Origin: Hexactinellida sp. DTS-2022
Taxonomy: Eukaryota; Porifera; Hexactinellida
NCBI GenBank assembly: GCA_028753945.1
Contig: JAPNXP010000013.1
Coordinates: 3,162,001-3,226,000 of the forward strand
DNA: 64,000 bases
Direction: 5' to 3'
The translations under genes were made by a program, and so were the position numbers. Below the pieces are notes generated by a model. It had not been told where the DNA came from, ran no database searches, and saw nothing but the letters and a program-made list of their open reading frames with translations. Positions 1 through 64,000 of the stretch are shown here, piece by piece. The first letter of the stretch is position 1. Each line of letters begins with the position of its first letter.

Positions 1-3000
1 GCAACGGTAAGAATGCTAATTTACAAAGTTGATACTAATACAGAACATTTCGTTTCTAAGTTTGAATAGCAAATGTAAGAATGCTAATTTACAAGCTTAC
101 TAATACAGAACATTTCTATTATAAGTTTGACTTGTAACGGTAAGATTGCTAATTTACATGCTTACTAATATAGAAGATTTCTATTATAAGTTTGACTAGC
201 AACGGTCAGAATGCTAATTTACAAAATTGATACTAATACAGAACATTTCTATTCCTAGTTTGAATAGCAACGGTAGTAATGTAAATTTACAAAATTGATA
301 CTAATACAGAACATTTCTATTCTAAGTTTGACTAGTAACGGTAAGAATGCTAATTTACAAAGTTGATACTAATACAGAACATTTCTATCCTAAGTTTGAC
401 TAGTAACGGTAAGAATGCTAATTTACAAAGTTGATACTAATACAGAACATTTCTATTCTAAGTTTGACTAGCAACGGTAGGAATGCTAATTTACAAGCTT
501 ACTAATACAGAACATTTCTATTATAAGTTTGACTAGCAACGGGGGGAATGCTAATTTATAAAGTTGATACTAATACAGAACATTAATATTCTAAGTTTGA
601 CTAGTAACGGTAATAATGCTAATTTACAAAATTGATACTAATACAGAACATTTCTATTCTAAGTTTGACTAGCAACAGTAAGAATGCTAATTAGAAAATT
701 GATACTAATACAGAACATTTCTATTCCTAGTTTGAATAGCAACGGTAAGAATGCTAATTTACAAAGCTGATACTAATACAGAACATTTCTATTCTAAGTT
801 TGACTAGTAACGGTCAGAATGCTAATTTACAAAGCTGATACTAATATAGAACATTTCTATTCCTAGTTTGAATAGCAACGGTAAGAAAGCTAATTTACAA
901 AGCTGATACTAATACAGAACAATTCTATTCCTTGTTTGAATAGCAACAGTAAGAATGCTAATTTACAAGCTTACTAATACCGAACATTTCTATTATAAGT
1001 TTGAATAGCAACGGTAGGAATGCTAATTTACAAAGTTGATACTAATACAGAACAATTCTATTATAAGTTTGACTAGCAACGGTAGGAATGCTAATTTACA
1101 AGCTTACTAATACAGAACATTTCTATTATAAGTTTGAGTAGCAACGGTAAGAATGCTAATTTACAAAGTTGATACTAATACAGAACATTTCGTTTCTAAG
1201 TAAGAATAGCAACTGTAAGAATGCTAATTTACAAGCTTACTAATACAGAACATTTCTATTATAAGTTTGACTTGTAACGGTAAGATTGCTAATTTACATG
1301 CTTACTAATATAGAAGATTTCTATTATAAGTTGACTAGCAACAGTAAGAATGCTAATTTACAAAATTGATACTAATACAGAACATTTCTATTATAGATTT
1401 ACTAGCAACGGTAATAATGCTAATTTACAAAATTGATACTAATACAGAACATTTCTATTCTAAGTTCGACTAGCAACAGTAAGAATGCTAATTACAAAAT
1501 TGATACTAACACAGAACATTTCTATTCCTTGTTTGAATAGCCACGGTAAGAATGCTAATTTACAAGCTTACTAATACAGAACATTTCTATTATATGTTTG
1601 ACAAGCCACGATAAGATTGCTAATTTACAAGCTGATACTAATACAGAACATTTCTATTCTAAGTTTGACTAGCAACGGTAAGAATGCTAATTTACAAAGT
1701 TGATACTAATACAGAACATTTAATTTCTAAGTTTGAATAGCAAATGTAAGAATGCTAATTTACAAGCTTACTAATACAGAACATTTCTATTATAAGTTTG
1801 ACTTGTAACGGTAAGATTGCTAATTTACATGCTTACTAATACAGAACATTTCTATTATAAGTTTGACTAGCAACAGTAAGAATGCTAATTTACAAAATTG
1901 ATTCTAATACAGAACATTTCTATTAAAGATTTACTAGCAACGGTAATAATGCTAATTCACAAAATTGATACTAATACAGAACATTTCTATTCTAAGTTTG
2001 ACTAGCAACAGTAAGAATGCTAATTACAAAATTGATACTAATACAGAACATTTCTATTCTAAGTTTGACTAGCAACGGTAAGAATGCTAATTTACAAAGT
2101 TGATACTAATACAGAACATTTCGTTTCTAAGTTTGAATAGCAAATGTAAGAATGCTAATTTACAAGCTTACTAATACAGAACATTTCTATTATAAGTTTG
2201 ACTTGTAACGGTAAGATTGCTAATTTACATGCTTACTAATATAGAAGATTTCTATTATAAGTTTGACTAGCAACGGTCAGAATGCTAATTTACAAAATTG
2301 ATACTAATACAGAACATTTCTATTCCTAGTTTGAATAGCAACGGTAGTAATGTAAATTTACAAAATTGATACTAATACAGAACATTTCTATTCTAAGTTT
2401 GACTAGTAACGGTAAGAATGCTAATTTACAAAGTTGATACTAATACAGAACATTTCTATCCTAAGTTTGACTAGTAACGGTAAGAATGCTAATTTACAAA
2501 GTTGATACTAATACAGAACATTTCTATTCTAAGTTTGACTAGCAACGGTAGGAATGCTAATTTACAAGCTTACTAATACAGAACATTTCTATTATAAGTT
2601 TGACTAGCAACGGGGGGAATGCTAATTTATAAAGTTGATACTAATACAGAACATTAATATTCTAAGTTTGACTAGTAACGGTAATAATGCTAATTTACAA
2701 AATTGATACTAATACAGAACATTTCTATTCTAAGTTTGACTAGCAACAGTAAGAATGCTAATTAGAAAATTGATACTAATACAGAACATTTCTATTCCTA
2801 GTTTGAATAGCAACGGTAAGAATGCTAATTTACAAAGCTGATACTAATACAGAACATTTCTATTCTAAGTTTGACTAGTAACGGTCAGAATGCTAATTTA
2901 CAAAGCTGATACTAATATAGAACATTTCTATTCCTAGTTTGAATAGCAACGGTAAGAAAGCTAATTTACAAAGCTGATACTAATACAGAACAATTCTATT

Positions 3001-4142
3001 CCTTGTTTGAATAGCAACAGTAAGAATGCTAATTTACAAGCTTACTAATACCGAACATTTCTATTATAAGTTTGAATAGCAACGGTAGGAATGCTAATTT
3101 ACAAAGTTGATACTAATACAGAACAATTCTATTATAAGTTTGACTAGCAACGGTAGGAATGCTAATTTACAAGCTTACTAATACAGAACATTTCTATTAT
3201 AAGTTTGAGTAGCAACGGTAAGAATGCTAATTTACAAAGTTGATACTAATACAGAACATTTCGTTTCTAAGTAAGAATAGCAACTGTAAGAATGCTAATT
3301 TACAAGCTTACTAATACAGAACATTTCTATTATAAGTTTGACTTGTAACGGTAAGATTGCTAATTTACATGCTTACTAATATAGAAGATTTCTATTATAA
3401 GTTTGACTAGCAACAGTAAGAATGCTAATTTACAAAATTGATACTAATACAGAACATTTCTATTATAGATTTACTAGCAACGGTAATAATGCTAATTTAC
3501 AAAATTGATACTAATACAGAACATTTCTATTCTAAGTTCGACTAGCAACAGTAAGAATGCTAATTACAAAATTGATACTAACACAGAACATTTCTATTCC
3601 TTGTTTGAATAGCCACGGTAAGAATGCTAATTTACAAGCTTACTAATACAGAACATTTCTATTATATGTTTGACAAGCCACGATAAGATTGCTAATTTAC
3701 AAGCTGATACTAATACAGAACATTTCTATTCTAAGTTTGACTAGCAACGGTAAGAATGCTAATTTACAAAGTTGATACTAATACAGAACATTTAATTTCT
3801 AAGTTTGAATAGCAAATGTAAGAATGCTAATTTACAAGCTTACTAATACAGAACATTTCTATTATAAGTTTGACTTGTAACGGTAAGATTGCTAATTTAC
3901 ATGCTTACTAATACAGAACATTTCTATTATAAGTTTGACTAGCAACAGTAAGAATGCTAATTTACAAAATTGATTCTAATACAGAACATTTCTATTAAAG
4001 ATTTACTAGCAACGGTAATAATGCTAATTCACAAAATTGATACTAATACAGAACATTTCTATTCTAAGTTTGACTAGCAACAGTAAGAATGCTAATTACA
4101 AAATTGATACTAACACAGAACATTTCTATTCCTTGTTTGAAT
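1..4142. repeat. Higher-order repeat block, period about 2071 bp
   Basis: The sequence starting at 1 restarts at 2072 with the same ordered series of monomer variants. The CGTTTCTAAG variant, the AAATGTAAG variant, the GGGGGG variant (about 546 and 2617) and the CTAAGTAAGAATAGC variant (about 1196 and 3267) all recur at this spacing. Copies are nearly identical. One small difference is a single T missing at about 1330 relative to about 3401. Confidence 0.9.
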
Positions 4143-7100
4143 AGCCACGGTAAGAATGCTAATTTACAAGCTTACTAATACAGAACATTTCTATTATATG
4201 TTTGACAACCCACGATAAGATTGCTAATTTAAAAGCTGATACTAATACAGAACATTTCTATTCTAAGTTTGACTAGGAACGGTAAGAATGCTAATTTACA
4301 AAGTTGATACTAATACAGAACATTTCGTTTCTAAGTTTGAATAGCAAATGTAAGAATGCTAATTTACAAGCTTACTAATACAGAACATTTCTATTATAAG
4401 TTTGACTTGTAACGGTAAGATTGCTAATTTACATGCATACTAATATAGAAGATTTATATTATAAGTTTGACTAGCAACGGTCAGAATGCTAATTTACAAA
4501 ATTGATACTAATACAGAACATTTCTATTCCTAGTTTGAATAGCAACGGTAATAATGTAAATTTACAAAATTGATACTAATACAGAACAATTCTATTATAA
4601 GTTTTACTAGCAACGGTAATAATGTAAATTTACAAAATTGATACTAATACAGAACATTTCTATTATAAGTTTGACTAGCAACAGTAAGAATGCTAATTTA
4701 CAAAATTGATACTAATACAGAACATTTCTATTATAGATTTACTAGCAACGGTAATAATGCTAATTTACAAAATTGATACTAATACAGAACATTTCTATTC
4801 TAAGTTTGACTAGCAACAGTAAGAATGCTAATTAGAAAATTGATACTAATACAGAACATTTCGATTCCTTGTTTGAATAGCCACGGTAAGAATGCTAATT
4901 TACAAGCTTACTAATACAGAACATTTCTATTATATGTTTGACAAGCCACGATAAGATTGCTAATTTACAAAGCTGATACTAATACAGAACATTTCTATTC
5001 TATGTTTGACTAGCAACGGTAAGAATGCTAATTTACAAAGTTGATACTAATACAGAACATTTCGTTTCTAAGTTTGAATAGCAACTGTAAGAATGCTAAT
5101 TTACAAGCTTACTAATACAGAACATTTCTATTATAAGTTTGACTTGTAACGGGAAGATTGCTAATTTACATGCTTACTAATGCAAAACATTTCAATTATA
5201 AGTTTGACTAGCAACGGTCAGAATGCTAATTTACAAAATTGATACTAATACAGAACATTTCTATTCCTAGTTTGAATAGCAACGGTAATAATGTAAATTT
5301 ACAAAATTGATACTAATACAGAACAATTATATTATAAGTTTACTAGCAGTAATAATGTAAATTTACAAAATTGATACTAATACAGAACAATTCTATTATA
5401 AGTTTGACTAGCAACGGTAGGAATGATAATTTACAAAGCTGATAATAATACAGAACATTTCTATTCTAAGTTTGAATAACAACGGTAAGAATGCTAATTT
5501 ACAAGCTTACTAATACAGAATATTTCTATTATATGTTTGACTAGCAACGGTAAGATTGCTAATTTACAAAGCTGAAACTAATACAGAACATTTTTATTCA
5601 AAGTTTGACTAGCAACGGTAAGGATGCTAATTTACAAAGTTGATACTAATACAGAACATTTAATTTCTAAGTTTGAATAGCAAATGTAAGAATGCTAATT
5701 TACAAGCTTACTAATACAGAACATTTCTATTATAAGTTTGACTTGTAACGGTAAGATTGCTAATTTACATGCTTACTAATACAGAACATTTCTATTATAA
5801 GTTTGACTAGCAACAGTAAGAATGCTAATTTACAAAATTGATTCTAATACAGAACATTTCTATTAAAGATTTACTAGCAACGGTAATAATGCTAATTCAC
5901 AAAATTGATACTAATACAGAACATTTCTATTCTAAGTTTGACTAGCAACAGTAAGAATGCTAATTACAAAATTGATACTAACACAGAACATTTCTATTCC
6001 TTGTTTGAATAGCCACGGTAAGAATGCTAATTTACAAGCTTACTAATACAGAACATTTCTATTATATGTTTGACAACCCACGATAAGATTGCTAATTTAA
6101 AAGCTGATACTAATACAGAACATTTCTATTCTAAGTTTGACTAGGAACGGTAAGAATGCTAATTTACAAAGTTGATACTAATACAGAACATTTCGTTTCT
6201 AAGTTTGAATAGCAAATGTAAGAATGCTAATTTACAAGCTTACTAATACAGAACATTTCTATTATAAGTTTGACTTGTAACGGTAAGATTGCTAATTTAC
6301 ATGCATACTAATATAGAAGATTTATATTATAAGTTTGACTAGCAACGGTCAGAATGCTAATTTACAAAATTGATACTAATACAGAACATTTCTATTCCTA
6401 GTTTGAATAGCAACGGTAATAATGTAAATTTACAAAATTGATACTAATACAGAACAATTCTATTATAAGTTTTACTAGCAACGGTAATAATGTAAATTTA
6501 CAAAATTGATACTAATACAGAACATTTCTATTATAAGTTTGACTAGCAACAGTAAGAATGCTAATTTACAAAATTGATACTAATACAGAACATTTCTATT
6601 ATAGATTTACTAGCAACGGTAATAATGCTAATTTACAAAATTGATACTAATACAGAACATTTCTATTCTAAGTTTGACTAGCAACAGTAAGAATGCTAAT
6701 TAGAAAATTGATACTAATACAGAACATTTCGATTCCTTGTTTGAATAGCCACGGTAAGAATGCTAATTTACAAGCTTACTAATACAGAACATTTCTATTA
6801 TATGTTTGACAAGCCACGATAAGATTGCTAATTTACAAAGCTGATACTAATACAGAACATTTCTATTCTATGTTTGACTAGCAACGGTAAGAATGCTAAT
6901 TTACAAAGTTGATACTAATACAGAACATTTCGTTTCTAAGTTTGAATAGCAACTGTAAGAATGCTAATTTACAAGCTTACTAATACAGAACATTTCTATT
7001 ATAAGTTTGACTTGTAACGGGAAGATTGCTAATTTACATGCTTACTAATGCAAAACATTTCAATTATAAGTTTGACTAGCAACGGTCAGAATGCTAATTT

Positions 7101-7506
7101 ACAAAATTGATACTAATACAGAACCTTTCTATTCCTAGTTTGAATAGCAACGGTAATAATGTAAATTTACAAAATTGATACTAATACAGAACAATTATAT
7201 TATAAGTTTACTAGCAGTAATAATGTAAATTTACAAAATTGATACTAATACAGAACAATTCTATTATAAGTTTGACTAGCAACGGTAGGAATGATAATTT
7301 ACAAAGCTGATAATAATACAGAACATTTCTATTCTAAGTTTGAATAACAACGGTAAGAATGCTAATTTACAAGCTTACTAATACAGAATATTTCTATTAT
7401 ATGTTTGACTAGCAACGGTAAGATTGCTAATTTACAAAGCTGAAACTAATACAGAACATTTTTATTCAAAGTTTGACTAGCAACGGTAAGGATGCTAATT
7501 TACAAA
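3771..7506. repeat. Higher-order repeat block, period about 1868 bp
   Basis: The variant CATTTAATTTCTAAG at about 3790 recurs at about 5659. The unusual variant TAATGCAAAACATTTC recurs at 5182 and 7050. Both spacings equal 1868 bp, so this is a second, differently sized local amplification unit overlapping the end of the first block. Confidence 0.85.
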
Positions 7507-9050
7507 GTTGATACTAAAACAGAACATTTCTATTCTAAGTTTTACTAGCAACGGTAAGAATGCTAATTTACAAAGCAGATACTAATACAGAACATTTCTA
7601 TTCTAAGTTTGACTAGCAACGGTAAGAATGCTAATTTACAAGCTTACTAATACAGAACATTTCTATTCTAAGTTTGAATAACAACGGTAAGAATGCTAAT
7701 TTACAAGCTTACTAATACAGAACATTTCTACTATAAGTTTGACTTGTAACGGTAAGATTGCTAATTTACATGCTTACTAATACAGAACATTTCTATTATA
7801 AGTTTGACTAGCAACAGTAAGAATGCTAATTTACAAAATTGATACTAATACAGAACATTTCTATTATAGATTTACTAGCAACGGTAATAATGCTAATTTA
7901 CAAAATTGATACTAATACAGAACATTTCTATTCTAAGTTTGACTAGCAACAGTAAGAATGCTAATTAGAAAATTGATACTAATACAGAACATTTCGATTC
8001 CTTGTTTGAATAGCCACGGTAAGAATGCTAATTTACAAGCTTACTAATACAGAACATTTCTATTATATGTTTGACAAGCCACGATAAGATTGCTAATTTA
8101 CAAAGCTGATACTAATACAGAACATTTCTATTCTATGTTTGACTAGCAACGGTAAGAATGCTAATTTACAAAGTTGATACTAATACAGAACATTTCGTTT
8201 CTAAGTTTGAATAGCAACTGTAAGAATGCTAATTTACAAGCTTACTAATACAGAACATTTCTATTATAAGTTTGACTTGTAACGGGAAGATTGCTAATTT
8301 ACATGCTTACTAATGCAAAACATTTCAATTATAAGTTTGACTAGCAACGGTCAGAATGCTAATTTACAAAATTGATACTAATACAGAACCTTTCTATTCC
8401 TAGTTTGAATAGCAACGGTAATAATGTAAATTTACAAAATTGATACTAATACAGAACAATTATATTATAAGTTTACTAGCAGTAATAATGTAAATTTACA
8501 AAATTGATACTAATACAGAACAATTCTATTATAAGTTTGACTAGCAACGGTAGGAATGATAATTTACAAAGCTGATAATAATACAGAACATTTCTATTCT
8601 AAGTTTGAATAACAACGGTAAGAATGCTAATTTACAAGCTTACTAATACAGAATATTTCTATTATATGTTTGACTAGCAACGGTAAGATTGCTAATTTAC
8701 AAAGCTGAAACTAATACAGAACATTTTTATTCAAAGTTTGACTAGCAACGGTAAGGATGCTAATTTACAAAGTTGATACTAAAACAGAACATTTCTATTC
8801 TAAGTTTTACTAGCAACGGTAAGAATGCTAATTTACAAAGCAGATACTAATACAGAACATTTCTATTCTAAGTTTGACTAGCAACGGTAAGAATGCTAAT
8901 TTACAAGCTTACTAATACAGAACATTTCTATTCTAAGTTTGAATAACAACGGTAAGAATGCTAATTTACAAGCTTACTAATACAGAACATTTCTACTATA
9001 AGTTTGACTTGTAACGGTAAGATTGCTAATTTACATGCTTACTAATACAG
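7050..9050. repeat. Higher-order repeat, period about 1265 bp
   Basis: The TAATGCAAAACATTTC variant at 7050 recurs at 8315. Flanking variants follow in the same order, including the truncated monomer TTTACTAGCAGTAATAATG. The spacing is 1265 bp, a shorter unit that appears to be derived by deletion from the 1868-bp unit. Confidence 0.8.
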
Positions 9051-9399
9051 AACATTTCTATTATAAGTTTGACTAGCAACGGTCAGAATGCTAATTTACA
9101 AGCTTACTAATACAGAACATTTCTATTATATGTTTGACTAGCAACGGTAAGATTGCTAATTTACAAAGCTGAAACTAATACAGAACATTTTTATTCTAAG
9201 TTTGACTAGCAACGGTAAGGATGCTAATTTACAAAGTTGATACTAAAACAGAACATTTCTATTCTAAGTTTTACTAGCAACGGTAAGAATGCTAATTTAC
9301 AAAGCTGATACTAATACAGAACATTTCTATTCTAAGTTTGACTAGCAACGGTAAGAATGCTAATTTACAAAGTTGATACTAATACAGAAAATTTCTATT

Positions 9400-12300
9400 C
9401 TAAGTTTGACTATCAACGGTAAGGATGCTAATTTACAAAGTTGATACTAATACAGAACATTTCTATTCCTAGTTTGAATAGCAACGGCAATAATGTAAAT
9501 TTACAAAATTGATACTAATACAGAACATTTCTATTATAAGTTTGACTAGCAACAGTAAGAATGCTAATTAGAAAATTGATACTAATACAGAACATTTCTA
9601 TTCCTTGTTTGAATAGCCACGTTAAGAATGCTAATTTACAAGCTTACTAATACAGAACATTTCTATTATAAGTTTGACTAGCAACAGTAAGAATGCTAAT
9701 TTACAAAATTGATACTAATACAGAACATTTCTATTAAAGATTTACTAGCAACGGTAATAATGCTAATTCACAAAATTGATACTAATACAGAACATTTCTA
9801 TTCTAAGTTTGACTAGCAACAGTAAGAATGCTAATTACAAAATTGATACTAACACAGAACATTTCTATTCCTTGTTTGAATAGCCACGGTAAGAATGCTA
9901 ATTACAAGCTTACTAATACAGAACATTTCTATTATATGTTTGACAAGCCACGATAAGATTGCTAATTTAAAAGCTGATACTAATACAGAACATTTCTATT
10001 CTAAGTTTGACTAGCAACGGTAAGAATGCTAATTTACAAAGTTGATACTAATACAGAACATTTCGTTTCTAAGTTTGAATAGCAAATGTAAGAATGCTAA
10101 TTTACAAGCTTACTAATACAGAACATTTCAATTATAAGTTTGACTTGTAACGGTAAGATTGCTAATTTACATGCATACTAATACAGAACAATTCTATTAT
10201 AAGTTTGACTAGCAACGGTAGGAATGATAATTTACAAAGCTGATAATAATACAGAACATTTCTATTCTAAGTTTGAATAACAACGGTAAGAATGCTAATT
10301 TACAAGCTTACTAATACAGAATATTTCTATTATATGTTTGACTAGCAACGGTAAGATTGCTAATTTACAAAGCTGAAACTAATACAGAACATTTTTATTC
10401 AAAGTTTGACTAGCAACGGTAAGGATGCTAATTTACAAAGTTGATACTAAAACAGAACATTTCTATTCTAAGTTTTACTAGCAACGGTAAGAATGCTAAT
10501 TTACAAAGCTGATACTAATACAGAACATTTCTATTCTAAGTTTGACTAGCAACGGTAAGAATGCTAATTTACAAAGTTGATACTAATACAGAAAATTTCT
10601 ATTCTAAGTTTGACTATCAACGGTAAGGATGCTAATTTACAAAGTTGATACTAATACAGAACATTTCTATTCCTAGTTTGAATAGCAACGGCAATAATGT
10701 AAATTTACAAAATTGATACTAATACAGAACATTTCTATTATAAGTTTGACTAGCAACAGTAAGAATGCTAATTAGAAAATTGATACTAATACAGAACATT
10801 TCTATTCCTTGTTTGAATAGCCACGTTAAGAATGCTAATTTACAAGCTTACTAATACAGAACATTTCTATTATAAGTTTGACTAGCAACAGTAAGAATGC
10901 TAATTTACAAAATTGATACTAATACAGAACATTTCTATTAAAGATTTACTAGCAACGGTAATAATGCTAATTCACAAAATTGATACTAATACAGAACATT
11001 TCTATTCTAAGTTTGACTAGCAACAGTAAGAATGCTAATTACAAAATTGATACTAACACAGAACATTTCTATTCCTTGTTTGAATAGCCACGGTAAGAAT
11101 GCTAATTACAAGCTTACTAATACAGAACATTTCTATTATATGTTTGACAAGCCACGATAAGATTGCTAATTTAAAAGCTGATACTAATACAGAACATTTC
11201 TATTCTAAGTTTGACTAGCAACGGTAAGAATGCTAATTTACAAAGTTGATACTAATACAGAACATTTCGTTTCTAAGTTTGAATAGCAAATGTAAGAATG
11301 CTAATTTACAAGCTTACTAATACAGAACATTTCAATTATAAGTTTGACTTGTAACGGTAAGATTGCTAATTTACATGCATACTAATATAGAAGATTTATA
11401 TTATAAGTTTGACTAGCAACGGTCAGAATGCTAATTTACAAAATTGATACTAATACAGAACATTTCTATTCCTAGTTTGAATAGCAACGGTAATAATGTA
11501 AATTTACAAAATTGATACTAATACAGAACAATTCTATTATAAGTTTGACTAGCAACGGTAGGAATGATAATTTACAAAGCTGATAATAATACAGAACATT
11601 TCTATTCTAAGTTTGAATAACAACGGTAAGAATGCTAATTTACAAGCTTACTAATACAGAATATTTCTATTATATGTTTGACTAGCAACGGTAAGATTGC
11701 TAATTTACAAAGCTGAAACTAATACAGAACATTTTTATTCAAAGTTTGACTAGCAACGGTAAGGATGCTAATTTACAAAGTTGATACTAAAACAGAACAT
11801 TTCTATTCTAAGTTTACTAGCAACGGTAAGAATGCTAATTTACAAAGCAGATACTAATACAGAACATTTCTATTCTAAGTTTGACTAGCAACGGTAAGAA
11901 TGCTAATTTACAAGCTTACTAATACAGAACATTTCTATTCTAAGTTTGAATAACAACGGTAAGAATGCTAATTTACAAGCTTACTAATACAGAACATTTC
12001 TACTATAAGTTTGACTTGTAACTGTAAGATTGCTAATTTACATGCTTACTAATACAGAACATTTCTATTATAAGTTTGACTAGCAACGGTCAGAATGCTA
12101 ATTTACAAGCTTACTAATACAGAACATTTCTATTATATGTTTGACTAGCAACGGTAAGATTGCTAATTTACAAAGCTGAAACTAATACAGAACATTTTTA
12201 TTCTAAGTTTGACTAGCAACGGTAAGGATGCTAATTTACAAAGTTGATACTAAAACAGAACATTTCTATTCTAAGTTTTACTAGCAACGGTAAGAATGCT

Positions 12301-15300
12301 AATTTACAAAGCTGATACTAATACAGAACATTTCTATTCTAAGTTTGACTAGCAACGGTAAGAATGCTAATTTACAAAGTTGATACTAATACAGAAAATT
12401 TCTATTCTAAGTTTGACTATCAACGGTAAGGATGCTAATTTACAAAGTTGATACTAATACAGAACATTTCTATTCCTAGTTTGAATAGCAACGGCAATAA
12501 TGTAAATTTACAAAATTGATACTAATACAGAACATTTCTATTATAAGTTTGACTAGCAACAGTAAGAATGCTAATTAGAAAATTGATACTTATACAGAAC
12601 ATTTCTATTCCTTGTTTGAATAGCCACGTTAAGAATGCTAATTTACAAGCTTACTAATACAGAACATTTCTATTATAAGTTTGACTAGCAACAGTAAGAA
12701 TGCTAATTTACAAAATTGATACTAATACAGAACATTTCTATTAAAGATTTACTAGCAACGGTAATAATGCTAATTCACAAAATTGATACTAATACAGAAC
12801 ATTTCTATTCAAAGTTTGACTAGCAACAGTAAGAATGCTAATTACAAAATTGATACTAACACAGAACATTTCTATTCCTTGTTTGAATAGCCACGGTAAG
12901 AATGCTAATTACAAGCTTACTAATACAGAACATTTCTATTATATGTTTGACAAGCCACGATAAGATTGCTAATTTAAAAGCTGATACTAATACAGAACAT
13001 TTCTATTCTAAGTTTGACTAGCAACGGTAAGAATGCTAATTTACAAAGTTGATACTAATACAGAACATTTCGTTTCTAAGTTTGAATAGCAAATGTAAGA
13101 ATGCTAATTTACAAGCTTACTAATACAGAACATTTCAATTATAAGTTTGACTTGTAACGGTAAGATTGCTAATTTACATGCATACTAATATAGAAGATTT
13201 ATATTATAAGTTTGACTAGCAACGGTCAGAATGCTAATTTACAAAATTGATACTAATACAGAACATTTCTATTCCTAGTTTGAATAGCAACGGTAATAAT
13301 GTAAATTTACAAAATTGATACTAATACAGAACAATTCTATTATAAGTTTTACTAGCAACGGTAATAATGTAAATTTACAAAATTGATACTAATACAGAAC
13401 ATTTCTATTATAAGTTTGACTAGCAACAGTAAGAATGCTAATTTACAAAATTGATACTAATACAGAACATTTCGATTCCTTGTTTGAATAGCCACGGTAA
13501 GAATGCTAATTTACAAGCTTACTAATACAGAACATTTCTATAATATGTTTGACAAGCCACGATAAGATTGCTAATTTACAAAGCTGATACTAATACAGAA
13601 CATTTCTATTCTAAGTTTGACTAGCAACGGTAAGAATGCTAATTTACAAAGTTGATACTAATACAGAACATTTCGTTTCTAAGTTTGAATAGCAACTGTA
13701 AGAATGCTAATTTACAAGCTTACTAATACAGAACGTTTCTATTATAAGTTTGACTTGTAACGGTAAGATTGCTAATTTACATGCTTACTAATACAAAACA
13801 TTTCAATTATAAGTTTGACTAACAACGGTCAGAATGCTAATTTACAAAATTGATACTAATACAGAACATTTCTATTATAGATTTACTAGCAACGGTAATA
13901 ATGCTAATTTACAAAATTGATACTAATACAGAACATTTCTATTCTAAGTTTGACTAGCAACAGTAAGAATGCTAATTAGTAAATTGATACTAATACAGAA
14001 CATTTCGATTCCTTGTTTGAATAGCCACGGTAAGAATGCTAATTTACAAGCTTACTAATACAGAACATTTCTATTATATGTTTGACAAGCCACTATAAGA
14101 TTGCTAATTTACAAAGCTGATACTAATACAGAACATTTCTATTCTAAGTTTGACTTGTAACGGGAAGATTGCTAATTTACATGCTTACTAATGCAAAACA
14201 TTTCAATTATAAGTTTGACTAGCAACGGTCAGAATGCTAATTTACAAAATTGATACTAATACAGAACATTTCTATTCCTAGTTTGAATAGCAACGGTAAT
14301 AATGTAAATTTACAAAATTGATACTAATACAGAACAATTCTATTATAAGTTTACTAGCAGTAATAATGTAAATTTACAAAATTGATACTAATACAGAACA
14401 ATTCTATTATAAGTTTGACTAGCAACGGTAGGAATGATAATTTACAAAGCTGATAATAATACAGAACATTTCTATTCTAAGTTTGAATAACAACGGTAAG
14501 AATGCTAATTTACAAGCTTACTAATACAGAATATTTCTATTATATGTTTGACTAGCAACGGTAAGATTGCTAATTTACAAAGCTGAAACTAATACAGAAC
14601 ATTTTTATTCAAAGTTTGACTAGCAACGGTAAGGATGCTAATTTACAAAGTTGATACTAAAACAGAACATTTCTATTCTAAGTTTACTAGCAACGGTAAG
14701 AATGCTAATTTACAAAGCAGATACTAATACAGAACATTTCTATTCTAAGTTTGACTAGCAACGGTAAGAATGCTAATTTACAAGCTTACTAATACAGAAC
14801 ATTTCTATTCTAAGTTTGAATAACAACGGTAAGAATGCTAATTTACAAGCTTACTAATACAGAACATTTCTACTATAAGTTTGACTTGTAACGGTAAGAT
14901 TGCTAATTTACATGCTTACTAATACAGAACATTTCTATTATAAGTTTGACTAGCAACGGTCAGAATGCTAATTTACAAGCTTACTAATACAGAACATTTC
15001 TATTATATGTTTGACTAGCAACGGTAAGATTGCTAATTTACAAAGCTGAAACTAATACAGAACATTTTTATTCTAAGTTTGACTAGCAACGGTAAGGATG
15101 CTAATTTACAAAGTTGATACTAAAACAGAACATTTCTATTCTAAGTTTTACTAGCAACGGTAAGAATGCTAATTTACAAAGCTGATACTAATACAGAACA
15201 TTTCTATTCTAAGTTTGACTAGCAACGGTAAGAATGCTAATTTACAAAGTTGATACTAATACAGAAAATTTCTATTCTAAGTTTGACTATCAACGGTAAG
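9400..15300. repeat. Higher-order repeats with 1204-, 1803- and 2870-bp spacing
   Basis: The marker variant TTTGACTATCAACGG occurs at about 9411, 10615, 12418 and 15288. The spacings are 1204, 1803 and 2870 bp. Ordered neighbours such as GCAACGGCAATAATG and GCCACGTTAAG recur with it in most copies. Unequal spacing of the same marker suggests repeated unequal exchange with internal gains and losses. Confidence 0.75.
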
Positions 15301-17532
15301 GATGCTAATTTACAAAATTGATACTAATACAGAACATTTCTATTAAAGATTTACTAGCAACGGTAATAATGCTAATTCACAAAATTGATACTAATACAGA
15401 ACATTTCTATTCTAAGTTTGACTAGCAACAGTAAGAATGCTAATTACAAAATTGATACTAACACAGAACATTTCTATTCCTTGTTTGAATAGCCACGGTA
15501 AGAATGCTAATTACAAGCTTACTAATACAGAACATTTCTATTATATGTTTGACAAGCCACGATAAGATTGCTAATTTAAAAGCTGATACTAATACAGAAC
15601 ATTTCTATTCTAAGTTTGACTAGCAACGGTAAGAATGCTAATTTACAAAGTTGATACTAATACAGAACATTTCGTTTCTAAGTTTGAATAGCAAATGTAA
15701 GAATGCTAATTTACAAGCTTACTAATACAGAACATTTCAATTATAAGTTTGACTTGTAACGGTGAGATTGCTAATTTACATGCATACTAATATAGAAGAT
15801 TTATATTATAAGTTTGACTAGCAACGGTCAGAATGCTAATTTACAAAATTGATACTAATACAGAACATTTCAATTCCTAGTTTGAATAGCAACGGTAATA
15901 ATGTAAATTTACAAAATTGATACTAATACAGAACAATTCTATTATAAGTTTTACTAGCAACGGTAATAATGTAAATTTACAAAATTGATACTAATACAGA
16001 ACATTTCTATTATAAGTTTGACTAGCAACAGTAAGAATGCTAATTTACAAAATTGATACTAATACAGAACATTTCTATTATAGATTTACTAGCAACGGTA
16101 ATAATGCTAATTTACAAAATTGATACTAATACAGAACATTTCTATTCTAAGTTTGACTAGCAACAGTAAGAATGCTAATTAGAAAATTGATACTAATACA
16201 GAACATTTCGATTCCTTGTTTGAATAGCCACGGTAAGAATGCTAATTTACAAGCTTACTAATACAGAACATTTCTATAATATGTTTGACAAGCCACGATA
16301 AGATTGCTAATTTACAAAGCTGATACTCATACAGAACATTTCTATTCTAAGTTTGACTAGCAACGGTAAGAATGCTAATTTACAAAGTTGATACTAATAC
16401 AGAACATTTCGTTTCTAAGTTTGAATAGCAACTGTAAGAATGCTAATTTACAAGCTTACTAATACAGAACGTTTCTATTATAAGTTTGACTTGTAACGGT
16501 AAGATTGCTAATTTACATGCTTACTAATACAAAACATTTCAATTATAAGTTTGACTAGCAACGGTCAGAATGGTAATTTACAAAATTGATACTAATACAG
16601 AACATTTCTATTCCTAGTTTGAATAGCAACGGTAATAATGTAAATTTACAAAATTGATACTAATACAGAACAATTCTATTATAAGTTTTACTAGCAGTAA
16701 TAATGTAAATTTACAAAATTGATACTAATACAGAACAATTCTATTATAAGTTTGACTAGCAACGGTAGGAATGATAATTTACAAAGCTGATAATAATACA
16801 GAACATTTCTATTCTAAGTTTGAATAACAACGGTAAGAATGCTAATTTACAAGCTTACTAATACAGAATATTTCTATTATATGTTTGACTAGCAACGGTA
16901 AGATTGCTAATTTACAAAGCTGAAACTAATACAGAACATTTTTATTCAAAGTTTTACTAGCAACGGTAAGAATGCTAATTTACAAAGCAGATACTAATAC
17001 AGAACATTTCTATTCTAAGTTTGACTAGCAACGGTAAGAATGCTAATTTACAACTTACTAATACAGAACATTTCTATTCTAAGTTTGAATAACAACGGTA
17101 AGAATGCTAATTTACAAGCTTACTAATACAGAACATTTCTACTATAAGTTTGACTTGTAACGGTAAGATTGCTAATTTACATGCTTACTAATACAGAACA
17201 TTTCTATTATAAGTTTGACTAGCAACGGTCAGAATGCTAATTTACAAGCTTACTAATACAGAACATTTCTATTATATGTTTGACTAGCAACGGTAAGATT
17301 GCTAATTTACAAAGCTGAAACTAATACAGAACATTTTTATTCTAAGTTTGACTAGCAACGGTAAGGATGCTAATTTACAAAGTTGATACTAAAACAGAAC
17401 ATTTCTATTCTAAGTTTTACTAGCAACGGTAAGAATGCTAATTTACAAAGCTGATACTAATACAGAACATTTCTATTCTAAGTTTGACTAGCAACGGTAA
17501 GAATGCTAATTTACAAAGTTGATACTAATACA

Positions 17533-20500
17533 GAAAATTTCTATTCTAAGTTTGACTAGCAACGGTAAGGATGCTAATTTACAAAGTTGATACTAATACA
17601 GAACATTTCTATTCCTAGTTTGAATAGCAACGGCAATAATGTAAATTTACAAAATTGATACTAATACAGAACATTTCTATTATAAGTTTGACTAGCAACA
17701 GTAAGAATGCTAATTAGAAAATTGATACTAATACAGAACATTTCTATTCCTTGTTTGAATAGCCACGTTAAGAATGCTAATTTACAAGCTTACTAATACA
17801 GAACATTTCTATTATATGTTTGACAAGCCAGGATAAGATTGCTAATTTACAAAGCTGATACTAATACAGAACATTTCTATTCTAAGTTTGACTAGCAACG
17901 GTAAGAATGCTAATTTACAAAGTTGATACTAATACAGAACATTTCGTTTCTAAGTTTGAATAGCAACTGTAAGAATGCTAATTTACAAGCTTACTAATAC
18001 AGAACATTTCTATTATAAGTTTGACTTGTAACGGTAAGATTGCTAATTTACATGCTTACTAATACAGAACATTTCAATTATAAGTTTGACTAGCAACGGT
18101 CAGAATGCTAATTTACAAAATTGATACTAATACAGAACATTTCTATTCCTAGTTTGACTAGCAACGGTAATAATGTAAATTTACAAAATTGATACTAATA
18201 CAGAACATTTCTATTCTAAGTTTGACTAGTAACGGTAAGAATGCTAATTTACAAAGTTGATACTAATACAGAACATTTCTATTCTAAGTTTGACTAGCAA
18301 CGGTAGGAATGCTAATTTACAAGTTTACTAATACAGAACATTTCTATTATAAGTTTGACTAGCAACGGGGGGAATGCTAATTTATAAAGTTGATACTAAT
18401 ACAGAACATTAATATTCTAAGTTTGACTAGTAACGGTAATAATGCTAATTTACAAAATTGATACTAATACAGAACATTTCTATTCTAAGTTTGACTAGCA
18501 ACAGTAAGAATGCTAATTACAAAATTGATACTAATGCAGAACAATTCTATTCCTTGTTTGAATAGCAACAGTAAGAATGCTAATTTACAAGCTTACTAAT
18601 ACCGAACATTTCTATTATAAGTTTGACTAGCAACGGTAGGAATGCTAATTTACAAAGTTGATACTAATACAGAACATTTCTATTATAAGTTTGACTAGCA
18701 ACGGTAGGAATGCTAATTTACAAGCTTACTAATACAGAACATTTCTATTCAAAGTTTTACTAGCAACGGTAAGAATGCTAATTTACAAAGCAGATACTAA
18801 TACAGAACATTTCTATTCTAAGTTTGACTAGCAACGGTAAGAATGCTAATTTACAACTTACTAATACAGAACATTTCTATTCTAAGTTTGAATAACAACG
18901 GTAAGAATGCTAATTTACAAGCTTACTAATACAGAACATTTCTACTATAAGTTTGACTTGTAACGGTAAGATTGCTAATTTACATGCTTACTAATACAGA
19001 ACATTTCTATTATAAGTTTGACTAGCAACGGTCAGAATGCTAATTTACAAGCTTACTAATACAGAACATTTCTATTATATGTTTGACTAGCAACGGTAAG
19101 ATTGCTAATTTACAAAGCTGAAACTAATACAGAACATTTTTATTCTAAGTTTGACTAGCAACGGTAAGGATGCTAATTTACAAAGTTGATACTAAAACAG
19201 AACATTTCTATTCTAAGTTTTACTAGCAACGGTAAGAATGCTAATTTACAAAGCTGATACTAATACAGAACATTTCTATTCTAAGTTTGACTAGCAACGG
19301 TAAGAATGCTAATTTACAAAGTTGATACTAATACAGAAAATTTCTATTCTAAGTTTGACTAGCAACGGTAAGGATGCTAATTTACAAAGTTGATACTAAT
19401 ACAGAACATTTCTATTCCTAGTTTGAATAGCAACGGCAATAATGTAAATTTACAAAATTGATACTAATACAGAACATTTCTATTATAAGTTTGACTAGCA
19501 ACAGTAAGAATGCTAATTAGAAAATTGATACTAATACAGAACATTTCTATTCCTTGTTTGAATAGCCACGTTAAGAATGCTAATTTACAAGCTTACTAAT
19601 ACAGAACATTTCTATTATATGTTTGACAAGCCAGGATAAGATTGCTAATTTACAAAGCTGATACTAATACAGAACATTTCTATTCTAAGTTTGACTAGCA
19701 ACGGTAAGAATGCTAATTTACAAAGTTGATACTAATACAGAACATTTCGTTTCTAAGTTTGAATAGCAACTGTAAGAATGCTAATTTACAAGCTTACTAA
19801 TACAGAACATTTCTATTATAAGTTTGACTTGTAACGGTAAGATTGCTAATTTACATGCTTACTAATACAGAACATTTCAATTATAAGTTTGACTAGCAAC
19901 GGTCAGAATGCTAATTTACAAAATTGATACTAATACAGAACATTTCTATTCCTAGTTTGACTAGCAACGGTAATAATGTAAATTTACAAAATTGATACTA
20001 ATACAGAACATTTCTATTCTAAGTTTGACTAGTAACGGTAAGAATGCTAATTTACAAAGTTGATACTAATACAGAACATTTCTATTCTAAGTTTGACTAG
20101 CAACGGTAGGAATGCTAATTTACAAGTTTACTAATACAGAACATTTCTATTATAAGTTTGACTAGCAACGGGGGGAATGCTAATTTATAAAGTTGATACT
20201 AATACAGAACATTAATATTCTAAGTTTGACTAGTAACGGTAATAATGCTAATTTACAAAATTGATACTAATACAGAACATTTCTATTCTAAGTTTGACTA
20301 GCAACAGTAAGAATGCTAATTACAAAATTGATACTAATGCAGAACAATTCTATTCCTTGTTTGAATAGCAACAGTAAGAATGCTAATTTACAAGCTTACT
20401 AATACCGAACATTTCTATTATAAGTTTGACTAGCAACGGTAGGAATGCTAATTTACAAAGTTGATACTAATACAGAACATTTCTATTATAAGTTTGACTA

Positions 20501-23500
20501 GCAACGGTAGGAATGCTAATTTACAAGCTTACTAATACAGAACATTTCTATTATAAGTTTGAGTAGCAACGGTAAGAATGCTAATTTACAAAGTTGATAC
20601 TAATACAGAACATTTCGTTTCTAAGTAAGAATAGCAACTGTAAGAATGCTAATTTACAAGCTTACTAATACAGAACATTTCTATTATAAGTTTGACTTGT
20701 AACGGTAAGATTGCTAATTTACATGCTTACTAATACAGAACATTTCTATTATAAGTTTGACTAGCAACAGTAAGAATGCTAATTTACAAAATTGATACTA
20801 ATACAGAACATTTCTATTATAGATTTACTAGCAACGGTAATAATGCTAATTTACAAAATTGATACTAATACAGAACATTTCTATTCTAAGTTTGACTAGC
20901 AACAGTAAGAATGCTAATTACAAAATTGATACTAACACAGAACATTTCTATTCCTTGTTTGAATAGCCACGGTAAGAATGCTAATTTACAAGCTTACTAA
21001 TACAGAACATTTCTATTATATGTTTGACAAGCCACGATAAGATTGCTAATTTAAAAGCTGATACTAATACAGAACATTTCTATTCTAAGTTTGACTAGCA
21101 ACGGTAAGAATGCTAATTTACAAAGTTGATACTAATACAGAACATTTCGTTTCTAAGTTTGAATAGCAAATGTAAGAATGCTAATTTACAAGCTTACTAA
21201 TACAGAACATTTCTATTATAAGTTTGACTTGTAACGGTAAGATTGCTAATTTACATGCTTACTAATATAGAAGATTTCTATTATAAGTTTGACTAGCAAC
21301 GGTCAGAATGCTAATTTACAAAATTGATACTAATACAGAACATTTCTATTCCTAGTTTGAATAGCAACGGTAATAATGTAAATTTACAAAATTGATACTA
21401 ATACAGAACATTTCTATTCTAAGTTTGACTAGTAACGGTAAGAATGCTAATTTACAAAGTTGATACTAATACAGAACATTTCTATTCTAAGTTTGACTAG
21501 CAACGGTAGGAATGCTAATTTACTAGCTTACTAATACAGAACATTTCTATTATAAGTTTGACTAGCAACGGGGGGAATGCTAATTTATAAAGTTGATACT
21601 AATACAGAACATTAATATTCTAAGTTTGACTAGTAACGGTAATAATGCTAATTTACAAAATTGATACTAATACAGAACATTTCTATTCTAAGTTTGACTA
21701 GCAACAGTAAGAATGCTAATTACAAAATTGATACTAATACAGAACAATTCTATTCCTTGTTTGAATAGCAACAGTAAGAATGCTAATTTACAAGCTTACT
21801 AATACCGAACATTTCTATTATAAGTTTGACTAGCAACGGTAGGAATGCTAATTTACAAAGTTGATACTAATACAGAACATTTCTATTATAAGTTTGACTA
21901 GCAACGGTAGGAATGCTAATTTACAAGCTTACTAATACAGAACATTTCTATTATAAGTTTGAGTAGCAACGGTAAGAATGCTAATTTACAAAGTTGATAC
22001 TAATACAGAACATTTCGTTTCTAAGTAAGAATAGCAACTGTAAGAATGCTAATTTACAAGCTTACTAATACAGAACATTTCTATTATAAGTTTGACTTGT
22101 AACGGTAAGATTGCTAATTTACATGCTTACTAATACAGAACATTTCTATTATAAGTTTGACTAGCAACAGTAAGAATGCTAATTTACAAAATTGATACTA
22201 ATACAGAACATTTCTATTATAGATTTACTAGCAACGGTAATAATGCTAATTTACAAAATTGATACTAATACAGAACATTTCTATTCTAAGTTTGACTAGC
22301 GACAGTAAGAATGCTAATTACAAAATTGATACTAACACAGAACATTTCTATTCCTTGTTTGAATAGCCACGGTAAGAATGCTAATTTACAAGCTTACTAA
22401 TACAGAACATTTCTATTCTAAGTTTGACTAGCAACAGTAAGAATGCTAATTACAAAATTGATACTAACACAGAACATTTCTATTCCTTGTTTGAATAGCC
22501 ACGGTAAGAATGCTAATTTACAAGCTTACTAATACAGAACATTTCTATTATATGTTTGACAAGCCACGATAAGATTGCTAATTTAAAAGCTGATACTAAT
22601 ACAGAACATTTCTATTCTAAGTTTGACTAGCAACGGTAAGAATGCTAATTTACAAAGTTGATACTAATACAGAACATTTCGTTTCTAAGTTTGAATAGCA
22701 AATGTAAGAATGCTAATTTACAAGCTTACTAATACAGAACATTTCTATTATAAGTTTGACTTGTAACGGTAAGATTGCTAATTTACATGCTTACTAATAT
22801 AGAAGATTTCTATTATAAGTTTGACTAGCAACGGTCAGAATGCTAATTTACAAAATTGATACTAATACAGAACATTTCTATTCCTAGTTTGAATAGCAAC
22901 GGTAATAATGTAAATTTACAAAATTGATACTAATAGAGAACATTTCTATTCGAAGTTTGACTAGTAACGGTAAGAATGCTAATTTACAAAGTTGATACTA
23001 ATACAGAACATTTCTATTCTAAGTTTGACTAGCAACGGTAGGAATGCTAATTTACTAGCTTACTAATACAGAACATTTCTATTATAAGTTTGACTAGCAA
23101 CGGGGGGAATGCTAATTTATAAAGTTGATACTAATACAGAACATTAATATTCTAAGTTTGACTAGTAACGGTAATAATGCTAATTTACAAAATTGATACT
23201 AATACAGAACATTTCTATTCTAAGTTTGACTAGCAACAGTAAGAATGCTAATTACAAAATTGATACTAATACAGAACAATTCTATTCCTTGTTTGAATAG
23301 CAACAGTAAGAATGCTAATTTACAAGCTTACTAATACCGAACATTTCTATTATAAGTTTGACTAGCAACGGTAGGAATGCTAATTTACAAAGTTGATACT
23401 AATACAGAACATTTCTATTATAAGTTTGACTAGCAACGGTAGGAATGCTAATTTACAAGCTTACTAATACAGAACATTTCTATTATAAGTTTGAGTAGCA

Positions 23501-23700
23501 ACGGTAAGAATGCTAATTTACAAAGTTGATACTAATACAGAACATTTCGTTTCTAAGTAAGAATAGCAACTGTAAGAATGCTAATTTACAAGCTTACTAA
23601 TACAGAACATTTCTATTATAAGTTTGACTTGTAACGGTAAGATTGCTAATTTACATGCTTACTAATACAGAACATTTCTATTATAAGTTTGACTAGCAAC
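17533..23700. repeat. Higher-order repeats with 1803-, 1400- and 1532-bp spacing
   Basis: The AGAAAATTTC variant at 17533 recurs at 19336 (1803 bp). The CGGGGGG variant occurs at 18366, 20169, 21569 and 23101, giving 1803, 1400 and 1532 bp. The 1532 spacing equals the 1400 spacing plus about two extra monomers (132 bp) near 22,400, which look like a recent local duplication. Confidence 0.8.
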
Positions 23701-26699
23701 AGTAAGAATGCTAATTTACAAAATTGATACTAATACAGAACATTTCTATTATAGATTTACTAGCAACGGTAATAATGCTAATTTACAAAATTGATACTAA
23801 TACAGAACATTTCTATTCTAAGTTTGACTAGCGACAGTAAGAATGCTAATTACAAAATTGATACTAACACAGAACATTTCTATTCCTTGTTTGAATAGCC
23901 ACGGTAAGAATGCTAATTTACAAGCTTACTAATACAGAACATTTCTATTATATGTTTGACAAGCCACGATAAGATTGCTAATTTAAAAGCTGATACTAAT
24001 ACAGAACATTTCTATTCTAAGTTTGACTAGCAACGGTGAGAATGCTAATTTACAAAGTTGATACTAATACAGAACATTTCGTTTCTAAGTTTGAATAGCA
24101 AATGTAAGAATGCTAATTTACAAGCTTACTAATACAGAACATTTCTATTATAAGTTTGACTTGTAACGGTAAGATTGCTAATTTACATGCTTACTAATAT
24201 AGAAGATTTCTATTATAAGTTTGACTAGCAACGGTCAGAATGCTAATTTACAAAATTGATACTAATACAGAACATTTCTATTCCTAGTTTGAATAGCAAC
24301 GGTAATAATGTAAATTTACAAAATTGATACTAATACAGAACAATTCTATTATAAGTTTTACTAGCAACGGTAATAATGTAAATTTACAAAATTGATACTA
24401 ATACAGAACATTTCTATTATAAGTTTGACTAGCAACAGTAAGAATGCTAATTTACAAAATTGATACTAATACAGAACATTTCTATTCTAAGTTTGACTAG
24501 CAACAGTAAGAATGCTAATTAGAAAATTGATACTAATACAGAACATTTCGATTCCTTGTTTGAATAGCCACGGTAAGAATGCTAATTTACAAGCTTACTA
24601 ATACAGAACATTTCTATTATATGTTTGACAAGCCACGATAAGATTGCTAATTTACAAAGCTGATACTAATACAGAACATTTCTATTCTAAGTTTGACTAG
24701 CAACGGTAAGAATGCTAATTTACAAAGTTGATACTAATACAGAACATTTCGTTTCTAAGTTTGAATAGCAACTGTAAGAATGCTAATTTACAAGCTTACT
24801 AATACAGAACATTTCTATTATAAGTTTGACTTGTAACGGTAAGATTGCTAATTTACATGCTTACTAATACAGAACATTTCAATTATAAGTTTGACTAGCA
24901 ACGGTCAGAATGCTAATTTACAAAATTGATACTAATACAGAACATTTCTATTCCTAGTTTGAATAGCAACGGTAATAATGTAAATTTACAAAATTGATAC
25001 TAATACAGAACAATTCTATTATAAGTTTTACTAGCAGTAATAATGTAAATTTACAAAATTGATACTAATACAGAACAATTCTATTATAAGTTTGACTAGC
25101 AACGGTAGGAATGATAATTTACAAAGCTGATAATAATACAGAACATTTCTATTCTAAGTTTGAATAACAACGGTAAGAATGCTAATTTACAAGCTTACTA
25201 ATACAGAACATTTCTATTATAAGTTTGACTTGTAACGGTAAGATTGCTAATTTACATGCTTACTAATACAGAACATTTCTATTATAAGTTTGACTAGCAA
25301 CGGTCAGAATGCTAATTTACAAGCTTACTAATACAGAACATTTCTATTATATGTTTGACTAGCAACGGTAAGATTGCTAATTTACAAAGCTGAAACTAAT
25401 ACAGAACATTTTTATTCTAAGTTTGACTAGCAACGGTAAGGATGCTAATTTACAAAGTTGATACTAAAACAGAACATTTCTATTCTAAGTTTTACTAGCA
25501 ACGGTAAGAATGCTAATTTACAAAGCTGATACTAATACAGAACATTTCTATTCTAAGTTTGACAAGCAACGGTAAGAATGCAAATTTACAAAGTTGATAC
25601 TAATACAGAACATTTCGTTTCTAAGTTTGAATAGCAACTGTAAGAATGCAAATTTACAAGCTTACTAATACAGAACATTTCTATTATAAGTTTGACTTGT
25701 AACGGTAAGATTGCTAATTTACATGCTTACTAATACAGAACATTTCTATTATAAGTTTGACTAGCAACGGTCAGAATGCTAATTTACAAAATTGATACTA
25801 ATACAGAACATTTCTATTCCTAGTTTGAATAGCAACGGCAATAATGTAAATTTACAAAATTGATACTAATACAGAACATTTCTATTATAAGTTTGACTAG
25901 CAACAGTAAGAATGCTAATTAGAAAATTGATACTAATACAGAACATTTCTATTCCTTGTTTGAATAGCCACTGTAAGAATGCTAATTTACAAGCTTACTA
26001 ATACAGAACATTTCTATTATATGTTTGACAAGCCACGATAAGATTGCTAATTTACAAAGCTGATACTAATACAGAACATTTCTATTCTAAGTTTGAATAG
26101 CAACGGTAAGAATGCTAATTTACAAAGTTGATACTAATACAGAACATTTCGTTTCTAAGTTTGAATAGCAACTGTAAGAATGCTAATTTACAAGCTTACT
26201 AATACAGAACATTTCTATTATAAGTTTGACTTGTAACGGTAAGATTGCTAATTTACATGCTTACTAATACAGAACATTTCAATTATAAGTTTGACTAGCA
26301 ACGGTCAGAATGCTAATTTACAAAATTGATACTAATACAGAACATTTCTATTCCTAGTTTTACTAGCAACGGTAATAATGTAAATTTACAAAATTGATAC
26401 TAATACAGAACATTTCTATTATAAGTTTGACTAGCAACAGTAAGAATGCTAATTTACAAAATTGATACTAATACAGAACATTTCTATTATAGATTTACTA
26501 GCAAAGGTAATATTGTAAATTTACAAAATTGATACTAATACAGAACAATTCTATTATAAGTTTTACTAGCAACGGTAATAATGTAAATTTACAAAATTGA
26601 TACTAATACAGAGCAATTCTATTCTAAGTTTGACTAGCAACGATAAGAATGCTAATTTACAAGCTTACTAATACAGAACATTTCTATTATAAGTTTGAC

Positions 26700-29600
26700 T
26701 AGCAACGGTAGGAATGATAATTTACAAAGCTGATAATAATACAGAACATTTCTATTATAAGTTTTACTAGCAACGGTAATAATGCTAGTTTACCAAGTTG
26801 ATACTAATACAGAACATTTCTATTATAAGTTTGACTAGTAACGGTAAGAATGCTAATTTACAAAGTTGATACTAATACAGAACATTTCTATTATATGTTT
26901 GACAAGCCACGATAAGATTGCTAATTTACAAAGCTGATACTAATACAGAACATTTCTATTCTAAGTTTGACTAGCAACGGTAAGAATGCTAATTTACAAA
27001 GTTGATACTAATACAGAACATTTCGTTTCTAAGTTTGAATAGCAACTGTAAGAATGCTAATTTACAAGCTTACTAATACAGAACATTTCTATTCTAAGTT
27101 TGACTAGCAACGGTAAGAATGCTAATTTACAAAGCTGATACTAATACAGAACATTTCTATTCTAAGTTTGACTAGCAACGGTAAGAATGCTAATTTACAA
27201 AGCTGATACTAATACAGAACATTTCTATTCTAAGTTTGACTAGCAACGGTAGGAATGCTAACTTACAAAGTTGATACTAATACAGAACATTTCTATTCTA
27301 AGTTTGACTAGCAACGGTAATAATGCTAATTTACAAAATTGATACTAATACAGAACATTTCTATTCTAAGTTTGACTAGCAACGGTAAGAATGCTAATTT
27401 ACAAAGCTGATACTAATACAGAATATTTCTATTATAATTTAGACTAGCAACGGTAAGAATGCTAATTTACAAAGTTCATACTAATACAGAACATTTCTAT
27501 TCTAAGTTTGACTAGCAACGGTAGGAATGCTAATTTACAAACTGACTAATACAGAACATTTCTATTCTAAGTTTGACTAGCAACGGTAGGAATGCTAATT
27601 TACAAAGCTGATACTTATACAGAATATTTCTATTATAATTTAGACTAGCAACGATAATATTGTAAATTCACAAAATTGATACTAATACAGAACAATTCTA
27701 TTATAAGTTTTACTAGCAACGGTAAGAATGCAAATTTACAAAGCTGATACTAATACAGAACAATTCTATTATAAGTTTGAATAGCAACGGTAATATTGTA
27801 AATTTACAAAATTGATACTAATACAGAACAATTCTATTCTAGGTTTGACTAGCAACGGTAAGAATGCTAATTTACAAAGCTGATACTAATACAGAATATT
27901 TCTATTATAATTTAGACTAGCAACGGTAAGAATGCTAATTTACAAAGTTCATACTAATACAGAACATTTCTATTCTAAGTTTGACTAGAAACGGTAGGAA
28001 TGCTAATTTACAAACTGACTAATACAGAACAATTCTATTATAAGTTTTACTAGGAACGGTAATAATGTAAATTTACATAATTGATACTAATACAGAACAA
28101 TTCTATTATAAGTTTGACTAGCAACAGTAAGAATGCTAATTTACAAAATTGATACTAATACAGAACATTTCTATTATAGATTTACTAGCAACGGTAATAT
28201 TGTAAATTTACAAAATTGATACTAATACAGAACAATTCTATTATAAGTTTTACTAGCAACGGTAATAATGTAAATTTACAAAATTGATGCTAATACAGAG
28301 CAATTCTATTCTAAGTTTGACTAGCAACGATAAGAATGCTAATTTACAAGCTTACTAATACAGAACATTTCTATTATAAGTTTGACTAGCAACGGTAGGA
28401 ATGATAATTTACAAAGCTGATAATAATACAGAACATTTCTATTATAAGTTTTACTAGCAACGGTAATAATGCTAGTTTACCAAGTTGATACTAATACAGA
28501 ACATTTCTATTATAAGTTTGACTAGTAACGGTAAGAATGCTAATTTACAAAGTTGATACTAATACAGAACATTTCTATTATATGTTTGACAAGCCACGAT
28601 AAGATTGCTAATTTACAAAGCTGATACTAATACAGAACATTTCTATTCTAAGTTTGACTAGCAACGGTAAGAATGCTAATTTACAAAGTTGATACTAATA
28701 CAGAACATTTCATTTCTAAGTTTGAATAGCAACTGTAAGAATGCTAATTTACAAGCTTACTAATACAGAACATTTCTATTCTAAGTTTGACTAGCAACGG
28801 TAAGAATGCTAATTTACAAAGCTGATACTAATACAGAACATTTCTATTCTAAGTTTGACTAGCAACGGTAAGAATGCTAATTTACAAAGCTGATACTAAT
28901 ACAGAACATTTCTATTCTAAGTTTGACTAGCAACGGTAGGAATGCTAACTTACAAAGTTGATACTAATACAGAACATTTCTATTCTAAGTTTGACTAGCA
29001 ACGGTAATAATGCTAATTTACAAAATTGATACTAATACAGAACATTTCTATTCTAAGTTTGACTAGCAACGGTAAGAATGCTAATTTACAAAGCTGATAC
29101 TAATACAGAATATTTCTATTATAATTTAGACTAGCAACGGTAAGAATGCTAATTTACAAAGTTCATACTAATACAGAACATTTCTATTCTAAGTTTGACT
29201 AGCAACGGTAGGAATGCTAATTTACAAACTGACTAATATAGAACATTTCTATTCTAAGTTTGACTAGCAACGGTAGGAATGCTAATTTACAAAGCTGATA
29301 CTTATACAGAATATTTCTATTATAATTTAGACTAGCAACGATAATATTGTAAATTCACAAAATTGATACTAATACAGAACAATTCTATTATAAGTTTTAC
29401 TAGCAACGGTAAGAATGCAAATTTACAAAGCTGATACTAATACAGAACAATTCTATTATAAGTTTGAATAGCAACGGTAATATTGTAAATTTACAAAATT
29501 GATACTAATACAGAACAATTCTATTCTAGGTTTGACTAGCAACGGTAAGAATGCTAATTTACAAAGCTGATACTAATACAGAATATTTCTATTATAATTT

Positions 29601-30300
29601 AGACTAGCAACGGTAAGAATGCTAATTTACAAAGTTCATACTAATACAGAACATTTCTATTCTAAGTTTGACTAGCAACGGTAGGAATGCTAATTTACAA
29701 ACTGACTAATACAGAACAATTCTATTATAAGTTTTACTAGGAACGGTAATAATGTAAATTTACATAATTGATACTAATACAGAACAATTCTATTCTAAGT
29801 TTTACTAGCAACGGTAAGAATGCAAATTTACAAAGCTGATACTAATACAGAACATTTCTATTCATAGTTTGAATAGCAACGGTAAGAATGCTAATTTACA
29901 AAGCTGATACTAATACAGAACATTTCTATTCTAAGTTTGACTAGCAACGGTAATAATGCAAATTTACAAAGCTGATACTAATACAGAACATTTCTATTCT
30001 AAGTTTGACTAGCAACGGTAGGAATGCTAACTTACAAAGTTGATACTAATACAGAACATTTCTATTCTAAGTTTGACTAGCAACGGTAATAATGCTAATT
30101 TACAAAATTGATACTAATACAGAACATTTCTATTCTAAGTTTGACTAGCAACGGTAAGAATGCTAATTTACAAAGCTGATACTAATACAGAATATTTCTA
30201 TTATAATTTAGACTAGCAACGGTAAGAATGCTAATTTACAAAGTTCATACTAATACAGAACATTTCTATTCTAAGTTTGACTAGTAACGGTAGGAATGCT
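26700..30300. repeat. Terminal higher-order repeat block, period about 1687 bp
   Basis: The variant TAGTTTACCAAGTTG recurs at about 26,793 and 28,480 (1687 bp). The AGTTCATACTAATAC variant recurs with the same spacing at about 27,473 and 29,160. This block carries several private variants (TTTAGACTAGC, AAACTGACTAATACAG) not seen further left. The end of the array therefore has its own homogenisation history. Confidence 0.75.
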
Positions 30301-30369
30301 AATTTACAAACTGACCAATACAGAACATTTCTATTCTAAGTTTGACTAGCAACGGTAATACTGCTAATC

Positions 30370-31341
30370 TTTTGACTAGTACTAGTTTGGTTTTGAATGA
30401 GGTTATAATTCATTATGTATGTACATTCCCCCGAGTCTACGGGATTAGATATGTGATCAATGTTAGATCTGACCTGACCAGTCCTGACCAAAAGGTGTGC
30501 CACTGTTTCCAGAAGTTTGACTTGTGCCATTGCCACCTGCAGGTGGTAATACCGTCAGGTATCTGACGGTATTATATACAGAGCCTAGCTGTGTCTGATT
30601 CGAAGTAAGCACCTTGATTATGGAGTGGCTCTGTCTGATTGTCCATGCATAGTATTGTGTCTTTCAATGGTAGAGCATGAGCCGTAACACATCTAACGTT
30701 ACTCATCCACCTGGACACATCTATTGGTGAGTTTTCAATTTATTTTTTGTTCATTTAGTTTATCTGTACTATCTCGCCCGCTCTCATATACTTTTATACC
30801 ATGTATTATGGAGAGGTTCGCGCTTTATTATCTTGTGGTTGTAGACTACGCGATCACGCTGTCTGTTTCCCGTGTTAGTTAGATTCAATTGTTGTTCGTA
30901 GACACATATTGTGTATTTACAAACTGAAACTTTTCTCTAATTCATTTCGTACGTCTCTTAGCCTACTCCAATTGATTCCTTGGTACTGAATGTAAACTCA
31001 GGGACTTAGCTAAGTCAGTGTTCATCAGATGCTCAGGATACACCTGTGGCAAGCATCTTTGTCAGTTTTAGTCATTTATCTGAGCTCTGTATACGTATCC
31101 ACGTTAGCCCCTAATCCTTTCCCCCCTCCCCTTCACTTGTTCTCGTAAAATTTATTGATTAGAGACTGTTTCATTTTGTATTTATTCTTGTGTTTTATAG
31201 CACTTACAACTATCTGTACAATTATAATCAGTTCATGCATACTGTACTACTACATAATCATTTGTGTGTAACGACTGAATCTAATCTCCCCAATGCGTCA
31301 GCAGCTGGTGACCATCTATACTTGCTAGTTACAAGGCATCC
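30370..31341. other. Unique sequence beside the satellite
   Basis: Non-repetitive sequence right of the satellite. The only structure I see is a perfect 12-bp inverted repeat with a 4-bp loop at 30547-30574 (TAATACCGTCAG and its complement). No coding region is convincing. A T-rich stretch with TTTATT near 31,151 could serve as a polyadenylation signal for the minus-strand ORF that follows. Confidence 0.5.
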
Positions 31342-31689
31342 TCAATCCTCAGGGGAATCAGGATCACTTTCGCTTGAGGTTACTTCCTCGTACTTGGTAG
31401 AAGTTTGGCTTGGTGGCGGCATTGTAACCTGTCCCTCTTCAGATTCCATCATGTCCTTGGTGTGATGCTTCAACAGATCAAGCAGATGCTGTCTGCCACA
31501 TTCATAACAGTAGTGTTGTTCACAGATGATGCAAGCTGTACGCAGTGGCTTCTTGCAAATAAGACACCTCCTGACTCCTTTACCTTCCAACTCTGGTATA
31601 TTTTTCGTCGGCTGAATGTGGTGCTGTACGATTTCGGTTAAGGATTGGATTGGTAACACGGGATTTGACAACTGGACGGATGATGTCAT
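31342..31689 (-). CDS. Small Cys-rich zinc-ribbon protein, possible piggyBac-type C-terminus
   Basis: A 115-residue open frame. Residues about 41-67 hold a Cys/His cluster, RCLICKK followed by ACIICEQHYCYECGRQH, so three CxxC pairs lie within about 26 residues. This resembles the small zinc ribbon found at the C-terminus of piggyBac-type (DDE_Tnp_1_7) transposases. The tail is acidic and Ser-rich (SSESDPDSPED). No catalytic domain is encoded next to it. It is therefore either a terminal exon or remnant of a transposase, or a small independent protein. The start ATG (31689) has an A-rich upstream context (GAAAAATGA). The family assignment rests on the motif only; it could be another zinc-binding protein. 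Confidence 0.4.
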   Translation of the reverse strand: MTSSVQLSNPVLPIQSLTEIVQHHIQPTKNIPELEGKGVRRCLICKKPLRTACIICEQHYCYECGRQHLLDLLKHHTKDMMESEEGQVTMPPPSQTSTKYEEVTSSESDPDSPED

Positions 31690-33950
31690 TTTTCGTGAGG
31701 TGTAATTACCACAGAGGGACTAACTGGTTCCTGACGCTTCGCCCTGTCTTACACCTAATCACGGGAGCCCAATGACAGTATTCCGTGCGTATAACTCGAC
31801 TCGCTTACTCCTCTAACGTTTCCTAACCTTTATTTCTCGAACTTAGTACAAACATTATCTTTGAATGCTTCGTTCTAAAGATTATATATGTATTCCAGTT
31901 ATTGACAATAAAACGTGTATTGTGCAATACTGTGTACTGTATGCGAATGAAACCAACGATATTTTGCCGTTGATCGATAAAAAAAATACCGAAAACTAAT
32001 GCTATATAAAATTTCGCTGAGGCCAAGCGTTTTCATAGTTTGGAATATTATCGGAATAAACTAAATAGAATAAATATAGGCTTAGAAGTTTAGAAAGCTC
32101 ATATAAGAGACTTATATAATGCCTAAATGGGGAAGCATTATATGTGTTCTAAAAATATGCATGTTTCAGTCAGATTGTAACTATTTTGGGAATGGAATGA
32201 TTTTAGACTCTTTTCATGCATGTCATATAAATAGATTAGTGGCCCTTATAATAGCAATGAAGTTCCAAATTAGTAATGTATATACTTGAGATTAGATACA
32301 TTCCAATAAACCATTATATAATACATAGCTTTGATATCTCTGAATATTAGAGATAACTAATAAGGTATAAAGCAATTTACTTTAGTTTTTATAAAATATA
32401 GAATATAATAATACAAATATAAACCAATTTAAAATAGTTTTGAGGGAAATAATATTAGTATTTTATGGTAATATGAGATAAAACCAATGAACGTAGAAAA
32501 ATGAATATCAAGTGAGTTGTACCAAGGACAATATAGATCAAGGAAAATGTACCATGGATATGAGGATTTGTAAGGTCAATTGTATTTTGGTAGTAAATAT
32601 GGATAGTTCTATTACCTTGAATATCTATTTACATAATTATCCAAAGTCACCTAGAAATATATGGAATCAAAGATAGGAACTTGTTACCAAACTGACATTT
32701 TATCGAGAAGATTCATGAATTATTTGTTAAGTTATGAGTAAAAAAGTGTAGAATTATGAGAAAGGTTTTGACAGGGAAATGATACTCAAAAACTGCTGAA
32801 AAAAAGTGTAGTAGAAGGACAACATTTATCAATTATATAATGAAAAAAGATAAGAAAAAGCTTTAAAATTGAGATGGATAAAATATTTTGAAATTTCACA
32901 CTATTCTTTCAGGCAGTATTCGGTTAATCTTATGAATTAACAAAAAACACATTACAAACTAAAATCTAATACTCTGCTTCTAATTAAATAATTCTACACT
33001 TAAGGCAAGTGGATTAGAGAGTTAAATCTTTCAATTATAAGAATTATAAATATGATATTTAGCCAACAAAATGCTTTAGATAGAAAAAAATTAAGATTTG
33101 CAAGATATTGAATTTAGTAATCGTTTTGGGAACCAGTTCCTCATTCTTGTAATCGGAAGTGATAAATAACTAACGCATTCCATTTAATTCCGGAATTTGA
33201 TTCAAGAATATAAGCTATTAGTTCGAATTACATCAAATTTAATGATCAATGCACATGATATTCGTGATTACTTCGTGAGTCTTTCTATTTGATCAAAGAT
33301 GTATAAACTTAGAAACTATAAATAGGTTACAGTTTAGGAATTATTGAATTAGGATGGTTTCAATGATTTATGTGGACGAGACGTTGACAGAAGAAATTCA
33401 GATCAGCCGAAGAGCAGATCGAGCTGCCAAGATGCAGTCGAAAGATTTTAACTAATTGATTCTTTTAATTAAGAGCAGAGGATCCCTGGAGAATGAGAGA
33501 AGAGTATGGCAGGATGAGAGAAATGCTTTGAAAATTAAAATTAGGGAGAAAAGTAGAAAACTGCGAAACATGGAGACTTAGCTGGAGGGTTCCGAGAAGT
33601 GTAGGAATATCATTGGAAACTAGAATGATTTGTATACTTTTTAGATGTTTGTTGTGTCAATTAATGAAATAAAGTTGAGTTGATACTACGTAAAAATTAA
33701 AAAACACCCTCTTTTAATAAAGCAAGTGGGTTACAACTTACAATTAATCTGTTAAATTCTTTTCACTACCAGCACCTCGAAATACAACAGTACAATGGAC
33801 AAGCAAATCCAGGATTCACTAGTTATACGTACTAAGTCTCAAATTCACAATATAATTAATTAATAAATAATTAAGTAAAACATTAAATGTTCAGTAAACT
33901 TATAGTTAGAGTGGATAAAATTTGCCTTGTATAGATGCGCCTCCGAATAC
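31690..33950. other. AT-rich unique region, no gene seen
   Basis: About 2.3 kb of AT-rich sequence with no supported coding region. A canonical AATAAA occurs at about 33,668 downstream of a slightly less AT-rich stretch (about 33,370-33,620). That stretch could be the untranslated end of a transcript, but I could not find an open frame or splice pattern to support a gene. Confidence 0.4.
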
Positions 33951-33956
33951 GACAGC

Positions 33957-34044
33957 GTCTCAAAATACCACAGTCTAATTTGTAATAGAACATCCATGGT
34001 GTATAGAGTGTATCATATAGGCGTCTCAAAATACCACAGCGTCT
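33957..34044 (+). repeat. Dispersed repeat with GTCTCAAAATACCACAG ends
   Basis: A short repeat bounded by GTCTCAAAATACCACAG-like sequences, with ATCATATAGGCGTCTC inside. A reverse-complement copy lies at 63305-63390, 29 kb away. This copy directly abuts the left edge of the 77-bp tandem array. Confidence 0.7.
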
Positions 34045-34766
34045 CAAAATAACACACAACAGTACAACTGTGCTCATTATGCTGCCCTACGAAGAAATAT
34101 ACATTAGTCATGGACAGTGTCCAAAAAAACTTTGCAATCATACAAGTATACTCTTTATCCACTCATACTAAGAAATATACATTAGTCTTAGACAGTGATC
34201 AAAAGTGCCCCTCAAAAATAAAAACAGTGCTTTATATGCTGTCAGAATAAGAAATATACATTAGTCATAGAAGGTGCGCAAAAATACCTCTCTATAATAA
34301 CAACTGTGCTTATTATCGTCCCAAGCTAAGAATATATATAAAAAATGGACGGTTCCAAAAACAACCTTGCCATTATACTAGTGTACTGTTTATGCTCTCC
34401 TACTAAGAAATATACATCATTAGAGTTAGACGGTGCGCAGAAGTAACTCTCTAGAATAATTACTCTCCTTATTAGGGACTCCTACTAAGAATTATACATT
34501 TTTATTTGAAGATGCGAAAAAGTACCTCTCTATAATAACAACTGTGCTTATTATACTGCCAAGTTAAGAATATACACTAGTGTCAGACGGTGACAAAAGT
34601 ACCTCTCTATAAAACAACTGTGCTTAATATGCTGTCCGACTAAGAAAAATAGATTAGTTATAAACGGTGTCCAAAAGAAACCTTTTATATTACAAGTGTA
34701 GTCTTTATACTTTCCTACTAAGAAATATACATTTGTCTTACACGGTGATCAAAACACCCTCTAGAA

Positions 34767-35642
34767 CAGTGGTTCCCAACCTTTTCCAACAAATGTCACG
34801 ATATTACCCCCTAACATATATTTTTGCTATAATTCCTCCCCAGCACTACAATGTACTATTTTGGTATTGAAATACTGTTACTCAGGGCCGCATTAAGGGT
34901 CGTCTGGGCCCTGGTACTGTCCAAATTTCAGGGCCCCTATTTGTCTTATAGTCTGGAGGCACGCTACGCGGGCCCCTAATGGGCTCCTCAGGCCCTGGGC
35001 CCTGGTGCTGCAGCACCCATAGCCCCCCCCCCCCCCTTAATGCGGCCTTGCGGTTACTGAAAAACTAAGTGAAAATATAAATAATACTGTTAATGAGAAC
35101 AGTCAATATTATCAATACTAGGTATTTTTAATTACTCAGTGATTAAATCATTCAGTGAGACAAAGTGATCCAGAAAATTTCATAATACGAGCCCTTCGAT
35201 CTCGGTCACTTTCGACAGATCGGTGCTACACAATACAAGTTAACGGCCGCTACGCGGCCTTACTCCTCGCTAAACGATTGATTACCTTATTAGTAATATT
35301 TGTCATAGTTATATACCTATAATACCGGTTGAAAGCCAACTTCTAGGTTTATTATGAATTTTCACTAATTTGTTTACCTATTTGTGTAAATAACAACAAC
35401 AAAACTCGTATTATAAATTTATAAACGCGAAATTCGTGTTCAGGATACTTGGAAGTTAGTTTCAATCAAAATTATAAATGCGGTTTCTTTTCCCCCATCA
35501 TTTTATTACAATCCGGATTAACGCACAAACAAACACAACAATCGAGATTTAATAATATAGATATCTAAGTAGGTGGAATTCCTCCCCGAGGATGGCCAAA
35601 TTCCTCCCCAGGGAGGAATTCCTCCCAGGTTGGGAACCACTG
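34767..35642. mobile_element. Non-autonomous hAT element
   Basis: Terminal inverted repeats CAGTGGTTCCCAACC and GGTTGGGAACCACTG. They are flanked by a perfect 8-bp target-site duplication CTCTAGAA (34759-34766 and 35643-35650). It is inserted in the 77-bp array, and the array resumes in register after the duplication. It contains a second hAT element (34883-35050). No transposase frame is visible inside. Confidence 0.93.
34883..35050. mobile_element. hAT MITE nested in another hAT element
   Basis: 168-bp GC-rich element with ends CAGGGCCGCATTAAGGG and CCCTTAATGCGGCCTTG. It is flanked by 8-bp duplications CTGTTACT and CGGTTACT (7 of 8 match). It contains a poly-C run near 35,025. It lies wholly within the 34767-35642 element and is therefore the younger insertion. 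Confidence 0.85.
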
Positions 35643-38059
35643 CTCTAGAATAACAACAGTGCTTAATATGCTGTCCGACTAAGAAATATGCATTAGTCAT
35701 AGAATGCGCGCAAAGGTAAGTCTCTATAAAAACAACTGTTCTTAATATGCTGTCCGACTAAGAAATATACATTAGTCATAAACTGTGCCCAAATGAACCT
35801 TTCTATAATACAAGTGTAGTCTATATGCTCTCCTACTAAGAAATATACATTAGTCTTACACGGTGATCAAAAGTACCCTCTAAAATAACAACAGTGCTTA
35901 ATATGCTGTCCGAATAAGAAATATACATTAGTCATAGAAGGTGCGCAAATGACTCTCTATTATAACAACTGTGCTTATAAGGCTCCCAGGCTAAGAATAT
36001 ACAATAGAGTTACACGGTGCTCAGAAGTAACTCTCTAGAATAATTAATCTCCTTATTAGGCACTCCTAAAAGAAATATACATTTTTATTAGACGATGCGA
36101 AAAAGTACCTCTCGATAATAACAACTGTGCTTATTATACTGCCAAGTTAAGAAAATACACCAGTGTTAGACGTTGCACAAAAGTACCTCTCTATAAAACA
36201 ACTTTGCTTAATATGCTGTCCGACTAAGAAAAATACATTAGTAATAAACGGTGTCCAAAAGAAACCTTTTATATTACAAGTGTAGTCTTTATACTCTCCT
36301 ACTAAGAAATATACATTTGTCTTACACGGTGATCAAAACACCCTCTAGAATAACAACAGTGCTTAATATGCTGTCCGACTAAGAAATATGCATTAGTCAT
36401 TAAATGTGCGCAAAGGTAAGTCTCTATGAAAAAAACGGTGCTTAATATGCAGTCCGACTAAGAAATATGCATTAGTCATAGAATGTGCGCAAAGGTAAGT
36501 GACTATAAAAACAACTGTGCCTAATATGCAGTCCGAATAAGATATATACATTAGTCATAAACGGTGCGCAAAAGATTCTCTCTATAGTACAACTGTGCTT
36601 ATTATGCAGCCTTACGAAGAAATATACATTAGTCATGAAGGGGGCCAAATGAACCTTTCTATAATACAAGTGTAGACTATATGCTCTCCTACTAAGAAAT
36701 ATACATTAGTCTTAGACTGTGATCAAAAGTGCCCTCTAAAATAACAACTGTGCTTAATATGCAGTCCGACGAAGAAATATACATTAGTCATAGAAGGTTC
36801 GCAAAAGACTCTCACTGTAATAACAACTGTGATTATTAGGCTCCGAGGCTAAGAATATACATTACAGTTAGACGGTGCGCACAAGTACCGCTCTAGAATA
36901 ATTACTCTCCTTATTAGGCACTCCTACTAAGAATTATACATTTTTCAAAGACGATTCGCAAAGGTACCTCTCTATAATACAACTGTGCTTATTATACTGC
37001 CAAGTTAAGAATATACAATAGTTTTAGACGGTGCACAAAAGTACCTCTCTATAAAAACAACTGTGCCTAATATGCAGTCCGACTAAGAAATATACATTAG
37101 TCATAAACGGTGCGCAAAAGATTCTCTCTATAGTACAACTGTGCTCATTAAGCAGCCTTACGAAGAAATATACATTAGTCATGAAGGGGGCCAAATGAAC
37201 CTTTCTATGATACAAGTGTAGTCTTTATGCTTTCCAAATAAGAAATATACTTTAGTCTTAGACGGTGATCAAAAGTGCCCTCTAAAATAACAACAGTGCT
37301 TAATATACTGTCCGACTAAGAAATATACAATAGTCATAGAAGGTGCGCAAAAGTACCTCTCTATAATATCTTTGATTATTATGCTCCCAAGCTAAGAATA
37401 TACAATAGTCTTAGACGGTACGCAGAAGTACCTCTCTAGAATAATTACTGTGCTTATTAGGCTCTGCTACTAAGAAATATACATTAGTCATAGACGGTGC
37501 CCATAAGAACCTTTCTATAATACAAGTGTACTTTTTATGCTGCCCGATTAAGAAATATACATTAGTCATAGACAGTGCCAAAAGAACCTTTCTATAATAC
37601 TAGTGCACTTTTTATGCTGCCTACTAAGAAGTATACATTAGTCCTAAACGATGCGCAAAACTTCCTCTCTATATTAAAAATTGGCTTATTATCCTCCCAA
37701 GCTAAGAATATACATTAGGGTTATACGGTGCACAAAGGTACATCTCTATAATAAAAACTGTGAATATTATGCTGCCTTACTAAGAAATATACATTAGTCA
37801 TAGTGGGTACCCCTAAGAACATTTCTATAATACAAGTGTACTTTTTATGCTGCCGAATACGAAATATACATTAGTCATTAACGGCCCGCAAAAGTACCTC
37901 TCTACAAAAACTATGATTATTATGCCAACCGAGTAAGAATACACATTAATCTTAGACGGGCGAAAACGACACTGTATAATAACAACTCTGCTTATTATGC
38001 TGCCCTACTAAGAAATATACATTAGTCATGGACGGTGTCCAAAAGAACCCTTCTATAAT

Positions 38060-38556
38060 CAGGGTTGCCAATCCAATCCAATCGAGAATATTTTCGATTG
38101 CCGATTGCTGCATTTTTCATCGATTGGATTGTCGATTGGATTGCTTCATTTTTCACCGATTGGATTGTCGATTGGATTGCTGCATTTTTCATCGATTGGA
38201 TTATCGATTGGATTGCAATCGATGAATTTCATCGATTTTTTGAGATTGTTTGTTTTTTCAATATCTAAATAATGCCAAAATTTAAAATGCTCAATTGCTC
38301 GTCAATTAAACCCAATAATATATGTTTTAAGTTTGAATATATGATGAAACATAACTCTTTTTGATATAATACTGAGCAGTAAACGATCGAAAAAAATCGG
38401 AGAAACAATCCAAAAGAATCGATGATATTTTGGATTGTCGATTGCGATTGGATTGTCATCCGAATAATCGATTGTCCAAATTTGGATTGCCGATTGTCCA
38501 AATTTGGCTCGATTGGATTGGATTGTCGATTGGATTGGATTGGATTGGCAACCCTG
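38060..38556. mobile_element. hAT-type element rich in GATTGGATTG repeats
   Basis: 497 bp with ends CAGGGTTGCCAATCCAATCC and GGATTGGATTGGCAACCCTG, flanked by a perfect 8-bp duplication TCTATAAT (38052-38059, 38557-38564). Subterminal regions are packed with GATTGGATTG/CGATTGGATTG in both orientations, which may be transposase-binding repeats. It is inserted into the 77-bp array. Short open frames in it are only translations of the repeats. Confidence 0.93.
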
Positions 38557-39149
38557 TCTATAATACAAGTGTAGTCTTTATACTCTCCTACTAAGAAATA
38601 TAATTAGTCTTAGACGGTGATCAAAAGTGCCCCTCTATAATAACAACTGTGCTTAATGTGCAGACCGACTAAGAAATATACATTAGTCACAGAAGGTGCG
38701 CAAAAGTATCTCTCTAAACTAACAACTGTGCTTCTTAGCTCCCAAGATAAGAATATACATTAGAGTTAGACGGTGCGCAGAAGTACCTCTCTAGAATAAT
38801 TACTGTCCTTATTAGGCACTCCTACTAAGAATTATACATTTTTCTGAGACGATGCGCAAAAGTACCTCTCCATAATAACAACTGTGCTTATTATACTGCC
38901 AAGCTAAGAATATACAATAGCGTTAGACTGTGCACAAAAGAACCTCTCTATAAAAACAACTGTGCTTAATATGCTGTCCGACTAAGAAATATACATTAGT
39001 CATAAACGGTGCGCAAAAGTATCTCTCTCTAGTACAACTGTGCTTATTATGCTGCCCTTCGAAGAAATATACATTAGTCATGGACGGTGCACAAAAGAAC
39101 CTTTCTACAATACAAGTGCAGTCTTTATGCTCTCCTACTAAGAAATATA

Positions 39150-39619
39150 CCCTACCCGGACAAAAGTATTCAACCACCAAAAATTTTCCCATTGAAAATA
39201 GTACTATAGTATGTTTAACAATGGAAGATAGTGTATTCAAATTACATGAGATATTGCTATTTCGATTCAAATTCGTATTTTGCGCATTCGAATTATCAAT
39301 TCTATAAGCTTTCATTTCAATCCCTTTTTGATTTCGTTAAAAATTATCATCCTGTGCCACTTTTCCCAAATTGCCACTATGGGTGAGATGGGAACAGGTG
39401 GCACATAGTGCCATTTGATGATAATTTTCAACAGAATTAATATGTAATCAATTTAAAAGCATGTACAATAGGTAATTCGAATGCGTAGAACACGAATCTG
39501 AATTCAAAATAGCAATATGTCTTAAAGTTTTAATACATTGAACAATATTATTTGGCCTACTATAGAACTATTTTCAAAGGGAAAATGTTGGGTGGTCGAA
39601 TACATTTGTCCGGGTACTG
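39150..39619. mobile_element. Tc1/mariner (pogo-like) foldback MITE
   Basis: 470 bp bounded by TA on both sides (39148-39149, 39620-39621). The right end read inward is CAGTACCCGGACAAATGTAT; the left end is CCCTACCCGGACAAAAGTAT. The inverted similarity extends far inward (GGGAAAATGTTGG against CCACCAAAAATTTTCCC) and again in the middle (GATAATTTTCAACA), giving a long foldback. It is inserted in the 77-bp array within ATATACATTAG, so the empty site is directly readable. Confidence 0.88.
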
Positions 39620-40068
39620 TACATTAGTCTTAGACGGTGATCAAAAGTACCCTCTAAAATAACAACAGTGCTTAATATGCTGTCCGACTAAGAAATATCC
39701 ATTAGTCATGGTCGGTGCCCAAAACAACCTTGCTATCACACAAGTGTACTCTTTATGCTCTCCTACTAAGAAATATACATTAGTCTTAGACGGTGATCAA
39801 AAGTACCCCTCTATAATAACAACTGTGCTTATTATGCTCCCAAGCTAAGAATATACATTAGAGTTAGACGGTGCGAGAAGTGCCTCTCTAGAATAATTAC
39901 TGCCCTTATTAGGCACTCGTACTAAGAATTATAAATTTTTCTTAGACGATGCGCAAAAGTACCTCTCTATAATAACAACTGTGCTTATTATACTGCCAAG
40001 CTAAGAATATACATTAGAGTTAGACGGTGCACAAAAGTACCTCTCTATAAAACAACTGTGCTTAATTA

Positions 40069-40424
40069 ATTACTAAAAATTAACAAAAATCAGTAACAAC
40101 TTGATCCAACTATTTTAAATATTTCTAACTGTACAAAGATAAATGTAAATAACTATGGGTCAATAATAATATCGTACACTACTTCATCCTCGGTGCATAA
40201 TATCAGCTAAGATGGTAGGCCTTATATACAGTAGGCTATGAGTATGTATATATTTGTTTGTATGTTCCGAGTTGATTGAAGAAAGAGGACAGTTTACAAA
40301 TGTGATTTTTGGCATATAGCGGTAACTTTTGGCACCCACCAACAGGTTAAGGTATCCACTCAAAATTTCTCACACCTCGACAAGTTATGACGTCATTGTC
40401 ACATTTCGAGAACCCTGAAAATTC
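40069..40424. other. Unique spacer, no gene seen
   Basis: Unique AT-rich sequence between the 77-bp array and the next dispersed repeat. Nothing identifiable. Confidence 0.5.
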
Positions 40425-40698
40425 ACTTAATCGCACATAATTCCCGCCTTCTTAAGAGATAAAAATCTGAAAATTTAATAGAACATGCACATTAATGCTG
40501 CGGACACGTTGGTCACACCAGTCATTATCGCATGATGACGTAATCACTAAAATTTCACATTGTTAAAATTGACTATTTAGGCCTATTTACGCTTTGTAAT
40601 CAATGTTAGAGGTGTATAAACCACACACCAACCGCGAAGCGGTTGGTATGTGATTGTGTTCTGCCGCGAGGCGATCTAGGAAGCGAAGCGCGCCAGTA
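40425..40698 (+). repeat. Dispersed repeat family A, uninterrupted copy
   Basis: Starts at CACTTAATCG and runs through GAGATAAAAATCTGAAAAT, GCGGACACGTTGGTCACACC and TGACGTAATCACTAAAATT to a palindromic ACCAACCGCGAAGCGGTTGGT segment. It ends in a CG-rich GCGAAGCGCGCCAGTA tail. The same sequence occurs at 52214-53476, where it is split by a hAT element. This copy shows the pre-insertion state. Confidence 0.88.
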
Positions 40699-41159
40699 TC
40701 AATTAAAATAAATAGGTCGCTAATCTATTCTCCGTTTTATTAACTTTTTTATTATCTTCTCCATATTGTAATAATTCGATAGTACACTGTTGCTCTATAA
40801 CATATTACGTCAGCATACTCTACTGATAGATAGTGACTGTTATTTGATTGGTTGTAACCTTTAAGTGAATTTGTGTTTCATAAAAGCGCAATGAAAACTT
40901 TACAGTGATGATGCAGGTATTAAAAATTACAATACACATGCGCGTGAGGTACAATACACATGCGCGTTAGAAGCACATTTTCATTAATTTAGATACCTTA
41001 CACCAGGGCCTTCAATTAGATTTATCCCCTCCACTTTTAAAAAATCAGGCACTTCCCCGGGCCATTCCCCCGGGAAACTTCGTAACTGGAGTAGCCATAA
41101 ATGATTACTTATACGCTAATAACAAATTGGTAAGAATAAAACACATTATCTGATATACA

Positions 41160-41309
41160 CAGGGGCATGCTGGCCATACATGGCAGGCGGGAATCCCGCC
41201 CGAATCACCCGGAAAGTTGCTTACCGTGGGCCCGTAGGGCCCACGAAAAAATTTCGGGGACTTTTGGAAGATAATCCCGCCTGGGCCCCTTGGACCCAGC
41301 ACGCCTCTG
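41160..41309. mobile_element. 150-bp hAT MITE (nested)
   Basis: Ends CAGGGGCATGCTGG and CCAGCACGCCTCTG with a perfect 8-bp duplication GATATACA (41152-41159, 41310-41317). GC-rich interior with a GTGGGCCCGTAGGGCCCAC palindrome. Confidence 0.92.
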
Positions 41310-41836
41310 GATATACATAATATGGATACAATCTCCAACCAATTTTCTGAGAATTGTGATTATTGTAATATTCATTCAAGTGATTATACACATGTTGCAT
41401 AAAATTGGTTGAATATAGAGCATCGAAATGTATTATCATTGAATAGGAAGTTAAGGACGGGCTATTGATTGGATCCATTGACTAAGCTGTGACTATATTC
41501 CTACTCGCGATATTACCCAATCATTGAATTCACGTTTCCAAGGCAAAAGAGGAATGTGGTAACATTCCATAATTGATTATGAGATATATTATGTAAAATA
41601 ACTCCTAGATGGGTTAGTCACAGCAATTTGTTTGAAAAAGCTAATTGAACATTTTAGATGCATTCAAAGTTTTTGCATATTTTGCCTATTAGACAATACG
41701 GTGACGTTATTTCGACCAAGTGGAACCGCAAAAATATGCGTTTGTACATGACCACCTTTATAAAAAACAATTAGGCCAGGTAAAATAAATTAATTGTTAT
41801 CATCCCGATTTTTTCTTAAATAGGGACGGCGGGACG

Positions 41837-42048
41837 CAGGGTGTTATCCAGGCGTGCTGGGCGCGCCTAAAGGAGCGTAATTTGGCAGGATTTTTATCTA
41901 GGCGTACAAAAATCGATTCTAGGCCTCAATATCGAGAGTTGCTCCCATAGACTTAATACAAGATTGAAGATCTAGGCGTACAAAATAAAACTGAACGAGC
42001 TCTAACAAAATCTAGGAGCGCGGTAAAAATTTCCTGGATGAAAGCCTG
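41837..42048. mobile_element. 212-bp hAT MITE (nested)
   Basis: Ends CAGGGTGTTATCCAGG and CCTGGATGAAAGCCTG with a perfect 8-bp duplication GCGGGACG (41829-41836, 42049-42056). Internal repeats of ATCTAGGCGTACAAAA occur twice (about 41,908 and 41,970). Confidence 0.9.
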
Positions 42049-42979
42049 GCGGGACGGGATTTTATTTTTATTTTTTATTCCCATTATAATGCAAATAGCA
42101 TAATCCTGTGCCAAACAATAAATATAAATATTTAATTTACTTAGAAAATCACATGATAATGCCCGAATAATTTCCTAAATACAAGACTAATTATACATTC
42201 GTACTTAGATTAATCTAAGTCTTAAAAGTGCTGTTTGATGATGTACATGTTGCCCAGTCAGTTTAATGACCGTTCTTGTGACTTATTTAGCTAATGTTCA
42301 CAGAATCTCTACTTCAATCTCCACTTCAAATCTCTACTAAATGTATTAATATTAATTGCCATATATGGCTATGTATATTTGATTACGTCATTGTGGTTAA
42401 ATCCGATGAGAAATCATTCCCAAAGTATTTTAGATGTTTCCAGCGGGTTTGAAAACCTAAGTTTAGTTTATTCCATGACGATAGGTAATTTATTTTACCA
42501 GCAATTAGAAAGTAAACACTGGCCTGGAAATAAAAATGGCAAATACTTGACTTATCTAGCCGTATTATATAGTAGGCCATGGTTGAACAATAAATTTTTG
42601 TTAACAAACCTAAAATATAATTTATGACTGATTTATCATTAATCGTCTAGAACTGCGTTTTAGAAGACTACATATATCAATTTTGATATTGCCATTCAGT
42701 TTGCAGCTACTTATAACCTACGTATATGTCAATAATACTTCATTAGATTTTATCTAGCATAGTTTTTCCTATTTCCACTTACACCCCTGAAAATTCCCAC
42801 TGTATGCAATGATTGTGTACATACTATATGCTAGGGCCTAGAAGGATAAATTACAGTTTCAGTTGCAGAGCATGTAGCTATGAGCGAAATACTATAGAAT
42901 AAATATATAAACTGAAAAGATTGGGCGGGCCACCAAAAATAGGCAGCGGGAAACTAATTGAAGAGCACTGCCTTACACA

Positions 42980-43554
42980 ATGTACACATGCGCGATAGAT
43001 TCGAAGTTATCGCTAAATTCCCTAAATGCGAGACCCCTTTCTGCACACTTAGTCACAAATTAAGCACATGATTACGTAAAATGCGTTCAATTGTAGTTAC
43101 TGGTAGTCTATTTCTAATACTGCCATCGTACCACTATCGTTCGTATAATATAGTCAAGTACAAACACAGTTCAATAGTATACGCAGTGAATCATATAATA
43201 GTTATAAACGTCCCCCATTTCCCACAAAGACCCTCTCCCCTGTGTAATTATGTACCGTACTTCCAATGTCTTCCATCCCACTTATTGTTAGATATCGCGT
43301 ACGTAACGCAGGACCAGGCCCCTCATCCCTATTTCACGCTTTGCCACATATACTACCCCTTCCCCTCTTGATAACGTTAAATAACTTTTGAATCGATCCA
43401 TATGGCTTACTACGCAAACACCGGATTGTGCACTTTGCATACATAATTTCTAATCTACCCAGGTACAGTTTAGTCTTAATTTTCTTCCAACGTTCCTGAC
43501 TTAAACTAAACATTTACTATGGACGAAAGCTTGCCTCCTTCTTAAATAATTTCC
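42980..43554. other. Unique region, no convincing gene
   Basis: Right flank of the 1.97-kb hAT element. One open frame of about 96 codons (43081-43371, plus) has no recognisable domain and an aliphatic, low-information composition. I do not call it a gene. Confidence 0.4.
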
Positions 43555-43739
43555 AAGATGTGACTGGAGAAAGAGTCGGCGTTGTATTCACATGGAAAGG
43601 TAGTCTTTCTGTTGGGGACACCTGCTAACAAATAACATGTCATGGTTAACAAGCAAGCTATATGGAGAAAGCTAGCTTTTACAACTGAAAAGAAATTCGA
43701 TAAGCCTGCTCATGATCAGAGTGCTATTCCATGTTACAA

Positions 43740-44146
43740 GAAGATATTAGCAAGCTTAATGTCCCTACACTCAGACGACTAATATCCTGGGTTACACAGC
43801 GAGCCACCACTGGTAAGTAGATTCATTTGGAGAAAGTATGCAAAAAAACAAAACAATTGTTGTAATTAACTAGTTGAATAATACGTAAATACTGGCCCAT
43901 GCTATCTAAATGGTGATATTAACGGAAATATATATATACGTACATATAATTCCTTATTTGTCTTTATTTTCGGGTAAATCACGACATTTTTGGAAAGTCC
44001 CTGAACTCAAACCAGTATGGTGGTTGGAGGAGATACCCTTCGAAACATCTGTAAAAAGAGATTCGAAACGGAGATTCTGCAAAAACTATTGGTATCGTTT
44101 CAAGCATATGATTCATCGAATACCAAGGATGAACCTACACCAATGA
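43740..44146 (+). pseudogene. Fragment of an NRF1-like DNA-binding domain, split by a probable intron
   Basis: Two coding-like pieces. The first (43740-43812) reads EDISKLNVPTLRRLISWVTQ and ends at ACTG|GTAAGT, a canonical splice donor. The second (from about 43974) continues with KSRHFW, then ELKPVWWLEEIPF and a basic stretch, and stops at 44146. The pattern of a 'TLRR-I' helix, a TG(K) turn, 'KP-WW-E-IP' and a basic tail matches, from memory, the nuclear respiratory factor 1 / EWG / P3A2 DNA-binding domain (CKPIWWPEDIPW in NRF1). The expected acceptor AG is not seen: the bases before exon 2 are TTTTCGG. Upstream sequence (43555-43739) looks coding-like only across frame changes. It is most likely a decayed gene or exon pair. 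An unrelated protein with a convergent WW-IP motif is the alternative. Confidence 0.42.
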
Positions 44147-45120
44147 TATAATCAACAGAAGATAATTCCACTATTATCTTTCATTTGACAAAGGAGAGGA
44201 TTGTTAATCTCCAATCCATGACCATCTCCCATCCATGTACCATCTCCAATCCATGAACCATGTCAATCAGAAAATAATCAGTTATATGGAGATGTAGATG
44301 TTGATACGTCATCAGATTATTTTTTCAATTCAATCTATCTAGGCAACCCGATGCACACACAACTTATGACATCCCAGGGTCCCATGTATCTCTAGCAACA
44401 CTTTCAATTGTGTTTTTAATATATAGATAGCAGTGGCGTAGCAGTGGCGTAGCAGGGGGGGACTTGGGTCTTCAAACACCCCCTCATCTCCTAACACACT
44501 GTTTTCCAGTGGAAATGTTGTTGTTGTTGTTGTGAATAATAAATAGAATTCCCTGAATAAGCACCCGGCTCCTGAATATAATTTACAGAATGTTATGCAA
44601 TTACATAGCCGGTCATAGGATTTGAAAAAGATGGGGTCTATTTTAAACAAAGTTCCAGATATAATTCCTGAACTTAAAATATTCTAATATTATATGCTAT
44701 GAATATACTAAAAATGCCAGTTTTTAATTTTTTGGTGCGAGGATTATCTGAAAACAATGAGGCTACCATAAACTTAATTTGTATTACTTAATTAAGCACC
44801 TGGAAATATTGTTAGATATGGTGCATACTAACGGTAAATAGCTGAAAGATACGCTGCATCATAGCCTACTCAAATCAGGCCTCACAATAGAATAGGGATT
44901 TTGGACCAGGGATGCGGTCGAAGCCGGAATACTAAAAATTTTGAAACCTATATTTTGGAATAAATTTGTTGACCTGGTACTTGAAAACAAGTTAAACAAC
45001 AAGGTTTTTTTTACAAATTGGGTCATATTTTTTTCAAACAAGTTCATGACCGGAAAAACATATTAATAATTTTTGATATTTTAATTCACACATAATTATA
45101 ACATTATATCCTGTTATAAG
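44147..45120. other. Unique sequence with isolated hAT-like end
   Basis: No gene seen. Contains a GTT-type microsatellite at about 44,515-44,535 and a tandem CAGTGGCGTAG doublet at 44431-44452. The doublet resembles a hAT left end (CAGTGGCG), but I found no matching right end, so it may be a truncated element. Confidence 0.4.
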
Positions 45121-46490
45121 GGTGTCCACGCATGGAAATAAATCGGAAATTACCTTAAAAATACAACATATCCCGATTTTTTATTTGTGGTTAAAGTACA
45201 GCAAAACGACCATAGCTAACGTTTGTATTTTGTTAAGAGTCTCTACCAATCGTATTTAAATTGTTATGAGCTATTTTCTAAAGCAAAACATTGGTTTCAC
45301 CACTTTTAACGATTCTCAAAACTCTATTCCTCAACATTGGTAGGATGAGTGTTTTCAATACTCTATCCAAGCAATCAATGACCAAAATAATGAACAATTC
45401 ATCAAAAATTTTTCTAAAAATGTGAAAATTTGAAACTTTATGGCCTATTATACCATTCGAGGGTACTTTTTCTTGTCAATTTTTTTCTCAGACACCCGAG
45501 GTGCTAGAATCAAAAATTTCGTCTCAAAATAATCGTAATACCCGACTTTCTATCAGTCAATAATTCATTTCGGTGACCCTAACATGCACCGTTTTCAAAA
45601 TAATCCATATATGGAAATGTAATGTGCCCATTTTTTTTGACACAGCAAATTTCTTCTATTCTAAAGTATAAACTCTAGATCTTAGCTCTAACCATCTATT
45701 CTCATCAACATCCCACTACAAACTCATCGGAAGAACAAATGATACCAATATCCTAATGGACTCAATCTTATAAATTCAATGCCCATATATGGTGGTGTCA
45801 TTTCAGTGATGTGACAATAAATCTTTAAATTAATTAATTTGCGAGAGCTTAGCTATAACTTCCTAGTAATATCAATGATCCAATTCAAGTTAGAAGGTAA
45901 AGTTTAAAAGGATATGAAACATTTTTCTACCGGATTGCACTGCTCAGCACGATTTTCTGGGAATATTTCGGTTGACCATATGCCGGACTAAATGCCGGAC
46001 TTTTTTGGGAAAAGTACAAGAGATTAAGACTAAAAATTTTTGATACACAATAATTGACACTTAGATCAGATCCGGCTTTTTTTGTATTCAAAAATCATTA
46101 ATAACCAAAGATGTAATAAGCAAAAAGTGTTAAAATCAAGGAAAATATATCCTTTTTCCTTCACCGGACCCTTTAAAATATATTATTGGCTCATATAAGT
46201 AAATAAAAGGTCATTGGGTCAAGTACACATTTCAAATAGCCCTAAAAGAAGTTAAGTTTTGAATTAGAACATTCTAGAACAACTGTAAAGTTATTTCAGA
46301 ATACATATAAACTCTGTTATACAGGATATACGCACAATACCTATTCTTAAAATAATCTATAATTAGACAAATGAATTTGTACTGGAAGTGAATAACATTC
46401 TTATAAGTCATCATTTTTGCTAGTTGGTTCAAAATGTTTGCGCAAATTGATAGTGCAATGTTAAATTACAAATGTCTGTGCGTGGACACC
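45121..46490. mobile_element. 1.37-kb non-autonomous DNA transposon
   Basis: Ends GGTGTCCACGCA and TGCGTGGACACC (12 bp). They are flanked by 8-bp duplications GTTATAAG and GTTATAAA (7 of 8 match). No open frame of note inside. The duplication length fits hAT, but P-type elements also make 8-bp duplications, and the ends lack the usual CAG start. The superfamily is therefore uncertain. Confidence 0.7.
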
Positions 46491-46608
46491 GTTATAAAAT
46501 CAAATTTTATTTTTAATTAATATTCGTATACTATATCTATCTTTTTTGCCCGAGTCGATATTTTTCCCGATTTATACCAGATACTATTTAATTATTAAAC
46601 TCCAGCAG

Positions 46609-47379
46609 ATGCCAACTAGTTGTTTGGCACCTTTTGCAAAAGCAACTATATATCTGAAGAAAGGATTACTCTTTTCAAGATGCCCCAGAAATCAGACACG
46701 CTTGGGCTCGGGCACTCCGCAGAGATGATATAGATCAACTAAAGGCTGTATACGTTTGCGTGAAGCATTTTAGGGATGAAGATATCGAGTACACACACAG
46801 GGTTCCCAATGGAGAAGGTACTTTTAAGGAAATTCCAAGAGTTAACCCCAAGCTGAAAGATGGTGCTGTACCACTTGTTCCACCAGGATGCCCCTCTTAC
46901 TATTCTCAATCTGCAACAAAGCGGAGTCGCCTGTCTCTCGACTCTAAATAAGATGAATTATTCAATCAAGCTTTGACACTTAGCTTGAAAACTGATATAG
47001 AAGAGAATGAGAAGTTCAAGATTACAAGTTTTCAGGATCTCCAAGATAAGTTATAATTTATTTCTATACCTAAAACTTGGTCATTATGGTACCCAGATGA
47101 ACATAGCTTAATTATTATGAGTCCTAATTTGGAGAATTCTCGTATCCTCGTTGATGTGTATTTGTTAGTAAAATTCAATCTTTCCATAAAGGCATTTTGT
47201 GAAAATGAGACATTTCCACTTAGTCCAGCGGCATAGACATGAAGTTTCAACAGATTGTTCATTTTTTGGATAAAAGCACCAAATTTGTACACATGTACTT
47301 TGATGTAGTGCGAACATTTTTGGATATTGAGGAAATTGAAAGAGTGTCTATATCGGCCATGACAACTCGTCAAAGTTAA
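46609..47379 (+). pseudogene. THAP-domain protein remnant (frameshifted)
   Basis: The N-terminal THAP zinc finger can be read across two frame changes. MPTSCLAP starts at 46609 in one frame. FCKSNYISEERITLFKMPQ (from 46632) is in a second. EIRHAWARALRRDDI through VCVKHF is in a third. All four C2CH ligands are encoded (Cys at 46621, 46635 and 46757; His at 46766), and the later GAVPLVPP matches the family's AVP-box. After a stop at 46949-46951 the frame continues with two more stops (47054-47056, 47234-47236). It shows a beta-rich segment (SPNLENSRILVDVYLLVKF), then a frame-shifted 46-codon piece at 47239-47379 (FLDKSTKFVHMYFDVVRTFL). THAP domains occur in host DNA-binding factors and in P-type transposases; the latter is likely here given the surroundings. 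It is broken and cannot encode a full product. Confidence 0.65.
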
Positions 47380-47394
47380 CACGTCCGATAGTGT
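47222..47394 (+). repeat. Duplicated segment, copy A (3' end of THAP remnant)
   Basis: From AGTCCAGCGGCATAG to ACGTCCGATAGTGT. It is nearly identical to 48207-48379, about 1 kb downstream, and includes the 46-codon frame of the THAP remnant. Confidence 0.85.
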
Positions 47395-48206
47395 ATTATC
47401 CGCTTATAACGAATACCAGGATATACCGAAGGATTTACAGGTCACAAGCACTTCGTTATAAAGAGAGCTTACAGTACACTAACTAGCCAAAACTATTTGA
47501 ACAATGGGAATTTTAATGCAAACACAATATTCGTCTGGCAACTTATTTATATCTGTTAAACTACTCTGAAATGACTTCAAATATCTTAATATAGTAATAA
47601 ATTGAAAGATATTGTGATTTCAACTTTCAATTCATTTTAGCCAATATTCATGAAGAGGAAGAAGTGTCTCTCCCACGTGCTACTTGTGTGGCACAAGTTG
47701 GAATGTAGTTGTATCTCACTATAAAATAATCGTAATGATCTGAAATTATGCACCTAGAGTAATTCGACCATGTGGTATTCAAATATCCATTCATAACTTT
47801 TATATACAAATTGGATTCCAATAATCAGAAATTATATATTTAATATGCTAATTATATAGTTAATGATCCTAACACCCCTATAAAAATGTGAATTCAAAAT
47901 ATTTGATATTTTATTATACTATACAGATCCTTTTATGTAATTAACCATCGAAGCATCTACCAATGTTATTATGTTACTATAAGCTTGAATTTATGATCCA
48001 AATTATTTCTGTTTAAAGACTTTTTGTCGGTTAGTATAGTTACAATACACATTGTAGAATTACATCCTAATCGTTGTGTTGAAAGATCACTACCAACATT
48101 CAAAAGCTTATTGTTTTCCATTGAGAATTAGCAACCTTATCATATTTCCCCACTTTTATCTGCAGTTGGGTTATAAACAATACAATAGTAACATGAATTG
48201 ATAAGG
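47395..48206. other. Spacer between duplicated segments
   Basis: AT-rich unique sequence. No gene or terminal repeat recognised. Confidence 0.45.
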
Positions 48207-48379
48207 AGTCCAGCGGCATAGCCGTAAATTTCAACAGATTGTTCATTTTATTGATAAAAGCACCAAAATTTGTACACATGTACTTTGATGTAGTGCGAAC
48301 ATTTTTGGATATTGAGGCAATTAAAAGAGTGTCCATATCGGCCATGACAGCTCGTCAAAGTTAACACGTCCGATAGTGT
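48207..48379 (+). repeat. Duplicated segment, copy B
   Basis: Second copy of the 47222-47394 segment, with a small number of substitutions and short indels. It runs directly into the left arm of a 1.1-kb foldback element. Confidence 0.85.
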
Positions 48380-48579
48380 TCGCCGGACTTGTTTAAATTT
48401 TAAGTTAGATTGTCTTTTTATTGTTGAATTCGATTTCCAAGTAAATTTCCGATAATTTTATATATCACATGACCATATTTGAAGAATTTTTCCATAGCTA
48501 CGCTGGAATGTACCAGGAATGTGTCAAAAATTCCGTTCTCCAATTGTGTCCTTACACAAACGAGTGACCCCTCTATCGA

Positions 48580-49045
48580 CTCCACCAACTCATTTTGAGT
48601 TGGCAAAACAACTCATTTTTTGTCTACCAACTCATTCAAATGTCCTTCACCAACTCATTCAACTCATTCATTTTGCTGTTACCAACTCATTCAACTCATT
48701 CAAGAAAATGAGTTGATTCTGCCAACTCATTTTTTATTAAACTAATTGTAACTAACGTATATCTTAAATCTTCAGTTTAATAATACATTTACAGCTGCGT
48801 CGGTCGGCTCTCAAAAGTGATCCGGCCAAATTTGGATCTCCCTACGCATTAATGTTACGACAAAGTGAAAGTTGTCTGGCCATGGTCGGAAGTAGGGTTG
48901 TATCAACTCATTTTTTGTCTACCAACTCATTCAACTCATTCATTTTTTTGTTACCAACTCATTCAACTCATTCATTTTGCTGTCACCAACTCATTCAACT
49001 CATTCAAGAAAATGAGTTGATTCTGCCAACTCAAAATGAGTTGAT
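48580..49045. repeat. CAACTCATTC minisatellite blocks
   Basis: Two blocks of CCAACTCATTCAACTCATTC-type repeats, the second largely repeating the first. They are separated by about 150 bp of unrelated sequence. The second block is bracketed by inverted AGGGTTGTATCAACTC and GAGTTGATACAACCAACCCT (48893-49058). These could be ends of a small transposon, but I see no target duplication. Confidence 0.7.
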
Positions 49046-49078
49046 ACAACCAACCCTGGACTCCACTCAACTACTTGA

Positions 49079-49212
49079 TTATAATTATACAAATACCAAC
49101 CCTGTAAAACGTGATTTGATAAAATTATTCGATATTTATTGTAGATCACGGTGAATCTCGAATAATTTTATCAAATTACGTTTTACAGGGTCGGTATGCG
49201 TATAATTATACT
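49079..49212. repeat. Hairpin repeat around 49,143
   Basis: Inverted arms: TATAATTATACAAATACC and CCCTGTAAAACG with TGATAAAATTATTCGA on the left, and TCGAATAATTTTATCA, CGTTTTACAGGG and GGTATGCGTATAATTATA on the right. It lies inside the right arm of the 1.1-kb foldback but is absent from the left arm, so it is probably a later insertion. Confidence 0.7.
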
Positions 49213-49469
49213 CAGGTAGTTGAGTGGAGTCGAAAGATTGGTCACTCGATTGGGTAAGGACACAATTGGAGAATGGAATTTTTACTAATTCCTGATACAT
49301 TCCAGCGTTGCTATGCAAATATTCTTCCAAATATGCTCATGTGATATATCAAATTATCGTAAATATTACTTGGAAACCGAATTCAACAATAAAAATACGA
49401 TATAACTTAAGTTGAACAAGTTTTTATGGTTAACAAGTCCGGCGAACACTAAGGACGTGTTAACTTTGA

Positions 49470-50188
49470 AAAAAATGACAGATATCTGATAGGCAAGAAT
49501 TAGCTAAACTACAAAACAGGGTCGGGGCAATCCTCCTGTGGAGAGTGCCAAATAATAATTTAGGCTAAGGGGCCTTATGTAAATCAATGTGATCTACTGA
49601 GTCCCTAAATATGAATTCCCATTTCCCAATCGCCAATAATAAATTTCATATGTATAAAGCTAACTAATCTCGAGATTTTGACAATCTTGCCATATGTGGA
49701 AGGGTGTGAAAATCGCATAACTTACACTCCACAAATATTTTCGATAAACCAATATGACCGTTGGACTCCCAAAATATGACTTCCTATACGACAATAATAC
49801 ATTTCCTGTATCTAGCATCAGCGGATTACGGGATATCAATAAGTAACAATCTGTTTAGGGCCTAAGCTAATTTTACCGTAAAACGAAGTTTACAGTCCCT
49901 ATATTAAAGAAGTCCCTGATTTTACTAACGATCCCACAGTGGCACACCACCTGGAAATTTAAAATATTTTGAATTTGTTCTAAATTACCCAAATTTAATC
50001 TTATTTGATAGAGCATGTTTGATTTATACCGCTGTTTAAATATTTTATAAATCAATACTTGTTTGGAAGAAGAATAGAAATTCAAAGAAGCCTTGGCAAC
50101 TATTATTATCTAATGAAATTTATCTGAAGTTTTACCACAACTATTATTTGATACGTATCTAGCGATAAGCTTAAACTAAATACCTATG
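49470..50188. other. Unique AT-rich region, no gene seen
   Basis: No coding region, repeat or structure that I can support. Confidence 0.45.
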
Positions 50189-50362
50189 CAGGGTTTCAAA
50201 CAGGGGGGGTGGGGGGCATTTGCCCCCCCCTAGAAAAACCACTTACACTACGAAGTTTAATTTATGCTCCCCATAGGAACATATATATCCCAGAGTGCTC
50301 CCCTTGAGAATTTACATAACCCAGATTGCCCCCCTTGTATGCAAATCCTGTATGAAACACTG
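50189..50362. mobile_element. Probable small MITE
   Basis: 174 bp with ends CAGGGTTTCAAACAGG and CCTGTATGAAACACTG. It is flanked by CCTATG on each side. Only six duplicated bases can be aligned, so the superfamily is uncertain (hAT-like ends). The interior contains G and C homopolymer runs. Confidence 0.65.
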
Positions 50363-50553
50363 CCTATGTATTCCAAAGAAGTCTTAATTCTGTTATAGGC
50401 AACGTTCGCTGGAATGTAGGATGTATAATGGACATATTATCACTATTTTTAAAGTTTACATTATATTTCTCTCTATTTTTGGAATATAATTTTCTATCTT
50501 ATCACAATCTCAAGTCCTCAGAACTTAACCTGTCGCGCTGTAAACTTACAATA

Positions 50554-50872
50554 CAGTACACCCTCTCTAATCCGAACCCTCGCTAATCCGAACAGGAGAA
50601 ACCAAAATATTCTTCGACTAAATGTGGGAGAAAATCGTAAATTGCAATAGAAGTATAAAAAATAAGTCTCAGGCAAGTATTTTAAGGAGTACACTAGATG
50701 TTTAGTGCGGATTAACAAGGTTTGTATAAGTTTGGTTCGGATTATCGAGATTCTCATTTATACTAGATGCCCATATAAATTGCATTACTTCACTAATCCG
50801 AACGAATTCACTAATCGGAATAGAAACTTTTTGAATCGGAACACCTCTGTTCGGATTAGCGAGGGTGTACTG
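50554..50872. mobile_element. pogo/Tigger-like MITE directly upstream of the RAG1-like remnant
   Basis: 319 bp with ends CAGTACACCCTCTCTAATCC and a complementary right end containing GGATTAGCGAGGGTGTACTG, flanked by TA on both sides. Extra internal copies of CTAATCCGAAC occur near both ends. TA duplication and CAG...CTG ends are typical of pogo/Tigger Tc1-mariner elements. Confidence 0.88.
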
Positions 50873-50897
50873 TAATACGTTCTCACTTTGATACTAA

Positions 50898-51845
50898 ATG
50901 GCTAAGATATTAATCGGAGCAGGAGGCGCGAGTTGTCAACTGTGTACACTGTACAGCATAGTTTGACCAAATACACGACATTGGTTTTATTAAAGACGGT
51001 TTCGCCATTAATAGGAAAATACAGATGCTAGAACATTGTTTGAAGAGGTAAATGAAGATGACTTTCTCTCTCTACCAACTAGCGAGATATTTAATTTGAC
51101 CCACCAACCCATATCAGAGAAATATATTATCTCCTCATTACCTCTTCATGCTTACTTGAGAACGGTTAGTTGGTTTTAAAAACTAGTACCTCATCTACAT
51201 GCGAGTTTAATTACTAAATGGTCACCCAGTTCATCAAAAGTCTTAGGCGCGAAGAAATTCATTACGAGTCTGATTCAAGAGAAGCTGAACATTGTCATCG
51301 ATATGTCATCTGTTCAGGGGGACATCTACCACCGAAACATATTTCGGCGATGTCTCAAGCGCGTCGAAAGGAAGACTTCCTTTACTGGGTTTTATCTGTA
51401 GTTCCATCTCAGATTCATCCAACTGTCACACTAATTTATAATTTAGGAGCAATCTTGAGGATATATAACAGCAGCCGGACAGTGGATACTGAAAAACATG
51501 ATGAATTATGCAAGGACAGATGAATATATTTTAACTAATTTCCCATGGATACACATAACTCCTAGTTTACACAAGCTCTTGGCCCATGCACTTCAAATAA
51601 TTTCTGAGTATAATGAAGGATTTGGATTGGAAGAATTATCTGTAGAGGGGATCGAAGCCTGTAATAAGCTGATTAGAAGATATCGCGAGAGGCTATCTCG
51701 AAAATTCAGCATTGAGCACAACATCAAAGATGTCTTCGTAAGACGCATCTCTCAAAGCGATCCTATTCTGAATTTATTCCGAACTGATGGGAAAAAATAC
51801 TTGAAAACTGATGTCAGAACACATGAGCTATCAAGATTCTCTTGA
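50898..51845 (+). pseudogene. RAG1-like (RAG1/Transib family) C-terminal core, broken
   Basis: Family protein: the DDE recombinase/transposase subunit that pairs and cuts DNA at recombination signals. Pieces in order: 50898-about 50960 (GAGGASCQLC, the CxxC zinc pair); about 50971-51025 in another frame (IHDIGFIKDGFAINRK); 51030-about 51375 with an in-frame stop at 51177 (PLHAYLRTVSWF, then LVPHLHASL, then RNIFRRCLKRVERK); about 51372-51508 (EDFLYWVLSVVPS); and 51509-51842, with SLHKLLAH (two zinc His ligands), EGIEACNKLIRRYR (position of the third catalytic Glu) and SQSDPIL. The order matches mouse RAG1 from about Cys727 to past Glu962. At least four frameshifts and a stop show it is dead. 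AATAAA follows at 51871. The first two catalytic Asp positions are not present. Transib transposase is the alternative, but HKxLAH and EGxE-xxNKLxRRxR favour RAG1-like. Confidence 0.78.
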
Positions 51846-52213
51846 ATTTTCATTAATTGTTGAATTAAACAAATAAAACGATAATTTCATGATAACGAAT
51901 TATGCTTTATTGATGAGTGAACGATTAGAATGGATGAAACAATGATCATGCACTAAATAGTATTGTATAATATACTGTAACGACTCGATACATGTCCACT
52001 TCTATAGTATTAGTCTACATCATGCTATGTCATGTCACAAGGTTTACCATAGCGTAGTTATTTTATAATAGTTCAGCTGAAAGCCCTTTCCCAAAGGTAG
52101 ACTATTAAATAAAACAGGCAGTAACTAAGTTCAAAATTCAAGATATAGAGATATTTAACACAGTAAAGACTAATCTACTACATCTATACAATTAAACACA
52201 AGGCTGGGTGTAT
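51846..52213. other. 3' flank of the RAG1-like remnant
   Basis: AT-rich sequence with a possible polyadenylation signal AATAAA at 51871. No RAG2-like sequence or terminal inverted repeat recognised. Confidence 0.45.
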
Positions 52214-52436
52214 CACTTAATCGAATAATTCGCGCCCTCTAAGAGATAAAATCTGAAAATTTAATAGAACATGTACATTAATGATGCGGACACGTTGGTC
52301 ACACCAGATTACCAATATGCTAACTCATTATCGCGTGATGACGTAATCACTAAAATTTCACATTTTTAAATTTGACTATTTAGGCCAGGGAATGAAAGGT
52401 TCACGAACGGACAGAATTGACGCAATTCAGTTCATC

Positions 52437-52560
52437 TTAAGCAATTACGTGTATACTTTTTCTGTAGTGACTAATCGGAATTTTTAGAATTCGAGATATT
52501 TATTGAAAATTCCGATTAGTCACTACAAAAAAAATTCAAAGTATACACGTAATTGCTTAA
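52437..52560. repeat. Hairpin with about 50-bp arms
   Basis: Left arm TTAAGCAATTACGTGTATAC then TGTAGTGACTAATCGGAATT. Right arm AATTCCGATTAGTCACTACA then GTATACACGTAATTGCTTAA. The loop is short (about 20 bp) and there is a small A-tract difference between the arms. Confidence 0.85.
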
Positions 52561-52763
52561 AGTTCTCTGTCGCCCCCGTGCTACTAGTTAGTACTAACTA
52601 TATAGGCATTAACATCGCATTGATAACTACCCAAATTTCTCAAGTAACTTTGTTTATAGTAAAATTTCAATTAATCTTAAAATAAATGATATGTCATTTA
52701 GTTCCATATTCACATATCTGACTGTAACTCGGAATGTATATGAGCTAGAGAGTCAAACTTTGT

Positions 52764-52930
52764 TTTAAGGCTAAGTTCCTTCTGGAATTGGAAAAGCTAA
52801 TTATCTTCCTTAGTTTGTATTCTATTTACCCTCTTTATTATCTATCATTTAAAACATAAATAGGGTAAATAGAATACAAACTAAGGAAGATAATTAGCTT
52901 TTCCAATTCCAGAAGGAACTTAGCCTTAAA
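52764..52930. repeat. Perfect hairpin with 69-bp arms
   Basis: The left arm begins TTTAAGGCTAAGTTCCTTCT and ends GTATTCTATTTACCCT. The right arm is its exact reverse complement as far as I can check by eye, with a loop of about 29 bp. It is nested inside the 52386-53348 hAT element. Perfect arms suggest a very recent origin or an active palindromic element. Confidence 0.88.
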
Positions 52931-53476
52931 TTGACGCACGTTCAGTTCGTTCAAGTGCACCTCCTAACTTCAGCTCCACCAGCGTTCGTTCAGTTCGTTC
53001 ACGGGCTAACCCGCGTTCGTTCAATTCGTTCAATTCGTTTAGTTCAGTTCGTTCAGTGTACAGTGAGTGGGTCGAACTATTCAGTTTATAATAGACTGTT
53101 CGATCCTCCAAGCTGTTATTGAAGTTCAGGCTAAGAAGCTAGAATCTAAGCTAAGAGACAGGAGTCCACTAGGGATGTCCGGAATTAGCACTTTTGCAAT
53201 AATGATCTATATTTATAATTATCTTTATTCAGTTTTGTTCGTTCAATTGCCTTTCGGAAATCGTTGGCGTTCGTTCACCGTGAATCCCTTAAAAGCCCTA
53301 CGTTCAGTTCAAGTTCAATAAGTTCGTTCGTGAACCTTTCATTCCCTGATTTAGGCCTATTTAAGCTTTATAATCAATGTAGAAGTATATAAACCACACA
53401 CCAACCGCGAAGCGGTTGGTGTGTGGTTGTGTTCTGCCGCGAAGCGACCAAGCAAGCGAGGCGCGCTAGTAATAAC

Positions 53477-54081
53477 TGATCATAATTTTCACACATGAAT
53501 TCAAAGAAAACTTTTGGTCACACCAATCGATTCCTTTGGGTTGGTTTCCTATAGGTCAATAATACAGTTTGTTGGGCTATCTGTGATCCTAATGCCTACT
53601 TGCAGATTCTGGCTATTTCGTGCCACTGGATACTAATTGTGCTAGTGTGTAATTTCAATCTGAATTAATCAAAAATTTTCTTATGCAAATCAGAATTTAC
53701 ACCAATTAAAATGAATCCAATAGTTGCTAATAAATTTCGAACATTTGCATATTACAGGCAGTCACTATTAAAACAAATATCTAACAAGTGCGAAATAGAT
53801 GTGATTATTATGTCAACTACAAGGTACTAATTAGTCAACTACACATATCAGTTAAAATGTCTCCAAATACTTTTTGAAGCATTAGTTGTCCACAGTTAGT
53901 CGGCTCAATTGGCATGACATCCTCGAAATATTGGATCTCCGAATAAATAAAGTTTATTTTATAATACTCAATTTTAGTTACAATTTGAGTGTAAAATGTT
54001 ATTTGTTATTTCAAACGTTACATAACGCTTCCAATGAGGGTGGTTAATCGATATGTGACTCTTTCTACTAATATCAAATGA
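53477..54081. other. Unique AT-rich spacer
   Basis: No gene or element recognised. Confidence 0.45.
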
Positions 54082-56061
54082 TAAAAAATCCAAAATTGCA
54101 GCCTGTGCCGACGCATGTTCCTTTGGTGGCACTATATTTTGTTGGTTGTTTATGGATAGTGCCTCCAAAGGAACATGCTGTCGGCGCAAGCTGCAATTTT
54201 GGATTTTTTTTCGCCAAGTCATCAACGCCCAAGGTGTGAAGAAGCATTTGTTAATTGGTCCGAGTCACAAGGAACGGTAGATAAATTTGAAGTTTGTTTC
54301 TATCTTAAACCATCTTGAGTTTAATGCCATTCATTCATTATGTATTGATAATAAATTATATTATTAGTTATTTATATTAGCATTGTTATCCACGGTTGAG
54401 TTGAATTAAGTCAACAAATTCATTATATTATATTATTTTATTTAATCCATTGTATGGTAAATTAAATAGAAGCCAGCTGCAATTTATAAGTTAAATCAAT
54501 TTAATTATCGCAAGTTGAATCAATAGAGTAAGATTTAACAAGTTAAATCAATATAATTATTACAAGTTGAAACAATGGAATTAGATTTAACAGTTATACT
54601 GAAACTGAAGTGTGAGCAAACAAAGAAATTTCAACCCCCATTTATGGCAGAAATAAAACTCTTTATTAAAAGTTTTCTTCTCCCATCAGACGCAGAATTT
54701 TATGGTGAATCCAAATGTGAAATAAAATTTTGGGGTTTAGTAAAACATATTTTGATTTATGGACCAGACAAACTTTGAAAGGTGTTAAAGATGTGTCAAA
54801 AATTTGTTAATCAAAAATCGTAACCCCAGGTGCAAATTAGACGGTCCCATCGCACCTACATGCCAAGTTTCAGCTCTCTATGTATAAAGGTGTTGCCAGG
54901 GCACCGTCTACGGAGAAAAAAATAAAATAATAATAATATTAATAAAGGCAGTAAGATTAGAACTGGGCCACTATACTATAGTATAGTCGGCACAGTAATA
55001 ATAATAAAGGCAGTGATTCCAATACTGGGCCACTATACTATAGTATAGTCGGCACAGTAAAAAGTAATGACATAGGGAGGGCGTATATTAATTATTTTTC
55101 AGGGCTTGAACGACAAATAAGAAAATAGTTACTTATTGATAAGGATTCATTTGTATTGTTATTTTTCTCCCCTAGAGGTTATAACTTTTCATTGTTGTCA
55201 ATTAACTGGTATTTTACTGTGCCGACTATACTTTAGTATAGTGGCCCAGTATTGAAATCTCTGCCTTTATTATGTATATTTTTATTTTCTCCGTAGACGG
55301 TGCCCTGGCCACACCTTTAAAGAATAAGTCCTGAAAGTTGGCATGTAGGTGCGGTGTTACCGTCTAATTTGCACCTGGGGTTACGATTTTTTATCAACAA
55401 ATTTTTGACACATTTTTGACACCTTTCAAAGAATTTTTGGTCCATAATTAAAAAAATGTTATACTAAACCCTCAATTTTTATTTCACCATTGGATTCATC
55501 ATAAAATTCTGCGTCTGATGGGAGAAGACAAATTTTAATAATGGGTCAATTTCATGCCATAAATGGAGGTTGAAATTCCCTTTGTTTACTAACACTTCAG
55601 TTCAATTGAATGGTTAAATCAAATTCTATTGATTCAACTCGCGATAATTATATTGATTTAACTAATAAATTCTAGCTGGCTTCTATTTAATTGTAGTATT
55701 ACTATACAATGGAGTAAATAAAATATAATAATATAAGGAATTTGTTGACTCAACTCAAATCACCGTGGATAACATTGCTAAAATAATTAAATAATATATT
55801 ATAATTTATTATCAATAATAGTGAACGAATGGTATTAAACTAAAGACGGTTTATTATAGAAACAAACTTCAAATTTATCAACCGTTCTTTGTGGCTCGGA
55901 CTAATTAACAAATGGTTCTTGATACCTTGAGGCGTTGAAGACATTGCGAAAAAAATCCAAAATTGCAGCTGTGCCGACAGCATGTTCCTTTGGAGGCACT
56001 ATCAATAAACCACCACCAAAGGAACATGCTTCGGGACAGCTGCAATTTTCGATTTTTCCCT
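54082..56061. mobile_element. 2-kb composite foldback element with hairpin ends
   Basis: Two long inverted arms (about 54,082-54,915 and 55,270-56,061). Matching landmarks: AACAAACTTCAAATTTATC against GATAAATTTGAAGTTTGTT, CTTCTCCCATCAGACGCAGA against TCTGCGTCTGATGGGAGAAG, and CACCGTCTACGGAGAAAA against TTTTCTCCGTAGACGGTG. Each outer end is itself a hairpin built on CCAAAATTGCAGC and GCATGTTCCTTTGG. The centre has repeated ACTATACTATAGTATAGT palindromes in a GGGCCACTATAC...GTCGGCACAGTA unit (twice left, once inverted right). I see no protein domain; the 67-codon frame at 54575-54778 has an inverted partner and no recognised family. Target duplication not established. Confidence 0.8.
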
Positions 56062-56432
56062 CATAACTTCAGAAAGAACTTCAACTAATCCTCCTTATCA
56101 TTGATGTCCATCTAGTCTGTGACAAAGTTACTTGAATCTCCATATTCCAATATGCTAATTGTAAAGACGAGTAGATGTTTTGATAACTATCATAAATTGT
56201 TCGATTCTTGATCAAACAATTGAAAGAATGAATCTCTTTGAGTACTGATAAATTTTTCGATCCCAATCGATTTACCATATCAATTATAACATACCGTAAG
56301 TAACTTAATTGAAAGATAAATATCTTCCAATAACAGGGAATGAGATCACAGTTAAAAAATGTTGCTTAAACAACTTTTCTACCTCAGTTGCCTAAACAAC
56401 TTTTCTACTTAAAGCTTAGCGTAGATCACCAG

Positions 56433-56970
56433 CAGAGTAACCGCGTACGTTTGTACGTACGGTACGGAGAGTCTCCGTACCGTATTATTTCGTACGGTAC
56501 GCAATAATACGTTGTGAAAATTAACAATATATACAAGTAAACCTCCCAAAGCGGCACCTCCGAGTAGCGGCAACCTCAGAGAAGCGGCACAAAATCATTC
56601 TCCCGATGGGTGCCGCTTTGGGAGGTTTACCTGTACAAGTATTTCTATAATTCGAAAAATAATTAATAAACAAGGATCTAATTCGAAAATACAGAACCCA
56701 ATAAAAATTAAAAATACCACAAAGTTCAAACCAATACAAAGGCAAGTTGAATTTTCTACTAAGAATGGATAGTTAATCTTGATAATTTTACATAACTTAA
56801 TATTCGATTTAAAAAAAGAATCAAGTGCTAAAAGATAGGATTCTATACTATCATTAAATAAGTACGTACTGAGTGCGTACCGAGTGCGTACAGAGTGCGT
56901 AAGTACGGTTCGGAAGGATAATCAGCGTACTAAGCCCATACCGTACCGTACGCCGTACGCGGTTACTCTG
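56433..56970. mobile_element. 538-bp hAT element with GTACG-rich ends
   Basis: Ends CAGAGTAACCGCGTACG and CGTACGCGGTTACTCTG, perfect 8-bp duplication ATCACCAG (56425-56432, 56971-56978). Subterminal regions are dense in GTACG/CGTACGGTAC repeats, including GAGTGCGTAC three times on the right. It contains a 100-bp TA-flanked MITE (56534-56633). Confidence 0.92.
56534..56633. mobile_element. 100-bp pogo-like MITE nested in hAT
   Basis: Ends CAAGTAAACCTCCCAAAGCG and CGCTTTGGGAGGTTTACCTG, flanked by TA on both sides. GC-rich compared with its host element. Confidence 0.88.
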
Positions 56971-57540
56971 ATCACCAGCACTGTTGTATATTTTGTTCCT
57001 TTCATTTGTCAATAGGCTTTTGACCTCACTGTAGGCAATTTCTACCAAGTAAGAAGCTGGAAATGCAATCATTCGTAACCTTTGATGCATTATTCGTAAT
57101 GTTCAGGACAAAATTTCTCTCCTTTTAATTTGAGCAGAATTTTCTTCCCCGAGAGCCAAATTCTCGCTCATGGTCGATATTGCCCCATTGGGGCATATGA
57201 TGGGACGAATGGTCTTTCTTAAGTGCAAGTATAAGTGAGTGGTAGAAAGAAAAGTGAACTCTTTTAGATCAAATTTTAAATACTCAATTCGTATTACGTA
57301 TATGGGAGCATCACGGTTTCCCTCGACTAGAGAAGTTTACTTTCGAAATTACGCGCGGCTGGATGAAACCATGTTTTTTTAAATTCTCCAAAGCGAAATT
57401 CGCTTAGACCATTAACCAATTATGAATACTTTCACGCAACACACGCTTGTTGTTCATTAAGAATATACATCTTATATATTAAAGTGTTTGCCAGAAAAAA
57501 CAACCCCGGAAAAGGGCAGTAAATTTGGAAAAACCACATA

Positions 57541-57642
57541 CAGTCAACTCCGCTTAATAGAGCCACCTCGGGACCAGGTTGTTTTGAACCGATTAAGCGG
57601 AGAAACCGATTAACTGGTGGCTCTATTAAGCGGAGTCGACTG
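57541..57642. mobile_element. 102-bp pogo/Tigger-like MITE
   Basis: Ends CAGTCAACTCCGCTTAATAG and CTATTAAGCGGAGTCGACTG, flanked by TA on both sides. Confidence 0.9.
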
Positions 57643-58646
57643 TATGAACATATGGTCATATGTGGCCATATGGCTGCAGGCCAATTTATGGTCAGTTTCT
57701 ACTATATGCAAGAGACCGATATTCTAAAGAGATTCTACACTTCTAGTGCCACCAATTGTTAAATTTATGATTTTTGAGAGTGGGTCACTGATGTTAAACT
57801 AAGGTTAGTGGATTAACGACTAAATACACTGATCTACGTATATTATATGTTTACTAATAGTATCAAAGGTGCTAGGTGAACGCTGATAAGTGTGGTATGT
57901 AGGAATTCTTCGAAACCAAATAAATCATTTAAAAGTAATTACTTATATATAAGTTCTAACCGTGTGAAAGATATCAAAGTTGTGGAATAAGCAATTAATT
58001 AAGAGTAGACAGTAAAATAGTATCCGCACTGTCACCGAAATATATTAATTATGCGTAGGCTGTCAATAGAATAAGGCAGAAAAGGGCGTTTTTTTCCCGA
58101 AAAACGGTTTTTTCCACCTGTCCCGCTTTTTCTAGAAAAGGGCGTTTTTTTTAGAACACTGATATTAATTCACAATGCTTTTTACTGTTTGTCCAGAATT
58201 AATAGAGGAACTGCTAAGAGTTACATAATTAAATTTGGATGGGGGTGGGGAATACTGTGCCTAGAAACATGTTCTAATAGCTAAGAAAAACATTAACATC
58301 TTCCCTCCAAAAGACGACAAACTGCTAGCCAATAAAATTCGAGGGTTGTCCCAGTATGGATTAGCAGCTAGAATTCAATTAGTAATATTGATTTTAGTAT
58401 CTCTATCAATTGTTAAGAGTGAATTATAAGATGCGGGAGTCGGTATATTATTATGAAAGGACAAGCTGTAATATCTAGAAAATTATCTTTTCAAATTAGC
58501 ATAAATATTCAACAATACCGGCGCTATCGGCCGTATTTTCCAATTTATTAGTATCTATATATAAACCTATAGCTAGGGTTCACGGATATAAATAGACTGA
58601 AAGGGTACTCCTCAAGAACGACATACGTATAATTTGAAAAGGAATA
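57643..58646. other. Unique region, no gene seen
   Basis: AT-rich. A repeated AAAAGGGCGTTTTTTT motif occurs twice at about 58,080-58,155. Nothing coding. Confidence 0.45.
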
Positions 58647-58787
58647 CAGTGAAATTGCTTTATTAGCAACATATTATAAGTTCCCAAGCGAGCTTTTAAT
58701 GTTATTTCTGTTCCTCTAATAGCAAAATCACCTATTAGGAACCAAATTTTATGCAAAATTCGAGTTGCTAATAAAGCAATTCCACTG
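58647..58787. mobile_element. 141-bp pogo-like MITE
   Basis: Ends CAGTGAAATTGCTTTATTAG and CTAATAAAGCAATTCCACTG. Left flank TA, right flank AA, consistent with one mutated base in a TA duplication. Confidence 0.75.
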
Positions 58788-59081
58788 AATGTTTGAAATG
58801 CAAGCGAGGGCCGCAGGCCCGAGTGCAAGTTGCAAGGACCGCGTAGCACGGATGACTCGGGATGAGCAGTTGGTATAAGAATATATTGAGAAATGTCATT
58901 CATTTAATTGCTATTAAATTTATCTTCAGAAAGAAATTATCCAAGACAATGATTGTGGTATATTTGACAAATAAACTAGTTTAACTGAATGTATAAAATC
59001 AAGAATTTGGCATTTTAAGTTGATTTGGAAAAAATGTATACTTGCAATAGGTTTTAATCAGAAATTATCTTGCTAATATAC

Positions 59082-59277
59082 CAGGGTTTTTTTTAAGGCC
59101 GATCTTAAGTAAAATTTGCACCAAGATCTTTTGGAATTACACCACGATTCCGTTCGGCAGCGGCCTCTGTAGTGTTGAGTTACACCACGATTAAGGGTCA
59201 GCCGCAGCCGCTGCAGTTTTGAGTTACACCAAGGCCGCGCTGAGTTGCACCAAGGTCTGAACCTTAAAAAAACCCTG
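59082..59277. mobile_element. 196-bp hAT MITE
   Basis: Ends CAGGGTTTTTTTTAAGG and CCTTAAAAAAACCCTG, perfect 8-bp duplication TAATATAC (59074-59081, 59278-59285). The interior repeats GAGTTACACCA several times. Confidence 0.92.
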
Positions 59278-59418
59278 TAATATACAATATTCATCAAATT
59301 AGGTAAACTCCGACTAGGAGTAAATTTGTAAAGTTATGGAGAGAAACTGAACACCGACCAGGAGATAGAGCAGTTGTGATGTCAAGCTGTTATAGTGTCA
59401 CGTCAATAATATTAAGAC

Positions 59419-59752
59419 TAAGGGCTGAAACGAATATACCGAATATTCGTTCGTTTCGAAATGAATATTCGCTTGAAACAGATATTCGTTGACTATTTTG
59501 GATAACAACAGGACTTTTGTTTAGCTTGGAGAGATCGTAAATATAAATTATTACCTAAACTAGCTAATTATTAGTTAACTTGTGCGTAGTACACTTGTAA
59601 CTATTATTAAACCATTGTAACATTAACAAAAACTTATTTCCAATATATTTTGTGTCTTGAAATTGATTTAATGCTTAGTCATCCAAACTAACGAATATTC
59701 GTTCGTTATGAAAAGGTTCGTTCGTACATTTCGAATATTCGTTTCAGTCCTA
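59419..59752. mobile_element. 334-bp hAT MITE next to the CDK8 3' side
   Basis: Ends TAAGGGCTGAAACGAATAT and ATATTCGTTTCAGTCCTA. Flanks ATTAAGAC (59411-59418) and ATTAAGTC (59753-59760) match at 7 of 8. Subterminal GAATATTCGTTCGTT repeats occur in both orientations. It sits about 145 bp downstream of the kinase stop codon. Confidence 0.78.
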
Positions 59753-59897
59753 ATTAAGTCTATAGAAACGTGGATTAAAATAAGATATCAATGTTATTTA
59801 GCTTAAGAATACCACAAGAATATAAATGAACATACTGACAAATAAACTTTACATTCCAATATCTCGTAACTCAAGCATATAATGCATCCAACAATAT

Positions 59898-61235
59898 TTA
59901 CTTTGGATTCTGGCGAATATGCTGTGAGTAACTGTTATGAGTAACATAGCTATTGGTAGGATCCTGGTGATTGTATGGCTGTTGGCCGTGTATAAAGGGG
60001 GGCATATGGTGAGGAATATTATGATTCAATTGAGGCAATTTCTGAACGTGTTCAGTTGAATTTGTTTTGGTTAGTGCACATAGAGCAGGTGGGTGTGAAA
60101 TTCTAAGGCGTTTCGGGTTAGGTCCTTCACCACCTCTGTGGTTTTGATCATCTTTGTGTCCTTCATCATCAGTTATGTACTCACGCTTTGGATACTGAAT
60201 GTTACAATCTGTGAATACGTTATCATTAGGCTTAGGTTCCTCTAAAAAGTATTCGTGTTTCAAGGCTTGTTCCGAGGTAAATCGTTTTGTAGGATCCATC
60301 ATTAAGAATTTTGTAAGGAGTTGAAATACTTTAGATTCTGCTTTTATTTTGTGTTTGTCCATGTATTTCTGCAAACTGTTACTGGAATAACATTCACCTT
60401 TAAAGTCACGCTGAACAGTATTGTACTCTGGCATCTTAATTATATCATCCCATTCTCCAGCCTGTGGGTAACCCATCACTTGAAATATCCTATTCAACTG
60501 ATCATGGTGGTATGGGCTTGATGTGTCTATCTCTTCATGCTTACAATAGAAGATTGGCTCATAAGTGAGTAGTTCAGTGAAGATACAACCTATTGCCCAT
60601 ATATCAATCGCCTTAGTGTAGTGTTTCGCTCCTAGAAGAAGTTCAGGAGCCCTGTACCAAGAAGTCACTACTACAGGGTCCTGTTCTGCTAGAGGTTTCA
60701 GTGGGGAGTAAAAAAGCCTTGCAAATCCCATATCTGCTATTTTGACTCTTCCATGCTCGTTTCCTTCACCCATTACTAGGATATTGGCTGGCTTTAGATC
60801 TCTATGCAACACCCAGTTAGTGTGAAGATATGAAATGCCGTTCAGGAGCTGGTATAGTAGAGACTTAACCATCACGTCAGGGATTCTCTTTGGTTTAGAA
60901 GTTCGATGGTATTTTATAATGTGCCACAAATCATGTTCTGCAAAATCAAAAAGCAGCCAAACCTTTCTCTCGTGAAGGAATACCCTTTGTAAGCTAATCA
61001 CATTGATATGACGTAATTCACGAAGCAGTGCTATTTCTCTACAAGCAGACATTGATAATCCTTTACCCTCAATGTATTTTAATGCAAACTCAACAGTATT
61101 CTGGTAAGCAGTCTTCAGTTTAGCCTTGTAAACAATACCGTATGTTCCACGACCGATCTTTCTTCCTTCAAATTCAAACATGTCTTCCACTTTGATGCGC
61201 TTTTTTTCATGTTTAGCTTTGAACTCAATGTCCAT
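59898..61235 (-). CDS. CDK8: Cyclin-dependent kinase 8 (CDK8/19), intronless coding region
   Basis: Mediator kinase-module Ser/Thr kinase. With cyclin C it phosphorylates RNA polymerase II and transcription factors in the nucleus. The 445-residue frame covers the whole protein (human CDK8 464): glycine loop GRGTYG at 28-33, ATP lysine in ALK (K53), the CDK8-specific SMSACRE helix at 61-67, EHDLWHII at 100-107, catalytic HRDLKPAN (D146), DMG metal-binding motif (D168-G170), WYRAPE at 193-198 and [10 protein letters not shown]. As in CDK8, the activation segment ([15 protein letters not shown]) lacks the usual phospho-Thr. Human CDK8 has VVTFWYRAPE; here the Phe is Ser (S192). The tail (about 350-445) is His/Pro/Asn-rich and diverged. 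The whole coding region is one exon. CACTTTCTAG just upstream of the ATG could be the acceptor of a 5'-UTR intron. I see no poly-A tract downstream to prove retroposition. Confidence 0.95.
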
Positions 61236-61251
61236 TCTATTCTACCTAGAA
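61236..61251 (-). promoter_or_regulatory. Possible splice acceptor upstream of CDK8 start
   Basis: On the minus strand the sequence before the start reads TGCACACACTTTCTAG, then GTAGAATAGAATG. The pyrimidine-rich run ending in TAG fits a 3' splice site, which would put a 5'-UTR intron just upstream. No donor is identified. Confidence 0.3.
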
Positions 61252-61311
61252 AGTGTGTGCAAAACAACTGGATTATTGGTACAAGACTACATCACTCTCT
61301 GTCTTTATCTA

Positions 61312-61427
61312 TTTACGTATCTACTATCTATCTATCTATCCATATATATATACCGTATATATATATATATATATATCTACGTATATAATATACATAAAAA
61401 ATAAGTCCCCATATATATATATATATA
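61312..61427. repeat. TATC and AT simple repeats
   Basis: (TATC)n-like sequence followed by long (AT)n runs, with a short ACCGT interruption. It lies within 100-200 bp of the CDK8 start and probably forms part of its 5' region. Short open frames over it are spurious. Confidence 0.9.
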
Positions 61428-61595
61428 CAGTGGAGCCTCCCATAACGGACACTCCAAATAGCGGACAACCTCTAAATAACGGACAACCCTCGTGGAACGG
61501 ATTTATTTATTTAGCATATGTCTAATAGAAAGCAACTTTTAAATAACGGACAACGGTTCCGGTCCCAAGGTGTCCGTTGTTCAGAGGCTCTACTG
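61428..61595. mobile_element. 168-bp pogo/Tigger-like MITE
   Basis: Ends CAGTGGAGCCTCCCATAACG and a right end with GTCCGTTGTTCAGAGGCTCT then ACTG, flanked by TA on both sides. AATAACGGACAAC is repeated inside. It is inserted at the edge of an (AT)n run. Confidence 0.88.
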
Positions 61596-61814
61596 TATAT
61601 CCAAAATGGCTCTATATCTCAGATACGGGAACATATTTAAAAAATTCAGGGTTTAACCTAGGAAAAAACATAAGTGTGCCCTATGGTGCATTTTTCCTAA
61701 TAAAGATACTTTTGCCTAATATACTCCATACAACACACTTAAAAGACACTTGCTGATAAGAGGGACTTTTTTACATACATCTATATCTATACATATACAT
61801 ATATCTATTTAAAC

Positions 61815-61976
61815 GTGTCTTTAAATTTTAGATTAAGGGACACTTCAAAAAGCCAGGACTTTTTTACAAACTTAAATGGATAAAAAAAACCTCGATTCCC
61901 TAAGGAAATTCTCGATAAAAGTGTGTAAAAGCCTTGGCTTTTTAAAAAAGTGTCCCTTAATCTAAGATTTAAAGAC
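61815..61976. repeat. Inverted repeat (hairpin) of about 55-bp arms
   Basis: Left arm GTGTCTTTAAATTTTAGATT then AAGGGACACTT and AAAAAGCC. Right arm GGCTTTTTAAAAAAGTGTCC then CTTAATCTAAGATTTAAAGA. The arms are imperfect and separated by about 50 bp. A third, partial copy of the motif (AAAAGACACTTG...GGGACTTTTTTAC) sits just left at about 61,740-61,775. Confidence 0.7.
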
Positions 61977-62739
61977 TCTGTTCTGGATATATCTATTTAT
62001 CGATCTACCTACCTATATCTACATAACTTATACTCCATAAATATTTCATGTGGCAGATAAAAATACTCAAATCAAACTTTCGCTACAAGATACAGTATAA
62101 TAAAGAAACACAATGATATAACGAATGAAAATAGAACATTATTATAATATAAATTAATAGATTCAATTCTCTATTTCATGAGTTAAATTAGATTCAATGG
62201 AGATATTCAATTAATTACCTAAATAACATATTCTTCATATAATAGAGGCTTTCAGTAAGTTATGACGAGTCTCAGCACTTGTCCAATACTAAACAAGGAT
62301 TAAAGTAAATATAAAAGTCATACCAAAAATACGCATTGTCAAAGATAGACATCTAGATTATTTGATGATTCACTTAGATAACAAATGGTGGTCGAGTAAG
62401 TACCCTTCTATTAAACCAATAAGTCATGCAGGTTTTCCCAGGAGAGATCCTAATTACGCTCTCTTCGTTTGTTGTATACCTGTATTTTGGATTATATACA
62501 AACATAATTATCAGTTATTTTACCTTAAATAATGTATTATGAAGAAGTCAAAAGTGGGTTTGTAAAATGGCGCAATCCTGGAAGAGAATCTAATATTTTT
62601 GGCTCTAGTTGGTTCAATTTCACAAGCATCATAATATTTTAAAGAATCCCCCTCTGTTATATGCATCAGAAGTGATAGGTATAATTAAAATTTTCACAGA
62701 AAATTGAATTAAAAAACCATTAATGGGTGGTTGTCAATG
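61977..62739. other. Unique AT-rich region
   Basis: No coding region or element recognised, apart from a short degenerate TATC-type run near 61,985-62,030. Confidence 0.45.
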
Positions 62740-62747
62740 CTTAACAT

Positions 62748-63188
62748 CAGTGGCGGCGCTAGCATGGGGCTAGATGGGGCGCTAGCCCCATCAGTTGATG
62801 GGGGCTGAGAAGACATTAAATATGTAAAATTTTCATTATATCTCTACTTTAATTTTACATTTTGAAATAGTGAAGACTGAAGAGTAATCTAAATATATCT
62901 AAAGTAAAGAAGAATTATAATTTTAAAGATCTGCCAAATAAATCTTACTAAAAGCTTGTTGTAAGCTTATCTGAGGAGGGTCACTTTGAACAGGTTAGTA
63001 TACTTGGGATAATCTTGGTTGGGTAATTTTTATCTGCCAATCCGGGGCGCTTATTCGGGGAAAAAATAGTAATGCGAAACAAGTAAATATAATAGCATAA
63101 TTTATATAGCAAGTTTGTGTTAGCCCCATTAAGAAAATTATCAGCCCTGGCTAGCCCCATTCGTTACAGTACGGTAGCGCCGCCACTG
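62748..63188. mobile_element. 441-bp hAT element
   Basis: Ends CAGTGGCGGCGCTAGC and GGTAGCGCCGCCACTG, perfect 8-bp duplication CTTAACAT (62740-62747, 63189-63196). TAGCCCCAT-type sequences occur subterminally in both orientations. Confidence 0.93.
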
Positions 63189-63304
63189 CTTAACATACAA
63201 AAATATTTTGTCTATGGTTGAATAAAGATGTCACTCATTATGCAAGTTTGAGTCACTTAACTATAAATATTTCCTTCAATATATTATACCATAGATAGTC
63301 CTGT

Positions 63305-63390
63305 TCTGTGGTAATTTGAGACGCCTATATGATACACTCTATAAACCATGGATGTGATATTACAAATTAGACTGTGGAATTTTGAGACGC
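63305..63390 (-). repeat. Inverted copy of the 34-kb dispersed repeat
   Basis: Reverse complement of 33957-34044, bounded by CTGTGGTAATTTGAGACGCC and ACTGTGGAATTTTGAGACGC. It shares the central CCATGGATG region. The bounding sequences are near-direct repeats of each other. Confidence 0.75.
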
Positions 63391-63430
63391 AAATATATGC
63401 AATGGTAGATGTTGACACTTGGAACATGTT

Positions 63431-63452
63431 AACATCTACCGCGGTAGATGTT
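63431..63452. other. 22-bp perfect palindrome
   Basis: AACATCTACC followed by its exact complement GGTAGATGTT around a central GCGC-like CC|GCGG junction. GGTAGATGTT also occurs just upstream at about 63,404. It could be a protein-binding palindrome or a repeat end. Confidence 0.6.
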
Positions 63453-63589
63453 GTATTCTACTTCACTTTTAATTTTATAATTATAGTATGGCTTCTTGAT
63501 TACTTACAGTAGATGTGATTTGTGTTAACATTAACTACAATTATTAATTAATACTATTACTAAACACTTATGAATAATTAATTAATACC

Positions 63590-63717
63590 AGAGGCGGAGC
63601 TAGGGTGGGGCCTGTGCCCCAACTCATTAACGTTGGTGTGCCCCCAGTTTAATAGACTGTGCCCCACCAGTGACGCATTTGTGTCCCACTAGTGGAGGCC
63701 GTCTAGCGCCTCCACTG
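63590..63717. mobile_element. 128-bp hAT MITE
   Basis: Ends CAGAGGCGGAGCTAGGG and GTCTAGCGCCTCCACTG, perfect 8-bp duplication ATTAATAC (63582-63589, 63718-63725). Confidence 0.9.
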
Positions 63718-64000
63718 ATTAATACAAGTGCTAAACACTTATGATTGATCCTAAGTCTAAGCAGCAAGCATGATCAATCTAGCACTAACATGTATGCGAC
63801 GAAATTGATTTTAGAGGATTCTGGGAACTTTGACGGAAGTTCAATCTGAATTTTCGGGTTTCTAATCCCATCATATGACACGAGCTGTTCTTTTATGAAT
63901 GTATTTAGTGTGAAATGATTGCCATAGATAAGTGTATGACCTATGTGTCTGAAAGTTAAGATATCGTGCCCATGCCCCAGTTTTATATATGGACCAATCA
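63718..64000. other. Right edge, nothing recognised
   Basis: AT-rich sequence to the end of the window, with no supported feature. Confidence 0.4.

Follow-up and report, generated by a model that had tools for sequence, protein, structure and literature searches.

The window, i.e. the 64-kb stretch of hexactinellid DNA analysed here, carries a decayed coding sequence that recalls RAG1. The Transib family gave rise to RAG1, the vertebrate antibody-gene recombinase. The question is whether this locus is what remains of a RAG1-like recombinase gene, as the original prediction had it, or of a transposon. It is very probably a dead DNA transposon of the Transib superfamily. The original observation holds up, and the label needs shifting by one branch: the copy is a dead Transib, not a RAG1L gene.

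Coding remnant of the fossil transposase

Positions are those of the window. Relatives from the same genome are designated by locus (L009, L017, etc.). ZnC2, zinc-binding cysteine pair; ZnH2, zinc-binding histidine pair. HzTransib, Transib of Helicoverpa zea (PDB 6pqn), the closest solved relative; ProtoRAG, element of amphioxus (PDB 6b40). The basis of each feature is given in brackets.

50,863-51,842, + strand: decayed transposase, C-terminal half (starting at ~aa 374 and reaching almost to the end of a protein of ~720 aa), with five core frameshifts and in-frame stops (tblastn, frameshift-aware alignment)
50,890-50,892, + strand: Asp codon in RSHFD (RS-x-FD), counterpart of the second catalytic Asp (alignment)
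50,922-50,945, + strand: GGASCQLC piece (translation)
50,934-50,945, + strand: CQLC, ZnC2 (translation, alignment to relatives)
51,021-51,140, + strand: stretch between ZnC2 and ZnH2 (alpha11-12 equivalent), missing from the HzTransib chain (alignment)
51,141-51,161, + strand: PLHAYLR piece (translation)
51,564-51,587, + strand: SLHKLLAH, ZnH2 (translation, 128-aa piece against the PDB)
51,642-51,686, + strand: VEGIEACNKLIRRYR piece, bearing the third-Glu region (translation)
51,645-51,647, + strand: Glu codon of VEGIEACNK, counterpart of the third catalytic Glu (SEG of RAG1) (alignment)

All pieces named in the original prediction, including the zinc and catalytic motifs, are present; RNIFRRCL and EDFLYWVLSVVPS are among those read in the translation. 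The predicted start (50,898) has to be moved. Coding homology begins upstream, at ~50,863, and takes in the second catalytic Asp (RSHFD), which corresponds to D385 of L009 and aligns with the Asp of GYDEKL in mouse RAG1. The catalytic role of this Asp (50,890-50,892) and of the Glu at 51,645-51,647 is assumed from RAG1.

The frameshift-aware search that had been proposed aligns the fossil with L017 at 58% identity (191 of 330 aligned codons) and a score of 826, against 50-55 for five mononucleotide shuffles of the region. The predicted decay (frameshifts and a stop) is confirmed in this alignment. Core frameshifts lie near 50,896, 50,949, 51,016, 51,357 and 51,515, with two more in the tail; in-frame stops lie at 50,959, 51,177 and 51,874, the last one in the tail. 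Alignment to L009 places ten shifts instead, so that the exact number of frameshifts depends on the reference. In tblastn searches of the window with relatives from the same genome, the fossil was matched down to E=2e-68. The N-terminal half of the transposase (~aa 1-350) was not found within the window by tblastn with ten relatives as queries, and the first catalytic Asp is lacking along with it. With these missing parts, the frameshifts, the stops and at least two further transposon insertions, the fossil cannot make transposase.

One of the five fossil pieces, of 128 aa (51,459-51,842), matches Pfam RAG1 (E=1.3e-4); its 20.7 bits fall below the curated cut-off of 25 bits. The other four have no RAG1 match in Pfam. 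These Pfam results are what a chance similarity, or an unrelated DDE family, would have in its favour. This explanation is of practically negligible probability, given the alignment score relative to shuffles, the four of seven relatives that exceed the curated RAG1 cut-off, and the fact that no other Pfam family scores as well as RAG1 with the fossil pieces or the relatives. Against the PDB, the 128-aa piece matches HzTransib (1e-9) better than ProtoRAG RAG1L (4.2e-5) and RAG1 (0.04).

Boundaries of the fossil element and other contents of the window

49,935-49,961, + strand: candidate 5' terminal repeat, in which an 11-bp spacer separates a CACAGTG heptamer from a GGAAATTTA block (pattern, homology)
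50,554-50,872, no strand: 319-bp inverted-repeat insertion, CAGTACACCC...GGGTGTACTG, with a flanking TA on each side, located where the coding remnant is broken at its 5' end (by eye)
52,030-52,166, + strand: remnant of the 3' untranslated region of the element (72% identity to the segment of L025 that follows the coding sequence and precedes the 3' end)
52,386-53,348, no strand: inverted-repeat insertion with CAGGGAATGAAAGG termini and an 8-bp duplication (ATTTAGGC), lodged in the 3' part of the fossil (by eye)
53,480-53,630, + strand: 3' end of the element, with a decayed heptamer separated by a 20-bp spacer from a GCAAGTAGG block (homology to the 3' ends of relatives)

The last ~150 bp of the relatives match 53,480-53,628, so the fossil element ends at ~53,630. 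The 3' ends of L002/L025, L003/L026, L004, L005, L017, L018, L019, L023 and L027 match over 126-151 bp at 62-73% identity. The CACAGTG end at 49,935 would be the fossil's own 5' end. It has GCAC after the heptamer, a subfamily type shared with the fossil 3' end, and matches the unpaired end at L012:1582 with 91% identity over 34 bp. Between this end and 50,863 no coding match was found, and its flanking 5 bp have no clear match to the other side. A target-site duplication GATCC versus TACTA (or GATAC, assuming the loss of two bases) was considered and not accepted. The two insertions are presumably pogo/Tigger-like (50,554-50,872) and hAT-like (52,386-53,348); neither belongs to the Transib.

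Nearly half of the window (1-30,368) is a satellite array of ~454 copies of a 68-bp unit. A diverged 78-bp tandem repeat occurs in blocks at 34,064-40,064. A single-exon open frame of 447 aa (59,898-61,241, - strand) reads like a CDK8/19-type protein kinase, an assignment that is presumed.

Relatives across the genome

A genome search with the 128-aa fossil piece gave 393 first-look candidates, and all 150 that were scored match; Transib coding matches in the 112-Mb genome thus number at least 150. A search of the genome for intact copies had been suggested; an open frame of at least 500 aa is found in 22 of the 150 scored matches and one of at least 700 aa in 13. The six pairs of copies that were compared are 98.95-99.8% identical and lie at different sites.

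Twenty loci, selected mostly for long frames, were fetched. Terminal repeats had also been proposed as a target, and both ends were located in 13 of these 20 loci (for the fossil itself, the 3' end and the candidate 5' end described above). Ends were located via a CACAGTG search, which in part builds the heptamer into its own count; a drop in homology between copies independently marks the ends within a few bases in L010, L011, L012, L014, L019 and L023. The 5-bp target-site duplication played no part in locating ends. It is exact in 11 of the 13 mapped elements (L017, four of five bp; L023, none at this phase). Five further two-ended elements (L029, L030, L031, L033, L036) were inspected by eye, and the duplication is exact in four; L029 has no matching one. 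The 13 mapped elements are 3.0-3.8 kb long and carry one long gene each. In L028:1300-5077, the transposase gene is inverted relative to the element ends, which have a CATTA duplication on both sides.

The locus could also be a host-domesticated gene derived from RAG1 or Transib, or a pseudogene of one; a single such locus in 64 kb and the partly retained catalytic and zinc motifs would fit. This is very improbable in view of the at least 150 dispersed coding matches, the near-identical copies and the ends with 5-bp duplications, and of the window copy itself, which has frameshifts, stops and a 3' end shared with the relatives. What the sequences of the relatives show is homology, motifs, ends, duplications and near-identical copies at different sites.

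Transposase of the relatives and its phylogenetic position

A profile built from ten relatives matches HzTransib at 1.2e-45, ProtoRAG RAG1L at 9e-20 and RAG1 at 3e-16 or weaker. The same ranking is obtained with the fossil piece and with L010. HzTransib is the sole Transib reference in the rankings and in the trees, where it lies on a very long branch. All ten relatives match Pfam RAG1 at E<=0.01. The Transib flavour noticed originally is thus borne out by profile scores. Of the label 'RAG1-like recombinase gene', the membership in the RAG1/Transib superfamily and the decay hold; the assignment to RAG1 or RAG1L does not, as HzTransib is clearly the closest match among the solved chains.

The relatives share with HzTransib the same catalytic and zinc motifs, the SEE signature and a GTxxxGN stretch; the latter is missing from RAG1L and RAG1. 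Unlike HzTransib, whose solved chain has 13 aa at this place (alignment, not structure), they have a stretch of ~48 aa between ZnC2 and ZnH2 (alpha11-12), as do RAG1 and RAG1L. It is readable in the fossil too. The match of the HzTransib chain to the profile of the relatives starts at position 170 and does not cover the N-terminal region. Searched alone, the N-terminal segment has the RAG1 nonamer-binding domain (3gna) as its top match (E=2.8e-5, 53 residues, ungapped), and the first 16 of 20 matches are RAG1 chains.

Two trees were built, as had been proposed. Both separate the genome copies and HzTransib from RAG1L and RAG1 (support 100/100; the program warns of long branches). The branch that separates the genome copies from the three references has support of 94/96 in the first tree and 74/92 in the second. 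The fossil groups with L025 in the first tree (94/91). The second tree keeps the split; the deep forks inside it are open.

A rival reading has the fossil as a RAGL (RAG1L-RAG2L) transposon that lost its RAG2L partner. ProtoRAG RAG1L is the second-best solved match, and the relatives have in common with RAG1L the alpha11-12 stretch, a nonamer-binding-domain homologue and a CCGHC-type tail (intact in six of 16 copies). The reading is nevertheless very unlikely: HzTransib is matched far better, GTxxxGN is shared with it, and the transposase does not group with RAG1L/RAG1 in either tree. Among the frames of at least 200 aa listed (up to three per locus), none is a second frame within any of the 13 mapped elements, although a gene split by introns could escape notice. 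The RAG2-like neighbour for which a search had been suggested was not found: the Pfam RAG2 family has no match across the genome, a weak result since the control likewise matched nowhere. The Transib reading is therefore retained for the window copy.

Asymmetric RSS-like ends

The pattern CACAGTGG-N{2,26}-GAANTAGG occurs 635 times in the genome (302 forward, 333 reverse); the reversed-pattern control occurs once. The spacer N between heptamer and block is distributed as follows.

9-12 bp: 242 ends
13-18 bp: 7 ends
19-22 bp: 383 ends
other: 3 ends

Spacers are mostly of 11 and 20-21 bp. Among the first 100 matches listed, 20 of the 21 close convergent pairs (<6 kb) consist of one short and one long end; the exceptional pair is long/long, and its sequences come from two different families. 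Random draws of ends give a mean of 10 unlike pairs out of 21 and a maximum of 19 in 100,000 draws, which is no strict probability because the copies are related.

The best block is found at 10-11 and 20 bp in 11 of the 13 mapped elements; L018 and L021, in which the block has diverged, do not fit. The spacers of L031 are ~7 and 21 bp by eye. The short end lies on the 5' side of the transposase gene in mapped elements, except L028. The latter was considered as an exception to the short-5'/long-3' order and rejected as such: its gene is inverted, and its ends are still one short and one long. An A-rich AAAAAATC is found roughly 20-22 bp in, only at some ends (5' ends where mapped); CACAGTGG-N{4,32}-AAAAAATC occurs 24 times versus 2 in the control, with a total length of 35-37 bp.

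Ten of the 21 close convergent pairs, among the matches listed, span just 974-1,323 bp. These are presumably non-autonomous derivatives.

As far as their sequence goes, the ends of the relatives are similar to the signals cut by RAG1. The single ~720-aa transposase of the relatives, of DDE/RNase-H-like type, would bind both transposon ends and cut next to the CAC of the CACAGTG heptamer, probably by nick-and-hairpin cleavage as in RAG1, HzTransib and ProtoRAG. Pasting of the element at a new site would then produce a 5-bp duplication. The two-part signal may cause one short-spacer end to be synapsed with one long-spacer end, and the nonamer-binding-domain homologue perhaps reads the inner part of this signal.

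CTT1 zinc knuckle

The CTT1 tail is critical for amphioxus ProtoRAG. The state of this CCGHC tail was assessed in 16 copies of the genome.

Cx2Cx3GHxnC intact, 6 of 16: L010, L012, L015, L020, L021, L034
knuckle eroded, 2 of 16: L031 (SH for GH), L035 (SN for GH)
not found, 8 of 16: L009, L017, L018, L019, L022, L029, L032, L036

The absence in L022 is uninformative because its tail passes into a repeat that the window contains as well. L028, outside the 16-copy count, shows the Cx2Cx3GHxnC motif by eye. In L031 and L035, the zinc motif looks as if it were decaying within otherwise long open frames. The fossil lineage is without CTT1: L009, L017 and, as far as it is readable, the fossil retain the end of the tail and not the knuckle. 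An early impression that CTT1 is linked to TTA after the heptamer was dropped because the association tracks the tree and becomes blurred in later families.

In the second tree, copies with intact CTT1 fall into two supported groups, and L029/L032, which lack it, are sister to the eroded L031/L035, next to the intact L010/L012. Given the supported branches of this tree, the CTT1-less label must have changed at least twice; if the tail is ancestral, these changes are two losses. Apparently new is that CTT1 is eroded or lost in part of the assemblage, fossil lineage included, while the asymmetric ends persist. No report of CTT1 loss with kept asymmetric ends was found in the literature searched (supplements and most subscription papers lay outside it).

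Comparison with known systems

Subgroup I Transibs have asymmetric ends, an alpha11-12 stretch and CTT1, and were suggested to be intermediates (Tao et al. 2022, PMC9435367). A nonamer-binding-domain equivalent is present in both Transib subgroups (PMC9435367). HzTransib (Hze in the alignments of PMC9435367) is read here as belonging to subgroup II. The elements described here are like Subgroup I Transibs in their two-part asymmetric ends, alpha11-12 stretch, nonamer-binding-domain equivalent and single transposase gene, and in having CTT1 in some families. Because of this resemblance of the relatives to published Subgroup I Transibs (PMC9435367), their kind is already known. They differ from Subgroup I as published in that CTT1 is intact in only part of the copies and absent from the fossil lineage, and in their spacers of mostly 11 and 20-21 bp. 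The original proposal that the copy may sit between the two groups has something in its favour: the relatives bear traits of the Subgroup I Transibs, which are called intermediates in PMC9435367.

A 12/23-type asymmetry is reported for a few insect Transibs (PMC8355894). The ends of ProtoRAG are reported to be of 27/31 bp, and those of most Transibs, HzTransib included, to be symmetric (PMC8289069). The DDE core, the zinc domain, the CAC-starting ends, the 5-bp target-site duplications and the two-part asymmetric ends are shared with ProtoRAG. In some relatives a CCGHC-type tail is also shared with ProtoRAG RAG1L; this tail of invertebrate RAG1L is described in PMC7204232. Unlike the elements found here, which have CACAGTG, spacers of ~11 and 20-21 bp and no RAG2L found, ProtoRAG has RAG2L and a CACTATG heptamer.

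The likeness to the vertebrate system concerns both protein and DNA. The transposase has the nonamer-binding-domain homology to RAG1 given above. The heptamer CACAGTG is identical to the RSS consensus given in PMC8289069, and the signal is in two parts with two spacer classes. Vertebrate RSS differ in having spacers of 12/23 and an A-rich nonamer; here the spacers of ~11 and 20-21 bp lead to GGAARTAGG, and the A-rich AAAAAATC occurs at only some ends.

Significance

The fossil itself is ordinary transposon debris and says nothing directly about how antibody genes evolved; it is the better-kept relatives that are of interest. Hundreds of RSS-like asymmetric ends, several apparently recent full-length families and a graded loss of the tail constitute a natural test set for which part of the protein reads which part of the DNA. 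The origin of the 12/23 rule in V(D)J recombination is an open question. Tentatively, and with more doubt than confidence, a RAG2-free Transib lineage may already use an RSS-like signal. In this signal, an exact CACAGTG would be joined by a second block, set at either of two fixed spacers that differ by ~9-10 bp, and nearly every element would have one end of each class. The signal would be read by a transposase whose nonamer-binding domain is of RAG1 type, CTT1 having been lost at least two times and the asymmetry kept. If this is true, a 12/23-like pairing rule would predate RAG2 and would depend on neither RAG2 nor CTT1.
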